Positions 1 to 51,576 of a stretch of 51,576 nucleotides of DNA are shown here, piece by piece. How positions within the stretch are numbered: position 1 is the stretch's first letter; each line of letters opens with the position of its first letter. The notes under the pieces are model-generated. The model ran no database searches and was not told where the DNA came from. It was given only the letters and a program-made list of their open reading frames with translations. The DNA is from Vasconcelosia minhoensis LEGE 07310 (GTDB lineage Bacteria; Cyanobacteriota; Cyanobacteriia; Phormidesmidales; Phormidesmidaceae): NCBI RefSeq assembly GCF_015207255.1, contig NZ_JADEXG010000037.1, forward strand, positions 1 through 51,576, read 5' to 3'. The translations under genes were made by a program, and so were the position numbers.

Positions 1-587
1 AGCTAGGCCCGCCCGCCCTACTGATCACCTGCGCCGGAATAGCCCAGCCTGGTCACTTTCAGGATATCCCCATCGACGTGTTTGAAACCACGATGGCCGT
101 CAACTACTTCGGCACGCTTTACAGTATCCGAGCAGTCTGCAAATCCATGGTCGAACGACAGCAAGGCACGATCCTAGTTGTTTCATCCATAGCGGGACTG
201 ATTGGCGTCTACGGCTATAGCCCCTACTGCCCCAGCAAATTCGCCGTACGTGGCCTGGCCGAAACGCTACGAGCAGAACTCAAGCCCAGCGGCATCCAGG
301 TCTCCATTGCCTATCCCCCCGACACCGATACGCCCCAGCTCGCCGCCGAAGCCAAGACCAAACCCCTAGCAACCCAGCGCATTTCAGCCATGGCAAAACC
401 CTGGAGCGCTGACGCCGTTGCTCAGGCTATTCTCAAGGGAGTCCAGCGCCGAGATTTCATGATTACCCCCGGCTTCGAAACAACCCTCATCGGCAAAATG
501 CACAGCCTCCTCGCGCCGCTGTCCAACCGCTACTTCGACTCAATCATCGCCAAAGCCCTAGCCGAAACCCAACACCCAAACCAGTAA
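1..587 (+). CDS. Short-chain dehydrogenase/reductase (3-ketodihydrosphingosine reductase-like), 5'-partial
   Basis: The reading frame is open from the window edge (codons from base 3) to the stop at 585-587, so the true start lies upstream. The visible part begins within the Rossmann fold: a CAGIAQPG segment corresponds to the NAG motif, followed by the S-S-I-A-G strand and an active-site Y-C-P-S-K (YxxxK) with the usual upstream Ser. The ALxxELxPxGIxVSxAxPPDTDTP segment after it is typical of the KDSR-like SDR subfamily, which reduces 3-ketosphinganine with NADPH. The C-terminal tail carries hydrophobic residues. Assignment to SDR is firm; the substrate is inferred from subfamily resemblance only. 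The missing N-terminus should hold the glycine-rich cofactor motif. Confidence 0.85.
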   Translation, partial: LGPPALLITCAGIAQPGHFQDIPIDVFETTMAVNYFGTLYSIRAVCKSMVERQQGTILVVSSIAGLIGVYGYSPYCPSKFAVRGLAETLRAELKPSGIQVSIAYPPDTDTPQLAAEAKTKPLATQRISAMAKPWSADAVAQAILKGVQRRDFMITPGFETTLIGKMHSLLAPLSNRYFDSIIAKALAETQHPNQ

Positions 588-592
588 ATTCT

Positions 593-640
593 TCAACCCC
601 ATCACCCCTAACGCCTACGGCGACGCTTCGCGAACACCCC
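593..640. repeat. Short GC-rich intergenic repeat-like motif
   Basis: The gap between the SDR and the LeuB-like gene contains GCCTACGGCGACGCTTCGCG, a string resembling the short dispersed motifs (GCGAAGCG/CGTAGGC type) frequent between cyanobacterial genes. Only one copy is present here, so the repeat status rests on resemblance. Confidence 0.35.
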
Positions 641-663
641 ACCACTCTCCACCCTCCACCCCC

Positions 664-1707
664 ATGCCTCGCCATTACCGAATTGTTTCTCTTCCCGGCG
701 AAGGCATCGGCCCAGAAGTGGTTGATGCGACTTTAGCAGTTCTTCAGCAGGTAGCTCAGCTTCATTCATTTACAGTCGCCGTTGAGTATGGTTGGCTTGG
801 GCAACCTGCGGTACAGCGATTTGGCAGAGCCTTTCCTCAAGAAACTGCCCGACAGTGTGAAGGCTGCGATGGTATTGTTTTAGGTGCGGTAACCCAAGGA
901 CTGTTAGAGATCCGTCAGCATTTTAATTTGTTCATTAATCTGCGCCCGGTGCGTCCTACACCTTGTTTATTTCCGGCTTCAGCGCTGAAGTCAGAACGTT
1001 TAGCAGGAGTCGATATTCTGTTTGTGAGAGAGCTGGCCAGTGGGATCTACTTTGGTGAATCAGGTCGCGGAAATGATTCAGGATCAGGCTATGGCTACCA
1101 CACAATGCGCTATGCCGATGCTGAGATTCGCCGCATTGCCAAGGCAGCTCTAAACCAGGCCCAGCAACGCCGCCATAAGCTAACAGTAGCCCACAAAGAA
1201 AATGCGCTGCCCCAGATCCCTTGGACGGCGTTGGTTCACGAGGAAGCCCGGGATTTCCCAAACATCTTAGTGGAGCCAATGCTGGCCGACAATCTAGCAA
1301 TGCAGCTGATCCTAAAGCCGCAGCAGTTCGATGTAGTTCTAGCGGGGAATCTCTTTGGCGATATCCTCAGCGACATTGGCGGAGCGCTGACCGGTTCGAT
1401 TGGGCTGCTGGGTTCGGCCAGCCTGAATGGGCAGGGCTTTGGGCTGTACGAGCCGATTCACGGGACAGCCCCAGATATTGCGGGAAAGGGAATTGCTAAT
1501 CCGCTAGGCGCGATCGCGAGTATTGTCTTAATGCTCCAGCAGTGGGGAGAAACCACCGCTGCCCAGCAGATCCTAGATACCCAGGAAACCTTGCTTTCCC
1601 AGGGCTACTGCACCGCCGATCTTTGCTCTCAGCGCAGCCAAACTCAGGTCACCACTCAGGAATTCACAGATTTGTTTTTAGAAAATCTGCGCCAGAACAA
1701 CAGCTAG
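664..1707 (+). CDS. LeuB-like isopropylmalate/isocitrate dehydrogenase family protein (divergent)
   Basis: A 347-residue beta-decarboxylating dehydrogenase, NAD(P)- and metal-dependent by family. Visible motifs are an N-terminal PGEGIGPE (normally PGDGIGPE), L-L-x-x-R then NLRPVRP, the catalytic Tyr in RELASGIYFGE, the catalytic Lys in HKENAL, metal-binding Asp residues in ADNLAMQL and FGDILSD, and the cofactor segment YEPIHGTAPDIAGKGIANP. By eye it lacks about 16-17 residues that true LeuB has after the GAV motif (GGPKWD...RPE), and the Glu that contacts the isopropyl group in LeuB is replaced by Thr. It may therefore act on a different 2-hydroxy dicarboxylate. No other leucine genes are nearby. 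Its stop TAG lies in a CTAG that also holds the stop of the convergent exonuclease gene. Confidence 0.85.
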   Translation: MPRHYRIVSLPGEGIGPEVVDATLAVLQQVAQLHSFTVAVEYGWLGQPAVQRFGRAFPQETARQCEGCDGIVLGAVTQGLLEIRQHFNLFINLRPVRPTPCLFPASALKSERLAGVDILFVRELASGIYFGESGRGNDSGSGYGYHTMRYADAEIRRIAKAALNQAQQRRHKLTVAHKENALPQIPWTALVHEEARDFPNILVEPMLADNLAMQLILKPQQFDVVLAGNLFGDILSDIGGALTGSIGLLGSASLNGQGFGLYEPIHGTAPDIAGKGIANPLGAIASIVLMLQQWGETTAAQQILDTQETLLSQGYCTADLCSQRSQTQVTTQEFTDLFLENLRQNNS

Positions 1708-2717
1708 AGATCGCTACTATCCTCTTCTCCCTCAAATAGCGTATCCAAAGGCATCGCGTCGAGGTTTAGAACCTCTCGCAGATAGCGAGACAGGACATCA
1801 TTTTGGCCATGGGTCACGTAGACGGTTTTAGCCTTAGTCTGCTCCACCGTCTTGATCAGGCCGGGCCAGTCGGCATGGTCAGACAGCACAAAACCCCGCT
1901 CATAGCCGCGCCGCCGCCGCGCCCCTCGGACGGCCATCCAGCCCGAGGCAAACGCCGTTTGGGGCCGTTTAAAGCGCTTCATCCAGCTAGAGCGATGGCC
2001 CGAGGGCGGCGCAATCACCAGGTCACCGGCAAAGCTGTGGCTGCGGGGCATTTCTGAGACGGGGATGGTCTTGACCATAGCAATTCCCAGCTGCCGATAG
2101 ATCTCAGTCAGCACATGCACCGCACCATGCACATAGATAGGCCGATCGGTCAGCTGCGTCAGCTCACCGAGTACCCGCTGGGCCTTACCAAAGGCATAGC
2201 AAAAAAGCAGCGAAGGCCGTTCCAGATCGCCCTGCCACCAGCGGTAGATTTGTTCAGCAGTAACCGCACCGGGCTCCCACTGATAGATCGGCAGCCCAAA
2301 GGTGGCCTCGGTAATAAAGGTATCGCACTTGACCACCTCAAACGGGGCACAGGTCGGGTCCAGACCCCGCTTATAGTCGCCGGAAATGACCCAAACGCGA
2401 TCGCCCTTTTCCACCCGCACCTGCGCCGCCCCCAGCACATGCCCCGCCGGATGAAATGAAACCCAGGTCTGGCCAAACTTAAACCGCTGCCCATATTCCA
2501 CCCCAGTCAGGTCAATGTCCCCCAGCCGCCGCCGCAGGATGCCCTCAGAAACCGCTGTCGCATAGTACTTCTCGGAACCAGCGTAGGCATGGTCAGAATG
2601 GGCATGGGTAATCAGCGCCGTCTCTACGGGCCGCCAGGGGTCGATGTAAAACTGGCCCGCCTCGCAGTAAAGTCCTTCGGACTTAACGGTAATCAGAGAA
2701 GTCACGAAAAAAAGCAA
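1704..2717 (-). CDS. MBL-fold ligase-associated DNA exonuclease-like protein
   Basis: A 337-residue metallo-beta-lactamase/beta-CASP-type protein. The metal-binding signature HAHSDHAYAG is near residue 38, with further ligands in the PAGHVLGAAQ and SGDYKRG segments; a C-terminal LSDHADWPGL and a late His (YVTHGQ) complete the site. This pattern fits the family annotated as ligase-associated DNA exonuclease (Artemis/CPSF-like), which in many bacteria sits beside an ATP-dependent ligase and an Lhr-type helicase and acts in DNA end processing. Neither partner is in this window, so the role is family-based inference. The start ATG is the first in the frame. The gene is convergent with the LeuB-like gene, their stop codons overlapping in a shared CTAG. 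Confidence 0.85.
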   Translation of the reverse strand: MLFFVTSLITVKSEGLYCEAGQFYIDPWRPVETALITHAHSDHAYAGSEKYYATAVSEGILRRRLGDIDLTGVEYGQRFKFGQTWVSFHPAGHVLGAAQVRVEKGDRVWVISGDYKRGLDPTCAPFEVVKCDTFITEATFGLPIYQWEPGAVTAEQIYRWWQGDLERPSLLFCYAFGKAQRVLGELTQLTDRPIYVHGAVHVLTEIYRQLGIAMVKTIPVSEMPRSHSFAGDLVIAPPSGHRSSWMKRFKRPQTAFASGWMAVRGARRRRGYERGFVLSDHADWPGLIKTVEQTKAKTVYVTHGQNDVLSRYLREVLNLDAMPLDTLFEGEEDSSDL

Positions 2718-2794
2718 CCGATAGCTTTACAACCCCTATTGTAGAGAGCTTCCCATCCCCTATGCCGCGAGGCCAAACGGCGACAAATCGAGTC

Positions 2795-4333
2795 TTAACC
2801 CAGCCGCTGTAGCAGGTGATCGCCCACCCGCAGCGCATTTGCCATAATCGTCAGCGAGGGGTTCACGGCGGCGCTGGAGGGGAAGAAGCTGCCGTCTACG
2901 ACGTAGAGATTATCGACATCGTGGGTGCGGCAGTTGAGGTCGAGGACTGAGCTGTCGGGGTCGGTACCAAAGCGGCAGGTGCCGACCTGATGGGCGACGC
3001 CCTGAACCGGCAGGCGCTTGCTGAAGTAGACTGACTGAGGCACCCGACCTTCGCCGTTGATCTTCCGCAGCACCGAAATCCAGCGAGACCTCAGCCGGTC
3101 GAAGGCTTCGACGTTGTTGTCGGTGTAGTCCAGGACAATGCGATCGCCCTTTAATCTCACCCGATTGCGTGACTCCGGCAGGTCTTCTGCGGTAATCCAC
3201 CAGTCCACCGAGCGGCCCGCCATCGCATCGAGTATCCGCTTAGGAATAAATCGGGGCACGTCCATCGCCAGCATTTCGCCATTCACCTTGCCCAGCAGTT
3301 GAATATGACCCATGGGATAGTCGAAGCCCGGCTCGCCCCAGTAGAAGTCGTTTAGGCCAATCGTCTTCTGAAAGATGCTGGGGTTGGACTTGAGGGTAAT
3401 CCCGACGATCGCACCGTTCTGGTGCTTCATAAAGTTGCGGCCCACCTGGTCGGAGCGGTTGGCCAGGCCGTTGGGATGGGCGTCGTTGGCTGAGCGCAGC
3501 AGCAGGGCGGCGGAGTTGATCGCACCGCAGGCGACGACGACGATATCGGCAGAAAAGGTCTCGGGTGAGCCTTGAACTTCGGCCTTGACCTGGGTAATCT
3601 CGCGGCCAGAGTCGCTGGTGACGAGCTGGGTCACCTTGGCTTCGGTCAGCAGCGTCAGGTTGGCCTGCGTTTGGGCGGGACGCACACAGTTGATGTCAGC
3701 ATCGGATTTGGCGTGAATCAGGCAGGGAAAACCGTCGCAGGTGTTGCAGCGAATACAGGCGCTCAGCAGCGAATTAGCTTCGTTCAGCTTGACCGCCAGC
3801 GGCAGATAGAAAGGATTGAGCTGCTTCGCCTTGAGCGCGTCATAAATGCCCTGAATGCGGGGCTCGTGGCTGACGGGGGGGAAGGGATAGTCCGCTGCCT
3901 CGCTAGGCTCGGTGGGGTCGAGGCCGCGCTGGCCGTGTACCTGATAGAGCTGCTCTGCCTGATCGTAGTAGGGCTTAAAGTCGGCATACTGCAATGGCCA
4001 GGCGGGTGAAACGCCGTCGCAGTGCTGCACTGCTTCAAAGTCGCGCTCCCGCAGCCGAAACAGGGCGCCGCCGTAGACTTTGGTATTGCCGCCGACCCAG
4101 TAGTGGGTGCCGGGACTGAAGGTTTTGCCCTGGTGGTCTTCCCAAAGCTCTGAAGTGGCATAGCGGTTTTTCTGAAAGACCTCTACCGCGCTCCAGTTGG
4201 CCTTTTCCTGGGGTAAAAACTGGCCCCGCTCTAGCACTAAGATACGCTTGCCGCTGGAGGCTAAGCGGTAGGCCAGGGTGCCGCCTCCTGCGCCGGTACC
4301 GATGATAATAAGGTCATAGTGCTGGGTGCTCAT
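2795..4333 (-). CDS. GMC family FAD-dependent oxidoreductase
   Basis: A 512-residue GMC (glucose-methanol-choline) oxidoreductase. The N-terminal FAD-binding glycine motif GTGAGGGTLAYRLASSGK is followed by an acidic ribose-binding residue in VLERG. The segment around residue 80 (HYWVGGNTKVYGGALFRLRERDF) is the GMC substrate/FAD loop, and the C-terminal signature has HQVGTCRFGTDP and NPSLTIMANALRVGD. Such enzymes oxidise alcohols or sugars; the substrate is not deducible. A Cys cluster (ACIRCNTCDGFPC) near residue 195 is reminiscent of long-chain alcohol oxidase-like and cyanobacterial members. It stands alone on the minus strand, about 180 bases downstream of the small HMA-like gene. Confidence 0.9.
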   Translation of the reverse strand: MSTQHYDLIIIGTGAGGGTLAYRLASSGKRILVLERGQFLPQEKANWSAVEVFQKNRYATSELWEDHQGKTFSPGTHYWVGGNTKVYGGALFRLRERDFEAVQHCDGVSPAWPLQYADFKPYYDQAEQLYQVHGQRGLDPTEPSEAADYPFPPVSHEPRIQGIYDALKAKQLNPFYLPLAVKLNEANSLLSACIRCNTCDGFPCLIHAKSDADINCVRPAQTQANLTLLTEAKVTQLVTSDSGREITQVKAEVQGSPETFSADIVVVACGAINSAALLLRSANDAHPNGLANRSDQVGRNFMKHQNGAIVGITLKSNPSIFQKTIGLNDFYWGEPGFDYPMGHIQLLGKVNGEMLAMDVPRFIPKRILDAMAGRSVDWWITAEDLPESRNRVRLKGDRIVLDYTDNNVEAFDRLRSRWISVLRKINGEGRVPQSVYFSKRLPVQGVAHQVGTCRFGTDPDSSVLDLNCRTHDVDNLYVVDGSFFPSSAAVNPSLTIMANALRVGDHLLQRLG

Positions 4334-4364
4334 GGATGTCTGGGTAGGTCAGTGACGGTCAGCT

Positions 4365-4397
4365 ACAGGGCCAAAATTTCCTGATTTGAGGCCCTGT
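4365..4397. terminator. Possible hairpin between the HMA-like and GMC genes
   Basis: An 8-bp inverted repeat (ACAGGGCC ... GGCCCTGT) lies between two minus-strand genes. There is no U-tract on the minus strand, so termination function is weakly supported. The rest of the 4334-4511 gap shows nothing recognisable. Confidence 0.3.
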
Positions 4398-4511
4398 TTA
4401 TAAGATAGACCCCATGGCCCTGGACTGCCTGCCAACCCTACCCAAAGCTCAAAAGCCGATCGAGCCTCTTTCAGCCTGCTCTCGCCGATTTAACCGACCT
4501 ACGCAACCGGC

Positions 4512-4721
4512 CTATTCAACCGGATAACCCGCCGCCTCAACAGCTTTCTTCAGCGCCTCTTCAGACGTATTGGATGATTCGCCAGTTTCGACTTTAACCA
4601 ACTTGGACTCGGGATCGGCGGCGACGCTGGCATCAGGATCAACTCCAGCAACGGCCCGGGTGATGGCCTGGCCACATTCTGAGGAATCATTCATGCTTGG
4701 AACTTTGAACTGAATTTTCAT
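4512..4721 (-). CDS. Heavy-metal-associated (HMA) domain-like protein lacking CxxC
   Basis: A 69-residue protein with the size and pattern of a stand-alone HMA/copper-chaperone ferredoxin-like fold: an initial KIQFKVPSM strand, helix ITRAVAGVDP, strand KLVKVET and a C-terminal EEALKKAVEAAGYPVE. The metal loop that normally reads M-x-C-x-x-C is M-N-D-S-S-E-C here, so the first Cys is gone and the spacing differs by one; a single Cys16 remains. Either it no longer binds Cu/Zn as a chaperone or it binds differently. The start ATG is the only plausible one. It is divergent from the rhodanese gene about 200 bases away. Confidence 0.75.
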   Translation of the reverse strand: MKIQFKVPSMNDSSECGQAITRAVAGVDPDASVAADPESKLVKVETGESSNTSEEALKKAVEAAGYPVE

Positions 4722-4919
4722 AGATTATAGATTTGAATAAAGGGACAGCTGCGACCGAATCGCAGATATTCAAGCTAGCTTACAGTAGCCCCAGCCGCTC
4801 GGCCTAGCACGGGAGGAGGAAATTGCTTTGTGCTTTTAGATAGATGAGGTAAATTCCTGGCCAGCTGTTAGTAATCTACGTTGGTCATTTAGGATAAAGG
4901 CGTCGAGAGGAGTTGAATC

Positions 4920-5267
4920 GTGGCTTTACCTAACCAGGCTATAGGCGAAATCGATGTCGAGACGCTGGCGCAGCGACTGCCGGACGAATCGCTCCAGCTG
5001 ATTGATGTGCGAGAGCCGCAGGAAGTTGCGATCGCGGCCCTCCCCCACTTCACCCTCCTGCCCCTGAGCCAGTTCGCCGACTGGGCCGACAGCATTCACA
5101 GCCGCTTCGAGGCCGATGCCGAAACCATCGTCATGTGCCACCACGGCATGCGCTCTGCCCAAATGTGCCAGTGGCTGACCCAGCAAGGCTTCAGCAACGT
5201 CAAAAACCTAACCGGCGGCATCGACGCCTACGCCTGCAAAGTAGATCCCACCATCGGACGCTATTAG
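4920..5267 (+). CDS. Rhodanese-like domain protein
   Basis: A 115-residue single-domain rhodanese (sulfurtransferase). The N-terminal LQLIDVREPQEVAIAALP segment matches the family's IDVRxxxE start, and the active-site loop CHHGMRS carries the catalytic Cys near residue 76, followed by the C-terminal NLTGGIDAY. Family members transfer sulfane sulfur or act as sulfur carriers; the acceptor here is unknown. The start is GTG, chosen because GAGAGGAG sits about 8 bases upstream and no ATG precedes the conserved strand. Confidence 0.88.
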   Translation: MALPNQAIGEIDVETLAQRLPDESLQLIDVREPQEVAIAALPHFTLLPLSQFADWADSIHSRFEADAETIVMCHHGMRSAQMCQWLTQQGFSNVKNLTGGIDAYACKVDPTIGRY

Positions 5268-5292
5268 GGCACTAAGCACACAGAAAACTAAA

Positions 5293-5355
5293 ATGGTTCG
5301 AATCATTTCAGCGCGTCAAGCAACGCGTCAGGAACGCGAGTATTATGAAAATTGA
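5293..5355 (+). pseudogene. BrnT-like toxin C-terminal remnant
   Basis: A 20-codon open stretch starting ATG-GTT-CGA encodes MVRIISARQATRQEREYYEN and then stops. This matches the C-terminal end typical of BrnT/COG2929 RNase toxins (RIISAR-K-A-T-x-x-E-R-x-x-Y-E). The rest of the toxin (about 70 residues) is absent: the upstream sequence is the end of the rhodanese gene. It lies immediately ahead of an antitoxin-like gene, as in brnTA-type operons. Recognised by motif only. Confidence 0.55.
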
Positions 5356-5389
5356 GACATTGAAAAAGCGGTTAGATAGAAATTGACCG

Positions 5390-5629
5390 ATGACGTCGAT
5401 TACGATTCGGATTCCCGAAGATGTGATTGAAGACCTGAAGCGAGTAGCCCCGCTGCTCGGATTCTCTGGCTATCAGCCGCTGATGCGGGCCTATATTGGG
5501 CAGGGACTTCGATCTGATCTTGAGCGTTTAGAGGAGGACGAGATTTCTGCACTGATTAAGAGCTTAAAGCGTCGCGGCCTGAGTGATGAAATTATTCAAG
5601 AGGCGCTTGTTGAAGCGACTCAGAGCTAG
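5390..5629 (+). CDS. CopG/BrnA-like antitoxin (orphan)
   Basis: A 79-residue protein whose N-terminus (SITIRIPEDVIEDLKRVAPLLGFSGYQPLMRAYIGQGL) is a ribbon-helix-helix-like DNA-binding region of the CopG/COG5304 antitoxin type; the GYQ-L-R-Y pattern is shared with BrnA-like antitoxins. The C-terminal helix (DEISALIKSLKRRGLSDEIIQEALVE) would wrap a toxin. Its expected partner, a BrnT-type RNase, is reduced to a 20-residue stub just upstream, so the antitoxin appears orphaned. Start ATG chosen at the first Met preceding the strand. Confidence 0.65.
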   Translation: MTSITIRIPEDVIEDLKRVAPLLGFSGYQPLMRAYIGQGLRSDLERLEEDEISALIKSLKRRGLSDEIIQEALVEATQS

Positions 5630-5696
5630 ACCCAACCTCGTTTTGGCCAGCAGCTCGCTTTAAGTACCTGAGCATTAAAATTTACATAGAAGGAAT

Positions 5697-5799
5697 TGTC
5701 ATTCCGAGCATAGCGTAGACGCTTGCGGCTTCCCGCAGGGTGGAATCTCTCAATCACTGACGCTGCTGGGATAGATGCCTCGACAGGCTCGGCATGACA
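5697..5799. repeat. Small inverted-repeat element (MITE/REP-like)
   Basis: A 103-base non-coding segment is bounded by near-perfect inverted repeats: TGTCATTCCGAGC at 5697-5709 and GCTCGGCATGACA at 5787-5799 (12 of 13 pair). Inside are smaller hairpins (AGCGTAGACGCT and GCGGCTTCCCGC) that look like a nested short dispersed repeat. The terminal string resembles a repeat widespread in bacterial intergenic regions. It encodes nothing and is probably a non-autonomous mobile or REP-type element. Confidence 0.6.
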
Positions 5800-5848
5800 T
5801 CAGGCTCTCCTTTGTAAAAAATGTGTAATTAATTTTGTTCGACTACTT

Positions 5849-6034
5849 ATGATTGCCCGAGCGCAAATGCTAGAAGACGACATCCTAAACTACATAGACT
5901 ATCTCCAAGACAAGGAATATTTGGTGGAGGGGGGATTTGAGAGATATTTGTCCGATAAAGCGTCTGCACAATATTCTATCGGTGAGTTAGAAGCACTTAT
6001 TGCCGAGATGGCTCAGGCAAACCGTATTCCGTAA
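5849..6034 (+). CDS. Small hypothetical protein
   Basis: A 61-residue open frame with an acidic, helical composition (ILNYIDYLQDKEYL ... SIGELEALIAEMAQ), ending 14 bases before the convergent TPR gene. No family is recognised. It follows the inverted-repeat element and has no clear Shine-Dalgarno, so it may be a relic or a non-coding coincidence. The charge pattern and helical character are what argue for a real gene. Confidence 0.35.
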   Translation: MIARAQMLEDDILNYIDYLQDKEYLVEGGFERYLSDKASAQYSIGELEALIAEMAQANRIP

Positions 6035-6047
6035 TGCACCTATGGGA

Positions 6048-6899
6048 TCACTCGCGCAGTTGGCTCGGCGGCTGGTGAGGAATTCGGAGCAGGCGGCGGA
6101 TTTTTTCGCAGCTGCGGATGCGGTCGAAGCTGGCGTCTTTTTGGGCCATCAGGATATAGATTGCTGGGTTGAGCTGCATGGCTCGCTGCAAATTGAGCCC
6201 GGCGGTATCGGCGTCGGCCAGTAGGGCGTAGGTGGTGGCGAGGCCGTACCAGGCATTGGGGTTGAGGGGGCGGCAGTGAAGAGACTGCTCGAAGCTGCTA
6301 ATGGCTTCTGGGTAGCGGGACAAGCGATTGAGCATGGTTCCCCGGTAGGTCCAGGCGTAGTAGCAGTCCGGTTTGAGGGCGACGGTTTTGTCGAGGCTTT
6401 CCAGGGCCTCTGGCTCGCGGTTCAGGGCAGCCAGCGCGATCGCGCGCTTATACCAGGTATGATGTCTTTCGGGATTGAGCTCAGCCGCCCGGTCAAAATG
6501 CTTTAGCGCCGATTTGTAGCGCTTCAGGTGCATCAGTGCATTGCCGCAGTTGTACCAGGTTATCGGCTCACTGTCGTCGGCCTGGAGCGACTGCTCAAAG
6601 CTGCTGACCGCCAGCAGGTAGTGGCCCAGCTTGGCTTCCGCAATGCCGTGACCGTGCCAGGCCGACGCATTCTCCGGCTGGAGCCGCAGCGCCAGGTCAA
6701 AATCTTCTAGGGCACCGGCGCAGTCATTGATTTCACAGCGGGCGTAGCCCCGGCTAATGCGAGCATCGAGCCGGTACGGGTCGAGCTGGAGAGCTTTGTC
6801 AAATTTGGCGATCGCGCTCTGATAGCGCCCCAGTTCGTAGAGCGCCTTACCCTGGCCCAGCCAGGTTTGCAGATTTGAGCTTTGGATGGATTGATTCAC
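6048..6899 (-). CDS. Tetratricopeptide repeat (TPR) protein
   Basis: A 283-residue protein composed almost entirely of 34-residue TPR units, roughly seven, each with the W/Y-G-A-Y-A-F-P pattern (for example YQSAIAKFDKALQLDP, YLLAVSSFEQSLQADD, YPEAISSFEQSLHCRP). No signal peptide or membrane segment is evident, so a cytoplasmic scaffold is likely. The N-terminus begins directly with a short leader before the first repeat. Partner unknown. It is divergent from aspA. Confidence 0.85.
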   Translation of the reverse strand: MNQSIQSSNLQTWLGQGKALYELGRYQSAIAKFDKALQLDPYRLDARISRGYARCEINDCAGALEDFDLALRLQPENASAWHGHGIAEAKLGHYLLAVSSFEQSLQADDSEPITWYNCGNALMHLKRYKSALKHFDRAAELNPERHHTWYKRAIALAALNREPEALESLDKTVALKPDCYYAWTYRGTMLNRLSRYPEAISSFEQSLHCRPLNPNAWYGLATTYALLADADTAGLNLQRAMQLNPAIYILMAQKDASFDRIRSCEKIRRLLRIPHQPPSQLRE

Positions 6900-6920
6900 G
6901 CCGTTAAAATGGCCGCTGAG

Positions 6921-6942
6921 TGCCAGTAAAATGCCAGTAAAA
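6921..6942. repeat. 11-bp tandem duplication
   Basis: TGCCAGTAAAA occurs twice head to tail in the divergent gap between the TPR gene and aspA. It could alter promoter spacing for either gene; no function is shown. Confidence 0.6.
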
Positions 6943-7105
6943 TGGTAGGTTGAAGCGCCTGAGCCTAAGCTGCTTACGTCGCCGATGAACTGTAGTAGGT
7001 CAGAGGCTGCGGGGTAACCTGTAAACCCGCTGCTCTATCAGTATGCCCAGCCTGCGGATGCAGGCGCTGCCAAATTTGGCTTATCCTTATTAATGCGAAA
7101 GTTAA

Positions 7106-8533
7106 ATGATGACTGAACCCGCGGCTGACCCCGACTTTCAGCCTGAAATGCGAACCGAAAAAGATTCCATGGGCGAGCGCCAGCTGCCCGCGGCAGCCTA
7201 CTACGGTATCCAGACCCTGCGGGCAATGGAAAACTTTGCGATTAGTGGCCTGAAGCCGCTGCCGGTCTATGTCGATGCCGGGCTGCTGATTAAGAAAGCT
7301 GCCGCGATCGCGAATGCCGAGCTGGGCTGCATCCCCACCGACATCAGCCAGGCTATCGTCCAGGCCGCCGATGAAATCCTGGCCGGGGCGCTGCGCGATC
7401 AGTTCGTCGTCGATGTCTACCAGGCGGGAGCGGGCACCTCGCACCATATGAACCTCAACGAGGTGCTGGCCAACCGCGCCCTGGAAATTCTAGGCGACCA
7501 GAAGGGCAACTATCAGCGGGTCAACCCCAACGACCATGTCAACTACGGCCAGTCCACTAACGACGTGATTCCGACGGCGATTCGGATTGGCGGGCTGCTG
7601 GCGCTGGGCCAAACGCTCTATCCGGCTTTGGACAGCGCGATCGCGGCCCTCACTGCTAAGGCCGACGAATTTCAATCCATCGTTCGCTCTGGCCGCACCC
7701 ACCTGCAAGACGCCGTCCCCGTCCGCCTGGGCGAAAATTTTCGGGCCTGGGCTCAGATTCTGCGCGACCACCGCCGCCGGATTGAAACGACAGCGGCGGA
7801 CCTGACTGAGCTAGGGCTAGGCGGCAGCGCCACTGGGACGGGCCTCAATACCCATCCCCAGTATCGCCACCGGGCCGCCGCCCTGCTGTCAGACTTTATC
7901 GGCCAGACTATCCGCCCCGCCCCGCACCTGATGGCCGCCATGCAGAGTATGGCCCCCTTCGTCGCCGTCTCCAGCAGCCTGCGCAACCTGGCCCAGGACG
8001 GGGTTAAAATTTCCCACGATCTGCGGCTGCTCGACTCCGGCCCCAAGACCGGCTTTAAGGAAATCCAGCTGCCGCCGGTGCAGCCGGGCTCCTCGATTAT
8101 GCCGGGTAAGTACAATCCGGTGATGGCCGAGATGACTTCGATGGTCTGCTTTCAGGTGATGGGCTACGATCAGGCGATTGCCCTGGCCGCCCAGGCTGGT
8201 CAGCTAGAATTGAACGTGATGATGCCGCTGATTGCCTACAATTTAATCCACAGCATCGAGCTGCTCGGCCAGACCCTGAGTGCGCTCAGCCAGCGCTGTC
8301 TGGCGGGAATTACCGCCCGGCCCCAGCGCTGCCAGGACTATGCCGAAGGCAGCCTGGCCCTAGTGACGGCGCTCAACCCTAAAATTGGGTACTTAAAGGC
8401 CGCCGCGATCGCCAAAGAATCGCTCGAAACCGGCAAATCCCTGCGGCAGCTGGTGCTGGAGCAGGGGCTGCTGGATCAGGCCGAGATCGAAGCCGTGTTA
8501 GACCTTGCAAAGATGAGTCGATTGCCCGAATGA
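7106..8533 (+). CDS. aspA: Aspartate ammonia-lyase
   Basis: A 475-residue member of the fumarase/aspartase superfamily, predicted to deaminate L-aspartate to fumarate and ammonia. The family signature GSSIMPGKYNPV is near residue 330 and includes the flexible catalytic loop Ser (GSS). Upstream segments QAGAGTSHHMNLNEV and GRTHLQDAVPVRLGE form the rest of the active site, and full length matches the family. The HLQDA spelling is shared with fumarases, so fumarase activity is the main alternative; the overall pattern and the GAGTSxxMNxNEV segment favour aspartase. Two adjacent ATGs (7106, 7109) could serve as start. It overlaps the next gene by 4 bases (ATGA), implying translational coupling. 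Confidence 0.82.
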   Translation: MMTEPAADPDFQPEMRTEKDSMGERQLPAAAYYGIQTLRAMENFAISGLKPLPVYVDAGLLIKKAAAIANAELGCIPTDISQAIVQAADEILAGALRDQFVVDVYQAGAGTSHHMNLNEVLANRALEILGDQKGNYQRVNPNDHVNYGQSTNDVIPTAIRIGGLLALGQTLYPALDSAIAALTAKADEFQSIVRSGRTHLQDAVPVRLGENFRAWAQILRDHRRRIETTAADLTELGLGGSATGTGLNTHPQYRHRAAALLSDFIGQTIRPAPHLMAAMQSMAPFVAVSSSLRNLAQDGVKISHDLRLLDSGPKTGFKEIQLPPVQPGSSIMPGKYNPVMAEMTSMVCFQVMGYDQAIALAAQAGQLELNVMMPLIAYNLIHSIELLGQTLSALSQRCLAGITARPQRCQDYAEGSLALVTALNPKIGYLKAAAIAKESLETGKSLRQLVLEQGLLDQAEIEAVLDLAKMSRLPE

Positions 8534-9348
8534 CCTATACCTCAACCCCGCCGACCGCCCTCGACAGTGAAGCCTGGTGGGTACAGCAGTGGGTAGACCT
8601 GCTCAACGCCTATCGGTTTAAAAAACGGCTGGAGCGCGGCTGGAAATATGCCCGCGAAGGCCATATTCTGAGCCTGGAATTCAAGGGTTCCAAAGCCCAG
8701 GCCCAGGTTCAGGGCACGGCCTCAGACCCCTACCAGCTCTCGATTTGGATTGACAGCTTCAGCGACGAAGACTGGTCCTATATCATCGACACCCTGGCCG
8801 ACCAGGCCCTCTACTCTGCCCAGCTGCTGGCCGGGGAAATGCCGACCAATATTGAAGAGGTGTTTACGGCTAACGGCCTCAGCCTGTTTCCCTTTACCCT
8901 AGCCGACGTGCATTCCCGCTGCAGCTGCCCCGACCCGCAGAATCCCTGCAAGCACATCGCGGCAGTGTACTACCAGCTGGGCGACTTTTTCCGGGAAGAT
9001 CCGTTTATCCTCTTCCAGCTGCGGGGCCGCACCAAAGAGCAAATTTTAGAGGCGCTGCGCCAGAAGCGGCGGGTGCAGGCGGACGCGATCATGGATACTC
9101 CTGAGGTCAGCGCCATCGAGCCCGCTGCTCATCAAGCTGCCGAGCCGTCGGTTGACTTAACTCAGTTCTGGCAGTACGAAACGCCGCTGGATTCTTCTCT
9201 GGTGGTGATTGCCCCGGCGGAGCAGACGGTGCTAGAGGTGCTGGGAAATTTGCCCCTGCCGTCTAGCGATGCCCAGGTGATTATGGGACATTTTACTGCG
9301 CTGTATCAGGCCGTCGCTCAGCAGGCCATGGTGACGGCGCTGAGCTAG
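8530..9348 (+). CDS. SWIM zinc finger protein
   Basis: A 272-residue protein with a SWIM zinc-binding motif CSCPDPQNPCKH (CxCx(n)CxH) near residue 137. The preceding region (LSLEFKGSKAQAQVQGTASDPYQLSIWIDSFSDEDW) matches the N-terminal part of SWIM proteins that accompany SNF2-type helicases in many bacteria; no helicase is adjacent here. The C-terminal 100 residues are low in known motifs. The role is presumably nucleic-acid or protein binding. The start codon overlaps the aspA stop. Confidence 0.8.
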   Translation: MTYTSTPPTALDSEAWWVQQWVDLLNAYRFKKRLERGWKYAREGHILSLEFKGSKAQAQVQGTASDPYQLSIWIDSFSDEDWSYIIDTLADQALYSAQLLAGEMPTNIEEVFTANGLSLFPFTLADVHSRCSCPDPQNPCKHIAAVYYQLGDFFREDPFILFQLRGRTKEQILEALRQKRRVQADAIMDTPEVSAIEPAAHQAAEPSVDLTQFWQYETPLDSSLVVIAPAEQTVLEVLGNLPLPSSDAQVIMGHFTALYQAVAQQAMVTALS

Positions 9349-9371
9349 TCGGCTAAAATCAGCGGCCAAAA

Positions 9372-10154
9372 TCAGGTCATCATCATCAGGCGGCGCAGCC
9401 CCATCCAGCCAATCAGGGTATAGCCGAGTGCCAGCAGCAGGCTGCTAACGGCAATGCGGATGCCAGACTTCCAGGCTTCAATCCGCACGTTTCTAGCCGC
9501 AGTCGTCTGCCGGGTGCCAATTTCCGTTTGAAGCTGGTTCTGCAGCTGGCCCACCTGAGAATTCAAAAACTCGTCCAGAGCTGCCGGATTGTTCTGAAAC
9601 TGCTCAATCTGAGCCCGCTGCTCATCGGTAACCTGTCCGCTTTCTAAAGCTGCCTGGAGCTGCTCAGGGTTTTGTAGGAGCGCGTCAATTTGGGCTCGCT
9701 GCTGCCCCACCTCCGCATTGAGCCGCTGCTGGAGTTGCTCATTGGCTTGTTCGGCTTCCTGGCTGACCTGGGCTAGGGCATCGCGGCTTTGAATCCGAAT
9801 ATTGTTGGGATGCAGCACCGTTGCTACCAAAAAGACCACGCCTAAAATGCAGGCCAGCACGCAGACCCAAAATCGCATATCGACGGCTAGACTGCGGCGC
9901 TGAACCGTGCTGCCCAGGCTGCTATCGATCCAGTAGCCGGTAAAAAGCAGGGCAATGCCAACCAGCGGCACGATACCCCGATCGACCAGCTGAGTCGTCG
10001 TGGCAATCTGCCACTGCCGGTTGAGGAAGTCGGGCGGAATCAGCAGCACCAGAAAGTCGATCAGGGAGGCCAGGATCGTGATCCCGCCTACAATTTTGAG
10101 GGAGACCGCCGCTAGGGGGGAGGGAAGCTTACCAACCGGACGTGCCGAAGTCAT
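9372..10154 (-). CDS. HpsJ-like membrane protein
   Basis: A 260-residue protein with four predicted membrane segments: two near residues 20-45 and 60-80, a third near 95-115, and a C-terminal one near 230-255. Between them is a long Gln/Glu/Ala-rich coiled coil (about residues 125-215). The opening SLKIVGGITILASLIDFLVLLIPPDFLNRQWQ resembles cyanobacterial HpsJ-family proteins linked to hormogonium polysaccharide and motility genes in Nostoc. No other hps genes are nearby, so function is uncertain. It ends with a Met-rich tail (LMMMT). Confidence 0.65.
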   Translation of the reverse strand: MTSARPVGKLPSPLAAVSLKIVGGITILASLIDFLVLLIPPDFLNRQWQIATTTQLVDRGIVPLVGIALLFTGYWIDSSLGSTVQRRSLAVDMRFWVCVLACILGVVFLVATVLHPNNIRIQSRDALAQVSQEAEQANEQLQQRLNAEVGQQRAQIDALLQNPEQLQAALESGQVTDEQRAQIEQFQNNPAALDEFLNSQVGQLQNQLQTEIGTRQTTAARNVRIEAWKSGIRIAVSSLLLALGYTLIGWMGLRRLMMMT

Positions 10155-10249
10155 AAAAATTCTGGCGAAACGCTACAGTACATCATTCTGCCCTGCCAAT
10201 GGCCAGATTGGCAGGGGCTCGCAAAGAGTTTAATCAATATCGGGGTCAT

Positions 10250-10984
10250 TTACGAGTCGTCGGAGTAATCGACGTTGATCTGACTCCGGTGTTCGTACAG
10301 CCGATTCAGCCGTTTTGGGTCCAGGTTGGCATGGTACATCGCCTTCAGCAGCTGATTCAGCAAAGCCTGCTGGTAGATGCCGCGATCGCGAAATCGCCGT
10401 GCCGAAGTCGTCACGTAGCTATCGGTTAACTGCGGTCGGCCCTTTTGCCTCAGCGCCAGGCTCAGGGCCGTATCTTCAAAAATATCCATATCTGGGACGC
10501 CGCCGATGTCGATTAGCGCCTGCCGTCGGGCAAAAATACAGTGGTCGAGGTAAAGAATCTGGCTGTGGCGAGGCCGCTGCTGGTTGGAATACCAGGAGGT
10601 AAACCGCAGCAGCCAGTGGTCAAAGTCAAATCGATGCCGAAAGCCACCCCAGACGACAGCCGGGTCGGCCATCAGCTCAGCCACCTGCTGGAGCGCATCA
10701 TCGGGCGGCAGCAGCGTCGCCGGGTGGTGCAGCAAAACGACCTCGCCCTGACTGGCCTGAATGCCGATATTGAGTCGCTGGGCGCGGTTCTGGGCTGTGG
10801 CTGAAATGACGTTAACGGCGGGATAGCGTGAGACAACTTCCAGGGTGTCATCCTGGCTGGGGCTGACGACCGCAATTAGCTGCGGATTACCCTGCTGCTG
10901 GGTCAGGTTGCCTAAAATTTTGGGCAGGTAGCCGTGGCGGGATTCGTTGAAGCAGGGGAGGATGGCGGTGACGGTGGGGGGCAT
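10250..10984 (-). CDS. Family 2 glycosyltransferase
   Basis: A 244-residue GT-A fold glycosyltransferase. The N-terminal nucleotide-sugar strand VTAILPCFNES is followed by LIAVVSPSQDDT and a region VVLLHHPATLLPPD where the metal-binding acidic motif is expected; the later GGVPDMDIFEDTALSLALRQKG is the ED acceptor motif. It resembles the TIGR04283-type (rSAM/selenodomain-associated) group. I place the start at the ATG at 10982-10984 because the 38 residues further upstream are Pro/Ser/Leu rich and unlike the family. Sugar and acceptor are unknown. It is divergent from the Gfo/Idh/MocA gene. Confidence 0.8.
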   Translation of the reverse strand: MPPTVTAILPCFNESRHGYLPKILGNLTQQQGNPQLIAVVSPSQDDTLEVVSRYPAVNVISATAQNRAQRLNIGIQASQGEVVLLHHPATLLPPDDALQQVAELMADPAVVWGGFRHRFDFDHWLLRFTSWYSNQQRPRHSQILYLDHCIFARRQALIDIGGVPDMDIFEDTALSLALRQKGRPQLTDSYVTTSARRFRDRGIYQQALLNQLLKAMYHANLDPKRLNRLYEHRSQINVDYSDDS

Positions 10985-11118
10985 GGTGGGTGGTGGACTG
11001 GTGGGTAGAGAGTAAAGAGCGATTATCTTAAAAGTCAAGTAGCAGAGTGCTGGAGAGTGAAGAGGAAAGAGTGATGGGGTGGGAAATATTAGATCCATGT
11101 GATTGAGAAAGGACGGTT

Positions 11119-12141
11119 ATGACACAGATTGGGATGGCTCTATTGGGGGTGGGCCGCTGGGGGACTCATCTGCTCCGCAATTTTCTGGCCCATCCGCAGA
11201 TTCGGCTGGTGGCGGTGGTGGATTCATCCGCTGAACGGCTGAGCGCGATCGCGGCTCAGTTTTCCCTCGATAGTCAGGTACAGCTGCTGACCGATCCGCT
11301 GGCGGCTTTGGCGCTGCCGGGGCTAGAGGCGGCTGCGATCGCGACTCCCGCAATGACTCACGATGTCCTGATCCAGGCGGCCCTCAATCATTCGCTGCAT
11401 GTCCTGGCAGAAAAGCCGCTGACCCTCGATCCTCAAAGCGCTCGGGCGCTGTGGGAGCTGGCCCAGCAGCAGCGGCGACAGCTGGTAGTGGACCATACCT
11501 ATTTGTTTCATCCGGCGGTACAGGCGGGAAAAGACGCGATCGCGCAGCTGGGGCCGCTGCGCTACGGCTACGCTAGCCGCACCCACCTTGGCCCGATTCG
11601 TAACGACGTCGATGCCCTGTGGGATTTGGCGATTCACGACATCGCCATTTTCAATCATTGGCTAGGTGAGACTCCTCTTCAGGTGCAGGCTCAGGGCCTG
11701 GGCTGGCTCCAGCCGCAGCGGCAGACGATGCTCTCGCCCAGCGGCCTGGCAGATGCTGTCTGGTGCCGTCTGCGCTACTCCAGCGGCTTTCAGGCGACGA
11801 TTCACCTCTGCTGGGCCAATCCTGATAAGCAGCGACGGCTCTGTGTGGTCGGCGATCGCGGTACGCTGATTTTTGACGAACTCCAGCCATCGCCGCTGAC
11901 GCTACAGGTGGGTATAGCCGCCAAAACTGGCCAGGGCTTCAGTCCAGAAGCAATCCAGACCGTGACCCTACCAGTGACGCCGTCAGAGCCACTTCGCAAT
12001 GTCTGCGACCATTTTGTGGACTGCATATGGACCCAGCAGGACTCAGCTATCTCGTCTGGCCAGCAGGGTCAGTCTCTAGTCGCCATTCTCACAAAGCTAA
12101 CTGAGTCAATGCACCGAGACGGGGCTTGGCTGTCTCTATGA
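11119..12141 (+). CDS. Gfo/Idh/MocA family oxidoreductase
   Basis: A 340-residue NAD(P)-dependent oxidoreductase. The N-terminal Rossmann motif is GVGRWGTHLLRNF, and the signature EKPLTLD (catalytic Lys in EKP) falls near residue 99. The C-terminal part has the conserved WDLAIHDIAIFNHWLG segment with a catalytic His, then the beta-sheet domain. Members act on sugars or inositols, often in nucleotide-sugar metabolism; the neighbouring glycosyltransferase makes that plausible but not proven. The start ATG follows a GAAAGGACGG Shine-Dalgarno-like stretch. Confidence 0.87.
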   Translation: MTQIGMALLGVGRWGTHLLRNFLAHPQIRLVAVVDSSAERLSAIAAQFSLDSQVQLLTDPLAALALPGLEAAAIATPAMTHDVLIQAALNHSLHVLAEKPLTLDPQSARALWELAQQQRRQLVVDHTYLFHPAVQAGKDAIAQLGPLRYGYASRTHLGPIRNDVDALWDLAIHDIAIFNHWLGETPLQVQAQGLGWLQPQRQTMLSPSGLADAVWCRLRYSSGFQATIHLCWANPDKQRRLCVVGDRGTLIFDELQPSPLTLQVGIAAKTGQGFSPEAIQTVTLPVTPSEPLRNVCDHFVDCIWTQQDSAISSGQQGQSLVAILTKLTESMHRDGAWLSL

Positions 12142-12188
12142 AACTTATTCAAGTCATTTGCTAGACACAGAAGGAAAATAAAAGCTGC

Positions 12189-12239
12189 TATACTCAACTA
12201 ACTACCCATATTAATGGGTCAATGAATATGGGTGACCAT
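12189..12239 (+). promoter_or_regulatory. Putative vapBC promoter and VapB operator
   Basis: Upstream of vapB lies TATACT (12189-12194, -10-like), then ACCCATATT at 12204-12212, ATGGGT at 12214-12219 and AATATGGGT at 12225-12233. The first pairs with either of the others to form inverted repeats (9-bp arms with the last). Such dyads are typical VapB-family autoregulatory operators. No good -35 was found. Confidence 0.5.
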
Positions 12240-12488
12240 ATGAAAACAACTGTCGAAATCAACGATAATCTTCTGCTACAGGCCAAGCAGCTCGCGGCAA
12301 AACGGCAGCAGACTTTAAAGAGCGTTTTAGAGTCTGCATTACGGCAATTCTTGGAAAACAACGCTGAAAGTCGTCTGCCTTTTCGGCTCCAAAAGCATTC
12401 TTTCCGTGGCAATGGATTGCAGCCAGGCATTACTGAAGGCGATTGGTCCACGCTGAGAGAACAAATTTATGAAGGACGGGGTGGATGA
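12240..12488 (+). CDS. vapB: VapB-like antitoxin
   Basis: An 82-residue antitoxin. Its N-terminus (MKTTVEINDNLLLQAKQLAAKRQQTLKSVLESALRQFL) is the DUF2191/ribbon-helix-helix type found with VapC toxins and is predicted to dimerise and bind its own operator; the C-terminal part ending in YEGRGG would block the PIN active site. An in-frame ATG 18 bases upstream (12222) is rejected because the conserved strand begins at the chosen Met. The stop overlaps the toxin start by 4 bases (ATGA), typical coupling. Confidence 0.85.
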   Translation: MKTTVEINDNLLLQAKQLAAKRQQTLKSVLESALRQFLENNAESRLPFRLQKHSFRGNGLQPGITEGDWSTLREQIYEGRGG

Positions 12489-12925
12489 TTGCAGTGGACA
12501 CTAACATCCTGGTTTATGCTCATCGGGAAGACTCAGAATGGCACGATTCTGCCGATAGCTGTCTGACTAAATTGGCAGAATCTGGAACACCTTGGGCAAT
12601 TCCTTGGCCCTGTATCCACGAGCTTTTAGCTATTGTGACCCATCCTCGCATTTATGACCCGCCGACGCCTCTAGCGGATGCCAAAAAGCAAGTTGACTGT
12701 TGGCTTCAATCTCCAACGTTGAGCTTACTCTGTGAGGGAACGGGTTACTGGAAGGTTTTAGACGATCTTTTAGAGACAAGCAGAGTCAAAGGGCCTCAAA
12801 TCCACGATGCGCGTATTGCTGCCCTATGTAAGCAGCATGGCGTAGCTGAGTTCTGGACAGCAGACCGAGATTTCAATCGATTTCAGGAGCTCAATATCCT
12901 TAATCCGCTGGTGTTGTCGGAATGA
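12485..12925 (+). CDS. vapC: VapC-family PIN-domain ribonuclease toxin
   Basis: A 146-residue PIN-domain protein. Active-site acidic residues are visible: Asp5 in MIAVDTNILVYAH, Glu in CIHELLAIV near residue 45, Asp in IHDARIAALC and Asp in TADRDF near the C-terminus. The family cleaves RNA (often tRNA) and is neutralised by the upstream VapB. Its last 26 bases overlap the end of the convergent acyltransferase gene, so the two transcripts are antisense at their 3' ends. Confidence 0.88.
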   Translation: MIAVDTNILVYAHREDSEWHDSADSCLTKLAESGTPWAIPWPCIHELLAIVTHPRIYDPPTPLADAKKQVDCWLQSPTLSLLCEGTGYWKVLDDLLETSRVKGPQIHDARIAALCKQHGVAEFWTADRDFNRFQELNILNPLVLSE

Positions 12926-14327
12926 TCAGAGCCTCTAGCGCCGCCTGTAAATCTCGGGTCAGGGTGGCGACGGCATGGCGGCGGTTTTGCTGATAGCTGG
13001 GCCAGCGATCGCTAACTGAAATCGGCTTACCCACTGTGATCGTCGTAGACAGCGGTCCCAGGCTAGGGCGCGGAAAAGGGTTACCGCCCTCAAGCCGGGT
13101 TACCAGCGCCCACAGCAGCAGCGCTGTCTCACCAAACCGCTCTGCAACTGGACGATCCAGAACATAGTGACCGGTCACGGCAACAAAGCTTTCGACGATT
13201 CGCATATGCCACATCCGCAGATCGGCTTCTTCGGCAATCCGATCGGCTAGGCCGCGCTCTACCGGTGACAGCGGCTGTTTTCCCAGGTCAGCCCGAAAAA
13301 TTCGCTCCCACCCAGCCTGCTCAATGCGCCGGCAGCGGTCAATTAAGCCGCCCTTTGGCCGCAGCGTAAAGTAGTCTTCAGCCACGCTAAGGGCGGCATC
13401 TAGAAGCTTTTGGAGACGCTGGGCCAGCTGTTCTTGCGGGGTCTGGTGCAAATCTGGCGCGGGCAGGGTGATGGAATAGAACTGGCGGTAGTACTGCTCC
13501 ATCAGGGTAAGCAAATATTCTGCCAGGTGAAACAGGCGACCGTAAAGTTCAGCAGCCTGCTGGGTTGGCAGGTCGGTTTTGGCAAATCTCTGCCGTAGCG
13601 ACTGTAATCGGTTCATCGTCAGGGGCTGGCTTAAGCCGCTTTTTTGCTCTAGCTGACTGAGCAGGTCGGCAATCTTTTTCCAAGGCGGTGCAACGTACCG
13701 GTACTGGAGTCCCACCGGCACAATCACCACTGACTCAGGACGGTTTGTCTGGCGCAGGTCTTCGACGCCCCAAAATCCGAGCTGGGCAATGCCAGGCTCC
13801 AGCGGGCTGACGATTTCACTATGCCCGTTATTTGCCCCTTCAGGCGCGACAGCCATCGGAAAGTCGCCATTGCAAAACAGCTGCCGGGCCGTTTTCAAGG
13901 CTGCTAGGTCTAACTTGCCCCGCTGAATCGGAACGCCCCCCAGGTTAGAACCGAGCCAGCCCAGCCAGCGACCCGCCCAAAGCGGAATGCCGCGATCGTA
14001 GAGGAAGTGAGCGTGGACCGGCCGCTCTAGCCGAATGCCCATATCCCTTGCCTGCTGTGGGATTGCCCGCCAGAGCAGATACGCGATCGCAACCGGATCA
14101 TCTGGGCTAGGATGGCGAAAGGCCAGAAGGAAGCGAGTCTGCTGCTTTTGGAACTGCTCATATAGATGGACGAGAGTGTCAAGGTTCTTAACTTGAATGT
14201 CACTTAGATCGGTTTGCCAGCTCAGCCAAATAGGAAGCAGCGCCCGGCTAATGGCAAGTATCCCAGGATTAAATCGCGGCGGGATAAAGTCAAGCGGTGG
14301 CTGAACGCGAGTGGTAGCAAGCGGCAT
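12900..14327 (-). CDS. 1-acyl-sn-glycerol-3-phosphate acyltransferase-like (PlsC domain) protein
   Basis: A 475-residue protein with a PlsC-like domain in the first half: FRHPSPDDP (H-x4-D catalytic motif) near residue 71, then the substrate-binding APEGANNGHSE segment near residue 161 and VVIVPVGLQY. The second half is a cyanobacterial helical extension with no assigned role. Family members acylate lysophosphatidate or related acceptors in membrane lipid synthesis. It is larger than typical PlsC (about 240 residues), as in other cyanobacterial members. The 3' end overlaps vapC. Confidence 0.78.
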   Translation of the reverse strand: MPLATTRVQPPLDFIPPRFNPGILAISRALLPIWLSWQTDLSDIQVKNLDTLVHLYEQFQKQQTRFLLAFRHPSPDDPVAIAYLLWRAIPQQARDMGIRLERPVHAHFLYDRGIPLWAGRWLGWLGSNLGGVPIQRGKLDLAALKTARQLFCNGDFPMAVAPEGANNGHSEIVSPLEPGIAQLGFWGVEDLRQTNRPESVVIVPVGLQYRYVAPPWKKIADLLSQLEQKSGLSQPLTMNRLQSLRQRFAKTDLPTQQAAELYGRLFHLAEYLLTLMEQYYRQFYSITLPAPDLHQTPQEQLAQRLQKLLDAALSVAEDYFTLRPKGGLIDRCRRIEQAGWERIFRADLGKQPLSPVERGLADRIAEEADLRMWHMRIVESFVAVTGHYVLDRPVAERFGETALLLWALVTRLEGGNPFPRPSLGPLSTTITVGKPISVSDRWPSYQQNRRHAVATLTRDLQAALEALIIPTTPAD

Positions 14328-14393
14328 GTTGATCGCAGCGTATGGAAGTTAAGATTTTACCGCTCAGCTGACAGCTTCAGAGATAGGTCAGTC

Positions 14394-14522
14394 ATGAATA
14401 GCCAGGTCGCTCCTCGAATCTACGGTATTCCCGCAGCTGCGGCACCGGTTGTAGCCGTCTTTCGGCGTGGCCCCACCCAATGGTCTCATGTTGCGATTCA
14501 GAACCTGCTTACAAAATCCTAA
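14394..14522 (+). pseudogene. N-terminal gene relic with unknown parent
   Basis: A 42-codon frame begins MNSQVAPRIYGIPAAAAPVVAVF and continues RRGPTQWSHV, then ends abruptly at a stop just inside the LysR 3' end. The A-P-V-x-A-V-F-R-R-G-P pattern resembles the start of small cyanobacterial proteins of unknown function, after which homologues would continue. It looks like a gene start cut off by rearrangement. AGGT precedes the ATG. Low certainty. Confidence 0.35.
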
Positions 14523-15423
14523 ACTTCTGTGTGCATTCAATCAGCTGACGGCGCAGCCACTGATGGCGGGGATGGGTTGTATTGCGCTGATGCCAGACCA
14601 TGGGAATGGTAAACCCAGCCAGCTCGACCGGCGGCGGCAGCAGCTTCAGACCCATGTTTTGGGCGCAGCGGTGAGCCATCCGCCGGGGCAGCAGGGCAAC
14701 GCAGTCGGAACTTTCTAGAAAAAAGGGAATGGCCATAAAGTGGGGCGTAGACCAGGCGACGCGGCGGGCCTGGTCCAGCCGCTCGTCTACGATGCCGTGG
14801 AAGTCGTTGCGGAGAGAGGCGAGGATATGCGATCGCGCCCCATATTCCGCCATCGATAGCGACTCGATGGGACAGTCGCTTCTAACCACGCAGACCAATT
14901 CTTCAGTGTATAGCGCCTGCTGTAGATGCCAGCGCTTCAGCGGCAGACCCGGGCCGAAGGCAATGTCAATGCGGTTGTCGTCTAGCTGTTCTAGCACAGT
15001 TTCTTTGTCAAAGGGAACAATGCGAATGCGAATGTGGGCCGTCTGACTGACCTGCGCTAGCATAGCTCCGCCCAAAGTTGCCTCAACATAGTCGCTGGCG
15101 GCAATCCGAAAGTCTTCTCGGGCCGTCGCGGGCTCAAACGTCTCTGGAATGAGCAGGGTATCTTGGATATCCGTAAGCGTTTGGCGCACCCGAATGCTGA
15201 GCTGACGAGCATAGGGCGTGACCTCCATCTGTCGTTTGGAAGTACGAATCAGAATGTCGTCTCCCAAAATGTCCCGCAGCCGCTTCAGCGCATGGCTCAC
15301 GGCAGACTGGCTCATGCTTAGCGTTTGAGCGGCCTGAGTCACGCTGGCTTTATCGATCAAAGCGTCGAAGATGACCAGCAGGTTGAGGTCGAGCTGACGC
15401 AGCTGAGCGTAGTCAATCGTCAT
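14509..15423 (-). CDS. LysR-family transcriptional regulator
   Basis: A 304-residue LTTR. The N-terminal winged helix (DLNLLVIFDALIDKASVTQAAQTLSMSQSAVSHALKRLRDILG) is textbook, followed by the substrate-binding domain. The PFDKETVLEQLDDNRIDIAFGPG segment belongs to the effector domain of the NodD/NahR-like branch. I place the start at the ATG at 15421-15423; a TTG 21 bases upstream is also in frame. It is divergent from the reductase and SDR genes, which are its likely targets by the usual LTTR arrangement. The effector is unknown. Confidence 0.88.
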   Translation of the reverse strand: MTIDYAQLRQLDLNLLVIFDALIDKASVTQAAQTLSMSQSAVSHALKRLRDILGDDILIRTSKRQMEVTPYARQLSIRVRQTLTDIQDTLLIPETFEPATAREDFRIAASDYVEATLGGAMLAQVSQTAHIRIRIVPFDKETVLEQLDDNRIDIAFGPGLPLKRWHLQQALYTEELVCVVRSDCPIESLSMAEYGARSHILASLRNDFHGIVDERLDQARRVAWSTPHFMAIPFFLESSDCVALLPRRMAHRCAQNMGLKLLPPPVELAGFTIPMVWHQRNTTHPRHQWLRRQLIECTQKFRIL

Positions 15424-15462
15424 AAGTCCAATCCCCGTCGGCAAGGTACAATCGATGAGACT

Positions 15463-15503
15463 GATAGCAATTATCTATTGTATTCATTTGACTAATATAT
15501 AAT
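15463..15503 (+). promoter_or_regulatory. Putative LysR operator and promoter for the reductase gene
   Basis: In the divergent intergenic region, GATA-N5-TATC (15463-15475) is an LTTR-box-like interrupted dyad and TATAAT lies at 15498-15503 as a consensus -10, about 50 bases before the reductase start. No convincing -35 is present, as expected for an activated promoter. Inference from pattern. Confidence 0.4.
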
Positions 15504-15555
15504 CCGTCTTTACGATCACAAGCACGACCGTTTGTTCTTTGGCAAAGAGGTGAAT

Positions 15556-16188
15556 ATGAAAATTGGCATCATCGGCTCAGGCAATATCGGCGGCACCCTA
15601 GGTCGTCACTGGGCTAAAGCGGGTCACGAGGTCATGTTTAGCTCTAGGAATCCCGAATCGCTTCAACCCATGGCCGATGCCGTTGGGGCGCAGACGGGCA
15701 CCGTAGAAGCGGCGGCGGACTTTGGCGAGGTGATTTTGCTGGCGGTTCCCTACGCTAAAGTGCCCGAAGTCGCCCAGCAGGTCGGGCCGCTGGAGGGCAA
15801 AATTCTGATTGATGCGGGCAACCCCTATCCGCAGCGAGACGGCGAGATGGCGCAGCGCGTCATCGACGACGACGCCCAAACGGCGACCGGCTTTGTGGCT
15901 GCCCAGTTTCCGGGGGCTCAGACAGTCAAAGCCTTTAACTCTGTCTATTACGAAGTACTAGACCAGAAGGCCTTTCGCGCAGGCGATGAGCGCATCGCCG
16001 TGCAGATTTGCAGTGACGATCCCCAGGCCAAGCAAACGGTGATACAGCTAATCGAGGCAATCGGCTTTGCCCCCCAGGATATCGGCGATTTGGACAGCGG
16101 CACCATCTTTGAGCCCAACGCTCCGCTGTACAACAAAAATCTCAAAATTGGCGAAGCAGAAGCGCTGTTGAAACAGCTCAACGTCTAG
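15556..16188 (+). CDS. NADPH-dependent F420 reductase-like oxidoreductase
   Basis: A 210-residue Rossmann protein of the NADP-oxidoreductase, coenzyme F420-dependent (COG2085) family. The N-terminus (MKIGIIGSGNIGGTLGRHWAKAGHEVMFSSRNPES) carries the GxGxxG cofactor loop and the SSRN that selects NADPH; VVEVILLAVPY-type and KAFNSVYYEVL segments follow. Cyanobacteria make deazaflavins for photolyase, but members of this family in such hosts often act on other substrates. The start at 15556 follows AAAGAGGTG; the frame extends eight codons further upstream without support. It sits ahead of the SDR gene, 47 bases away, in a likely operon. Confidence 0.8.
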   Translation: MKIGIIGSGNIGGTLGRHWAKAGHEVMFSSRNPESLQPMADAVGAQTGTVEAAADFGEVILLAVPYAKVPEVAQQVGPLEGKILIDAGNPYPQRDGEMAQRVIDDDAQTATGFVAAQFPGAQTVKAFNSVYYEVLDQKAFRAGDERIAVQICSDDPQAKQTVIQLIEAIGFAPQDIGDLDSGTIFEPNAPLYNKNLKIGEAEALLKQLNV

Positions 16189-16235
16189 CATCCCCGGGTT
16201 CTACGGAACAACCGGACACATTTGAGAGGTGTAGT

Positions 16236-16946
16236 ATGACTTTGAATAATAAGAAAGTCGTGGTGATTGGGGGCAGTTCGGGGATTGGGTTTGCGATCGC
16301 AAAGTCAGTCGCCGCTATGGGTGCCAGCGTTGTCATTGCGGGCCGCTCGGCCAAGAAGCTGGAAGCGGCCCTGGCTGAAATCGAGCAGGATGTTCTCATT
16401 TATCCGGTGGACCTGACCCAGGAAGACTCTGTTCGCGACTTCTTTGAACGGGAGGGCGAGATCGATTACCTGATTATCTCAGGCAGTTCGGTCAGGTCAG
16501 ACGCCTTTTATGAGCTGGCCCTGGCCGATGCGATGCAGTCGATGGATAGCAAGTTTTGGGGACCCTATCGGGCGGTCAAAGCGGCGCAAATGGCTGATGA
16601 CGGGGCAATCTTACTGTTTTCAGGGGTTCTCAGCCGCCGACCGGCGCCGGGCATGGCAATTGTTTCGGAAATTAATGCCGCTGTTGAAGGACTAGGGAAA
16701 GCGCTAGCGGTTGAGCTCGCTCCGATCAGGGTAAACGTCATTTCACCGGGACTGGTCAAAACGCCTGCCTACAGCGGCATGCCGGACGACCAGCGAGAAG
16801 CCATGTATCAGAATACGGCTCAAAGCCTACCCGCCCGGAGAGTCGGAGAGCCCCAAGATATCGCAGAAATCGCAATCCAGATCCTGACAAACCCCTACGT
16901 CACTGGCACGGTCATCGATATTGATGGCGGCAGCCTGCTGGTCTAG
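16236..16946 (+). CDS. Atypical short-chain dehydrogenase/reductase
   Basis: A 236-residue SDR. The cofactor motif GGSSGIGFAIAKSVAAMGASVVIAGRS is normal, as is the C-terminal PIRVNVISPGLVKTPAY. However, where the catalytic Y-x-x-x-K belongs, the sequence reads SEINAAVEGLGKAL, so the Tyr (and its Lys at +4) are missing; the NAG motif is also changed (IISGSS). This is a recognised type of atypical SDR, so the chemistry may differ or be lost. AGAGGTG precedes the ATG. Likely co-transcribed with the reductase. Confidence 0.82.
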   Translation: MTLNNKKVVVIGGSSGIGFAIAKSVAAMGASVVIAGRSAKKLEAALAEIEQDVLIYPVDLTQEDSVRDFFEREGEIDYLIISGSSVRSDAFYELALADAMQSMDSKFWGPYRAVKAAQMADDGAILLFSGVLSRRPAPGMAIVSEINAAVEGLGKALAVELAPIRVNVISPGLVKTPAYSGMPDDQREAMYQNTAQSLPARRVGEPQDIAEIAIQILTNPYVTGTVIDIDGGSLLV

Positions 16947-16956
16947 TAAAACATTA

Positions 16957-17205
16957 TTAAATTTCAGTAATTGGCAAATTTAGCCAACAGCTTAAATTTT
17001 CGGCGAGCCATTCAATCTCTGGGGCAGTCAGTTGTTTTTTATTACCCAAAATGAATCTCTTCGTTCCTGCGCGAATATAAATTTTTGGGGAAGTAATAGT
17101 ATAGCGCCCTTCAAAATTGATTTTATGCTTCAAACGAACAAGCTCGATTTTTTCAATATCGCTTTGTTTGATGATGTTGGGAGAAAAAGGCTCAAACCCT
17201 AAAAT
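16957..17205 (-). pseudogene. Severed C-terminal domain of the adjacent kinase
   Basis: After the kinase stop TAA (17206-17208) the same frame continues open for 82 codons to tandem stops (TAATAA). The segment starts ILGFEPFSPN and includes IYIRAGTKRFILGNKKQL, APEIEWLAENLSCWL and NLPITEI, which matches the conserved C-terminal tail of cyanobacterial kinases of this type (PELEWLAxELSxWLxLPIT). The stop sits within the expected domain, so a single-base change (for example GAA or CAA to TAA) would explain it. The product is either truncated or produced by readthrough. Confidence 0.7.
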
Positions 17206-18348
17206 TTAAAAAGATTGAGAGATTTCAGACTGAGTGATGCGTAATCTTACTCTCCCCATCAAATCAGCAAGAATGTTCCAAATATACTTAAGGATAACAC
17301 CTAAATAAAGAATGCCAAGCAAAGAAATCAACCATCCGTTAGGATCCAGAAAGAATAAAATATCATTCCAAAACATTGGGAATGAAAAAAATCCAATAAC
17401 TATAAACCCGATCATGTTTAAATGGCGTTGAAGCAAACCGCTTGGTGGAATGAGAATCTCCATCTTCTGTCCGGTGCTGGTAACTTGAATCTTACTGCCA
17501 GCAGGCTTAGATCTGGCAATCTGGCGACTTTCTTGCAAACTCGAATTTTCTAGCACTTCTAGCACCTGTTTCGCCGCGCTCGGTCGCAGCTCCAGGCTGG
17601 GCTCTGTCAATCCCTTCAGCCAGCCCGTGAGATGGGAGCTAAGACTCACCCGGTCTTCAAAAACGATTCGCATTTTTTGCTGCGGTAGTTTATCAGGGTG
17701 CTGTCCGGTCGCCAGGTAGATCAGCGTCGCGTCTAGCGCATAGAGGTCTGATGCGGGCGTAGTCTGGCCGCCAAACTGTTCGAGCGGCATGTAGCCATAG
17801 GTACCGACGATAGTCTGGGTGCAGCTGGATACCACCGTTTGCACCGAGCCAAAATCAATTAGGTAAACCTGGCCTGAACTATGGGCCGTGCGGTCTTGCA
17901 TCAGAATGTTGCTGGGCTTGATGTCCCGATGTACAACCGGCGGCTGACGCTGGTGCAGATAGTCTAGAATGTCTAACAGCGCCCTGGCGATCTGCTTCAG
18001 GTCGGCTTCGCTGAAGTGGCGACCAGACTGCACCCAGTCCTGCAGCGACTGGGCCTCAATATAGGTTTGAACCAGTGCGAAGCCCTTGCCCAGCTCCGTT
18101 TCAACCTCGAAGTAGTCCAGATATTTGGGAATAGCGGGGTGATCTAAGGACTTAAGCACGTTGGCTTCCCGTTCAAACAGCTTTAAATCGTCCCAAGTGA
18201 AGTCCGGGCCAAACAGCAGCAGCTTGACGACCGCGGACGACCCGGTCTGCAAATCGCTGGCGAGAAACGTCCGCCGACCGGTCTGGCGGCCCAGCAGTGA
18301 CTGAATTTGGTAGCGATCGCGTAAAACTTTACCTGCCAGCAGTTCCAT
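17206..18348 (-). CDS. Membrane-anchored Ser/Thr protein kinase (truncated by in-frame stop)
   Basis: A 380-residue Hanks-type kinase. The P-loop region (LLGRQTGRRTFLA) lacks the usual last glycine, with the catalytic Lys near residue 42, HRDIKPSN at 140-147, DFGS at 165-168 and the activation segment GTYGYMPLEQF. The subdomain IX segment reads SDLYALDATLIYL, with Asp where Gly is usual. Two membrane segments follow (about 312-335 and 340-362), then the first strands of a C-terminal domain that is cut by TAA, with the rest still encoded downstream in frame. It lies 77 bases downstream of a second kinase gene on the same strand. Confidence 0.85.
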   Translation of the reverse strand: MELLAGKVLRDRYQIQSLLGRQTGRRTFLASDLQTGSSAVVKLLLFGPDFTWDDLKLFEREANVLKSLDHPAIPKYLDYFEVETELGKGFALVQTYIEAQSLQDWVQSGRHFSEADLKQIARALLDILDYLHQRQPPVVHRDIKPSNILMQDRTAHSSGQVYLIDFGSVQTVVSSCTQTIVGTYGYMPLEQFGGQTTPASDLYALDATLIYLATGQHPDKLPQQKMRIVFEDRVSLSSHLTGWLKGLTEPSLELRPSAAKQVLEVLENSSLQESRQIARSKPAGSKIQVTSTGQKMEILIPPSGLLQRHLNMIGFIVIGFFSFPMFWNDILFFLDPNGWLISLLGILYLGVILKYIWNILADLMGRVRLRITQSEISQSF

Positions 18349-18425
18349 GATGTTCGCCGTGAAAGCGTTTACGCTCCAGGTGACAGCGCTACGCTTAAGA
18401 TACCCGCTGGAAGCCGGCGCGATCG

Positions 18426-20549
18426 CTAGAATTGCAAAGCGCCGTCATCCCCTTCGGGTGCGGAATTTTCGGCAGGCGGTTCAGCAGAGTCTTCAAGCGG
18501 GTCTTCGGGTGGATTCGATTCAGGAGCTTCCGGCTGGGGATCTTCTGGAAACTCTTCTGGCGCTTCCGGCGGTGGGTCCGAAGTCACGTTATCGACGGCA
18601 ATGTTGAGCTGATAAGAAATCGCCTCTGTCGCTGTAGACACTACGGTGATTTCGTAAATGCCAGACTGAGTCAGGCGCTCTGACCAAGTGGTTTGGGTAG
18701 AGTCAGCCAGCAGGTAGGGCGTTTCCTCAGTTGGAGAGGGCAGGTAGAGCGACATCAGCGTACTCCCAGCGGGGGCTTGCAGATTCAGCCGGAGAATTTG
18801 CCCCTCATTCAGCTGGAGGGTAAAAACTTTGCCCTCACCCGGATTGAGCTGGCCCGATAGCCGCTGGCTAAAGGCCCCCTGGCTAAAGGAAACCGTTTCC
18901 AGACGCTCGCCGCTTTCGAGCTGGCGTACCCGGTCGGCGGCCAGCCCGTACCAAATCTGGCCGATCGGCTCATTCAAAAAGTCTCGCCCGACCTGACGCG
19001 GGAATAGATCGAAAAACTTACCGTCGGCCAGGTCATTCAGCGCCCGGCTGCTGAGGTTGAGCGCATTCAGGCGGCTCTGCCAGCGATCTCGGTTTCCCGC
19101 CCCATAACCTCCCAGTTCCGTCAGCGCCCGCGCACTCAGGTTGCGCTCTAGTAAATCCAGCAGCTCCGCCGCCAGATTATCCCAGCGCAACCGCAGGGGG
19201 GCATCTTCGGGCGAGTCGGTGAGGGTGCGATCGCGCAGCTCTGGATAGCGGCTGACAAAAAACTGATCGACCAGCTGATTGAAGTAACCCTCGTCAATGC
19301 CCAGGCGCTGCCGACGGGACGCAATCTGACTGCGGCGGTTCAGTTCTTCCTGAGAGAAAGCGGCAGTCGATTCAACGGTCTCCTCCTGGTCTGCCGAGTC
19401 AAATACGTTAGGCAGACGAATGCCGCCCAGCGCCAGCCACAGCACTACACCGGCCGTTCCCACTAGCATCACCAGCCCGAGAATAACCTGCCACCAGTCA
19501 GGCAAAGGGCCATTGCGCAACCCTGGCGTCGGTGCGGCGGCAGCGGGCGACAGTTCTTCGTATTCCTCTGGGACGGGCGGCGGCGGCGCCATCGCCACCG
19601 TATCGCCAGGATCCAGGTCAAGCGAGTCGGTCGAGTTCAGATTGGGCTGGCTCAGCCCGGGCAGCTGCCCGTTACGGCTGATATTGCTCTCAGCCAGCGC
19701 CCGCGAAACGGCTTCTGCTGAGGGAAAGCGATCGGCGGGACGAGCCGCCAACATACGCTCAAGAATGCAGCTCAGCTCAGGGCTCAGGACCTCGTCTGAC
19801 CAATTCCATACCCCGTGGTAGGCATCAAATAGCTCCTGCGGGTCCTTCCCCGTCGTCAGCACGAGCAGTGTCGCCGCCAGGCCGTAGAGGTCGCTGGTCG
19901 CGTCGGCGCTACCTGACTGGAGCTGCTCAGGCGGGACATAGCCGACCTTACCAATCCGAGTTGTCTCAGCTGGCGGACTGCTGGCCGCCAGCTGCTGCTG
20001 CACTGACAGAGAAAGCTGCTTGACGCCGCCGAAGTCAATCAGCACCGGCAGCCCATCGGCAACATTTAAAATCAAGTTATCGGGTGAAATGTCGCGGTGG
20101 ATAATCCCTTTGCTGTGAATGTAGGTCAGTACCGGCAGCAGCTGATAGAGCAGTTCGGTCACTTCGCTTTCGCTAAAGTGGCTACCATTTCGTCGCCGGG
20201 TTTGGAGCAGGGTTTGATAGGTGGTGCCCTCGATATAGTCCTGGACGAGAAAGAGCCGCCATTTGCCGCTCTGCTCACGTACCCGTAGCAGCTCTCGAAA
20301 CTTAGGAATTTGCGCATGGTCGAGCTGATATAGGACGCCCGCCTCGCGCCCAAACAGCTCCTGCGCCTTGGCAATCAGCGCTTTATCTTCCAGCTGCGGC
20401 ACAAATTCCTTTAGCACGCAGAGCTCGTTATAGCGGCTGCGGTCTTCGGCTAGGTAACTATGCCCAAAGCCGCCGCGCCCCAGCTCTCGAATCAATCGAT
20501 AGCGCGACTCAAGTGAACCCGTTTTGTCTGACCCGGCGCTTGAATTCAT
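18426..20549 (-). CDS. Ser/Thr protein kinase with extracytoplasmic PPC-like domain
   Basis: A 707-residue Hanks-type kinase. The cytoplasmic kinase has glycine loop LGRGGFGHSYLA, Lys47, HRDISPDN (151-158) and DFGG (172-175), a pattern common to cyanobacterial kinases. A membrane segment at about 352-375 (VILGLVMLVGTAGVVLWLAL) is followed by an external helical region and then, around 560-655, a bacterial pre-peptidase C-terminal (PPC)-like beta domain (ending YEITVVSTATEAISYQLNIAV). The last 45 residues are Pro/Glu-rich (P, E, D repeats), probably a disordered wall-facing tail. It may sense envelope conditions. Upstream divergent gene is the TamB-like giant. Confidence 0.87.
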   Translation of the reverse strand: MNSSAGSDKTGSLESRYRLIRELGRGGFGHSYLAEDRSRYNELCVLKEFVPQLEDKALIAKAQELFGREAGVLYQLDHAQIPKFRELLRVREQSGKWRLFLVQDYIEGTTYQTLLQTRRRNGSHFSESEVTELLYQLLPVLTYIHSKGIIHRDISPDNLILNVADGLPVLIDFGGVKQLSLSVQQQLAASSPPAETTRIGKVGYVPPEQLQSGSADATSDLYGLAATLLVLTTGKDPQELFDAYHGVWNWSDEVLSPELSCILERMLAARPADRFPSAEAVSRALAESNISRNGQLPGLSQPNLNSTDSLDLDPGDTVAMAPPPPVPEEYEELSPAAAAPTPGLRNGPLPDWWQVILGLVMLVGTAGVVLWLALGGIRLPNVFDSADQEETVESTAAFSQEELNRRSQIASRRQRLGIDEGYFNQLVDQFFVSRYPELRDRTLTDSPEDAPLRLRWDNLAAELLDLLERNLSARALTELGGYGAGNRDRWQSRLNALNLSSRALNDLADGKFFDLFPRQVGRDFLNEPIGQIWYGLAADRVRQLESGERLETVSFSQGAFSQRLSGQLNPGEGKVFTLQLNEGQILRLNLQAPAGSTLMSLYLPSPTEETPYLLADSTQTTWSERLTQSGIYEITVVSTATEAISYQLNIAVDNVTSDPPPEAPEEFPEDPQPEAPESNPPEDPLEDSAEPPAENSAPEGDDGALQF

Positions 20550-20745
20550 AGCGTTTTTTCTGAACCTGACTCTCTTATAGCTGACGGCAGAGCCTTTTTG
20601 GTTGACTTAGCGATTCCCGATCCGATGGGTGCAGATGCAGTTTGACGAAAAGCCAGGGGAAGTTTAGGAAAAGGGGAACGCGATCGCAAAAGAAACAACC
20701 AAAATTGCTACAGTGTTTGGGTACAAAACCTGACTGTGCTTATCA

Positions 20746-23700
20746 GTGACGTCTCCTACCCCCGATCCCAGTCCGGATAGACCGCCTGAGTCTCGCCGCT
20801 GGCCCTGGTTCAAGTTAGGTCTGGGAGCCGGAACCCTGGTCGGCATTGCCGGCATCGGAGCCGGGATCTGGGGCTGGCTGTATCTCCAAGAAAATCTTTC
20901 GCCCCTGGTTTCGAATGCCCTGACCAACGCCCTGGAGCGACCGGTCGAGCTGGGTGAGCTAGAACACCTGGGTCTGGGCAGCCTGCGCTTTGGACCGTCG
21001 GAAATGGGCCCCCGCCCCAGCGCAGATGACCCGACCCGAGCGACGGCAGAAACGGTCTGGGTCGAGTTTGACCTGTTCGAGGTGCTGTGGACCCGGACGC
21101 TGACCCTGGACCTGGAACTTAGCGGCGTCGAGGGCTACCTGGAACAGGACCAGGAACGCGGCTGGATCCTATTTCGGATTCCTGAAGGCGAACCCGGTCG
21201 AGTCAAAATTCGCGTCGATGAAATACTGATCAAAGACAGTCAGGTCGTGATGCTGCCCTACCGGCCAGAGCAGCGCCAGCCGATTCTATTTGAGCAGGTA
21301 CGCGGGCTGGTAGACCTTGACCCGATCGTTGTTGAGGGAGAGTCGGCCCAGCGGATCAGCTTTGACTTTAAAACAGCACCCGAAGCCGGCGGCCAGATCG
21401 ACGTCAGCGGCCAAACCCAGCCCACCGCAGCCGGCAGGGAGACTAACCTGGTGGTGCGAGCCGACCGTGCCCCGCTGGCCGACGCCCTATCCTTTACGCT
21501 GTCTACGCTAGGGTTTCAGGATACGCCGATCTCAGCTGAGGCGGGGCGCGTCGGCGGCACGATTAATCTGGCCTTTCGGCCCGATCAGCCCACGGCCTTT
21601 GATGGCAACCTGAGCTTAGACGACGGCGAATTGCAAGTGGCCCAGCTACCCCAGCCGATTCGCGGGATTGAGGGAGAAACCCAGTTTGAAGGACAGGAAC
21701 TCACGATTGACCGACTCGTAGCGAGCTATGGCGAACTAGAGGCGGAAGCTGAAGGCGAAATTAACTTCCAGGAAGGCTACGACCTGGTGGTTCGCTCTGA
21801 CCAGGTGACCGTCGAGGATGTTGTTAGCACGTTTGACCTCAGTCTGCCGGTAGCGGCGGCGGGCACCTTCGCCGCTGAAGCCGACGTGACCGGGCCGCTA
21901 CAAAATCCGCGAATATCGGGCCGGATCGAAGCGCAGGATAGGGCGGTGGTGGATCAGCTGACCTTTGCCGAACTGGCAACTCGGTTTACCTATCAAGATT
22001 CGCAGCTGTTTTTTGATCAGATCGCGGCCCAGCCCACCGTCGGCGGCCAGCTTACCGGCAGCGGCGAGGTCGAGCTGGGTGACCCGACTCGCTTTGCCTT
22101 TGACGTCTCCGGGCAGAATCTACCGGCGAATCGGCTGGCTAGCCTGTTCGGCGTCAATACCAACATTGTGCTGGGCCGGGTGGCCGCCGATGCGCAGATT
22201 TCTGGCACGCCGGGGACGGTCAGTACCGTGGTTCAGTGGCGCGCCCCGGAAGCCCAATATCCGGGCCGGGGAGAGGTCGCGATCGCAGACGGCGCCATCC
22301 GTCTGCGCGATACGGTTTTGCAGGTGGCGGGCGGTACCGTCAGCGGCTCGGCCCTTTTCGCCGACGGCCGCTGGAATAGCGACCTAGCCTTGGCCAATGT
22401 CGCCCTCGACCAGCTTTCGCAGCGGCTGAGTGGCCAGGTCAGCGGCCAGGTCGAGCTGGCGGGCACCACCCAGGACTTTAGCCCGGCAGCGATTACGGGG
22501 CAGGGCGACCTGACCTTTTCTCAGGGATTGGCAGCCTTTTCGGCCCAGCTGGCTCAGTATCGCGATCCCCTCGTCGCCAGCGTCCGTTGGAACGGTGAGC
22601 AGCTCATCATTGACCAGGCCACCAGCGACCGGCTGCGGGCCAGCGGTACGATTACGCCTCAGCTGACTGGCTCTAGTATTGCCGGCATCGAGCGGTTTAA
22701 CCTCGACCTGAACGCCGATGACTACGCCCTGGCGACGCTACCGGTTAAACTGCCCGCCAACGTTAACCTGGCCGGGCTGGCTAGCTTCTCTGGGCAGCTC
22801 ACCGGGACACCCAGCCAGCCCCAGCTAGAGGGCCGCGTCCGGCTCGAAGACTTTGTCTTTAACCAGCTGGCCTTTGCGCCGGAGCTGACCGGGCCGGTAG
22901 ATTTTTCTCGGACTGAGGGGTTAGCGCTGTCTCTGAGCGGCGGCGGCGACCGCATCGCGGTTAATTATACAGACCCGCGCGACTTTGACTTTGACATTGT
23001 GCAGCAGGGCGCATTTGCCCGCGGCCAGACCGAAGGCGATTTGCTGGTGGTAGAAGCCGGAGATTTCCCGCTGGCCGCACTCAATTTGCCCGCCGAGGGT
23101 TTAGCCCAGATCGGGCAGGTCCGGGGCGTGCTAGATACGGCGAATTTGGCGATCAACCTCGACACCCGGGCTGTAGTGGGTGACATTGCGATTGATCAGC
23201 TGGGCATTGGCTACATTGGCACTGACCGGTTTGAAGGGCAGGTCAGGTTTGCCAATAACTTGGCGACGCTCACTGGCGGGGAGCTGACTCTAGGCAATAG
23301 CTTATACCTGATCAACGGCCGCGTGCAGCTCGGCGAAAATTTTGCCTATCGGGCCAATATCGAAGCGGTGCAGGGAGAGGTGCAGGACATCCTGGCGGCT
23401 CTGTCAATCTACGATCTCCAAGACTTTGCCCGGGGCTTCCGCCAGCCGGACTTCCTGCGCGACTTTTCGCCGGCGCAGCTGGCGACGATTCTGGCGACGA
23501 GCCCCACCGGCAGCTCGGAGGCGACGGTTCTAGCGCAGCTGCGGCGGCTGGCGGAAATCCAGGCGCTGCAAGAGCGAGCCGCCCAAGCCGATGATCAGGC
23601 ACCGCTGCCACCGCTGCAAGAGCTATATGGGCCGTTTACCGGTGACATTGCCCTCTCGGGCGGGACTAATCAGGCCTTTAACGCCCGGTTTGACCTGGCA

Positions 23701-25794
23701 GGTGCAGACTGGCAGTGGGGTGAAAACTACTCCGCCGACCGCTTCATTGCCAAGGGAGAAGTGACGCCGAATGCGCTGATTCTAGAGCCGCTGCGATTTG
23801 AGTCCGTCGCGCCAACGCTGGCCCGGGAAGAGATTAGCGACCCAGAGCTGACCATTGAGCCCGAGCTGGTCTATGTCAATCTCGCTGGTCAGTTTGTCTA
23901 CGGCCGCGATACCGAACTCACGTCTAATCTGCAGGCGACGGCGGCCAATCTGGATATCACTGACCTACGGGAGATCCTCAACCTGCCGCTAGACGTCGAT
24001 GGTCGGCTCAACGCGATCGCGTCTTTAGGCGGCAACCTAGACAATCCGCAGCTGCGCGGTACGGTCAATCTGGACGCGGCAACCATTAACAATACGCCGG
24101 TGGATACGGCTAATGCCCAGTTCCTCTTCCAAAATGCCCGGCTGAGCTTACTCAGCACGCTGACCACGACCCAGTCCGACGAACCGCTGACGCTGGCGGC
24201 CCAGATTCCCTACGCCTTTGACTTTATGGCGGTGCAGCCCGAGAGCGACGCGATCGCGATTGACGTCAGCGTTGAAAATGAGGGGCTAGCCCTACTCAAT
24301 GCCTTTAATCGTCAGGTGGCCTGGGATTCGGGCCAGGGGGAAGTCCGCTTGCAGGTGCGGGGAACGCTGGCCGACCCGCGGGTGAGCGGATTCGCCAATT
24401 TACAAAATGCGGTGCTCAGAGCCCGGGTGCTGCCCGATCCGTTAACGAATGTCAACGGATCGGCCCGATTTGAGGGCGATCGGATCATCGTGGAGAACCT
24501 CAGCGGTCAGTTCAGCGAAGGCCAGCTCGCGGCTGCCGGGGTGCTGCCGCTGACCGCACCAATCATCAGCGAGTCGGCCCTGGCAGCGCTGAGTCAGGAC
24601 CTGGCCACCGGCCCCAACGCCGTCACCCCACCGGACGCAGAACGTCCCTTCGACCCGCGCTTGCCGCTGCCGCTCGACGCCGCTGGCCCGCTTACGGTCA
24701 ATCTCCAGGACATTGACCTCAGCCTGAAGGGAACCTACGGCGGCGCGGTGAATGGCCAGGTGGTAATCGGTGGCAGCATCCTGGGTAACGGCCCGCAGCT
24801 GGGCGGCGAGATGGTGCTGTCCCAGGGCCAGATCTTTCTACCCGAGGGTGGTGAAGGGACCGGACAGCCGACGACGCCAGTAGCCGATCCGACGCCAAGC
24901 GATCCGGCCGATCGCGCCGCCTTTGGCTTCCAGGGCCTGCGCGTCACCTTGGGCGACTCGGTGCGGATCATTCAAAATAATCTGCTCAACTTTGTGGCCG
25001 AGGGCACGCTGCAGCTGGACGGGCCAGTGACCGCGATCGCGCCCCAGGGCACCATTCGCCTACGCTCGGGCCGGGTCAATCTATATACCACCATCTTCCA
25101 GCTCGTCGGCTCTGCTGAGAATACGGCGACCTTCTTGCCCGACCAGGGCCTGCAAGATCCCATCCTCGACGTCGAGCTGCGGGCCTCGGTGCCCGAAGTG
25201 GTGAGTACCGCACCGATTGCGCCCGCTCCCTTCGCCAGTTCAGAAGTGGCGGATACGTCCCTAGACCCCTTCAACAGCACCCTGGGCACGCTGCGCACGA
25301 TCCGCGTCCGGGCCTCGGTGGAGGGTCCCGCCAGCCGGATTTTTGACAACCTCACCCTGACCAGCTCGCCGTCTCGCTCAGAAGCTGAGATTGTCGGCCT
25401 GATTGGCGGCGGCTTTGTCAGCGCGCTGGAGTCAGTCAGCGGCGGCGACAGTTTGCAAGGGGTGATCGGCCTGGTCAGCAGTGCGCTGCTCACTCGGGTC
25501 CAGGACACCATTGGCGGAGCGCTGGGGCTAACCGAGTTTCGCCTGTTTCCGGTGACCCCAGCATCGCGCTTTTCGGCGGCTGAAAACAACACGGGCTCAT
25601 CTTTGGACATCGCCGCTGAAGTCGGGTTTGACGTCAGCGAAGACTTCTCCGTATCGGTGCTCAGGATCCTGACCGACAGCACCCCAACCGAGTTCAACCT
25701 GCGCTATCGGCTGAGCGACGAATTCAACGTCAGGACGACGACCAACCTGGACGATATCAACCAGGTGGTAATCGAATTTGAAACCCGGTTTTAG
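20746..25794 (+). CDS. Translocation/assembly module TamB-domain protein
   Basis: A 1682-residue protein with an N-terminal membrane anchor (about residues 25-50, LGLGAGTLVGIAGIGAGIWGWLYL) and a long, repetitive beta-rich body. Repeating VxGxVxLxxGxL-type strands and the C-terminal DUF490/TamB domain (ending INQVVIEFETRF) fit the AsmA/TamB-type bridge proteins that connect inner and outer membranes for lipid or protein transport; cyanobacterial homologues are this size. GTG is used as start, since no nearby ATG precedes the anchor. Many HIP1 sites are inside. Partner TamA is not in the window. Confidence 0.9.
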   Translation: MTSPTPDPSPDRPPESRRWPWFKLGLGAGTLVGIAGIGAGIWGWLYLQENLSPLVSNALTNALERPVELGELEHLGLGSLRFGPSEMGPRPSADDPTRATAETVWVEFDLFEVLWTRTLTLDLELSGVEGYLEQDQERGWILFRIPEGEPGRVKIRVDEILIKDSQVVMLPYRPEQRQPILFEQVRGLVDLDPIVVEGESAQRISFDFKTAPEAGGQIDVSGQTQPTAAGRETNLVVRADRAPLADALSFTLSTLGFQDTPISAEAGRVGGTINLAFRPDQPTAFDGNLSLDDGELQVAQLPQPIRGIEGETQFEGQELTIDRLVASYGELEAEAEGEINFQEGYDLVVRSDQVTVEDVVSTFDLSLPVAAAGTFAAEADVTGPLQNPRISGRIEAQDRAVVDQLTFAELATRFTYQDSQLFFDQIAAQPTVGGQLTGSGEVELGDPTRFAFDVSGQNLPANRLASLFGVNTNIVLGRVAADAQISGTPGTVSTVVQWRAPEAQYPGRGEVAIADGAIRLRDTVLQVAGGTVSGSALFADGRWNSDLALANVALDQLSQRLSGQVSGQVELAGTTQDFSPAAITGQGDLTFSQGLAAFSAQLAQYRDPLVASVRWNGEQLIIDQATSDRLRASGTITPQLTGSSIAGIERFNLDLNADDYALATLPVKLPANVNLAGLASFSGQLTGTPSQPQLEGRVRLEDFVFNQLAFAPELTGPVDFSRTEGLALSLSGGGDRIAVNYTDPRDFDFDIVQQGAFARGQTEGDLLVVEAGDFPLAALNLPAEGLAQIGQVRGVLDTANLAINLDTRAVVGDIAIDQLGIGYIGTDRFEGQVRFANNLATLTGGELTLGNSLYLINGRVQLGENFAYRANIEAVQGEVQDILAALSIYDLQDFARGFRQPDFLRDFSPAQLATILATSPTGSSEATVLAQLRRLAEIQALQERAAQADDQAPLPPLQELYGPFTGDIALSGGTNQAFNARFDLAGADWQWGENYSADRFIAKGEVTPNALILEPLRFESVAPTLAREEISDPELTIEPELVYVNLAGQFVYGRDTELTSNLQATAANLDITDLREILNLPLDVDGRLNAIASLGGNLDNPQLRGTVNLDAATINNTPVDTANAQFLFQNARLSLLSTLTTTQSDEPLTLAAQIPYAFDFMAVQPESDAIAIDVSVENEGLALLNAFNRQVAWDSGQGEVRLQVRGTLADPRVSGFANLQNAVLRARVLPDPLTNVNGSARFEGDRIIVENLSGQFSEGQLAAAGVLPLTAPIISESALAALSQDLATGPNAVTPPDAERPFDPRLPLPLDAAGPLTVNLQDIDLSLKGTYGGAVNGQVVIGGSILGNGPQLGGEMVLSQGQIFLPEGGEGTGQPTTPVADPTPSDPADRAAFGFQGLRVTLGDSVRIIQNNLLNFVAEGTLQLDGPVTAIAPQGTIRLRSGRVNLYTTIFQLVGSAENTATFLPDQGLQDPILDVELRASVPEVVSTAPIAPAPFASSEVADTSLDPFNSTLGTLRTIRVRASVEGPASRIFDNLTLTSSPSRSEAEIVGLIGGGFVSALESVSGGDSLQGVIGLVSSALLTRVQDTIGGALGLTEFRLFPVTPASRFSAAENNTGSSLDIAAEVGFDVSEDFSVSVLRILTDSTPTEFNLRYRLSDEFNVRTTTNLDDINQVVIEFETRF

Positions 25795-25916
25795 ACTGGC
25801 TGCGATCCGCTAAATTGCGCTCTATACTGGACTGAGGCCAGCACCGGTTGCCTAGGGCAGAAGGCTCCTAGGGGAATCGGGTTGCCTCCTCTTGTTGACT
25901 CCCAGCGGTACTTCCC

Positions 25917-26768
25917 TTGCTCAAACAGACTTTCTCACTCCTGCTCCTGCTCGGTGTTTGGGTTGGGTCGCGGCCCGCTCAAGCCCAGGCCCTGTTGCCC
26001 TATACGCTACCCCTCGATGCCGAACAGCTGCAGGCCGATGGGCTTAGTCTGGCTCAGGACGCCGCTCAGCTGGCCCAGTTTCAGCAGTACGATGAGGCCC
26101 TAGCCCGGGCTCAGCTGGCGGTGCAGCTGGCCCCGACCAACCCCCAAGTGCTGGCCCTGCTGGGCAGCCTCTATTTGCAGGTTTCAGAACCCCAGCCGGC
26201 GGCGGCGATCGCGGCATTGGAGCAGGCCAAGCAGCTAGAGCCTGACAATGCCCTGGTTCACTTTGCCCTGGGCTCAGCCTACTTTAGCGAAACGGAGTAT
26301 CTTCGGGCTGCCCGCTCGCTGGAAGCGGGTCTGCGGATTGAGCCCAACAATCCGGGCGCGCTGTTTGACCTGGGTAATGCCTACTACAAGCTCAACCGCT
26401 ATGACCAGGCAATCGATCAGTACCAGGCTGCCGTTGAACAGGATGAGTCCTTCTGGCCCGCGGTAAATAACATTGGCCTGGTGCTGTTTGAGCGGGGCAA
26501 TGCCGACGGCGCGATCGCGCAGTGGCGCGCTTCCCTACAGCTGGCCGAGGGTGAAGCTGAACCCCAGCTCGCGATCGCCGCTGCCCTCTACAGCCAGGGC
26601 GGCCAGACCGAAGAAGCGATTCGCCTGGCGACTGAGGCGCTGGAGCGCGACAGCCGCTACGCTAACCTAGAATTTCTTCAGGAGCAGCTCTGGGGTGAGC
26701 GGCTGCTCGGGGCGACCGAGGCCCTATTTACGGCTCCGGCGGTGCAGGACCTGCTCTCGCAGCTGTAA
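25917..26768 (+). CDS. Secreted TPR protein
   Basis: A 283-residue protein starting with TTG. The first 25 residues form a Sec signal peptide (LLLLLGVWVGSRPAQA-QA), followed by about five TPR units (for example YDEALARAQLAVQLAPTNPQVLALLG, YDQAIDQYQAAVEQDESFWPA). It would act in the periplasm or envelope, where its neighbour TamB also works, but no functional link is shown. An ORF upstream in another frame carries no support. A strong terminator follows. Confidence 0.85.
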   Translation: MLKQTFSLLLLLGVWVGSRPAQAQALLPYTLPLDAEQLQADGLSLAQDAAQLAQFQQYDEALARAQLAVQLAPTNPQVLALLGSLYLQVSEPQPAAAIAALEQAKQLEPDNALVHFALGSAYFSETEYLRAARSLEAGLRIEPNNPGALFDLGNAYYKLNRYDQAIDQYQAAVEQDESFWPAVNNIGLVLFERGNADGAIAQWRASLQLAEGEAEPQLAIAAALYSQGGQTEEAIRLATEALERDSRYANLEFLQEQLWGERLLGATEALFTAPAVQDLLSQL

Positions 26769-26787
26769 TCGACCATTACCCCTAGCG

Positions 26788-26831
26788 TAGCTAAAAGCCC
26801 CCGCCGATCAATCGGTGGGGGCTTTTAGCTA
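26788..26831. terminator. Bidirectional intrinsic terminator
   Basis: A 21-bp perfect inverted repeat apart from one position pairs TAGCTAAAAGCCCCCGCCGAT (26788-26808) with its complement at 26811-26831; the single mismatch is a G-U wobble on the plus strand. A/T-rich ends flank a G/C core, so it can stop transcription of the TPR gene and the convergent response regulator. Confidence 0.85.
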
Positions 26832-26896
26832 GGGAAAAGGGCTAGACTATTCCGTATAGTACAGATATACTTATGCAGAATCTAGCCCTGCAAGGA

Positions 26897-27301
26897 TCAG
26901 TCTTCGTCAGCTGGGATAATGGCAACGATGTCGTCTACAAACTTCTGATGATCGACTACAGGTTTGGAAATATAGCCATCAGCACCGCTCTGCTGAAGGA
27001 AGTTTTCTCGGTCTCCGTCCATCGCATGGGCAGTCACTAGGATCACGGGCAGGCTGGCGGTAGCGGGGTCAGCCTTGAGCATTTGGGTAATCCGAATGCC
27101 GTCTACGGGCTTGCCCTGATAGAGACTGTGGGAAAGCGAAACATCCATCAAAATGACGTCAGCCTGCCGATTTTGGGCAATCGACATAACCTCTTCGACA
27201 TTTTCGGTATGTTTAACAAGGAGCCCTCCTCGCTTCGTCAAAATTTTTGAGAAGACACGGGCATTAATCGTGTCGTCTTCCACAATCAAAACGGTCTTCA
27301 T
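26897..27301 (-). CDS. Single-domain response regulator
   Basis: A 134-residue CheY-like receiver domain with no output domain. The acidic pair (EDD, residues 8-10) and the phospho-acceptor Asp in ILMDVSL near residue 52 are present, and the downstream Thr (VTAHA) and Lys (ISKPV) complete the active site. An insertion in the segment after the phospho-Asp (SHSLYQGKPVDGIRITQML) is shared with cyanobacterial receivers. No kinase is nearby, so the partner is unknown. It ends next to the bidirectional terminator. Confidence 0.87.
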   Translation of the reverse strand: MKTVLIVEDDTINARVFSKILTKRGGLLVKHTENVEEVMSIAQNRQADVILMDVSLSHSLYQGKPVDGIRITQMLKADPATASLPVILVTAHAMDGDRENFLQQSGADGYISKPVVDHQKFVDDIVAIIPADED

Positions 27302-27495
27302 GAAGTTACTTGGCTGCTCTCAACGGCTTTTCTTAATCTCAACGGCTTTTCTTAGCAAACCTGATCATAATCAATCCGGGCTAGAACGAGTCAAATTTGG
27401 GTTAAATTACCTGAGCTCACCCATCCTGCCGTTTTTTTTACTTGCCCACAAGGTATAGCATCGTCATCTAGCCGACCTCACACAGGATCCCCCGC

Positions 27496-30000
27496 ATGGC
27501 CAAACAGTTAAACCTTTCCGAGCAAATTGTTGTCACTGCGCTTCACACCGAAGTGCAGCAGTCGTACTTAGAGTACGCGATGAGCGTGATCGTTGGGCGC
27601 GCCCTGCCCGATGCCCGCGACGGCTTAAAGCCCGTCCACCGGCGGATTTTGTACGCGATGCACGAGCTGGGGCTGACCCCCGACCGGCCCTTTCGCAAAT
27701 GTGCCCGCGTGGTCGGCGACGTGCTAGGTAAGTACCATCCCCACGGTGACCAGGCCGTCTACGATGCCCTGGTGCGGATGGTGCAGGACTTTTCCAGCCG
27801 CTATCCGCTGCTGACCGGTCATGGCAACTTTGGCTCGGTAGACAATGACCCGCCTGCGGCCATGCGCTACACCGAGACCCGGCTGGCCTCTGTCAGCCAC
27901 GAGGCGCTGCTGAGCGACGTGGGAGAGGCCACGGTCGATTTTATTGACAATTTTGATAGCTCTCAGCAGGAGCCGATCGTGCTGCCGGCCCAGCTGCCCA
28001 ACCTGCTGCTCAATGGCTCGTCGGGAATTGCTGTGGGCATGGCGACGAATATTCCGCCCCACAATCTGGGCGAGGTGGTAGACGGCCTGATTGCGCTGAT
28101 CGATCGGCCCACCCTGTCAGACGAAAAGCTGTTTGAACTAATCCCCGGCCCCGACTTTCCCACCGGTGGCGAAATTATTGACGCGAAGGGCATCAACGAC
28201 GCCTATCGCACGGGGCGCGGCAGCATTCCGGTACGGGGGATTGCCCAGTTTGAAGAAATTCAGCTCGGGCGTGGGCGGCAGCGGCGAAACGCGATCGTGG
28301 TCACTGAGCTGCCCTACCAGGTGAACAAGGCCAGCTGGATTGAGAAAATTGCCAATCTGGTCAACCAGGGCCGGATTGAGGGGATTGCTGATATTCGCGA
28401 TGAGAGCGATCGCGATGGTATGCGAGTGGTGATTGAGCTGAAGCGAGAAGCCCAGCCGCCGCTGATTCTCAACGACCTTTATCGGCTAACGCCGCTCCAG
28501 TCGAATTTTGGCGCCATCATGCTGGCGATTGACCAGGGGCAGCCCCGGCAGCTGTCGCTACGAGAAATGCTCCAGGCGTTTCTCGACTTCCGCGAAACCA
28601 CCCTGGTGCGCCAGTACCGCCATGAGTTGGAGAAAGCCCAACAGCGGCTGCACCTGGTCGAAGGGATGCTGATTGCGCTCAATAACCTGGACGATGTGAT
28701 CGAGATTTTGCGCCAGTCGGCTGATGGCTCCACCGCCAAAGTCGAGCTGCAGAACGAGTTTGACCTCAGCCCCCGCCAGGCCGACGAAATTTTAGCGATG
28801 CCGCTGCGGCGGCTGACCGGTCTGGAGCGGAAGAACCTAGAAACCGAAGCCGACAGCCGCCGGCAGCGGATTGCCGAGCTGGAACACCTGCTGAGCGATC
28901 GCAAAGCCCTATTCAAAGCGCTGAAGAAGGAGCTGCGCAGCCTCAAGAAAGAATTTGGCGATGAGCGCCGCACCCGCCTCCAGTCGTCAGAAGCACGGGC
29001 GGAGGAAAAGCAGATGCTGGCAGAGATCGTGGCGGAGGAAAGTGAAACAATCCTCGAATTTAGCCGTAAGGGCTACGTGCGGCGTTCCTCCCCCCGCGCC
29101 TTCCAGCGCCGCCAGGCCCGCCAGAAGACAGACTCTAGCCTGCAAGCGGCCGATGATTTCACGGTTCAAACCGAGCAGGCCACGGTCGCCCAGGAGCTGC
29201 TGGTGCTGACCCGCGACGGTAAAGCCTATACCCTCGACGTCGGTGCGATTCCCCTATCCCAGCGTCAGGCCAAAGGCCAGTCAAAGGGTCTGCCCCTGGT
29301 TGGGCTGCTGCCCGACGCGGTCACCAACGCCCCGGAGACGCTCGTCGCCCAGCTGCTGCTGAACGACGAGCGGCTTCAGCAGCAGCTGATCCTGGTCACC
29401 GCCCAGGGCCGCATCAAGCGTCTGCCGGCCTCTGGCCTCACCCATCTGACCGGCCGCGGCCTGACCGCGCTGAAGCTAAAGGACGATGACCAGCTCCAGT
29501 ACGCCTTTACCACGCCGATGGAAACGCAGCTGGTGATTGCCACCTCCGGCGGTCGGCTACTTAGATTTAGGGTGGATGAAGACCAGCTGCCGTCGATGGG
29601 CCGCACCGCCCAGGGGCCACAGGCGATCCGGCTGCCGAAGCAGGAACGGTTGGTGGGCTGCGTGCCGGTGACAGAGGGCGACGCCCTGCTGCTAGTGTCA
29701 GCTAAGGGCTATGCCAAACGGATGCGGGTCAGTAATCTCAAGCTCTCTAACCGCGGCGGCATCGGTTCCCAGTCGTTCAAATTTAGCCTCAAGCAGGACC
29801 AGCTCACCGCTATCCTGCCCGCCATACCTGAAACGAATTTTACCGTCCTCACCGATCAGGACCGCATGGCCCAGCTGCCGGTAGACGAGGTGACCTTGCA
29901 GGGCAGAAGCCAAACCTGCGATCGCGTCCTCACACCCGCCCGCAGCGAAGTCATTACCGCCGCCATGATCGCCGAGCTGGTGGACGCCGATGCCGATTGA
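27496..30000 (+). CDS. DNA gyrase/topoisomerase IV subunit A (second-type GyrA/ParC)
   Basis: An 834-residue type IIA topoisomerase A subunit: breakage-reunion core with catalytic Tyr125 in AAMRYTE, and a six-bladed C-terminal domain. The quinolone-target loop reads [10 protein letters not shown]: Gln86 stands where E. coli GyrA has Ser83. The GyrA-box, QRRGGKG in gyrase, is here QRRQARQ (residues 537-543), with the glycines lost; an intact box is needed for DNA wrapping and negative supercoiling. This argues that it is the topoisomerase IV (ParC)-like paralogue, decatenating or relaxing, rather than a supercoiling gyrase. A separate gyrA would be expected elsewhere. Plausible RBS AGGATC precedes the ATG. 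Confidence 0.85.
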
Positions 30001-30133
30001 GTTAGACTGCCGCCGCCATAGCGCTCTCAGTCCAATTGAGTTTGGTGAGGCCTTTAAACCCCTTGCGGGGCACCTGACCCGCTAAGCTAGCCAAGGAGTT
30101 GCAGTATTCGCCGGTCGTCAGCGGGAGGTGATC

Positions 30134-31405
30134 ATGGCCAAAGTCGTTTTAGAAGATGTTTCCAAATCCTTTCCCAGCCAGCGTCGCCCGCCTGAGTCAG
30201 ATCAGCGCGATCCGGCCCAGGTACCCGCAGACCTAGAACCCACAGAAAAAAACACATCAGAACCGGCTGCTGCCGTACTGCGCCAGATTAGCTTTAGCGT
30301 GGCCGATGGCGAATTTATGGTGCTGGTGGGGCCGTCGGGCTGCGGTAAGAGTACGCTGCTGCGGCTAATTTCTGGCCTGGAAACGCTGACCGGCGGCAAT
30401 ATTTGGGTCGGCGAACAGCGGGTGAACACCCTACCGCCGAAGCAGCGCGACATTGCCATGGTTTTTCAAAGCTACGCCCTTTACCCCCATCTGAACGTCT
30501 ACGACAACCTGGCCTTTGGCCTGCGGCGAATGCGCAGCTGGCAGCGGCAATCTACCGAAACCTCGCCGAACCCGGGTTGGCAAGCCGCCCTGGTCACGGC
30601 CACCCGCCGCCTGCCCAAGTCGCTGCGCTACCAGTCTGCCGCAGAAAAGCAAATCGACCGGCGGGTGCGCCGGGTTGCCCAGATGCTGCAAATTGAAGCG
30701 CTGCTGTATCGGCTGCCCCGGCAGCTCTCGGGCGGCCAAAAGCAGCGAGTCGCGCTAGGGCGAGCCATGGCCCGCAATCCGCAGGTCTTTCTCATGGATG
30801 AACCGCTCTCTAATCTAGATGCCAAGCTGAGAACCGAGACCCGCGCCCAAATTGTCGCCCTGCAGCGTCAGCTCGGTACAACCACCCTCTACGTCACCCA
30901 TGACCAGACCGAGGCGATGACCATGGGCGATCGCATTGCCGTCATGAACGCCGGTCAAATTCAGCAGATTGCCCCGCCCTTAGAACTTTACCGCGCCCCG
31001 GCCAACCGCTTCGTGGCCGCCTTTATCGGCTCCCCGCCGATGAATTTTTTGCCGGTTATCGTCACCTCTACCGGGGTCAAACATCCGACCTTCGAACTCA
31101 CCCTGCCGCCCCATTGGCAGCCGGCCCTATCTCCCTACCAGGGACAGCCCGCGACCCTGGGCATTCGCCCGGAGCATTTTCAGCTATATCCCGACAGCGA
31201 CCTCAGCCTGACTGTCCAGCGCGTTGAAGCGTTGGGCAGTGAAACCTTCCTGACGGCAGCGCTGAATGAAACCATTCTGCAAATCAAAGTCAGCCCCGAC
31301 TATTCCATTCAGCCCGGTGAAACCGTACAGGTTTCAATAGAACGCGATCGCGTTCACCTCTTCGACCCCAACACCGAAGCCGCCATCCGCCCGCTCGCCC
31401 CATAA
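30134..31405 (+). CDS. Sugar-type ABC transporter ATP-binding protein (UgpC/MalK-like)
   Basis: A 423-residue ABC ATPase of the CUT1 family. Walker A GPSGCGKST, signature LSGGQKQR and Walker B VFLMDEP are intact, with a C-terminal TOBE-like regulatory domain (GIRPEHFQLYP). Two insertions are unusual: a roughly 30-residue Pro/Glu-rich stretch after SKSF (residues 14-45) and about 40 residues after the QSYALYP helix region (near FGLRRMRSW). Start chosen at the ATG 5 bases after GGGAGG; an in-frame GTG lies upstream. There are no permease or binding-protein genes next to it, so it may serve several importers. Confidence 0.85.
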   Translation: MAKVVLEDVSKSFPSQRRPPESDQRDPAQVPADLEPTEKNTSEPAAAVLRQISFSVADGEFMVLVGPSGCGKSTLLRLISGLETLTGGNIWVGEQRVNTLPPKQRDIAMVFQSYALYPHLNVYDNLAFGLRRMRSWQRQSTETSPNPGWQAALVTATRRLPKSLRYQSAAEKQIDRRVRRVAQMLQIEALLYRLPRQLSGGQKQRVALGRAMARNPQVFLMDEPLSNLDAKLRTETRAQIVALQRQLGTTTLYVTHDQTEAMTMGDRIAVMNAGQIQQIAPPLELYRAPANRFVAAFIGSPPMNFLPVIVTSTGVKHPTFELTLPPHWQPALSPYQGQPATLGIRPEHFQLYPDSDLSLTVQRVEALGSETFLTAALNETILQIKVSPDYSIQPGETVQVSIERDRVHLFDPNTEAAIRPLAP

Positions 31406-31527
31406 CGCCTATCACTCTTTTCTTTTTACGCTTCACCCTTCACCCCCCGACCCTCTATCCAAACTTCTCTAACCGCTGCACCCGGCAAACACAACAGTAA
31501 GCTAGGCTGACAAAAGGACTCCTCCAA

Positions 31528-31549
31528 GCGGCGACGGAGCGGCGACGGA
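31528..31549. repeat. 11-bp tandem duplication at the CDF start
   Basis: GCGGCGACGGA is repeated twice immediately ahead of the ATG at 31553 and includes the only SD-like bases (GGA). A change in copy number would alter spacing of the ribosome binding site. Confidence 0.6.
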
Positions 31550-31552
31550 CCT

Positions 31553-32458
31553 ATGGAAACAGTTAAAAGTACAACCCGCGGCTATCGGGCTGAGGTCCGC
31601 TGGGTCCTAATCGTGACCCTGGTTTTGAACCTGGTCGTGGTTATCCTCAAGGCTGGGCTGGGCTGGACGACGGGCTCACTGAGCCTGATGGCAGACGCGC
31701 TCCACAGCGTCACCGACAGCGCCAATAACGTGCTCGGTCTGGTGACTAACCAGCTGGCTTCCCCCGAACCCGACCGCGACCATCCCTACGGGCATCAGAA
31801 GTATGAGGCGGTGGGCGCGTTGGGGATTGCAGCCTTCCTGGGAATTGCCTGCTTTGAGATTTTGAACGGGGCGATTGAGCGCATTGTGATCGGCGGTGAG
31901 CCGGTTACGATGTCGGCGACGACGCTCTGGCTGATGCTGGTGGTTTTGGGCATCAATATTCTGGTGGCCTTTTACGAGCGCCGGGTGGGGCAGCGGTTGG
32001 GCAGCAACATTCTGATTGCCGATGCTCACCATACGATGAGCGATATCTGGATTACGATCGCGGTTCTAGGCGGCCTGATTGGGGTTTGGCGGGGGATCGG
32101 CTGGCTGGATCTGGTGCTGGCGTTTCCGGTCGCACTGCTGGTAATCCACAGCGGCTGGGTGGTGCTGTCGGCGAATTTACCCTGGCTGGTGGATGAGATG
32201 GCGATCGCGCCTGAAACCATCCATGCCGTCGTCATGCAGGTGCCGGGCGTGCTCAACTGCCACAGCATTGCTTCAAGAGGGCTACTGGGGCGGCAGGTGT
32301 TTATCGATATGCACCTGATAGTAGAGGCCAGAGACGTGGCTACCGCCCATGATATTACTGAGCAGGTCGAAGATCGCCTGGATGACGAATTCGGCCCGAC
32401 CCGCGTTACCATCCATGTCGAACCGCCCAGCTACGTCTCTGGAGAAATTAGCTACTAG
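31553..32458 (+). CDS. Cation diffusion facilitator (FieF-like) metal efflux transporter
   Basis: A 301-residue CDF transporter with six predicted membrane helices in the first 205 residues. Metal-site residues are visible as DALHSVTDSANN (transmembrane D-x-x-H... site) and HHTMSD in helix V; the C-terminal cytoplasmic domain (from about 215) contains the metal-sensing ferredoxin-like fold with MHLIVEA. Export of Zn2+, Fe2+ or Mn2+ is expected; the ion cannot be chosen from sequence. It ends 4 bases before pgsA, suggesting an operon. Confidence 0.87.
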   Translation: METVKSTTRGYRAEVRWVLIVTLVLNLVVVILKAGLGWTTGSLSLMADALHSVTDSANNVLGLVTNQLASPEPDRDHPYGHQKYEAVGALGIAAFLGIACFEILNGAIERIVIGGEPVTMSATTLWLMLVVLGINILVAFYERRVGQRLGSNILIADAHHTMSDIWITIAVLGGLIGVWRGIGWLDLVLAFPVALLVIHSGWVVLSANLPWLVDEMAIAPETIHAVVMQVPGVLNCHSIASRGLLGRQVFIDMHLIVEARDVATAHDITEQVEDRLDDEFGPTRVTIHVEPPSYVSGEISY

Positions 32459-32462
32459 CCCC

Positions 32463-33005
32463 ATGAATCTTCCCACCTGGATTACCACCATTCGCCTGCT
32501 GGGCATTCCTCTCGTCCTAGTCGCTCTGCAAGACCCCACCGATGCCCGCCGCTGGTTTAGCGTCGGCGCGTTTATTCTCTTCGCCGGTACTGACTGGCTT
32601 GATGGCTACCTGGCCCGACGGCTTAACCAGGTGACCGACCTGGGCAAGTTCCTGGACCCGCTGGTCGATAAGCTGCTGGTATTAGCCCCGCTGATGGCGC
32701 TGGTCGAGCTGGGTCAGATTCCCGGCTGGGGCGTATTTTTAATTTTGGCGCGGGAGCTGGCGATTTCCGGCTGGCGGGTGAATCCGGCGATGCAGCAGGG
32801 CAAGGTGCCCGGGGCAAACCTCTGGGGCAAGGCCAAGACAGTGACGCAAATTGCGGCGATTGCGGCGCTGCTGGCCCCACTGCCGCAGATCCAGCCAATT
32901 GCTGTAATCCTCTTCTGGCTCTGCGTCGCGATTACCTGGGTCTCTGGTCTGGTCTACCTCTGGCCCCGGCCTCAGCCTGCGACCTCGCCACCGCTTCAGT
33001 CTTAA
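32463..33005 (+). CDS. pgsA: CDP-diacylglycerol-glycerol-3-phosphate 3-phosphatidyltransferase
   Basis: A 180-residue CDP-alcohol phosphatidyltransferase that makes phosphatidylglycerophosphate, precursor of phosphatidylglycerol, an essential thylakoid lipid. The catalytic motif DGYLARRLNQVTDLGKFLDP (then LVDK) is complete, and several membrane helices surround it. The start at 32463 (MNLPTWITTIRLLGIP) matches the family N-terminus; an in-frame extension upstream lies inside the CDF gene. It follows that gene by 4 bases. Confidence 0.9.
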   Translation: MNLPTWITTIRLLGIPLVLVALQDPTDARRWFSVGAFILFAGTDWLDGYLARRLNQVTDLGKFLDPLVDKLLVLAPLMALVELGQIPGWGVFLILARELAISGWRVNPAMQQGKVPGANLWGKAKTVTQIAAIAALLAPLPQIQPIAVILFWLCVAITWVSGLVYLWPRPQPATSPPLQS

Positions 33006-33073
33006 CAGTTAGAAATTGGCAGAACCGGCATAATAGGTTAATGCCTTTTTTCTAACCTTTAGGAGAAGCCAAA

Positions 33074-33622
33074 ATGGCAACAAAGACATCTAAGCAGTCC
33101 GCTCAAAACGGGAAAGCGCAGTCCCACGCCTTCTACCCCACTCGAATCGATCTTTCGATTGAGTTGCGTACTCAGGTCGTCGAGCTGCTAAACCAAACCC
33201 TGGCAGCGACTACCGATCTCAAAACCCAGGTCAAGCAGGCCCATTGGAACGTCAAGGGCAAGGATTTCTACCAGCTCCACCTGCTGTTTGATGAAATGGC
33301 GGACGAGCTCGAAGCGTATATCGATATGGTGGCTGAACGGGTCACCGCCCTGGCAGGCACCGCCATGGGCACCGCGCGAATTGCAGCCAGCCAGTCGATT
33401 CTGCCGGAGTATCCCTTCGATGTGGTTGAAGGCATGGCTCACGTAGCGGCGCTGGCTGACCGCTATGCCAGCTATGCTAAGCATTTGCGAACGGCGATCG
33501 ACAAAACCGATAAGCTCAATGACCAGGATACGAATGACCTCTACATTGAGGTTTCTCGCACCATTGACAAGCGGCTTTGGTTTCTAGAAGCGCATCTGGT
33601 CAAGAAGAGCGATATGAGCTGA
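33074..33622 (+). CDS. dps: Dps-family ferritin-like protein
   Basis: A 182-residue Dps protein, a dodecameric iron-storage and DNA-protecting shell. The ferroxidase-site His is in QVKQAHWNVKG and its partners in HLLFDEMADELEAYIDMVAER; later TDLYIEVSRTIDKRLWFLEAHL completes the four-helix bundle. A Lys/Ser-rich N-terminal tail (KTSKQSAQNGK) could contact DNA. TAGGAGAAG precedes the ATG. It is the first of three iron-type proteins in this part of the window. Confidence 0.9.
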   Translation: MATKTSKQSAQNGKAQSHAFYPTRIDLSIELRTQVVELLNQTLAATTDLKTQVKQAHWNVKGKDFYQLHLLFDEMADELEAYIDMVAERVTALAGTAMGTARIAASQSILPEYPFDVVEGMAHVAALADRYASYAKHLRTAIDKTDKLNDQDTNDLYIEVSRTIDKRLWFLEAHLVKKSDMS

Positions 33623-33655
33623 CAAACGCTCTTTTGCCCTTCCTATTGTCACCAT

Positions 33656-33677
33656 CTGCCCCCTATGCTGGGGGCAG
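33656..33677 (+). terminator. Stem-loop after dps
   Basis: CTGCCCCC and GGGGGCAG form an 8-bp stem with a 6-base loop 33 bases after the dps stop. The following bases (CTCTATCATTTTC) are moderately T-rich, so termination is plausible. Confidence 0.6.
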
Positions 33678-33698
33678 CCTCTATCATTTTCTCAGCCC

Positions 33699-33845
33699 AT
33701 GGCTCGTCTTTTCTCCTTCCTCCTATTGTTTGCTTCTCTTCGCGTCAGGTTAGAAGAACGCCGTAACCCCCTCAGTCGCTTGATCAAAAGTATCGGGCAG
33801 TTCCTGATCTGGCTCAGCCGAAAAGTTCGACCCCGCCGCCGATAG
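33699..33845 (+). CDS. Possible small membrane peptide (48 aa)
   Basis: An ATG-initiated frame encodes MARLFSFLLLFASLRVRLEE... ending SRKVRPRRR, with a hydrophobic stretch and a basic C-terminus. No homologue is recognised and there is no clear Shine-Dalgarno sequence. It lies in a gap of about 550 bases and could be chance. Confidence 0.25.
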   Translation: MARLFSFLLLFASLRVRLEERRNPLSRLIKSIGQFLIWLSRKVRPRRR

Positions 33846-34172
33846 TGGCGACGTTGATTGCTGATTCAATCCAACCGGTTCGCTCAGGCGTATACCTATT
33901 ATCAGCGAGTTTCTCCTGCTTTCTGAATCGGGAGAAACTCCATCTGCTGTAGCTTTTTATGGGGAAAATCGGTGAAAATACGCGATTCACGAAGATAATA
34001 GGTGTCTTTTGCGCTGTCAACGCTACGTAAGCGTTGAAAATAGCTGATTTTGCCTGATATCACTCCTTTGATAGAGAAGCTGCGCCCTACCTCGCCATAC
34101 GCTTGAAAGGGCTTAAAAGGCATCTATTGAGAAAAACATCAGAATTTAGACTTAGGGTCAGGAGACGCCAGG
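33846..34172. other. AT-richer intergenic region with dyads upstream of the ferritin-like pair
   Basis: Two dyads stand out: GAGTTTCTCC/GGAGAAACTC (33907-33916 and 33931-33940, 14-base loop) and CAACGCTACGTAAGCGTTG at 34018-34036 (7-bp arms). A minus-strand frame of 73 codons (33902-34123) has protein-like composition but no ribosome binding site. The region probably carries the promoter of the downstream ferritin-like genes; the dyads may be operators. Confidence 0.35.
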
Positions 34173-34901
34173 ATGAAAACAACAAAGGCCTTGTCCGGTT
34201 CACGCCGCAGCCTTTTAAAGTGGGGACTATGCGGATTTGGAGGATTGATGATTGCGACCCTGCCCGAGACAGCGAATGCGCAGAGAAGGCGGCGGCGAAG
34301 CAAAACCCTCACCTTCAACGCTGACGACGCGGGTATTCTCAACTTTGCGCTGCTGCTGGAGGAGCTTGAAGCCGCTTTCTATGCAGCGGCGGTTGAGACA
34401 AGCGACATCACCGACAGCAAAGAACTTGAATATCTGAGCGTTTTAGGTGCCCAGGAGGCCGCCCATGTGACCTTTCTGCGGAGCGTTCTCGGTGAGCAGG
34501 TGCTGTTTGAAACGGCAGACCTCAGCTTTAATCAAGACGGGTTAGAGGCCCTGCTGAGCGATCGCGACACTATCCTCAATACGGCGGTTACTTTAGAGGA
34601 TGTCGGCGTTCATGCTTACAACGGTGCAGGCCCCAGCCTCACTAACCCAACTTATCTGCTGGCTGCGGGTTCTATTGTTTCGGTTGAAGCCCGTCATGCC
34701 GGTGGCGTTCGAGCGTTGTTGGGTAAACCCACAACCGAGCCCGATAGCGACCGCCTAGTCGATGACGACAGCTTAGACGCTGACCTCAATCCGTTTAAGG
34801 GAAAGGCTTACGACGAGCTCTACACGCCAAGACAAATCGTAGAAATTTTAGGCTCACTCGGCATTATCAACAATTCAATTGACGGTGCACTCGTCGCATA
34901 G
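34173..34901 (+). CDS. Tat-exported ferritin-like domain protein
   Basis: A 242-residue protein with a twin-arginine signal: SRRSLLKWG at residues 10-18, then a hydrophobic stretch and TANA-Q cleavage region. The mature part is a ferritin-like (Ferritin_2/DUF4439 type) four-helix bundle with Glu/His ligands in LLLEELEAAFYAAAV, AQEAAHVTFL, LEDVGVHAYNG and VSVEARHAGGVRAL. Tat export suggests it folds (with metal) before transport. A basic RRRRRSK stretch follows the cleavage site. It is 16 bases ahead of the second ferritin-like gene. Confidence 0.85.
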   Translation: MKTTKALSGSRRSLLKWGLCGFGGLMIATLPETANAQRRRRRSKTLTFNADDAGILNFALLLEELEAAFYAAAVETSDITDSKELEYLSVLGAQEAAHVTFLRSVLGEQVLFETADLSFNQDGLEALLSDRDTILNTAVTLEDVGVHAYNGAGPSLTNPTYLLAAGSIVSVEARHAGGVRALLGKPTTEPDSDRLVDDDSLDADLNPFKGKAYDELYTPRQIVEILGSLGIINNSIDGALVA

Positions 34902-34917
34902 CAATAGGAGAAATTCA

Positions 34918-35802
34918 ATGAAAACAAGTTTAAGCTCAATCGCTCAGCGGGCAGCTGATTCGCTGCTCAAGGGAATAGCCTTAGCCCTATCAGTCGCGAT
35001 GCTATGGCTGTGCATCCGTCCAACCGCTCCAGCCTATGCTCAAGATACCGTCTTGACCCCCCGGCAGGTCGCTGAATATGCCCTGACCCTGGAAAAACTC
35101 GAAGCCGATTTTTATCGTCGCGCCGTGACAGCAGCCCAAAGCGGCGGTTTGGCCAGCGCCCCCCAGATTGCTAAAGACGCCATTGTCTCGTACGGACAGG
35201 ACGAAGCCGTCCATGTTCGCGATCTTTCCGCCATTCTTCCTGCCCTAGGAGGCGATCCAAACGCGGTTACGATTCCAGCCAATCCTAACTACTCTGCTAT
35301 TTTAGGGCGTGACCCATTTGCCAATCCTGCGGACTTCCTGCTGGCTGGCCAGTATGTTGAAGATTTGGGCGTGGCCGCATACAAGGGGCAGGTACAAAAC
35401 CTGCAAGCGGCAGGCGAAGCCGGGAAAACGGTGCTCGCAGCGGCTCTAGCCATTCACAGTGTAGAAGCTCGGCATGCTGCTGGCGTTAGGTTTCTCCGCA
35501 ATGCCCTACTCGACGCCGACGTCAATCCTTGGATTTCGGAGAACGCTAGCAGCACCGAAGTAATTTACAACGAAAATCGGACCGGTTCTCCGATTCCCTT
35601 CAGCTCCGCTGCCTTTGACGGCTATGCAACTCAGGATGAAGTGCTGGCTCTGGTCGGCCCAATTCTGACGGTTGCTGAGCAGCCGACGACTTCGCCCTCC
35701 AACCAGCCTGCTTCCTCAGACGCAGAGGATTCCGAAGACATCGAATCCGAGGACAGCGATTCTGAAGACAGCGAATCTTCCTCTCCGCGAGCGCTGTGGT
35801 AA
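34918..35802 (+). CDS. Sec-exported ferritin-like domain protein with acidic tail
   Basis: A 294-residue paralogue of the preceding protein. Its N-terminal signal (ALALSVAMLWLC...APAYA-Q) has no twin Arg, so Sec export is likely. The same ligand pattern occurs: LEKLEADFYRRAV, GQDEAVHVRDL, VEDLGVAAYKG and HSVEARHAAGVRFL. The C-terminal 40 residues are nearly all Ser/Asp/Glu (for example EDSEDIESEDSDSEDSESS), a possible metal-binding or disordered tail. TAGGAG precedes the ATG. Co-transcribed with the upstream gene by spacing. Confidence 0.85.
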   Translation: MKTSLSSIAQRAADSLLKGIALALSVAMLWLCIRPTAPAYAQDTVLTPRQVAEYALTLEKLEADFYRRAVTAAQSGGLASAPQIAKDAIVSYGQDEAVHVRDLSAILPALGGDPNAVTIPANPNYSAILGRDPFANPADFLLAGQYVEDLGVAAYKGQVQNLQAAGEAGKTVLAAALAIHSVEARHAAGVRFLRNALLDADVNPWISENASSTEVIYNENRTGSPIPFSSAAFDGYATQDEVLALVGPILTVAEQPTTSPSNQPASSDAEDSEDIESEDSDSEDSESSSPRALW

Positions 35803-35836
35803 AGGCGTTTTCCAGCTGCGATCGCGGCAGCTAATC

Positions 35837-35860
35837 AGGCCCCGCCTAACAGTGGGGCCT
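35837..35860. terminator. Stem-loop after the ferritin-like pair
   Basis: AGGCCCCGC and GTGGGGCCT form a 9-bp stem with one wobble and a 6-base loop. The flanking sequence is not U-rich; it lies between convergent genes. Confidence 0.5.
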
Positions 35861-35869
35861 ATTACGCAT

Positions 35870-36442
35870 TTAAGCTGACAGCATTTCTGCTGCGGTTAAT
35901 GCCCATTCGGGAAAGGTTGGCGACACCACAGCTTCGTTCTTAGCAAAGACAGTCTGCTCGTACCCCTCCTCAGTCAGAAACAAAACTGAAATTTGCTCTT
36001 TTACCGGGTCTACGATCCAGTATTCTGGAATGCCTCGCCACTCATACTGATTACGCTTATCCACATAATCTCGCCTGCTGTTGTCTTTGCCTGGGCTGAC
36101 GACCTCCACAACTAGTCTTGGCGGAGCCATCTCTAGAGTGATTGCAGCCTGGCCCAGAGTCCGCATCTGGCCAATGTGCTCTGGCTGCAATACGGTTAGG
36201 TCAGGATAGCGATTTCTGGGCTGACCAGGCATGGCTAAGGCTAGCCCTTGCAGACGAATATGGCGCATTCCGACTAAATCCTTTAGCGCTTCGTAAAGCT
36301 GCATAGCCCGGTAAAGATTTTCATCTGATTCAGGCGGCACTTCAACCAGTTCTCCATTGGTTAGCTCATAGCGGTTGTCGGTCCCGTCGATGTAGGCAAG
36401 AAATTGGTCAAACGTTTTGAGCTGTGGCTGAGCCTGTACCAC
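35870..36442 (-). CDS. Uma2 family (DUF820) putative endonuclease
   Basis: A 190-residue PD-(D/E)XK protein of the cyanobacterially expanded Uma2 group. The core RLVVEVVSPGKDNSRRDYVDKRNQYEWRGIPEYWIVDP holds the acidic residues and Lys. The function of this family is not established; members are often linked to mobile DNA. It is convergent with the ferritin-like operon. Confidence 0.85.
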   Translation of the reverse strand: MVQAQPQLKTFDQFLAYIDGTDNRYELTNGELVEVPPESDENLYRAMQLYEALKDLVGMRHIRLQGLALAMPGQPRNRYPDLTVLQPEHIGQMRTLGQAAITLEMAPPRLVVEVVSPGKDNSRRDYVDKRNQYEWRGIPEYWIVDPVKEQISVLFLTEEGYEQTVFAKNEAVVSPTFPEWALTAAEMLSA

Positions 36443-36558
36443 GGTTAGTTACTCCTTATGAACCGCTGCTTAATTTTATAGGGTTTGCCGGGGCCTAGCG
36501 AGCAGTCTTACTGATGAGAACGGCAGAAACCATTGCCGAAAGGCGCGATCGCGCTCAA

Positions 36559-37143
36559 TTAGCCCTGACCAGAACGCCTCATGCGGTCAATTCGGCGTTC
36601 GATATCTGCTGCGATATTACGGATTTCGGCGCGATCGGTTTCGATTAGATGCGGATCAACAATTCTGATCGCTGGCTCCAGATTAATTTTGTAGTTGTAA
36701 GCAAGCTGAAGAATATCCGTTTCATAAAGGGCAGCCCGGTCAAATTGGCCCTGCCGATACAGCGAAGGCAGCGCGTATAGCTTGAGAATGACTAGCCCCT
36801 GTGGAGTCGCACAGGGAATAGTCTGAGTCCCCCACTGAATTTGAGTTTTATACTGAGTTTCTACCTGCTTGAACAAAGGATTTTGCGTCAGCAGTAGATC
36901 GACCTGTAGACCGTAATAATCGGCGCGAATAAAGTTGCGGCTCTCATCCGCAATGATCAGCTGTTCCAGGCTTGCCAGATCAGAGCGGCGCATAATCAGG
37001 TCAATGTCCTGCGTATTACGTCCCTCAACGTGAACCCGCATGGCAATACCACCGACCAGCAGATAGGGAATTTGGCGGCGGCTGAGCACTTCAAATAGGC
37101 GGCTAACTGCCGCCGTCAGCTGGTCAAAATCGGCAGAGCTCAT
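36559..37143 (-). CDS. Nucleotidyltransferase-fold protein (AbiEii/MNT-like)
   Basis: A 194-residue protein with the nucleotidyltransferase motif LLVGGIAMRVHVEGRNTQDIDLIM (GG...T-x-D-I-D) near residue 28, and ILKLYALPSLYRQGQFDRA, resembling the AbiEii toxin/minimal nucleotidyltransferase group. No antitoxin partner is next to it. The start at 37143 (MSSADFDQL) is preferred over the in-frame ATG 27 codons upstream, because the extra residues are unlike the family and include the GCGATCGC motif; either is possible. Confidence 0.7.
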   Translation of the reverse strand: MSSADFDQLTAAVSRLFEVLSRRQIPYLLVGGIAMRVHVEGRNTQDIDLIMRRSDLASLEQLIIADESRNFIRADYYGLQVDLLLTQNPLFKQVETQYKTQIQWGTQTIPCATPQGLVILKLYALPSLYRQGQFDRAALYETDILQLAYNYKINLEPAIRIVDPHLIETDRAEIRNIAADIERRIDRMRRSGQG

Positions 37144-37241
37144 CCGAGCATCCTGCTGGCTGAAGTTGAATGCCTTTGCATAGTAGAGGATAGAAGCGAG
37201 CGATCGCGCTGACAGAACAGCCATAAATTTTACCAGCGCAG

Positions 37242-38831
37242 CTACAGCGGTCGGTAGACGCGATAGTTGATATTGGGAAAAATGTTGTCGATCAGCTCCA
37301 CTTTGCTGAGCCAGCCGGCGTCAATTTTGCCCATGGGGATATCTTCCCAGAGCTTATTGAAGCGCATCAGGTGCGATCGCGTGCGGCGGACGGCGTAGGG
37401 TACCATCGTACCGGTGCGCATGATGAAGGCCCAGTCCGAGGATTGAGCCAGCAGCAGCTCGCGAGCGGCCTGGTTGAGGGCGCGCCATTCCAGCTCATCG
37501 GCGGGTTCGCGCTTGGCCAGCTCAATCATCCGCTCCGCCGCCTTGTGCAGATGGGGGTAAACCCAGGCATTGGTTTCGTTCAGCCAGTATTCGTGGAAGC
37601 CCTTGTAGCCCCAGCTCGACTGCGACGGGCGGGCCACCTGCTGGGTCGGGTTCATCCGCAGGTAGTCGGCCAGATGGGTCATCTCGTAGGTGTCCTGGTC
37701 GTACCAGCTCTTACGGAAGAGGTAGTCCAGGAACCAGGGGCCTTCGTACCACCAGTGGCCAAACAGTTCGGCATCGTAGGGCGAAACGATGATCGGCTTG
37801 CGCTGCATAATGCCGTGCAGGTGCTCCGCCTGACGCTCGCGGTTAAAGGAGAAATTGCCCGCGTGCTCGGCGGCCTTTTCCCTGGCCCAGTAGGGGTCAT
37901 ACCAAACCTTGTCGGATAGGCCCAGACCCTTGCCGGTAATTTTGTGATACTTGATGCCGACATTCTTGCGCTGGCCGTTGGGCATGATATAGGGCTTGAT
38001 GTACTCATAGTCCGCATCCCAGCCCAGGTCGCGGTAAAACTCGCGGTACTCCGGCGCACCTGGGTAGCCCACCTGCGACGACCAAACCTGCTGCGATGAC
38101 TCGTGGTCGCGACCAAAGGCAGCCACCCCCGACTCGGTGTAGATCGGCGCGTAAGCACCATAGCGGGGCCGGGGCCGGGCGTAGAGAATGCCGTGTCCGT
38201 CGGTCAGAAAGTAGCGCAGGCCAGCATCCGCCAGCATCCGCTCCAGCCCTTCGTAGTAGGCGCATTCCGGCAGCCAGATGCCGGTAGGTGAACGGCCAAA
38301 GTGATCGGCATAGCTCTCGCAGGCCACCTGAATCTGAGCCCATACCGCCTGCGGATACATCTTCATCAGCGGCAGATAGCCATGGGTGGCGCCGCAGGTA
38401 ATGATATCCAGGTTGCCGCTGTCCAGATACTGCTTAAACGCCGTTACCAGATTGCCGTCGTAATGCTCCCAGACCTGACGCACCTGGTTGAATTCCTTGG
38501 CATAGTACTCTGCCAGGTAGCGGATGTGGCCGTTGTGCTCATTGCGCTCGGCCTCCAGCTCGACCAGCTCTTCGAGCTGGGCTAGGTGACTGTCGTAGCG
38601 CTCTTGCAGCAGCGGGTCGGCCAGCATCGACACCAGCGGTGGCGTCATGCTCATGGTCATTTTGAAATCGACGCCGTCTCGCTTCAGCCCTTCGAACATG
38701 GTGAGCAGCGGCACATAGGTTTCGGTAATGGCCTCAAACAGCCATTCCTCCTCCAGCACGAAGTCACTTTCGGGATGGCGCACGAAGGGTAGATGCGCGT
38801 GGAGAACCAGAGCGAGATAGCCAATCGACAT
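37242..38831 (-). CDS. GH57 family 1,4-alpha-glucan branching enzyme
   Basis: A 529-residue GH57 enzyme. The signature HAHLPFVRHPE opens the protein; the nucleophile Glu lies in WLPECAYYEG and the acid/base Asp in SPYDAELFGHWWYEGP, both characteristic of GH57 branching enzymes, which add alpha-1,6 branches to glycogen. The C-terminal helical domain follows. In cyanobacteria it usually complements the GH13 GlgB. A second glycogen enzyme, a debranching enzyme, is about 8 kb away. The name is by family; GH57 also includes amylases, so branching activity is inferred. Confidence 0.85.
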   Translation of the reverse strand: MSIGYLALVLHAHLPFVRHPESDFVLEEEWLFEAITETYVPLLTMFEGLKRDGVDFKMTMSMTPPLVSMLADPLLQERYDSHLAQLEELVELEAERNEHNGHIRYLAEYYAKEFNQVRQVWEHYDGNLVTAFKQYLDSGNLDIITCGATHGYLPLMKMYPQAVWAQIQVACESYADHFGRSPTGIWLPECAYYEGLERMLADAGLRYFLTDGHGILYARPRPRYGAYAPIYTESGVAAFGRDHESSQQVWSSQVGYPGAPEYREFYRDLGWDADYEYIKPYIMPNGQRKNVGIKYHKITGKGLGLSDKVWYDPYWAREKAAEHAGNFSFNRERQAEHLHGIMQRKPIIVSPYDAELFGHWWYEGPWFLDYLFRKSWYDQDTYEMTHLADYLRMNPTQQVARPSQSSWGYKGFHEYWLNETNAWVYPHLHKAAERMIELAKREPADELEWRALNQAARELLLAQSSDWAFIMRTGTMVPYAVRRTRSHLMRFNKLWEDIPMGKIDAGWLSKVELIDNIFPNINYRVYRPL

Positions 38832-39005
38832 AAGAGCTGCCTAAAAGTCCTGTGCGGCAAAGGCCCAAACGACCGGTGTCATTTGAGCTGAAAAAATTGT
38901 AAGGCAAAACTTTACCCCTCGCTGCGCCGATCTGCAATTGCATACTCTTCGTCACGCAGCGGCGAACCGCCGCTCTGCTCAGCATTAATACTTTTTTACG
39001 AACAT

Positions 39006-39896
39006 CTAGGAGCATTCGGGCCGATACCACACCAGGGCCGTTCCCGCTTCGCTACGCCAGCGAATCCAGCCTTCGCTACTGCGGGCGCCGGTCAGCGGCT
39101 GACAGGCCGCAGCAGGCCGGGTGACGCGCACGCGCATCCAGTCACCCTCGAAGGCCAGCGGCGCCATCAGGCTGCGATCGCTGATAAAGGAAATGACATT
39201 AGTCGCGGCTTCGGGCTGCGATCGCAGCACCCGCGACCCCCTCGCCTGCCGAAAGTAAAGCGCCGCCTCCGACTCCAGTCGGTCTTCCCAGGTTTCGACC
39301 GTCAGCGGCATCTCCCCCAGGCCGAGCTGCGAGGTATGCGCCCAGGCGCTGCCGCCCGGCGTATACTGCACCCGAAACCAACCGTCTTGGCGAATTTCTA
39401 GGACGGGGAACGTGAGTAAGTTATCAAAGCTGCGCAGCATCGCAAACCCGGCATCGCGGCCGATCGCCAGGTAGGGCTGGCCGTTGGGAATCAGCCAGCC
39501 GCGATACAGCCAGCCCCAGTGTGGCCCGCCGGGCGACCCATACAGCGGCAGCTCGACCGTTTGCAGCCAGCCCGCGCCGAGCTGGTCAGCATTGTCCTCG
39601 GGCTGGGTCAGAAAGCTCAAATCCTGCGGCCGCAGATGGCCGATACCCAGGTCAATTTCGCGATTCTCAGTCAGGTCGGCGATGCCTGCCGGATTGGGCG
39701 CGAATGCATCCGGGGCGGGCAGCGGCAGCGGTGGCGTCGGTATCCGGTTCGGCTCTGAGGGGACAGCCGCAGGCGGAGCGGTCGGCGAGGTTTCCTGAGC
39801 TTGACCGGGCAGGGCCAGGCCAACCCATCCTAAGACCGTCAGCGAGGCGACGCCGAGACGAAGCCAGCGCTGAGAAGGGCAAAAAGGCTGATACAT
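39006..39896 (-). CDS. Secreted SH3-like domain protein
   Basis: A 296-residue exported protein. The N-terminus (WLRLGVASLTVLGWVGLALPGQAQ-E) is a signal peptide, followed by a Pro/Thr/Ala-rich linker (to about residue 65). Two or more SH3-type beta segments follow, each with W, G and V spacing (WGWLYRGWLIPNGQPYLAIG, RVLRSQPEAATNVISFIS, WMRVRVT). No enzyme motif is seen. Start placed at the ATG at 39896, with a second in-frame start three codons earlier. Possible cell-wall or matrix binder. Confidence 0.7.
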   Translation of the reverse strand: MYQPFCPSQRWLRLGVASLTVLGWVGLALPGQAQETSPTAPPAAVPSEPNRIPTPPLPLPAPDAFAPNPAGIADLTENREIDLGIGHLRPQDLSFLTQPEDNADQLGAGWLQTVELPLYGSPGGPHWGWLYRGWLIPNGQPYLAIGRDAGFAMLRSFDNLLTFPVLEIRQDGWFRVQYTPGGSAWAHTSQLGLGEMPLTVETWEDRLESEAALYFRQARGSRVLRSQPEAATNVISFISDRSLMAPLAFEGDWMRVRVTRPAAACQPLTGARSSEGWIRWRSEAGTALVWYRPECS

Positions 39897-39975
39897 AAGC
39901 TTCACAACCAGGACTCGATAGACAGAAACCCAGCCGGGTTTCCCAGTTTCTCATTTTAACCTGTCGTCGATTCGC

Positions 39976-40089
39976 TTATTCTACCCGGCGCTGCCCCGCC
40001 GGGCAGAGGTCTAGCAGCACACAGCGATCGCACTCCGGCCTTCGATAGTGACAGCGATGAACGGTGAGCAGCAGCGCCTGAGAAGTCAC
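39976..40089 (-). pseudogene. Endonuclease III (nth)-like C-terminal remnant
   Basis: A 37-residue frame starting at a GTG overlapping the ureB stop ends LLDLCPAGQRRVE. It contains Cys residues spaced C-x6-C-x2-C-x5-C (CHYRRPEC, DRC, VLLDLC), which is the [4Fe-4S] cluster signature at the end of endonuclease III. The rest of the enzyme, including the helix-hairpin-helix and catalytic Lys/Asp, is absent. It looks like the tail of a gene left after a rearrangement at the end of the urease block. Confidence 0.6.
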
Positions 40090-40394
40090 TCCAACGCCCC
40101 ATTCACCCTCCCATTCAACCCATACACCTCCCGGCTCCCCGCCAGCGTCACCAGCGTCACCGAGCGCTGATCCCCTGGCTCAAACCGAATCGCCGCCCCA
40201 GCCGGGATATCCAGCCGCATTCCCCGGGCCGATTCGCGGTCAAAGGCCAGGGCTTCGTTTACCTCGTAAAAGTGAAAATGCGACCCCACCTGGATGGGGC
40301 GATCGCCCTGATTGGCTACCTCTAAAGTTACCGTCGCGCGACCGGCGTTGAGCTCAAGGTCGTCGCTGGCGGGCATTATTTCACCGGGAATCAT
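40086..40394 (-). CDS. ureB: Urease subunit beta
   Basis: A 102-residue urease beta subunit; begins MIPGEIMP and includes [19 protein letters not shown] and [15 protein letters not shown], all family signatures. It forms the structural ring of the UreABC enzyme that hydrolyses urea to ammonia and carbonate. Its start overlaps the stop of the upstream S41 peptidase gene by 4 bases and uses AGGAGG inside that gene. ureC, normally next, is missing; an endonuclease III-like tail follows the stop instead. Confidence 0.93.
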
Positions 40395-41449
40395 CGCAAT
40401 CCTCCTAATTGACTGACTAAGTCTTGCTGTTTGCGGTTGAGTTCGGCCTCCACCACCGTATAGGTCTGCTCAATTTCTCGCCGCAGGCTGGGCATCAGGT
40501 CGCTTTCCAGCAGTCGCTTAAACGCAAGCAGCTGGGCCGTCTGGGGCGCTAGCTCCGCGGGCACCTTAAAGTCTGGCAGAATGCCGCTGCCCTCCCAGCT
40601 CTCCCCAGTCAGCCGGCTGATCGCCTGCCCGGTTGGGATAAACATCCAGAAATGGTCGTGCAGCCGATAGCCGCGACCTGGATTGGCACACCCCGCCGTC
40701 GTTTCACCGACTAGCGTAGCCCGGCTCAGCTGCTTTAAGTTATAGACAAATTCCTCCGCCGCCGAGCCGGTTTCAGCGCCAATCAAAACGTAGACCGGTT
40801 GATCGTAGCGCTGCCCCGGCAGGTAGGGCAGCGTCCAGGACTGCTGCACCCGGTCTTCGCCGGGCCAGTAGAGGTCGTTCAGGTGGATGGGTGGATAGTC
40901 CGGCAGCAGGTAGCTGCACAGCATCGCCACCATCGCCGGTGAGCCGCCGCGGTTGTGGCGCAGGTCCACAATCAGGGCGCTGGTGTGAGCCAGAAAAGTC
41001 ATAGCCGCGATCGCGGTTTCCCCCGCAAACTCCGGCGGCTCAAAGCTAAACAGCTCCAGATAACCAATATTTCCCCGCAGTCGCTCCACCCGGTTAAAGT
41101 CAAAATTGCGTAGCTGGCTCAGCAATCGCTGTTCGGCTAGCTCCTCTGGGGAAATTTGCTGCTGCGGGTCGAGCTGGGGCAGGGGCACCGGGCTAAAGTG
41201 CAGCTTTAGCTGGCGATCGTTGCTCAGGGACTGGAGCTGCGCGGTCAGGGTAGCCGCTAGCTGCTGGCCGCTGCGGACGTCTTTATAGCCGTCTGCTAAG
41301 CGATCTTCCAGATCGGCCTGGAGCTTTTGCGCTATTTCGGGAAAGGCATAGTGGTCCAGATGCTCAATCACCGCCTGGAGCACCGCCGTCCGAGTCTCGG
41401 CGTCGAGGGGTAAATCGTCGTCAGGCAGGCGGCGGGAAGCGGGGCTCAT
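40391..41449 (-). CDS. S41-family peptidase (IRBP-like) inside the urease operon
   Basis: A 352-residue S41 (tail-specific protease/interphotoreceptor retinoid-binding-like) protein. An N-terminal helical region (about 1-90) precedes the protease core: [19 protein letters not shown], the [14 protein letters not shown] strand-turn and the nucleophile Ser229 in [11 protein letters not shown], then [13 protein letters not shown]. There is no signal peptide, so it is probably cytoplasmic. It begins 4 bases after ureA and overlaps ureB by 4 bases, in the position where these two urease genes are normally adjacent. No link of such a peptidase to urease is known to me; the coupling suggests a shared expression unit. 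Confidence 0.82.
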
Positions 41450-41453
41450 AGGG

Positions 41454-41756
41454 CTAGCGAATTGGGTTATGAACGGTGACTAGCTTCGTCCCGTCGGGGA
41501 AAGTTGCCTCGACCTGAACGTCGGGAATCATCTCAGCGACGCCCTCCATCACCTGGTCGGGGGACAGCAGGGTGGTGCCATAGTCCATCAACTCGGCTAC
41601 CGTCCGCCCGTCCCTAGCGCCTTCTAGGATAGCGGCAGAGATCAGGGCAACGGCTTCGGGATGGTTGAGCTTGAGACCGCGATCGCGCCTGCGCTCGGCC
41701 ACCAGCGCCGCCGTAAAGATCAGCAGCTTGTCTTTTTCCTGGGGAGACAGTTGCAT
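41454..41756 (-). CDS. ureA: Urease subunit gamma
   Basis: A 100-residue urease gamma subunit. [40 protein letters not shown] and the C-terminal [21 protein letters not shown] are diagnostic. It is the first structural gene of the urease block on the minus strand, 90 bases after ureD. Its stop is followed within 4 bases by the S41 peptidase start rather than ureB. Confidence 0.95.
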
Positions 41757-41846
41757 AGGCTTGCCCTGCGGTTCACAATTACATTCATTCGTTATATCAG
41801 GTTCGCGCCCCGGCTTACAGTCATCCCAGCCCTGGGGGCCGAGCTT

Positions 41847-42713
41847 TTAGCTGGACTTTGAACTCGGCCCCCACACCCGGGGTGGGCAGGCCGCCGACTG
41901 CCCTAGCTGAGGCCGCAGCGCCTGCCAGACCTGGGTAAACCACTGCCGCGCCTGCTGGCTGGAAGTCCCCCGATAGCGACAAAGTAAGCCTTTCATCAGG
42001 CTGGTCACGCCGATATCAGCGCCGCCCGCCAAGGCTCTCAGGGAATCGAGCTGGGCCGGATCAAAGTCATGCCCCAGAATTGCGATAGCGCCCACGACCG
42101 GATACCCCGCCAGTCCATGGGCGCTATCGAGCACTGCTGAACCGCCGACCAGCCGCTGCCGGTCAATCCACAGCGGTCGCCCCGCCTGCCATACCTCAGT
42201 AGCACTCTGCCATTCCCCCGCTGTAAACCGCTCCCCCCGAGCGCTGCGGCCAAACCGGGTAATCTCCCAGCCCGTCCACACCGCCGCTGGCCCCAGCTCT
42301 ACCCGTAGGCTTTGGTGAAAGCGCCCGCCGCTGAATAGGATGGTTTCCTGGGGCAGCCACTCGCCGTAGGCGCCGGCCTCCAGCCGCAGATCGATCCGCT
42401 GCTGCGCCACCGCCCCGCTGCTGCGATAGACCTTGTGCGCCGCCGTCGTCGTCACCAGGGCCTGGCTGCGCTCGCCAAATCGGACCTGAATATCTAACCC
42501 ATCACCCCCGACCATGCCCCCCGCCGTATGCACGATCGCGCTCTGACAGCTGCCCGAATCGTCTGGGTAAAAAGGCCGCTGGAGCCGCAGGGGAGCGCTA
42601 GTATAGCTGCGCAGCGGCATTGTTTTTCCCTGACGCTGCTCAAAGCTGAGTTTGAGGCTGCCCTGCCAGCCCGAAGTTGAAATAGGTGATAAATCGAAGG
42701 CAGTTTGAGGCAA
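41847..42713 (-). CDS. ureD: Urease accessory protein UreD
   Basis: A 288-residue UreD/UreH. Conserved segments are RPFYPDDSGSCQSAIVHTAGGMVGGD and the TTTAAHKVYRSSG stretch, then the EWLPQETILFSGGR and TGWEITRFGR motifs. It helps UreF and UreG deliver nickel to apo-urease. These partners and UreE are not in the window. It heads the minus-strand urease operon. Confidence 0.93.
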   Translation of the reverse strand: MPQTAFDLSPISTSGWQGSLKLSFEQRQGKTMPLRSYTSAPLRLQRPFYPDDSGSCQSAIVHTAGGMVGGDGLDIQVRFGERSQALVTTTAAHKVYRSSGAVAQQRIDLRLEAGAYGEWLPQETILFSGGRFHQSLRVELGPAAVWTGWEITRFGRSARGERFTAGEWQSATEVWQAGRPLWIDRQRLVGGSAVLDSAHGLAGYPVVGAIAILGHDFDPAQLDSLRALAGGADIGVTSLMKGLLCRYRGTSSQQARQWFTQVWQALRPQLGQSAACPPRVWGPSSKSS

Positions 42714-42759
42714 AAGAATGAGGCTGCGTATAATTTAGTAAAGATAGCAGGAACTGAGA

Positions 42760-43389
42760 ATGGCTCAAACCGTTTCAGTCGATCAGGTCACACTCTATGA
42801 CTTAGAGCAGCGGTTTGGGCTGCGACAGGTCGAGTCTGGAGGATTCTTTCCGGAATGGCAAGCTGAGCTCCCTAAGCTAACCGATGCCGAGCAGCAGCGA
42901 CTCGCTAGGGTTGAGGCTGCTGTCGCCAATTTAGAACATCGTTCCGTGCTCGAAAACACGGTCAAGCTTGCCGTTATCGCCCCGCTGCTTGATTTAGCGG
43001 GATTGTTTTTACCGCCGTTTTATGTCACGACAGAAAAAACGGTTGACATTGAAGCGGCTGATAATAGTCTGACAGTCAGGGGACGACTCGATATTTTAGT
43101 CCTGCAAGATCGGCTTTGGGTAATGGTGATCGAGTCTAAGCGGGCTGAGTTTTCGCTTAAAGTTGGCATTCCCCAAGTACTGTCCTATATGCTTGCAGCA
43201 CCTGAACGAAGGCAGCCTTTGTACGGCTTGGTGACCCATGGAACCGATTTTATATTTCTAAAGTTAGACCACGCCGGACCGAACTATGCGCGATCGCACC
43301 AGTTCGTCTTAGGTCAAAACGCCGGACTGGCGCGAGTACTGCAAATTATGAAGCATCTAGCCGCAGCGATTAGTCCAATCGAAGGCTGA
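42760..43389 (+). CDS. PD-(D/E)XK nuclease-like protein (restriction endonuclease subunit R-type)
   Basis: A 209-residue protein of the small cyanobacterial group annotated as restriction endonuclease subunit R. The nuclease core RGRLDILVLQDRLWVMVIESKRAEFSLK carries the Asp and Glu-x-Lys of the PD-(D/E)XK fold. No methylase or specificity subunit is adjacent, so it is not part of a recognisable restriction system. It is divergent from ureD, 46 bases apart. Confidence 0.78.
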   Translation: MAQTVSVDQVTLYDLEQRFGLRQVESGGFFPEWQAELPKLTDAEQQRLARVEAAVANLEHRSVLENTVKLAVIAPLLDLAGLFLPPFYVTTEKTVDIEAADNSLTVRGRLDILVLQDRLWVMVIESKRAEFSLKVGIPQVLSYMLAAPERRQPLYGLVTHGTDFIFLKLDHAGPNYARSHQFVLGQNAGLARVLQIMKHLAAAISPIEG

Positions 43390-43488
43390 ACTTTCCACCC
43401 AGAGACAGAAAGTTGGCCCAGACAGATTCGGATTTTCTCATGAAGCCTTAACCTAACCTTGTTAGGCTTTCGGCGTTTGAATTCTTCT

Positions 43489-43536
43489 GGAGTTCTTTAT
43501 GGAGTACTTTTCGGGGTTCTTTCTAGGACCCTTTAT
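43489..43536 (+). repeat. 12-bp imperfect tandem repeat leader of egtB
   Basis: Four head-to-tail 12-base units occupy the 48 bases that end 3 bases before the egtB ATG: GGAGTTCTTTAT, GGAGTACTTTTC, GGGGTTCTTTCT and AGGACCCTTTAT. Each contains an SD-like G-rich core. The frame through them is open and in phase with egtB (G-V-L repeats). It could affect translation of the operon or be a slippage product. Confidence 0.65.
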
Positions 43537-43539
43537 AAT

Positions 43540-44796
43540 ATGCAGCTTTCTCAAGTGACGGCGCCCGAACGCGCTCCGCTGTCTGAGCGCTATCAGCAGG
43601 TGCGTCAGCTCAGTGCCGCCATCTGCCAGCCGCTGACGGCTGAAGACTCGGTGATTCAGTCCATGCCCGACGTGAGCCCGCCGAAGTGGCATCTGGCCCA
43701 TACCACCTGGTTTTTTGAAACGTTCTTGCTCAAGCCTTACCTAAAGGGTTACGAGGTCTTCCATCCCAAATTCAACTATCTGTTTAATTCTTACTACGAG
43801 AGCGTCGGCGACCGCCAGCCGAGACCCCAGCGGGGATTGCTGTCCCGACCGACGCTGGAGGAAGTCTATGCCTATCGCGCCTATGTCGATCAGGCCATGC
43901 AGCGGCTGATGTCGGAGTCTGCCGAAGTAGACGAATCGCTGCTTCAGCTCGGGCTGCACCACGAACAGCAGCATCAGGAGCTGTTGCTCACCGACATCAA
44001 ACATATTCTGGCAACGAATCCGCTGCGGCCCGCCTATCGCACAGACCTGCCGCAGCCGCCGAATGAAGCGGCTCAATCCCGCGAGCAGTGGCTAGACTAT
44101 CCCGGTGGCCTTTACACCCTAGGGCATACGGCATCGGAATTTGCCTTTGATAACGAGGGACCGTCGCATCCGGTCTATCTCCAGGACTATTGGCTGGCCG
44201 CTCGTCTGGTCACCAACGGTGAGTATTTAGAATTTATTGAAGCAGGCGGCTACCAGACGCCCGACTACTGGCTGGCAGAGGGCTGGGCGACTGTTCAAGC
44301 GGAGGGCTGGCAGGCCCCGCTGTACTGGGAGAAAGCAGACGGCTGGGCGGTGATGACGCTGGGCGGACTGCGATCGCTCCCCCTGCATGAACCGGTCTGC
44401 CACGTCAGCTTTTTTGAAGCCGACGCCTTTGCCCGGTGGGCCGATAAGCGGCTGCCCACCGAAGCCGAATGGGAAGTCGCTGCCGCTTCAGTCCCCCGCC
44501 AGGGCAACCTGCTGGAGCAGGGCTACCTCCAGCCCATTGCAGCCCGCGGCATGACCCGCCCCGACCAGCTCTACGGCGATGTCTGGGAATGGACCCAGAG
44601 CGCCTATCTGCCCTACCCCGGCTTCAAGCCCGTCCACGGCGCGATTGGCGAATACAACGGCAAATTTATGAACGGCCAGCGCGTCCTTAAAGGAGGCTCC
44701 TGCGCTACGCCGCCGGGCCATATACGACCCACCTATCGCAACTTTTTTCCACCCCAGGCCCGCTGGCAGTTCAGCGGCATTCGCCTAGCCCGCTAA
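43540..44796 (+). CDS. egtB: Ergothioneine biosynthesis protein EgtB
   Basis: A 418-residue non-haem iron sulfoxide synthase. The DinB-like N-terminal half contains the iron-binding HHEQQHQE (H-x3-H-x-E) motif at about residue 140, plus PPKWHLAHTTWFFETFLL. The C-terminal FGE-sulfatase domain includes RLPTEAEWEVAA, GDVWEWTQSAY and RVLKGGSC. EgtB joins gamma-glutamyl-cysteine or cysteine to trimethylhistidine. The start at 43540 fits the family; the frame runs upstream through the tandem repeat. It is 46 bases ahead of egtD. Confidence 0.9.
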   Translation: MQLSQVTAPERAPLSERYQQVRQLSAAICQPLTAEDSVIQSMPDVSPPKWHLAHTTWFFETFLLKPYLKGYEVFHPKFNYLFNSYYESVGDRQPRPQRGLLSRPTLEEVYAYRAYVDQAMQRLMSESAEVDESLLQLGLHHEQQHQELLLTDIKHILATNPLRPAYRTDLPQPPNEAAQSREQWLDYPGGLYTLGHTASEFAFDNEGPSHPVYLQDYWLAARLVTNGEYLEFIEAGGYQTPDYWLAEGWATVQAEGWQAPLYWEKADGWAVMTLGGLRSLPLHEPVCHVSFFEADAFARWADKRLPTEAEWEVAAASVPRQGNLLEQGYLQPIAARGMTRPDQLYGDVWEWTQSAYLPYPGFKPVHGAIGEYNGKFMNGQRVLKGGSCATPPGHIRPTYRNFFPPQARWQFSGIRLAR

Positions 44797-44842
44797 GGCT
44801 GTCACCGCACCATAAACGTCGATTAAATCTTAAACAATAACA

Positions 44843-45802
44843 ATGTCTATTTCTTCATCTCAGACCTTTGCTGACGCTCAGGGAGAGGCGCTGATGGCTA
44901 CCGCGATCGCGGGTCTCTCCCAGTCGCCCAAGGTGCTACCGGCCAAGCTGCTCTATGACGAACGCGGCTCCCAGCTGTTTGAAGCGATCTGCGACCTGCC
45001 GGAATACTATCCCACCCGGACTGAAATTGGGATTTTGCAGCGTCATGCCGAACAGATAGCGACGCTAATCGGCTCCAACGCCCAGCTGATCGAATTCGGC
45101 AGCGGCTGGAGCATTAAAACTCGGATTTTGCTGGAGGCGATTGACCAGCTGGCTAGCTATGTGCCCATTGATATCTCCTGTGAACCGCTGCTGGAGTCGG
45201 CTCGCAAGCTCCGGGCCGCCTATCCCCATCTCCAGGTACATCCGCTCTGCGTCGATTACGAACAGGATTTCTCCCTGCCCGATAATGAACAGTCCCGGCT
45301 GCGGCGGGTCGCCTTCTTTCCCGGCTCCACTATTGGCAATTTTCCTCAGCCCGAGGCCCGCGCTTTCCTCAACCGCATTGCCGACCTGGTCGGACCCGAC
45401 GGTGCCCTGCTGATTGGTGTCGATTTGCAAAAAGATCTCGACATTTTACTGCCCGCCTACAACGATGCCCAGGGCATCACGGCTGAGTTCAACCTCAATC
45501 TGTTGCATCGGCTCAACCGCGAGGCCGGCGCCAATTTTGAAGTTGAACAGTTTGAGCATTGGGCCATCTGGAATGAGGCTTTTGGTCGCATAGAGATGCG
45601 CCTGATCTCGCAGAAAGAACAGAACGTTCAGATTGGCAATGCGACATTTAACTTTCAACCCGGCGAGTCGATCTGTACGGAATATTCCTATAAGTACACC
45701 CTAGAAGGCTTTGCCCAGCTGGCCGAGCGATTCAGGGTAGAGGAGGTTTGGACGGATGCGCGATCGCTGTTCAGCGTTCAATACTTAACCCAAATCGATT
45801 AG
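44843..45802 (+). CDS. egtD: L-histidine N-alpha-methyltransferase EgtD
   Basis: A 319-residue SAM-dependent methyltransferase that trimethylates histidine in ergothioneine synthesis. Diagnostic segments are LLYDERGSQLFEAICDLPEYYPTRTE, the SAM-loop LIEFGSGWSIKTR, FFPGSTIGNF and the C-terminal ICTEYSYKY. It follows egtB and so forms an egtB-egtD unit. EgtA, EgtC and EgtE are not here; cyanobacteria can lack them or encode them elsewhere. Confidence 0.93.
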   Translation: MSISSSQTFADAQGEALMATAIAGLSQSPKVLPAKLLYDERGSQLFEAICDLPEYYPTRTEIGILQRHAEQIATLIGSNAQLIEFGSGWSIKTRILLEAIDQLASYVPIDISCEPLLESARKLRAAYPHLQVHPLCVDYEQDFSLPDNEQSRLRRVAFFPGSTIGNFPQPEARAFLNRIADLVGPDGALLIGVDLQKDLDILLPAYNDAQGITAEFNLNLLHRLNREAGANFEVEQFEHWAIWNEAFGRIEMRLISQKEQNVQIGNATFNFQPGESICTEYSYKYTLEGFAQLAERFRVEEVWTDARSLFSVQYLTQID

Positions 45803-45869
45803 CGGCTTCAGCAGGCGCTGTCTTTTCTAATTGTCTCGTCCTAAGGGAGCTGCGCGTAAATAACATCTC

Positions 45870-45972
45870 AGAGGCCCTCATCCCCTAGCTCCTTCTCCCA
45901 AATCTGGGAGAAGGGGAACTAGATTTCGGAGCCCCTCTCCCAAGCTTGGGAGAGGGGTTGGGGAGAGGGCCA
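45870..45972. repeat. Intergenic palindromic repeat element
   Basis: Between egtD and the GNAT gene two palindromes occur: CCTTCTCCCA-AATC-TGGGAGAAGG at 45891-45914 and a perfect 26-base CCCCTCTCCCAAG/CTTGGGAGAGGGG at 45932-45957. The flanks (CCCTCATCCCCTAG and GTTGGGGAGAGGGC) are a pattern widely dispersed in cyanobacterial genomes. It may also end both converging transcripts. Confidence 0.7.
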
Positions 45973-46010
45973 TTGGTACTTTATTTGTTTGCCAATCCCT
46001 AATCTGATTC

Positions 46011-46430
46011 TCAGTTATCTGAGATCAGACGCTTACCCAAGCTGACCACTGCATCCTGGCTGAAGCCAAGCCGTTCGTAAAACTGAATGGCGTCCAGATT
46101 ATCATGACGAATCTGCAAGTTGATTTTAGGGCAGCCCAGGGCAAGCAGGCGCTCTTCTGTGGCTGCCATCAGCAGACGACCATAGCCCTGCCGACGGCGG
46201 CTTGGCTCCACCGCGAGATAGTTAATCCAGCCGCGATGGCCGTCAAACCCAGCCATCACCGTTGCCACAATTCGGTTTTCAATCAGCCCCACCAGAAATA
46301 GCTCGGGCTGAACCCGCTGCTTGCGGGCGATATCTTTGTGGGGATCGTTCCAGGGCCGCAGCAGGCCGCAGCGCTTCCATAGAACGACGATAGCAGCTTC
46401 GTCAGCCGGTTCGAAAGGGCGAATATACAT
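46011..46430 (-). CDS. GNAT acetyltransferase (YpeA-like)
   Basis: A 139-residue GNAT-fold protein with the acetyl-CoA motif RRRQGYGRLLM, strand INYLAVEP and the C-terminal YERLGFSQDAVVSLGKRL. The N-terminus MYIRPFEPADEAAIVVLWKRCGLLRPWNDP matches the YpeA group of uncharacterised acetyltransferases. The substrate is unknown. Downstream of the palindromic repeat and 9 bases from the arylamine N-acetyltransferase relic. Confidence 0.85.
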   Translation of the reverse strand: MYIRPFEPADEAAIVVLWKRCGLLRPWNDPHKDIARKQRVQPELFLVGLIENRIVATVMAGFDGHRGWINYLAVEPSRRRQGYGRLLMAATEERLLALGCPKINLQIRHDNLDAIQFYERLGFSQDAVVSLGKRLISDN

Positions 46431-46438
46431 GGCTAACT

Positions 46439-46674
46439 TCAGCCCGAGTCAGCGGACAGCGGAACCATCAGTGTATCAATCTTTGTCTCTGACTCCAGCT
46501 CAATCCCAAAGACGGACTTTAGCACGGCGCGGTAGGCAGCCTCACTGTCTATCTCTCGTTGGGAACCGTCAGCATATGCGCCCGGTGCAGCTACCTGAGC
46601 GTCTCAGCGGTGGGGGCAAGCGACCCTCGATAGCCGATGCGGTTGAGATAGGCGTCTCTTTTTATTGTCTTCAT
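46439..46674 (-). pseudogene. Arylamine N-acetyltransferase (nat) pseudogene
   Basis: The frame from the ATG at 46672-46674 gives MKTIKRDAYLNRIGYRGSLA and PTAETLR, then an in-frame TAG (46591-46593), LHRAHMLTVPNER and another TAG (46549-46551). This matches the N-terminus of arylamine N-acetyltransferases (AYLxRIGYxGPLAPTxETLRxLHxAHLxxVPFEN). A different frame (46549 down to 46439) then gives DSEAAYRAVLKSVFGIELES and ETKIDTLMVPLSADSG, matching the C-terminal region. About 190 residues between them, including the catalytic Cys, are missing. It is therefore a decayed gene with a premature stop and a deletion. Confidence 0.65.
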
Positions 46675-46739
46675 GGTTTACCATACGTGCCATAGTCGCA
46701 TTCTATAAATCTGGCCATAGCCAATTAGGACTCAGGATC

Positions 46740-48740
46740 ATGACTCTTTCGTTTGGGCGCGAGATCTGCGGCCATTTGTCTAGCGCTGAACAGCGAGAGT
46801 GGCTGGTGACCAACGACCTTGGCGGCTACGCCTGTGGCACCGTCGCGGGGATGCTGACCCGCCACTATCACGGGCTGCTGGTCGCAGCGCTACAGCCGCC
46901 GGTGGAGCGGGTTTTTCTGCTGGCCAAGCTCGATGAGCAGGTGGAGTATGGGAGGCAGCGCTATGACCTGAGCTGCGATCGCAAATCTGACGGCAGCGTC
47001 ACCTCAGGCTTTCGCCTAATTGAGCATTTCACCCTAAAGGGGACTACCCCCGCATGGACCTTCGCCTGCGCCGATGCCCAGCTCGAAAAGCAAATCTGGA
47101 TGCAGCCCGGGGCTAATACGACCTACGTTCGCTATACCCTTAAGCGCGCCCAGGCTCCGCTGACCCTAAGGCTGACGGCGCTGGTCAACTACCGCGACCA
47201 TGGGGCCGAGACGACTGCGGGCGACTGGCCCGGCCAGACCGAAACGATGACGAACGGTCTAAAGTTCACAGCCCATCAGCAGGCGACACCGCTCTACCTG
47301 CTATCTACCGAAGCCAAAGCCATCCCGACAGGAGACTGGCGGCGGGGCTATCGGCTGGCGATCGCGCGCGATCGCGGCCTTCCCCCCAGCGACGATCACT
47401 ATGCGGCAGGAGACTTTGAAGCGCGGCTAGAGCCGGGTAGCTCGGTTACCCTGGTCGCGAGTACGGAACCTCAGCCTGAGCTGTCGGGAGATTGGGCTAG
47501 ACGCGATCGCGATCTCCATGAGCGGCAGCTGCTCGAACGCTGGCAAAAGTTTTCGCCTCAGCCTGAGCCGCCCAACTGGATTGCCCAGCTCGTCCTAGCC
47601 GCCGACCAGTTTATTGTCTATCGCCCCTTGGCCGGGGGTGAGTCGGGCCAAACCGTAATTGCGGGCTATCCCTGGTTTACGGACTGGGGCAGAGATACGA
47701 TGATTGCCCTGCCAGGCCTAACCCTTGCTACCGGCCGTCCCGATATTGCCCATACGCTGCTGAAAACATTTGCCCAATATCTCGACCGGGGGATGCTGCC
47801 CAACGTCTTTCCCGACGTCGGAGAGACGCCCATTTACAATACGGTAGACGCCATCCTCTGGTATTTTGAGGCCGTCCGAACCTACTACAGTGCGACTCAG
47901 GATAAAGCTCTGCTCGAAACGCTGTTCCCCGCTCTGGACGAAGTCATCGACTGGCATCGGCGCGGCACCCGCTACAACATTCACCTCGACCCCAAAGATC
48001 ATCTGATCTACGCCGGAGAGGCCGGGGTGCAGCTGACCTGGATGGATGCCAAAGTCGATGACTGGGTGGTGACGCCCCGCATCGGCAAGCCGGTTGAGAT
48101 TAGCGCGCTGTGGCACAATGCGCTACTTTGCATGGTGCAGTTTTCCGAGATTTTAGGCAAGTCGCCCGAGCCCTATCAGCAGATGGCTGAGCAAACTCAA
48201 AAGGGATTCCAGCGTTTTTGGAACCCAGCCAAGGGCTACTGCTATGACCTGCTGGATACGCCAGACGGAAACGACGACAGCCTCCGGCCTAACCAGATTT
48301 TTGCCCTGTCACTGACGCTGAATGCTCAGTCCTCGCTACTAACGCCTGAGCAAAAGCGCGCCATTGTCGATGTTTGCGCCCAGCAGCTGCTCACCTCCTA
48401 CGGATTGAGGTCCCTGGCCCCTAACCATCGGGACTATCACAGCCACTATATTGGCGATCGCTACCAGCGCGACGGCGCTTATCATCAGGGCACCGTCTGG
48501 GGCTGGCTGATCGGCCCCTTCATCGACGCCCACTACCAGGTCTATCAGGATCGGCGCTTGGCACTAAGCTTCCTCCAGCCCATGGCCGACCACCTGAGCG
48601 GAGGCTGTATCGGCAACCTCAGCGAAATCTTTGACGGCGAAGCACCCCATCAGCCCCGAGGCACCTATGCTCAAGCCTGGACCGTAGCAGAAGTCCTCCG
48701 CACCTGGACACAGCTTCAGCAGCGATCGCGCCCCCAGTAG
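46740..48740 (+). CDS. Glycogen debranching enzyme (GH133-like, amylo-alpha-1,6-glucosidase family)
   Basis: A 666-residue enzyme with an N-terminal GDE_N domain (VTNDLGGYACGTVAGMLTRHYHGLLVAA) and a C-terminal (alpha/alpha)6 barrel. The conserved GYPWFTDWGRDTMIALPGL, GMLPNVFPDVGETPIYNTVDAILW and AYHQGTVWGWLIGPF segments mark the catalytic groove. It hydrolyses branch points during glycogen breakdown. The start at 46740 follows AGGATC; the frame extends 25 codons further into the nat relic. Complements the GH57 branching enzyme upstream. Confidence 0.87.
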   Translation: MTLSFGREICGHLSSAEQREWLVTNDLGGYACGTVAGMLTRHYHGLLVAALQPPVERVFLLAKLDEQVEYGRQRYDLSCDRKSDGSVTSGFRLIEHFTLKGTTPAWTFACADAQLEKQIWMQPGANTTYVRYTLKRAQAPLTLRLTALVNYRDHGAETTAGDWPGQTETMTNGLKFTAHQQATPLYLLSTEAKAIPTGDWRRGYRLAIARDRGLPPSDDHYAAGDFEARLEPGSSVTLVASTEPQPELSGDWARRDRDLHERQLLERWQKFSPQPEPPNWIAQLVLAADQFIVYRPLAGGESGQTVIAGYPWFTDWGRDTMIALPGLTLATGRPDIAHTLLKTFAQYLDRGMLPNVFPDVGETPIYNTVDAILWYFEAVRTYYSATQDKALLETLFPALDEVIDWHRRGTRYNIHLDPKDHLIYAGEAGVQLTWMDAKVDDWVVTPRIGKPVEISALWHNALLCMVQFSEILGKSPEPYQQMAEQTQKGFQRFWNPAKGYCYDLLDTPDGNDDSLRPNQIFALSLTLNAQSSLLTPEQKRAIVDVCAQQLLTSYGLRSLAPNHRDYHSHYIGDRYQRDGAYHQGTVWGWLIGPFIDAHYQVYQDRRLALSFLQPMADHLSGGCIGNLSEIFDGEAPHQPRGTYAQAWTVAEVLRTWTQLQQRSRPQ

Positions 48741-48947
48741 ATTGGCCTCGTTCATCCAGCAGATACCCCAAGAGTCTGTGGCGCTCCAGATAGGTCAGCG
48801 CCCTAAGAATGCAGGTAAGCTGATTGTGATGACTTAGCCGAGCTTTGGCGGGCGGTATCTCAGAACCGTGTTGTTTAAAGACTTGAGTCTGCTTACTCGC
48901 TTCGGGTACCCGACAGTGTCCCTGCCGAATATCAATTTGTTCAAGAG
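48741..48947. other. Gap with a minus-strand protein-like frame
   Basis: The minus strand is open through this gap and reads, in part, FKQHGSEIPPAKARLSHHNQ and LTCILRALTYLERHRLLGYL. It has the look of a decayed coding fragment (possibly transposase-derived), but no family was recognised and no start or stop fits. Nothing else stands out. Confidence 0.25.
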
Positions 48948-49790
48948 ATGAAACGTCGTCGATGGCTGAGCTGGCTGATGGCCGGTTTAATCTCTGGCCT
49001 AATCTCTGGCCTGACAGCTGTCGGCTGTTCAGAACTGCCTGAGGCCGCTTCTGGAGCAGTCTCCACCCAGCCGGTGGCGATCGTGGCGTCGGCTGCGGCT
49101 AGCTTGCAGGAAGTGCTAGAAGCGATCGCGCCTCAGTTTCAAGCGGCCCACTCAGAAATTATCGTAGACTACAACTTTGGTTCCTCCGGTGCTCTTCAGC
49201 AGCAAATCAAGCAGGGGGCACCCGTTGATATATTTTTCTCAGCCGCCACCCAGCAGATGGATGCCTTAGCCGATCGGGGCTTGATTCTGCCTGACTCTCG
49301 CCAAAATGTAGTGTCCAATAGCCTGGTGCTGATCGCGCCTAAAGCCTCAACGCTTAGCCTCACCCGCCTTACTGAGCTGAAAGCAGCCAGTATCACTCAC
49401 TTTGCCGTAGGTGAATTTCGCAGCGTCCCCGCTGGTCAGTATGCCAAACAAGTCCTCACCCACATGAACTTGCTAGAGGCGCTACAACCCAAATTGGTCT
49501 TTGGCAACAGCGTCCGCAGCGTTCTAAGTGCGGTCGAAAGTGGAAATGCCGAGCTCGGCCTGGTCTATGCGACCGATGCGGCGCTCTCAGATCGGGTAAA
49601 AGTGCTGGCGACGGTTCCCCCGGACGCTCACCAGCCGATTGTTTATCCCATTGCGATTGTTCAGAGTAGCCAACATCCAGAGGCGGCCCAGCACTTTATT
49701 AATTTTCTCTCTACCGCAGCAGTCCAGATAAAGTTTGCAGAATTTGGGTTTGGCCCCGCCCATCTGAATAGTCCTGATGTCTCTGCCTGA
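48948..49790 (+). CDS. modA: Molybdate ABC transporter substrate-binding lipoprotein
   Basis: A 280-residue periplasmic binding protein. The signal peptide ends in a lipobox (LTAVGC-SE), so it is a lipoprotein anchored at the plasma membrane. The ModA fold is visible: VAIVASAAASLQEVLEAIAPQF, DYNFGSSGALQQQIKQGAPVDIFFSA, FGNSVRSVLSAVESGNAELGLVYATDA. It presents molybdate (or tungstate) to the ModBC permease/ATPase encoded 36 bases downstream. The signal peptide contains a 12-bp tandem duplication (48988-49011) that duplicates Leu-Ile-Ser-Gly. Confidence 0.92.
   Translation: MKRRRWLSWLMAGLISGLISGLTAVGCSELPEAASGAVSTQPVAIVASAAASLQEVLEAIAPQFQAAHSEIIVDYNFGSSGALQQQIKQGAPVDIFFSAATQQMDALADRGLILPDSRQNVVSNSLVLIAPKASTLSLTRLTELKAASITHFAVGEFRSVPAGQYAKQVLTHMNLLEALQPKLVFGNSVRSVLSAVESGNAELGLVYATDAALSDRVKVLATVPPDAHQPIVYPIAIVQSSQHPEAAQHFINFLSTAAVQIKFAEFGFGPAHLNSPDVSA
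48988..49011 (+). repeat. 12-bp tandem duplication in the modA signal peptide
   Basis: TAATCTCTGGCC occurs twice in a row, lengthening the hydrophobic core of the signal peptide by four residues without breaking the frame. Confidence 0.75.
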
Positions 49791-49826
49791 TGTCTCTGAT
49801 TGACAGCGCCCCCGCTGCCGATTCCT

Positions 49827-51576
49827 ATGGTTGACCTATCGCCGCTCTATATCTCGTTACGGATTGCGGCTATTGCCACCGTCATTACCTTTTTTATCGG
49901 CATCGGTGCGGCCCACTTCATGCATCGCTATCGGGGCCGTGGGCGAGCGCTGCTGGAGGGACTGTTTCTCGCTCCGCTGGTGCTGCCACCGACCGTGCTG
50001 GGCTTTCTGCTGCTGCTGCTGCTGGGTAAAAACGGCCCCTTCGGCGGGCTGGGGGTGAATATCGTTTTCACCTGGTATGCAGCCGTCCTGACGGCGACGG
50101 TCGTGGCCTTTCCGCTGATGTACAAGACCGTACTAGGCGCATTCAACCAGATTGACCGCAACTTACAGCAGGCGGCCCGAACGCTCGGTGCTTCTGAGCT
50201 GCGTCTGTTCTGGCGGATTACGCTGCCCCTGGCCCTGCCGGGGATTCTAGCCGGTACGTCCCTGGCCTTTACCCGTGCCCTGGGTGAATTCGGAGCCACC
50301 CTGATGCTGGCAGGCAATATTCCTGGTAGGACCCAAACCCTGCCCATGGCAATCTACTTCGCGGTAGAAGCGGGCGCCTTCCGCGAAGCTGCCGTCTGGA
50401 GCGGCGTGATTTTAGCGATCGCGTTGGGAGGCCTGATTGCCGTGAATAGCTGGCTGGCGAACCCAGGAAGATCGGTTGGAAAAAGCAGATGGAGGAGCGG
50501 CACCGATGCGCCAACCCCCTATGCATCAATCCCGGTCACTGCTGTATCTCCACCCCCCGACCTGCCGCACCCCAACCGTTTCCAGCAGTGCAACCCCCCG
50601 CCTCAGCTCTCGGCTACGCTGACTAAGCACCTGCCGGGCTTCAGCCTGGACGTATCGTTCTCTACCAATCGTCAACCCCTGGGCCTGCTGGGGGCTTCTG
50701 GAGCGGGAAAAAGCCTGATCCTGCGCTGTATTTCTGGTCTGGAAACGCCGGATAGCGGGCGCATTGTGCTAAATGGTCGGGTGCTGTTTGATTCCCAGCA
50801 AAATATCAACTTGCCCAGCCGCGATCGCAGAGTGGGTGTCCTATTTCAAAACTATGCCCTGTTTCCCCAGCTGACCGTCGCCCAAAACATTGCCTTTGGC
50901 CTGCCTAGCGGTCTGACGAAGCGGCAGCAGCACCAGATGGTAGCGTCTCAGCTGGTGCGGGTGCAGCTGCAGGGGATGGGAGATCGTTACCCCACCCAGC
51001 TTTCTGGCGGTCAGCAGCAGCGAGTCGCGATCGCTCGGGTGCTGGCCAGCCAGCCTGAGGTGCTGCTGCTGGATGAGCCCTTCTCGGCCCTAGACACCCA
51101 TCTGCGCTACCTGATAGAGCGAGACCTCAAGCTGTGGCTAGAGCAATATCCAGGTATTACCCTATTTGTCACCCACAACATCGAAGAAGCCTATCGAATT
51201 TGCAGCACCCTGCTGGTATTGGATCAGGGCCGCATCAACGCCCACGACTCGAAGCACCAAGTGCTGGAACATCCCACAACCGTCAGCGCCGCCCGCCTGA
51301 CCGGGTGCAAAAACATCTCCTGCGCCGTTTCCATCAGCTCGTCTACGGTTCATGCCCTAGATTGGAACTGCACCTTGCAGGTGGATCAACCGATCCCAAA
51401 CACGCTCACCCACATTGGGATGCGCGCCCACCAGTTTGGATTTTTAGAAGCGGCTAGCCAAACCAAAGAACAGAAGGACACCCCAAAACAAAATACGCCA
51501 GGACCTCAAGACCCAAAAACAGCAACGGCAGTTGAAGACACAACCCCCTCTTCCCTCTTTCCGCTCCCCTCTCCCC
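49827..51576 (+). CDS. modBC: Fused molybdate permease/ATPase ModBC, 3'-partial
   Basis: One frame stays open from the ATG at 49827 to the window end (583 codons), with no stop between the two functional halves. Residues 1 to about 215 form the ModB permease: several membrane helices and the EAA loop LGASELRLFWRITLPLALPG, then LGEFGATLMLAGNIPGRTQTLPMAIY. After a Pro-rich linker (about 215-265) comes ModC: Walker A GASGAGKS (about 289), FQNYALFPQLTV, signature LSGGQQQR (about 392) and Walker B VLLLDEP. A short C-terminal region replaces or precedes a TOBE domain, followed by a Gln/Lys/Pro-rich tail. ModBC fusions are known in cyanobacteria such as Anabaena variabilis. Confidence 0.9.
   Translation, partial: MVDLSPLYISLRIAAIATVITFFIGIGAAHFMHRYRGRGRALLEGLFLAPLVLPPTVLGFLLLLLLGKNGPFGGLGVNIVFTWYAAVLTATVVAFPLMYKTVLGAFNQIDRNLQQAARTLGASELRLFWRITLPLALPGILAGTSLAFTRALGEFGATLMLAGNIPGRTQTLPMAIYFAVEAGAFREAAVWSGVILAIALGGLIAVNSWLANPGRSVGKSRWRSGTDAPTPYASIPVTAVSPPPDLPHPNRFQQCNPPPQLSATLTKHLPGFSLDVSFSTNRQPLGLLGASGAGKSLILRCISGLETPDSGRIVLNGRVLFDSQQNINLPSRDRRVGVLFQNYALFPQLTVAQNIAFGLPSGLTKRQQHQMVASQLVRVQLQGMGDRYPTQLSGGQQQRVAIARVLASQPEVLLLDEPFSALDTHLRYLIERDLKLWLEQYPGITLFVTHNIEEAYRICSTLLVLDQGRINAHDSKHQVLEHPTTVSAARLTGCKNISCAVSISSSTVHALDWNCTLQVDQPIPNTLTHIGMRAHQFGFLEAASQTKEQKDTPKQNTPGPQDPKTATAVEDTTPSSLFPLPSP

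Follow-up and report, generated by a model that had tools for sequence, protein, structure and literature searches.

The window (the whole stretch of DNA analysed, 51,576 nucleotides) carries on its minus strand the genes ureD, ureA and ureB, with a gene for a protein of peptidase family S41 between the last two (Table 1). This order had been pointed out in a preliminary description of the DNA, and the open reading frames and Pfam matches confirm it. The compact arrangement described at the same time is also there. Only 4 bases (41453-41450) separate ureA from the S41 gene, whose stop codon TGA (40393-40391) overlaps the ATG of ureB (40394-40392), while the AGGAGG for ureB is embedded in the 3' end of S41, 6 nt ahead of that ATG. 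The S41 protein was said to lack a signal peptide and, by eye, its N-terminus indeed has no hydrophobic stretch.

Table 1. Genes and sequence features around the S41 gene (window positions)
Feature	Position	Strand	Evidence
ureD	41847..42713	-	Pfam UreD 2e-58; TTG start as listed
ureA, urease gamma subunit	41454..41756	-	Pfam Urease_gamma 6.6e-47; NCBIfam NF009712 over cut-off
S41 gene, IRBP-type S41 protein, 352 aa	40391..41449	-	Pfam Peptidase_S41 8.7e-22, Peptidase_S41_N 3.3e-11
ureB, urease beta subunit	40086..40394	-	Pfam Urease_beta 8.1e-46; NCBIfam NF009682 over cut-off
AGGAGG, Shine-Dalgarno-like site for ureB, within S41 coding region	40401..40406	-	sequence
ATGA, shared by the stop of S41 and the start of ureB	40391..40394	-	sequence
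c5, conserved neighbour gene (cluster c5)	39006..39905	-	clusters with genes adjoining ureB or S41 in relatives

In the usual cyanobacterial cluster, ureD-ureA-ureB-ureC, the order of the first three genes is the same, but ureA is followed directly by ureB. One genus of relatives, g148, also shares ureC with that cluster, although there c5 separates ureB from ureC. The genome to which the window belongs (161 contigs, 5.26 Mb) has two ureC genes, both on other contigs. One of them (contig C70) has neither ureA nor ureB within the surrounding 8.5 kb read, and the other (contig C42) is part of a complete second ureA-ureB-ureC set, the ureA of which is 52% identical to that of the window. The window thus holds three genes, ureD, ureA and ureB, of a urease whose genes are dispersed. 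Downstream of ureB it retains c5 and a GH57 gene. The N-terminus of the c5 product resembles a signal peptide (by eye); a Pfam search with the window copy gave no match, and a relative gave a sub-threshold match to SH3_3. Between 38900 and 42800 a scan detected a single promoter-like site, on the plus strand, and four terminator-like sites, one of which is on the minus strand within ureD (42002-41987). Neither number is above that of the shuffles, and the scan speaks neither for nor against a separate promoter of S41 or ureB.

Distribution of the gene order and its junction

Matching the S41 protein against genome contigs yielded 22 loci, all of them cyanobacterial, of which 18 adjoin ureA and/or ureB (among them that of Nodosilinea nodulosa PCC 7104) and 4 do not. 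Gene order was then read in 63 genomes of the window's taxonomic order, all from one family and counting the genome of the window itself. From coordinates, ureA-S41-ureB was found on one contig in 36 of them, spread over 6 genus groups. In five more (G386, G410, G412, G420 and G422) contig ends split the parts of this order, and in G435 ureA and S41 are together with ureB on another contig. The arrangement is therefore real and occurs in most of the sampled genomes of one cyanobacterial family; with the S41 gene holding a conserved place between ureA and ureB, it is a new variant of the urease operon. According to the preliminary description, a link to urease would be unsupported if only this strain had the arrangement, which the search shows not to be so, and chance insertion in a single strain is ruled out by the same numbers. 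A literature search (PMC) found, among the matches listed, some obtained by imprecise matching of terms, no paper that describes a urease operon with an S41 or IRBP-like gene in it.

The association is not strict. Within the sample S41 was found in 58 genomes, ureA in 59, ureB in 56 and ureC in 51, five genomes giving no S41 match. In 16 of the 58 genomes with S41 the gene lies apart from ureA and ureB, and in two of these 16 (G390 and G391) neither of these urease genes was found. Genus g149 illustrates another kind of dispersal, with the trio on one contig in 22 genomes, 19 of which have ureC on another contig or more than 100 kb away, and with no ureD in the flanks read. Beyond the family the gene is rare. 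Just five of 386 genomes of the phylum have an S41 match at E<=1e-20, and three of these are in the window's family (the window's genome among them), which leaves G185 and a partial match in G101; the IRBP-type N-terminal domain was seen in 4 of the 386.

The gap between ureA and ureB receives other genes elsewhere in the phylum. There were 63 copies of ureA in 60 of 146 genomes, and ureB followed within 250 nt in 39 of these copies, while for 11 the same strand showed no ureB in the 10 kb downstream. The remaining 13, the window included, have a gap of 257-1939 nt. The inserts are varied: an AAA_21 ATPase with a DUF4276 protein (one copy identified by Pfam, with look-alikes by eye in another four genomes of family f7 and a truncated version in a sixth), a Phd/YefM-YoeB-type pair, a Uma2-like gene slightly below cut-off, and an ORF without Pfam match. 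An insert at this site is hence not unusual in kind. The S41 insert stands out by having been conserved for long and by overlapping ureB.

This overlap of stop and start was present in all 37 readable junctions, as ATGA in 28 and as TAATG in 9, and within the final 24 nt of S41 each of them also carried a Shine-Dalgarno-like site that agrees with AGGAGG in at least five of the six bases (in all six in 25 junctions), these counts being of related genomes and not of independent events. The integration of S41 with ureB noted in the window is, accordingly, a conserved trait. Among the 16 S41 genes apart from ureA and ureB, a 5/6 match was found in two and a 6/6 match in none, and G435, where ureB does not adjoin S41, reaches only 3/6. 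All eight genomes of g148 use the TAATG form, and their UreB would have 4-12 extra N-terminal residues ahead of the usual IPGEL or VPGEL if, as we have done, the overlapping ATG is taken as the start (site scores against the start of the BLAST match, 3-4 of 6, were left out). That the overlap is retained in spite of its altered form points to selection on coupling, and we infer from this anatomy that translation of S41 is coupled to that of UreB.

Selection and history of the S41 gene

The S41 gene is under strong purifying selection. The dN/dS ratio (Nei-Gojobori) was 0.037-0.131 in 18 of 18 pairs, linked and unlinked alike, with dS of 0.25-2.2 and some pairs near saturation. Seemingly non-orthologous copies were not used in this analysis (ureB of G402/G403, G432/G433, G440/G441 and G436/G438, and ureA of G436/G438). 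Such low ratios indicate that the S41 protein itself is maintained, whatever its reading frame may do for ureB.

Its tree was built with 53 family sequences and G185, omitting rows of <300 aa and G101. On it the label linked or unlinked (to urease genes) changes three times, both with the 37 linked rows that include G435 and without G435, and a single clade of linked rows is rejected (p 4.6e-6). The root as drawn is the midpoint, which falls beside G185 and the linked genus g147. Under that root the history can be read as one gain and two losses, a direction that depends on the midpoint and on a single long outgroup row, G185. The candidate losses are g152, sister to the window, and the group g2/g150/g146/g153, whose sister G435 lacks ureB at the locus. 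The reverse, in which urease genes were inserted on both sides of S41, takes an equal number of events and is disfavoured only by this unsure root.

The neighbourhoods agree in part with one gain and two losses. The flanks of the unlinked S41 genes match those of linked relatives in 12 of 16 cases. Four loci of g148 (L087, L088, L090 and L091) read kinase-BioD-like-M20-ureD-ureA-S41-ureB-c5-ureC, the other g148 loci being cut, and all five of g152 read kinase-BioD-like-M20-S41 without urease genes. In four of those five, S41 is followed by c5 and by a 529-aa gene that resembles the GH57 gene of the window (by eye), once with a small ORF between. Along similar lines, G392 has M20-c9-DUF3318-(one ORF)-ureD-ureA-S41-ureB, and g2/g153 have M20-c9-DUF3318-S41 in 7 of 7. 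The unlinked genes of G394, G431, G432 and G433 have different or partly shared neighbours. It would seem that in two lineages the urease genes left and S41 stayed.

A ureA+ureB tree, in which 8 of the 26 g149 rows were used, bears on whether the unlinked ureA and ureB were moved or were replaced by foreign copies. It is weakly resolved, and a single clade for the family was not rejected (p 0.16 with g152 and 0.25 without). The urease of g152 sits there on a long branch. Type I ureD of this genus has 22-27% identity to that of the window, against 51-59% for the other family genomes read, and of its ureC sequences three are at 75-78% identity and one second piece at 65%. Judging from these sequences the g152 urease is likely foreign, even though monophyly of the family was not rejected.

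Presumed active-site positions of the S41 protein

The window protein matches Peptidase_S41 (PF03572) with 77.9 bits against a cut-off of 24 and, having Peptidase_S41_N as well, possesses the module known from IRBP, the vertebrate interphotoreceptor retinoid-binding protein (retinol-binding protein 3). IRBP was also the best match in the PDB, with an E value of 4e-143 for four modules added together and of 6e-46 for a chain with one module, and the matches became stronger with a profile. With the S41A peptidases (CtpA, Prc) it has the S41 core domain in common, but the corresponding NCBIfam matches were weak and below cut-off, and no PDZ domain was matched. Three further S41 matches exist in the same genome, in open frames of 445-487 aa.

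We take positions 80, 229 and 286 to be the counterparts of the catalytic residues given for CPAF (His105/Ser499/Glu558; PMC8787135), going by motif and by the Ser-Glu spacing (57 versus 59) and not by structure. AlphaFold2 with a 20-row alignment (A1) gave a mean pLDDT of 56.6 and a pTM of 0.43, too low for a confident structure, and so the assignment rests on alignment. The preliminary description saw an intact core with Ser229. This serine is present, in GSAAEEF, and so is Glu286; the core is not intact, however, as the conserved His is replaced by Gln80. At Ser+25, which we take to be the position of the general-base Lys in S41A peptidases, the window has Cys254.

The same positions are variable across the family. 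Of 53 members (a count that omits G386, G410, G412, G420 and G422, with S41 of <300 aa, and the partial G101), only 6 have His at position 80, the others having Asn (22), Gln (15), Ser (8), Thr (1) or Ala (1). Position 229 is Ser in 45 and Thr in all 8 of g148, and position 286 is Glu in 19, Asp in 21 and something else in 13. Position 254 is Gly in 41 and Lys in all 8 members of g148, where it is paired with Thr229, so that Ser229 and Lys254 are combined in none. The full His-Ser-Glu set was found in four g152 members and His-Ser-Asp in two of g149, and in these six an active peptidase is possible. Out of 241 core columns, 64 are invariant; in variability column 286 comes 18th and column 80 comes 20th, while D78 and W285 never vary.

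A different picture was found in other bacteria. Matches to S41 came from 27 plasmid records, mostly of actinomycetes and proteobacteria plus one Hymenobacter, and ten homologues were fetched among them. All ten have the His of D-x-H and all ten the Ser, and eight have the WEG-type Glu, the exceptions being Shinella and Methylosinus (Gly and Asp at 286), which are counted here and were omitted from alignment A2. These IRBP-type peptidases (Streptomyces, Nonomuraea, Janthinobacterium, Hymenobacter and others) are 31-44% identical to the window protein over the matched part and, unlike it, several have a signal-peptide-like start (by eye). Two plasmid homologues were compared with Pfam: one had both domains over the cut-off, the other had S41 over and S41_N under. 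No annotated urease gene was present in ten short flanks of such homologues, three of them unannotated.

The alignments thus show a Ser-His-Glu site that has been eroded in most members of the family, and the window protein is a probable pseudo-peptidase. By its residues it falls outside the working His-Ser-Glu peptidases for its lack of the His, and outside S41A for its lack of the Lys.

Possible roles of the S41 protein

The explanation that we prefer, and to which we would give an even chance, is that the insert between the two subunit genes codes for an IRBP-type pseudo-peptidase that has its own binding role and whose translation is coupled to that of UreB. The gene would have entered an ancestral ureD-ureA-ureB-ureC cluster in an ancestor of this cyanobacterial family, bringing in a cytoplasmic-looking, single-module protein. 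Its last codons would supply both the ribosome-binding site and the overlapping start of ureB, and ribosomes ending S41 may re-initiate there, so that, as the conserved anatomy suggests, the supply of UreB would be tied to the translation of S41. By analogy with vertebrate IRBP, the protein might hold a peptide or a hydrophobic ligand in the old cleft instead of cleaving it. Binding rather than cleaving is the most likely role, because the active site is eroded in most members, and the protein probably has its own function rather than one devoted to urease, because 16 genomes carry S41 apart from ureA and ureB.

There are several other ways to account for the arrangement. S41 could be a pseudo-peptidase dedicated to urease, a scaffold bound to UreA, UreB or the UreABC apoenzyme while the enzyme is assembled or receives its nickel, and its synthesis between the subunits would be functional. 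We regard this as unlikely, although a number of facts speak for it: the trio has stayed intact in g149 with the ureC found distant and no ureD in the flanks read, the stop/start overlap has been retained in two forms, and the protein is cytoplasmic-looking and selectively maintained. Against it, a factor dedicated to urease would be expected only with linked urease genes, and S41 occurs without this linkage, even in two genomes in which no ureA or ureB was found; ureA is common in the phylum and, among the 386 genomes, S41 is nearly confined to one family; and overlapping genes are hard to part even when they share no function. At the other extreme, S41 might be a historical passenger that landed in an insert-tolerant gap, its overlap with ureB a by-product of packing without regulatory meaning. 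The varied inserts in the same gap of other cyanobacteria agree with this, but packing alone would need less uniformity than overlap plus embedded site in every readable junction, kept even where the form of the overlap changed, and we consider it rather improbable. The chance insertion suggested in the preliminary description is therefore right in so far as the gap holds other inserts in some cyanobacteria, and hard to reconcile with purifying selection on S41 and with the conserved overlap.

Catalytic roles fare worse. An active peptidase might use the remaining Ser (Thr in g148) with another base, for instance Lys254 in g148, and the retention of Ser229 in 45 members and of the Thr229 and Lys254 pair throughout g148 would fit. 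Yet position 254 is Cys in the window and Gly in most of the family, Ser229 never meets Lys254, and the His and Glu positions drift, which makes such an enzyme very improbable. A peptidase that specifically processes urease has only the genomic position in its favour, and we find it hardly credible: the conserved His is missing in the window and in 47 of the 53 members, S41 occurs without linked urease, and neither UreA nor UreB departs from the ordinary length, both matching their families from end to end. This loss of His and the 16 unlinked genes leave the earlier suggestion, a role in processing or assembling urease, without support.

The likeness to IRBP gives the locus a wider interest. 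IRBP is described as an S41 module without the active-site serine that turned into a carrier (PMC10450429; PMC11750400), and in its aligned modules the His and Ser positions are likewise eroded, differently from module to module (by eye). The family S41 differs in mostly keeping the Ser and mostly losing the His, and the window protein in being bacterial, single-module, without visible signal peptide and encoded within a urease operon. The origin of IRBP is placed among bacterial proteins of this kind, and the S41 insert shows that the same active-site positions have been eroded within bacteria as well. We also entertain, as a speculative and unlikely idea, that a horizontally acquired S41 peptidase became a non-catalytic urease partner, its old cleft binding a subunit or an assembly intermediate and its synthesis kept in step with UreB by translational coupling; if true, bacteria would offer a parallel to the way in which a peptidase became the carrier IRBP of vertebrates. 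The S41 gene between urease subunit genes offers, across much of a family, a natural test of whether subunit supply depends on gene order and translational coupling, and a soluble, single-module bacterial pseudo-peptidase could reveal the ligand of the module and how binding replaces catalysis.

The S41 protein and its gene in single genomes

In all eight members of genus g148 (L087-L093, L099), the catalytic Ser of the S41 protein (Ser229 in the window) is replaced by Thr and, again in eight of eight, residue 254, the position of the S41A general base, is Lys, which gives a Thr-Lys pair within an S41 protein. The S41 reading of genome G422 is broken across two frames, reflecting either a frameshift or an assembly error. 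Both S41 and ureC were found in G391 (L138, L069), and a search of this genome, rated 99% complete, for ureA and ureB recovered neither.

Other genes between ureA and ureB

Outside the family of the window, the ureA-ureB gap at loci L208-L213 of cyanobacterial family f7 holds an AAA_21 ATPase and a DUF4276 protein (assigned by Pfam for L210 and by eye for the remaining loci), the second gene being truncated in L213. This insert looks like a defence-type pair. In another cyanobacterium, G111, ureA and ureB are separated by a toxin-antitoxin pair of Phd/YefM-YoeB type.

Second urease set and neighbours of ureD

The genome of the window also contains a complete second ureA-ureB-ureC set (L006, L141), of a type unlike that in the window; ureA and ureB of this second type are present in seven other family genomes and two outgroup genomes. 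Beyond ureD, and divergent to it, lies an HSDR_N-like gene, and two further ORFs look by eye like EgtB and EgtD.

Coordinates of the features discussed
Feature	Location	Strand	Basis
HSDR_N-like protein (type I restriction)	window 42760-43389	+	Pfam match under cut-off
Two adjacent ORFs, EgtB-like and EgtD-like (ergothioneine synthesis)	window 43459-45802	+	by eye
Second ureA-ureB-ureC set	G000, contig C42:1681-4108		
Two-frame S41	G422, L136:2785-3679		
Phd/YefM-YoeB-type pair	G111, L217:1376-1701
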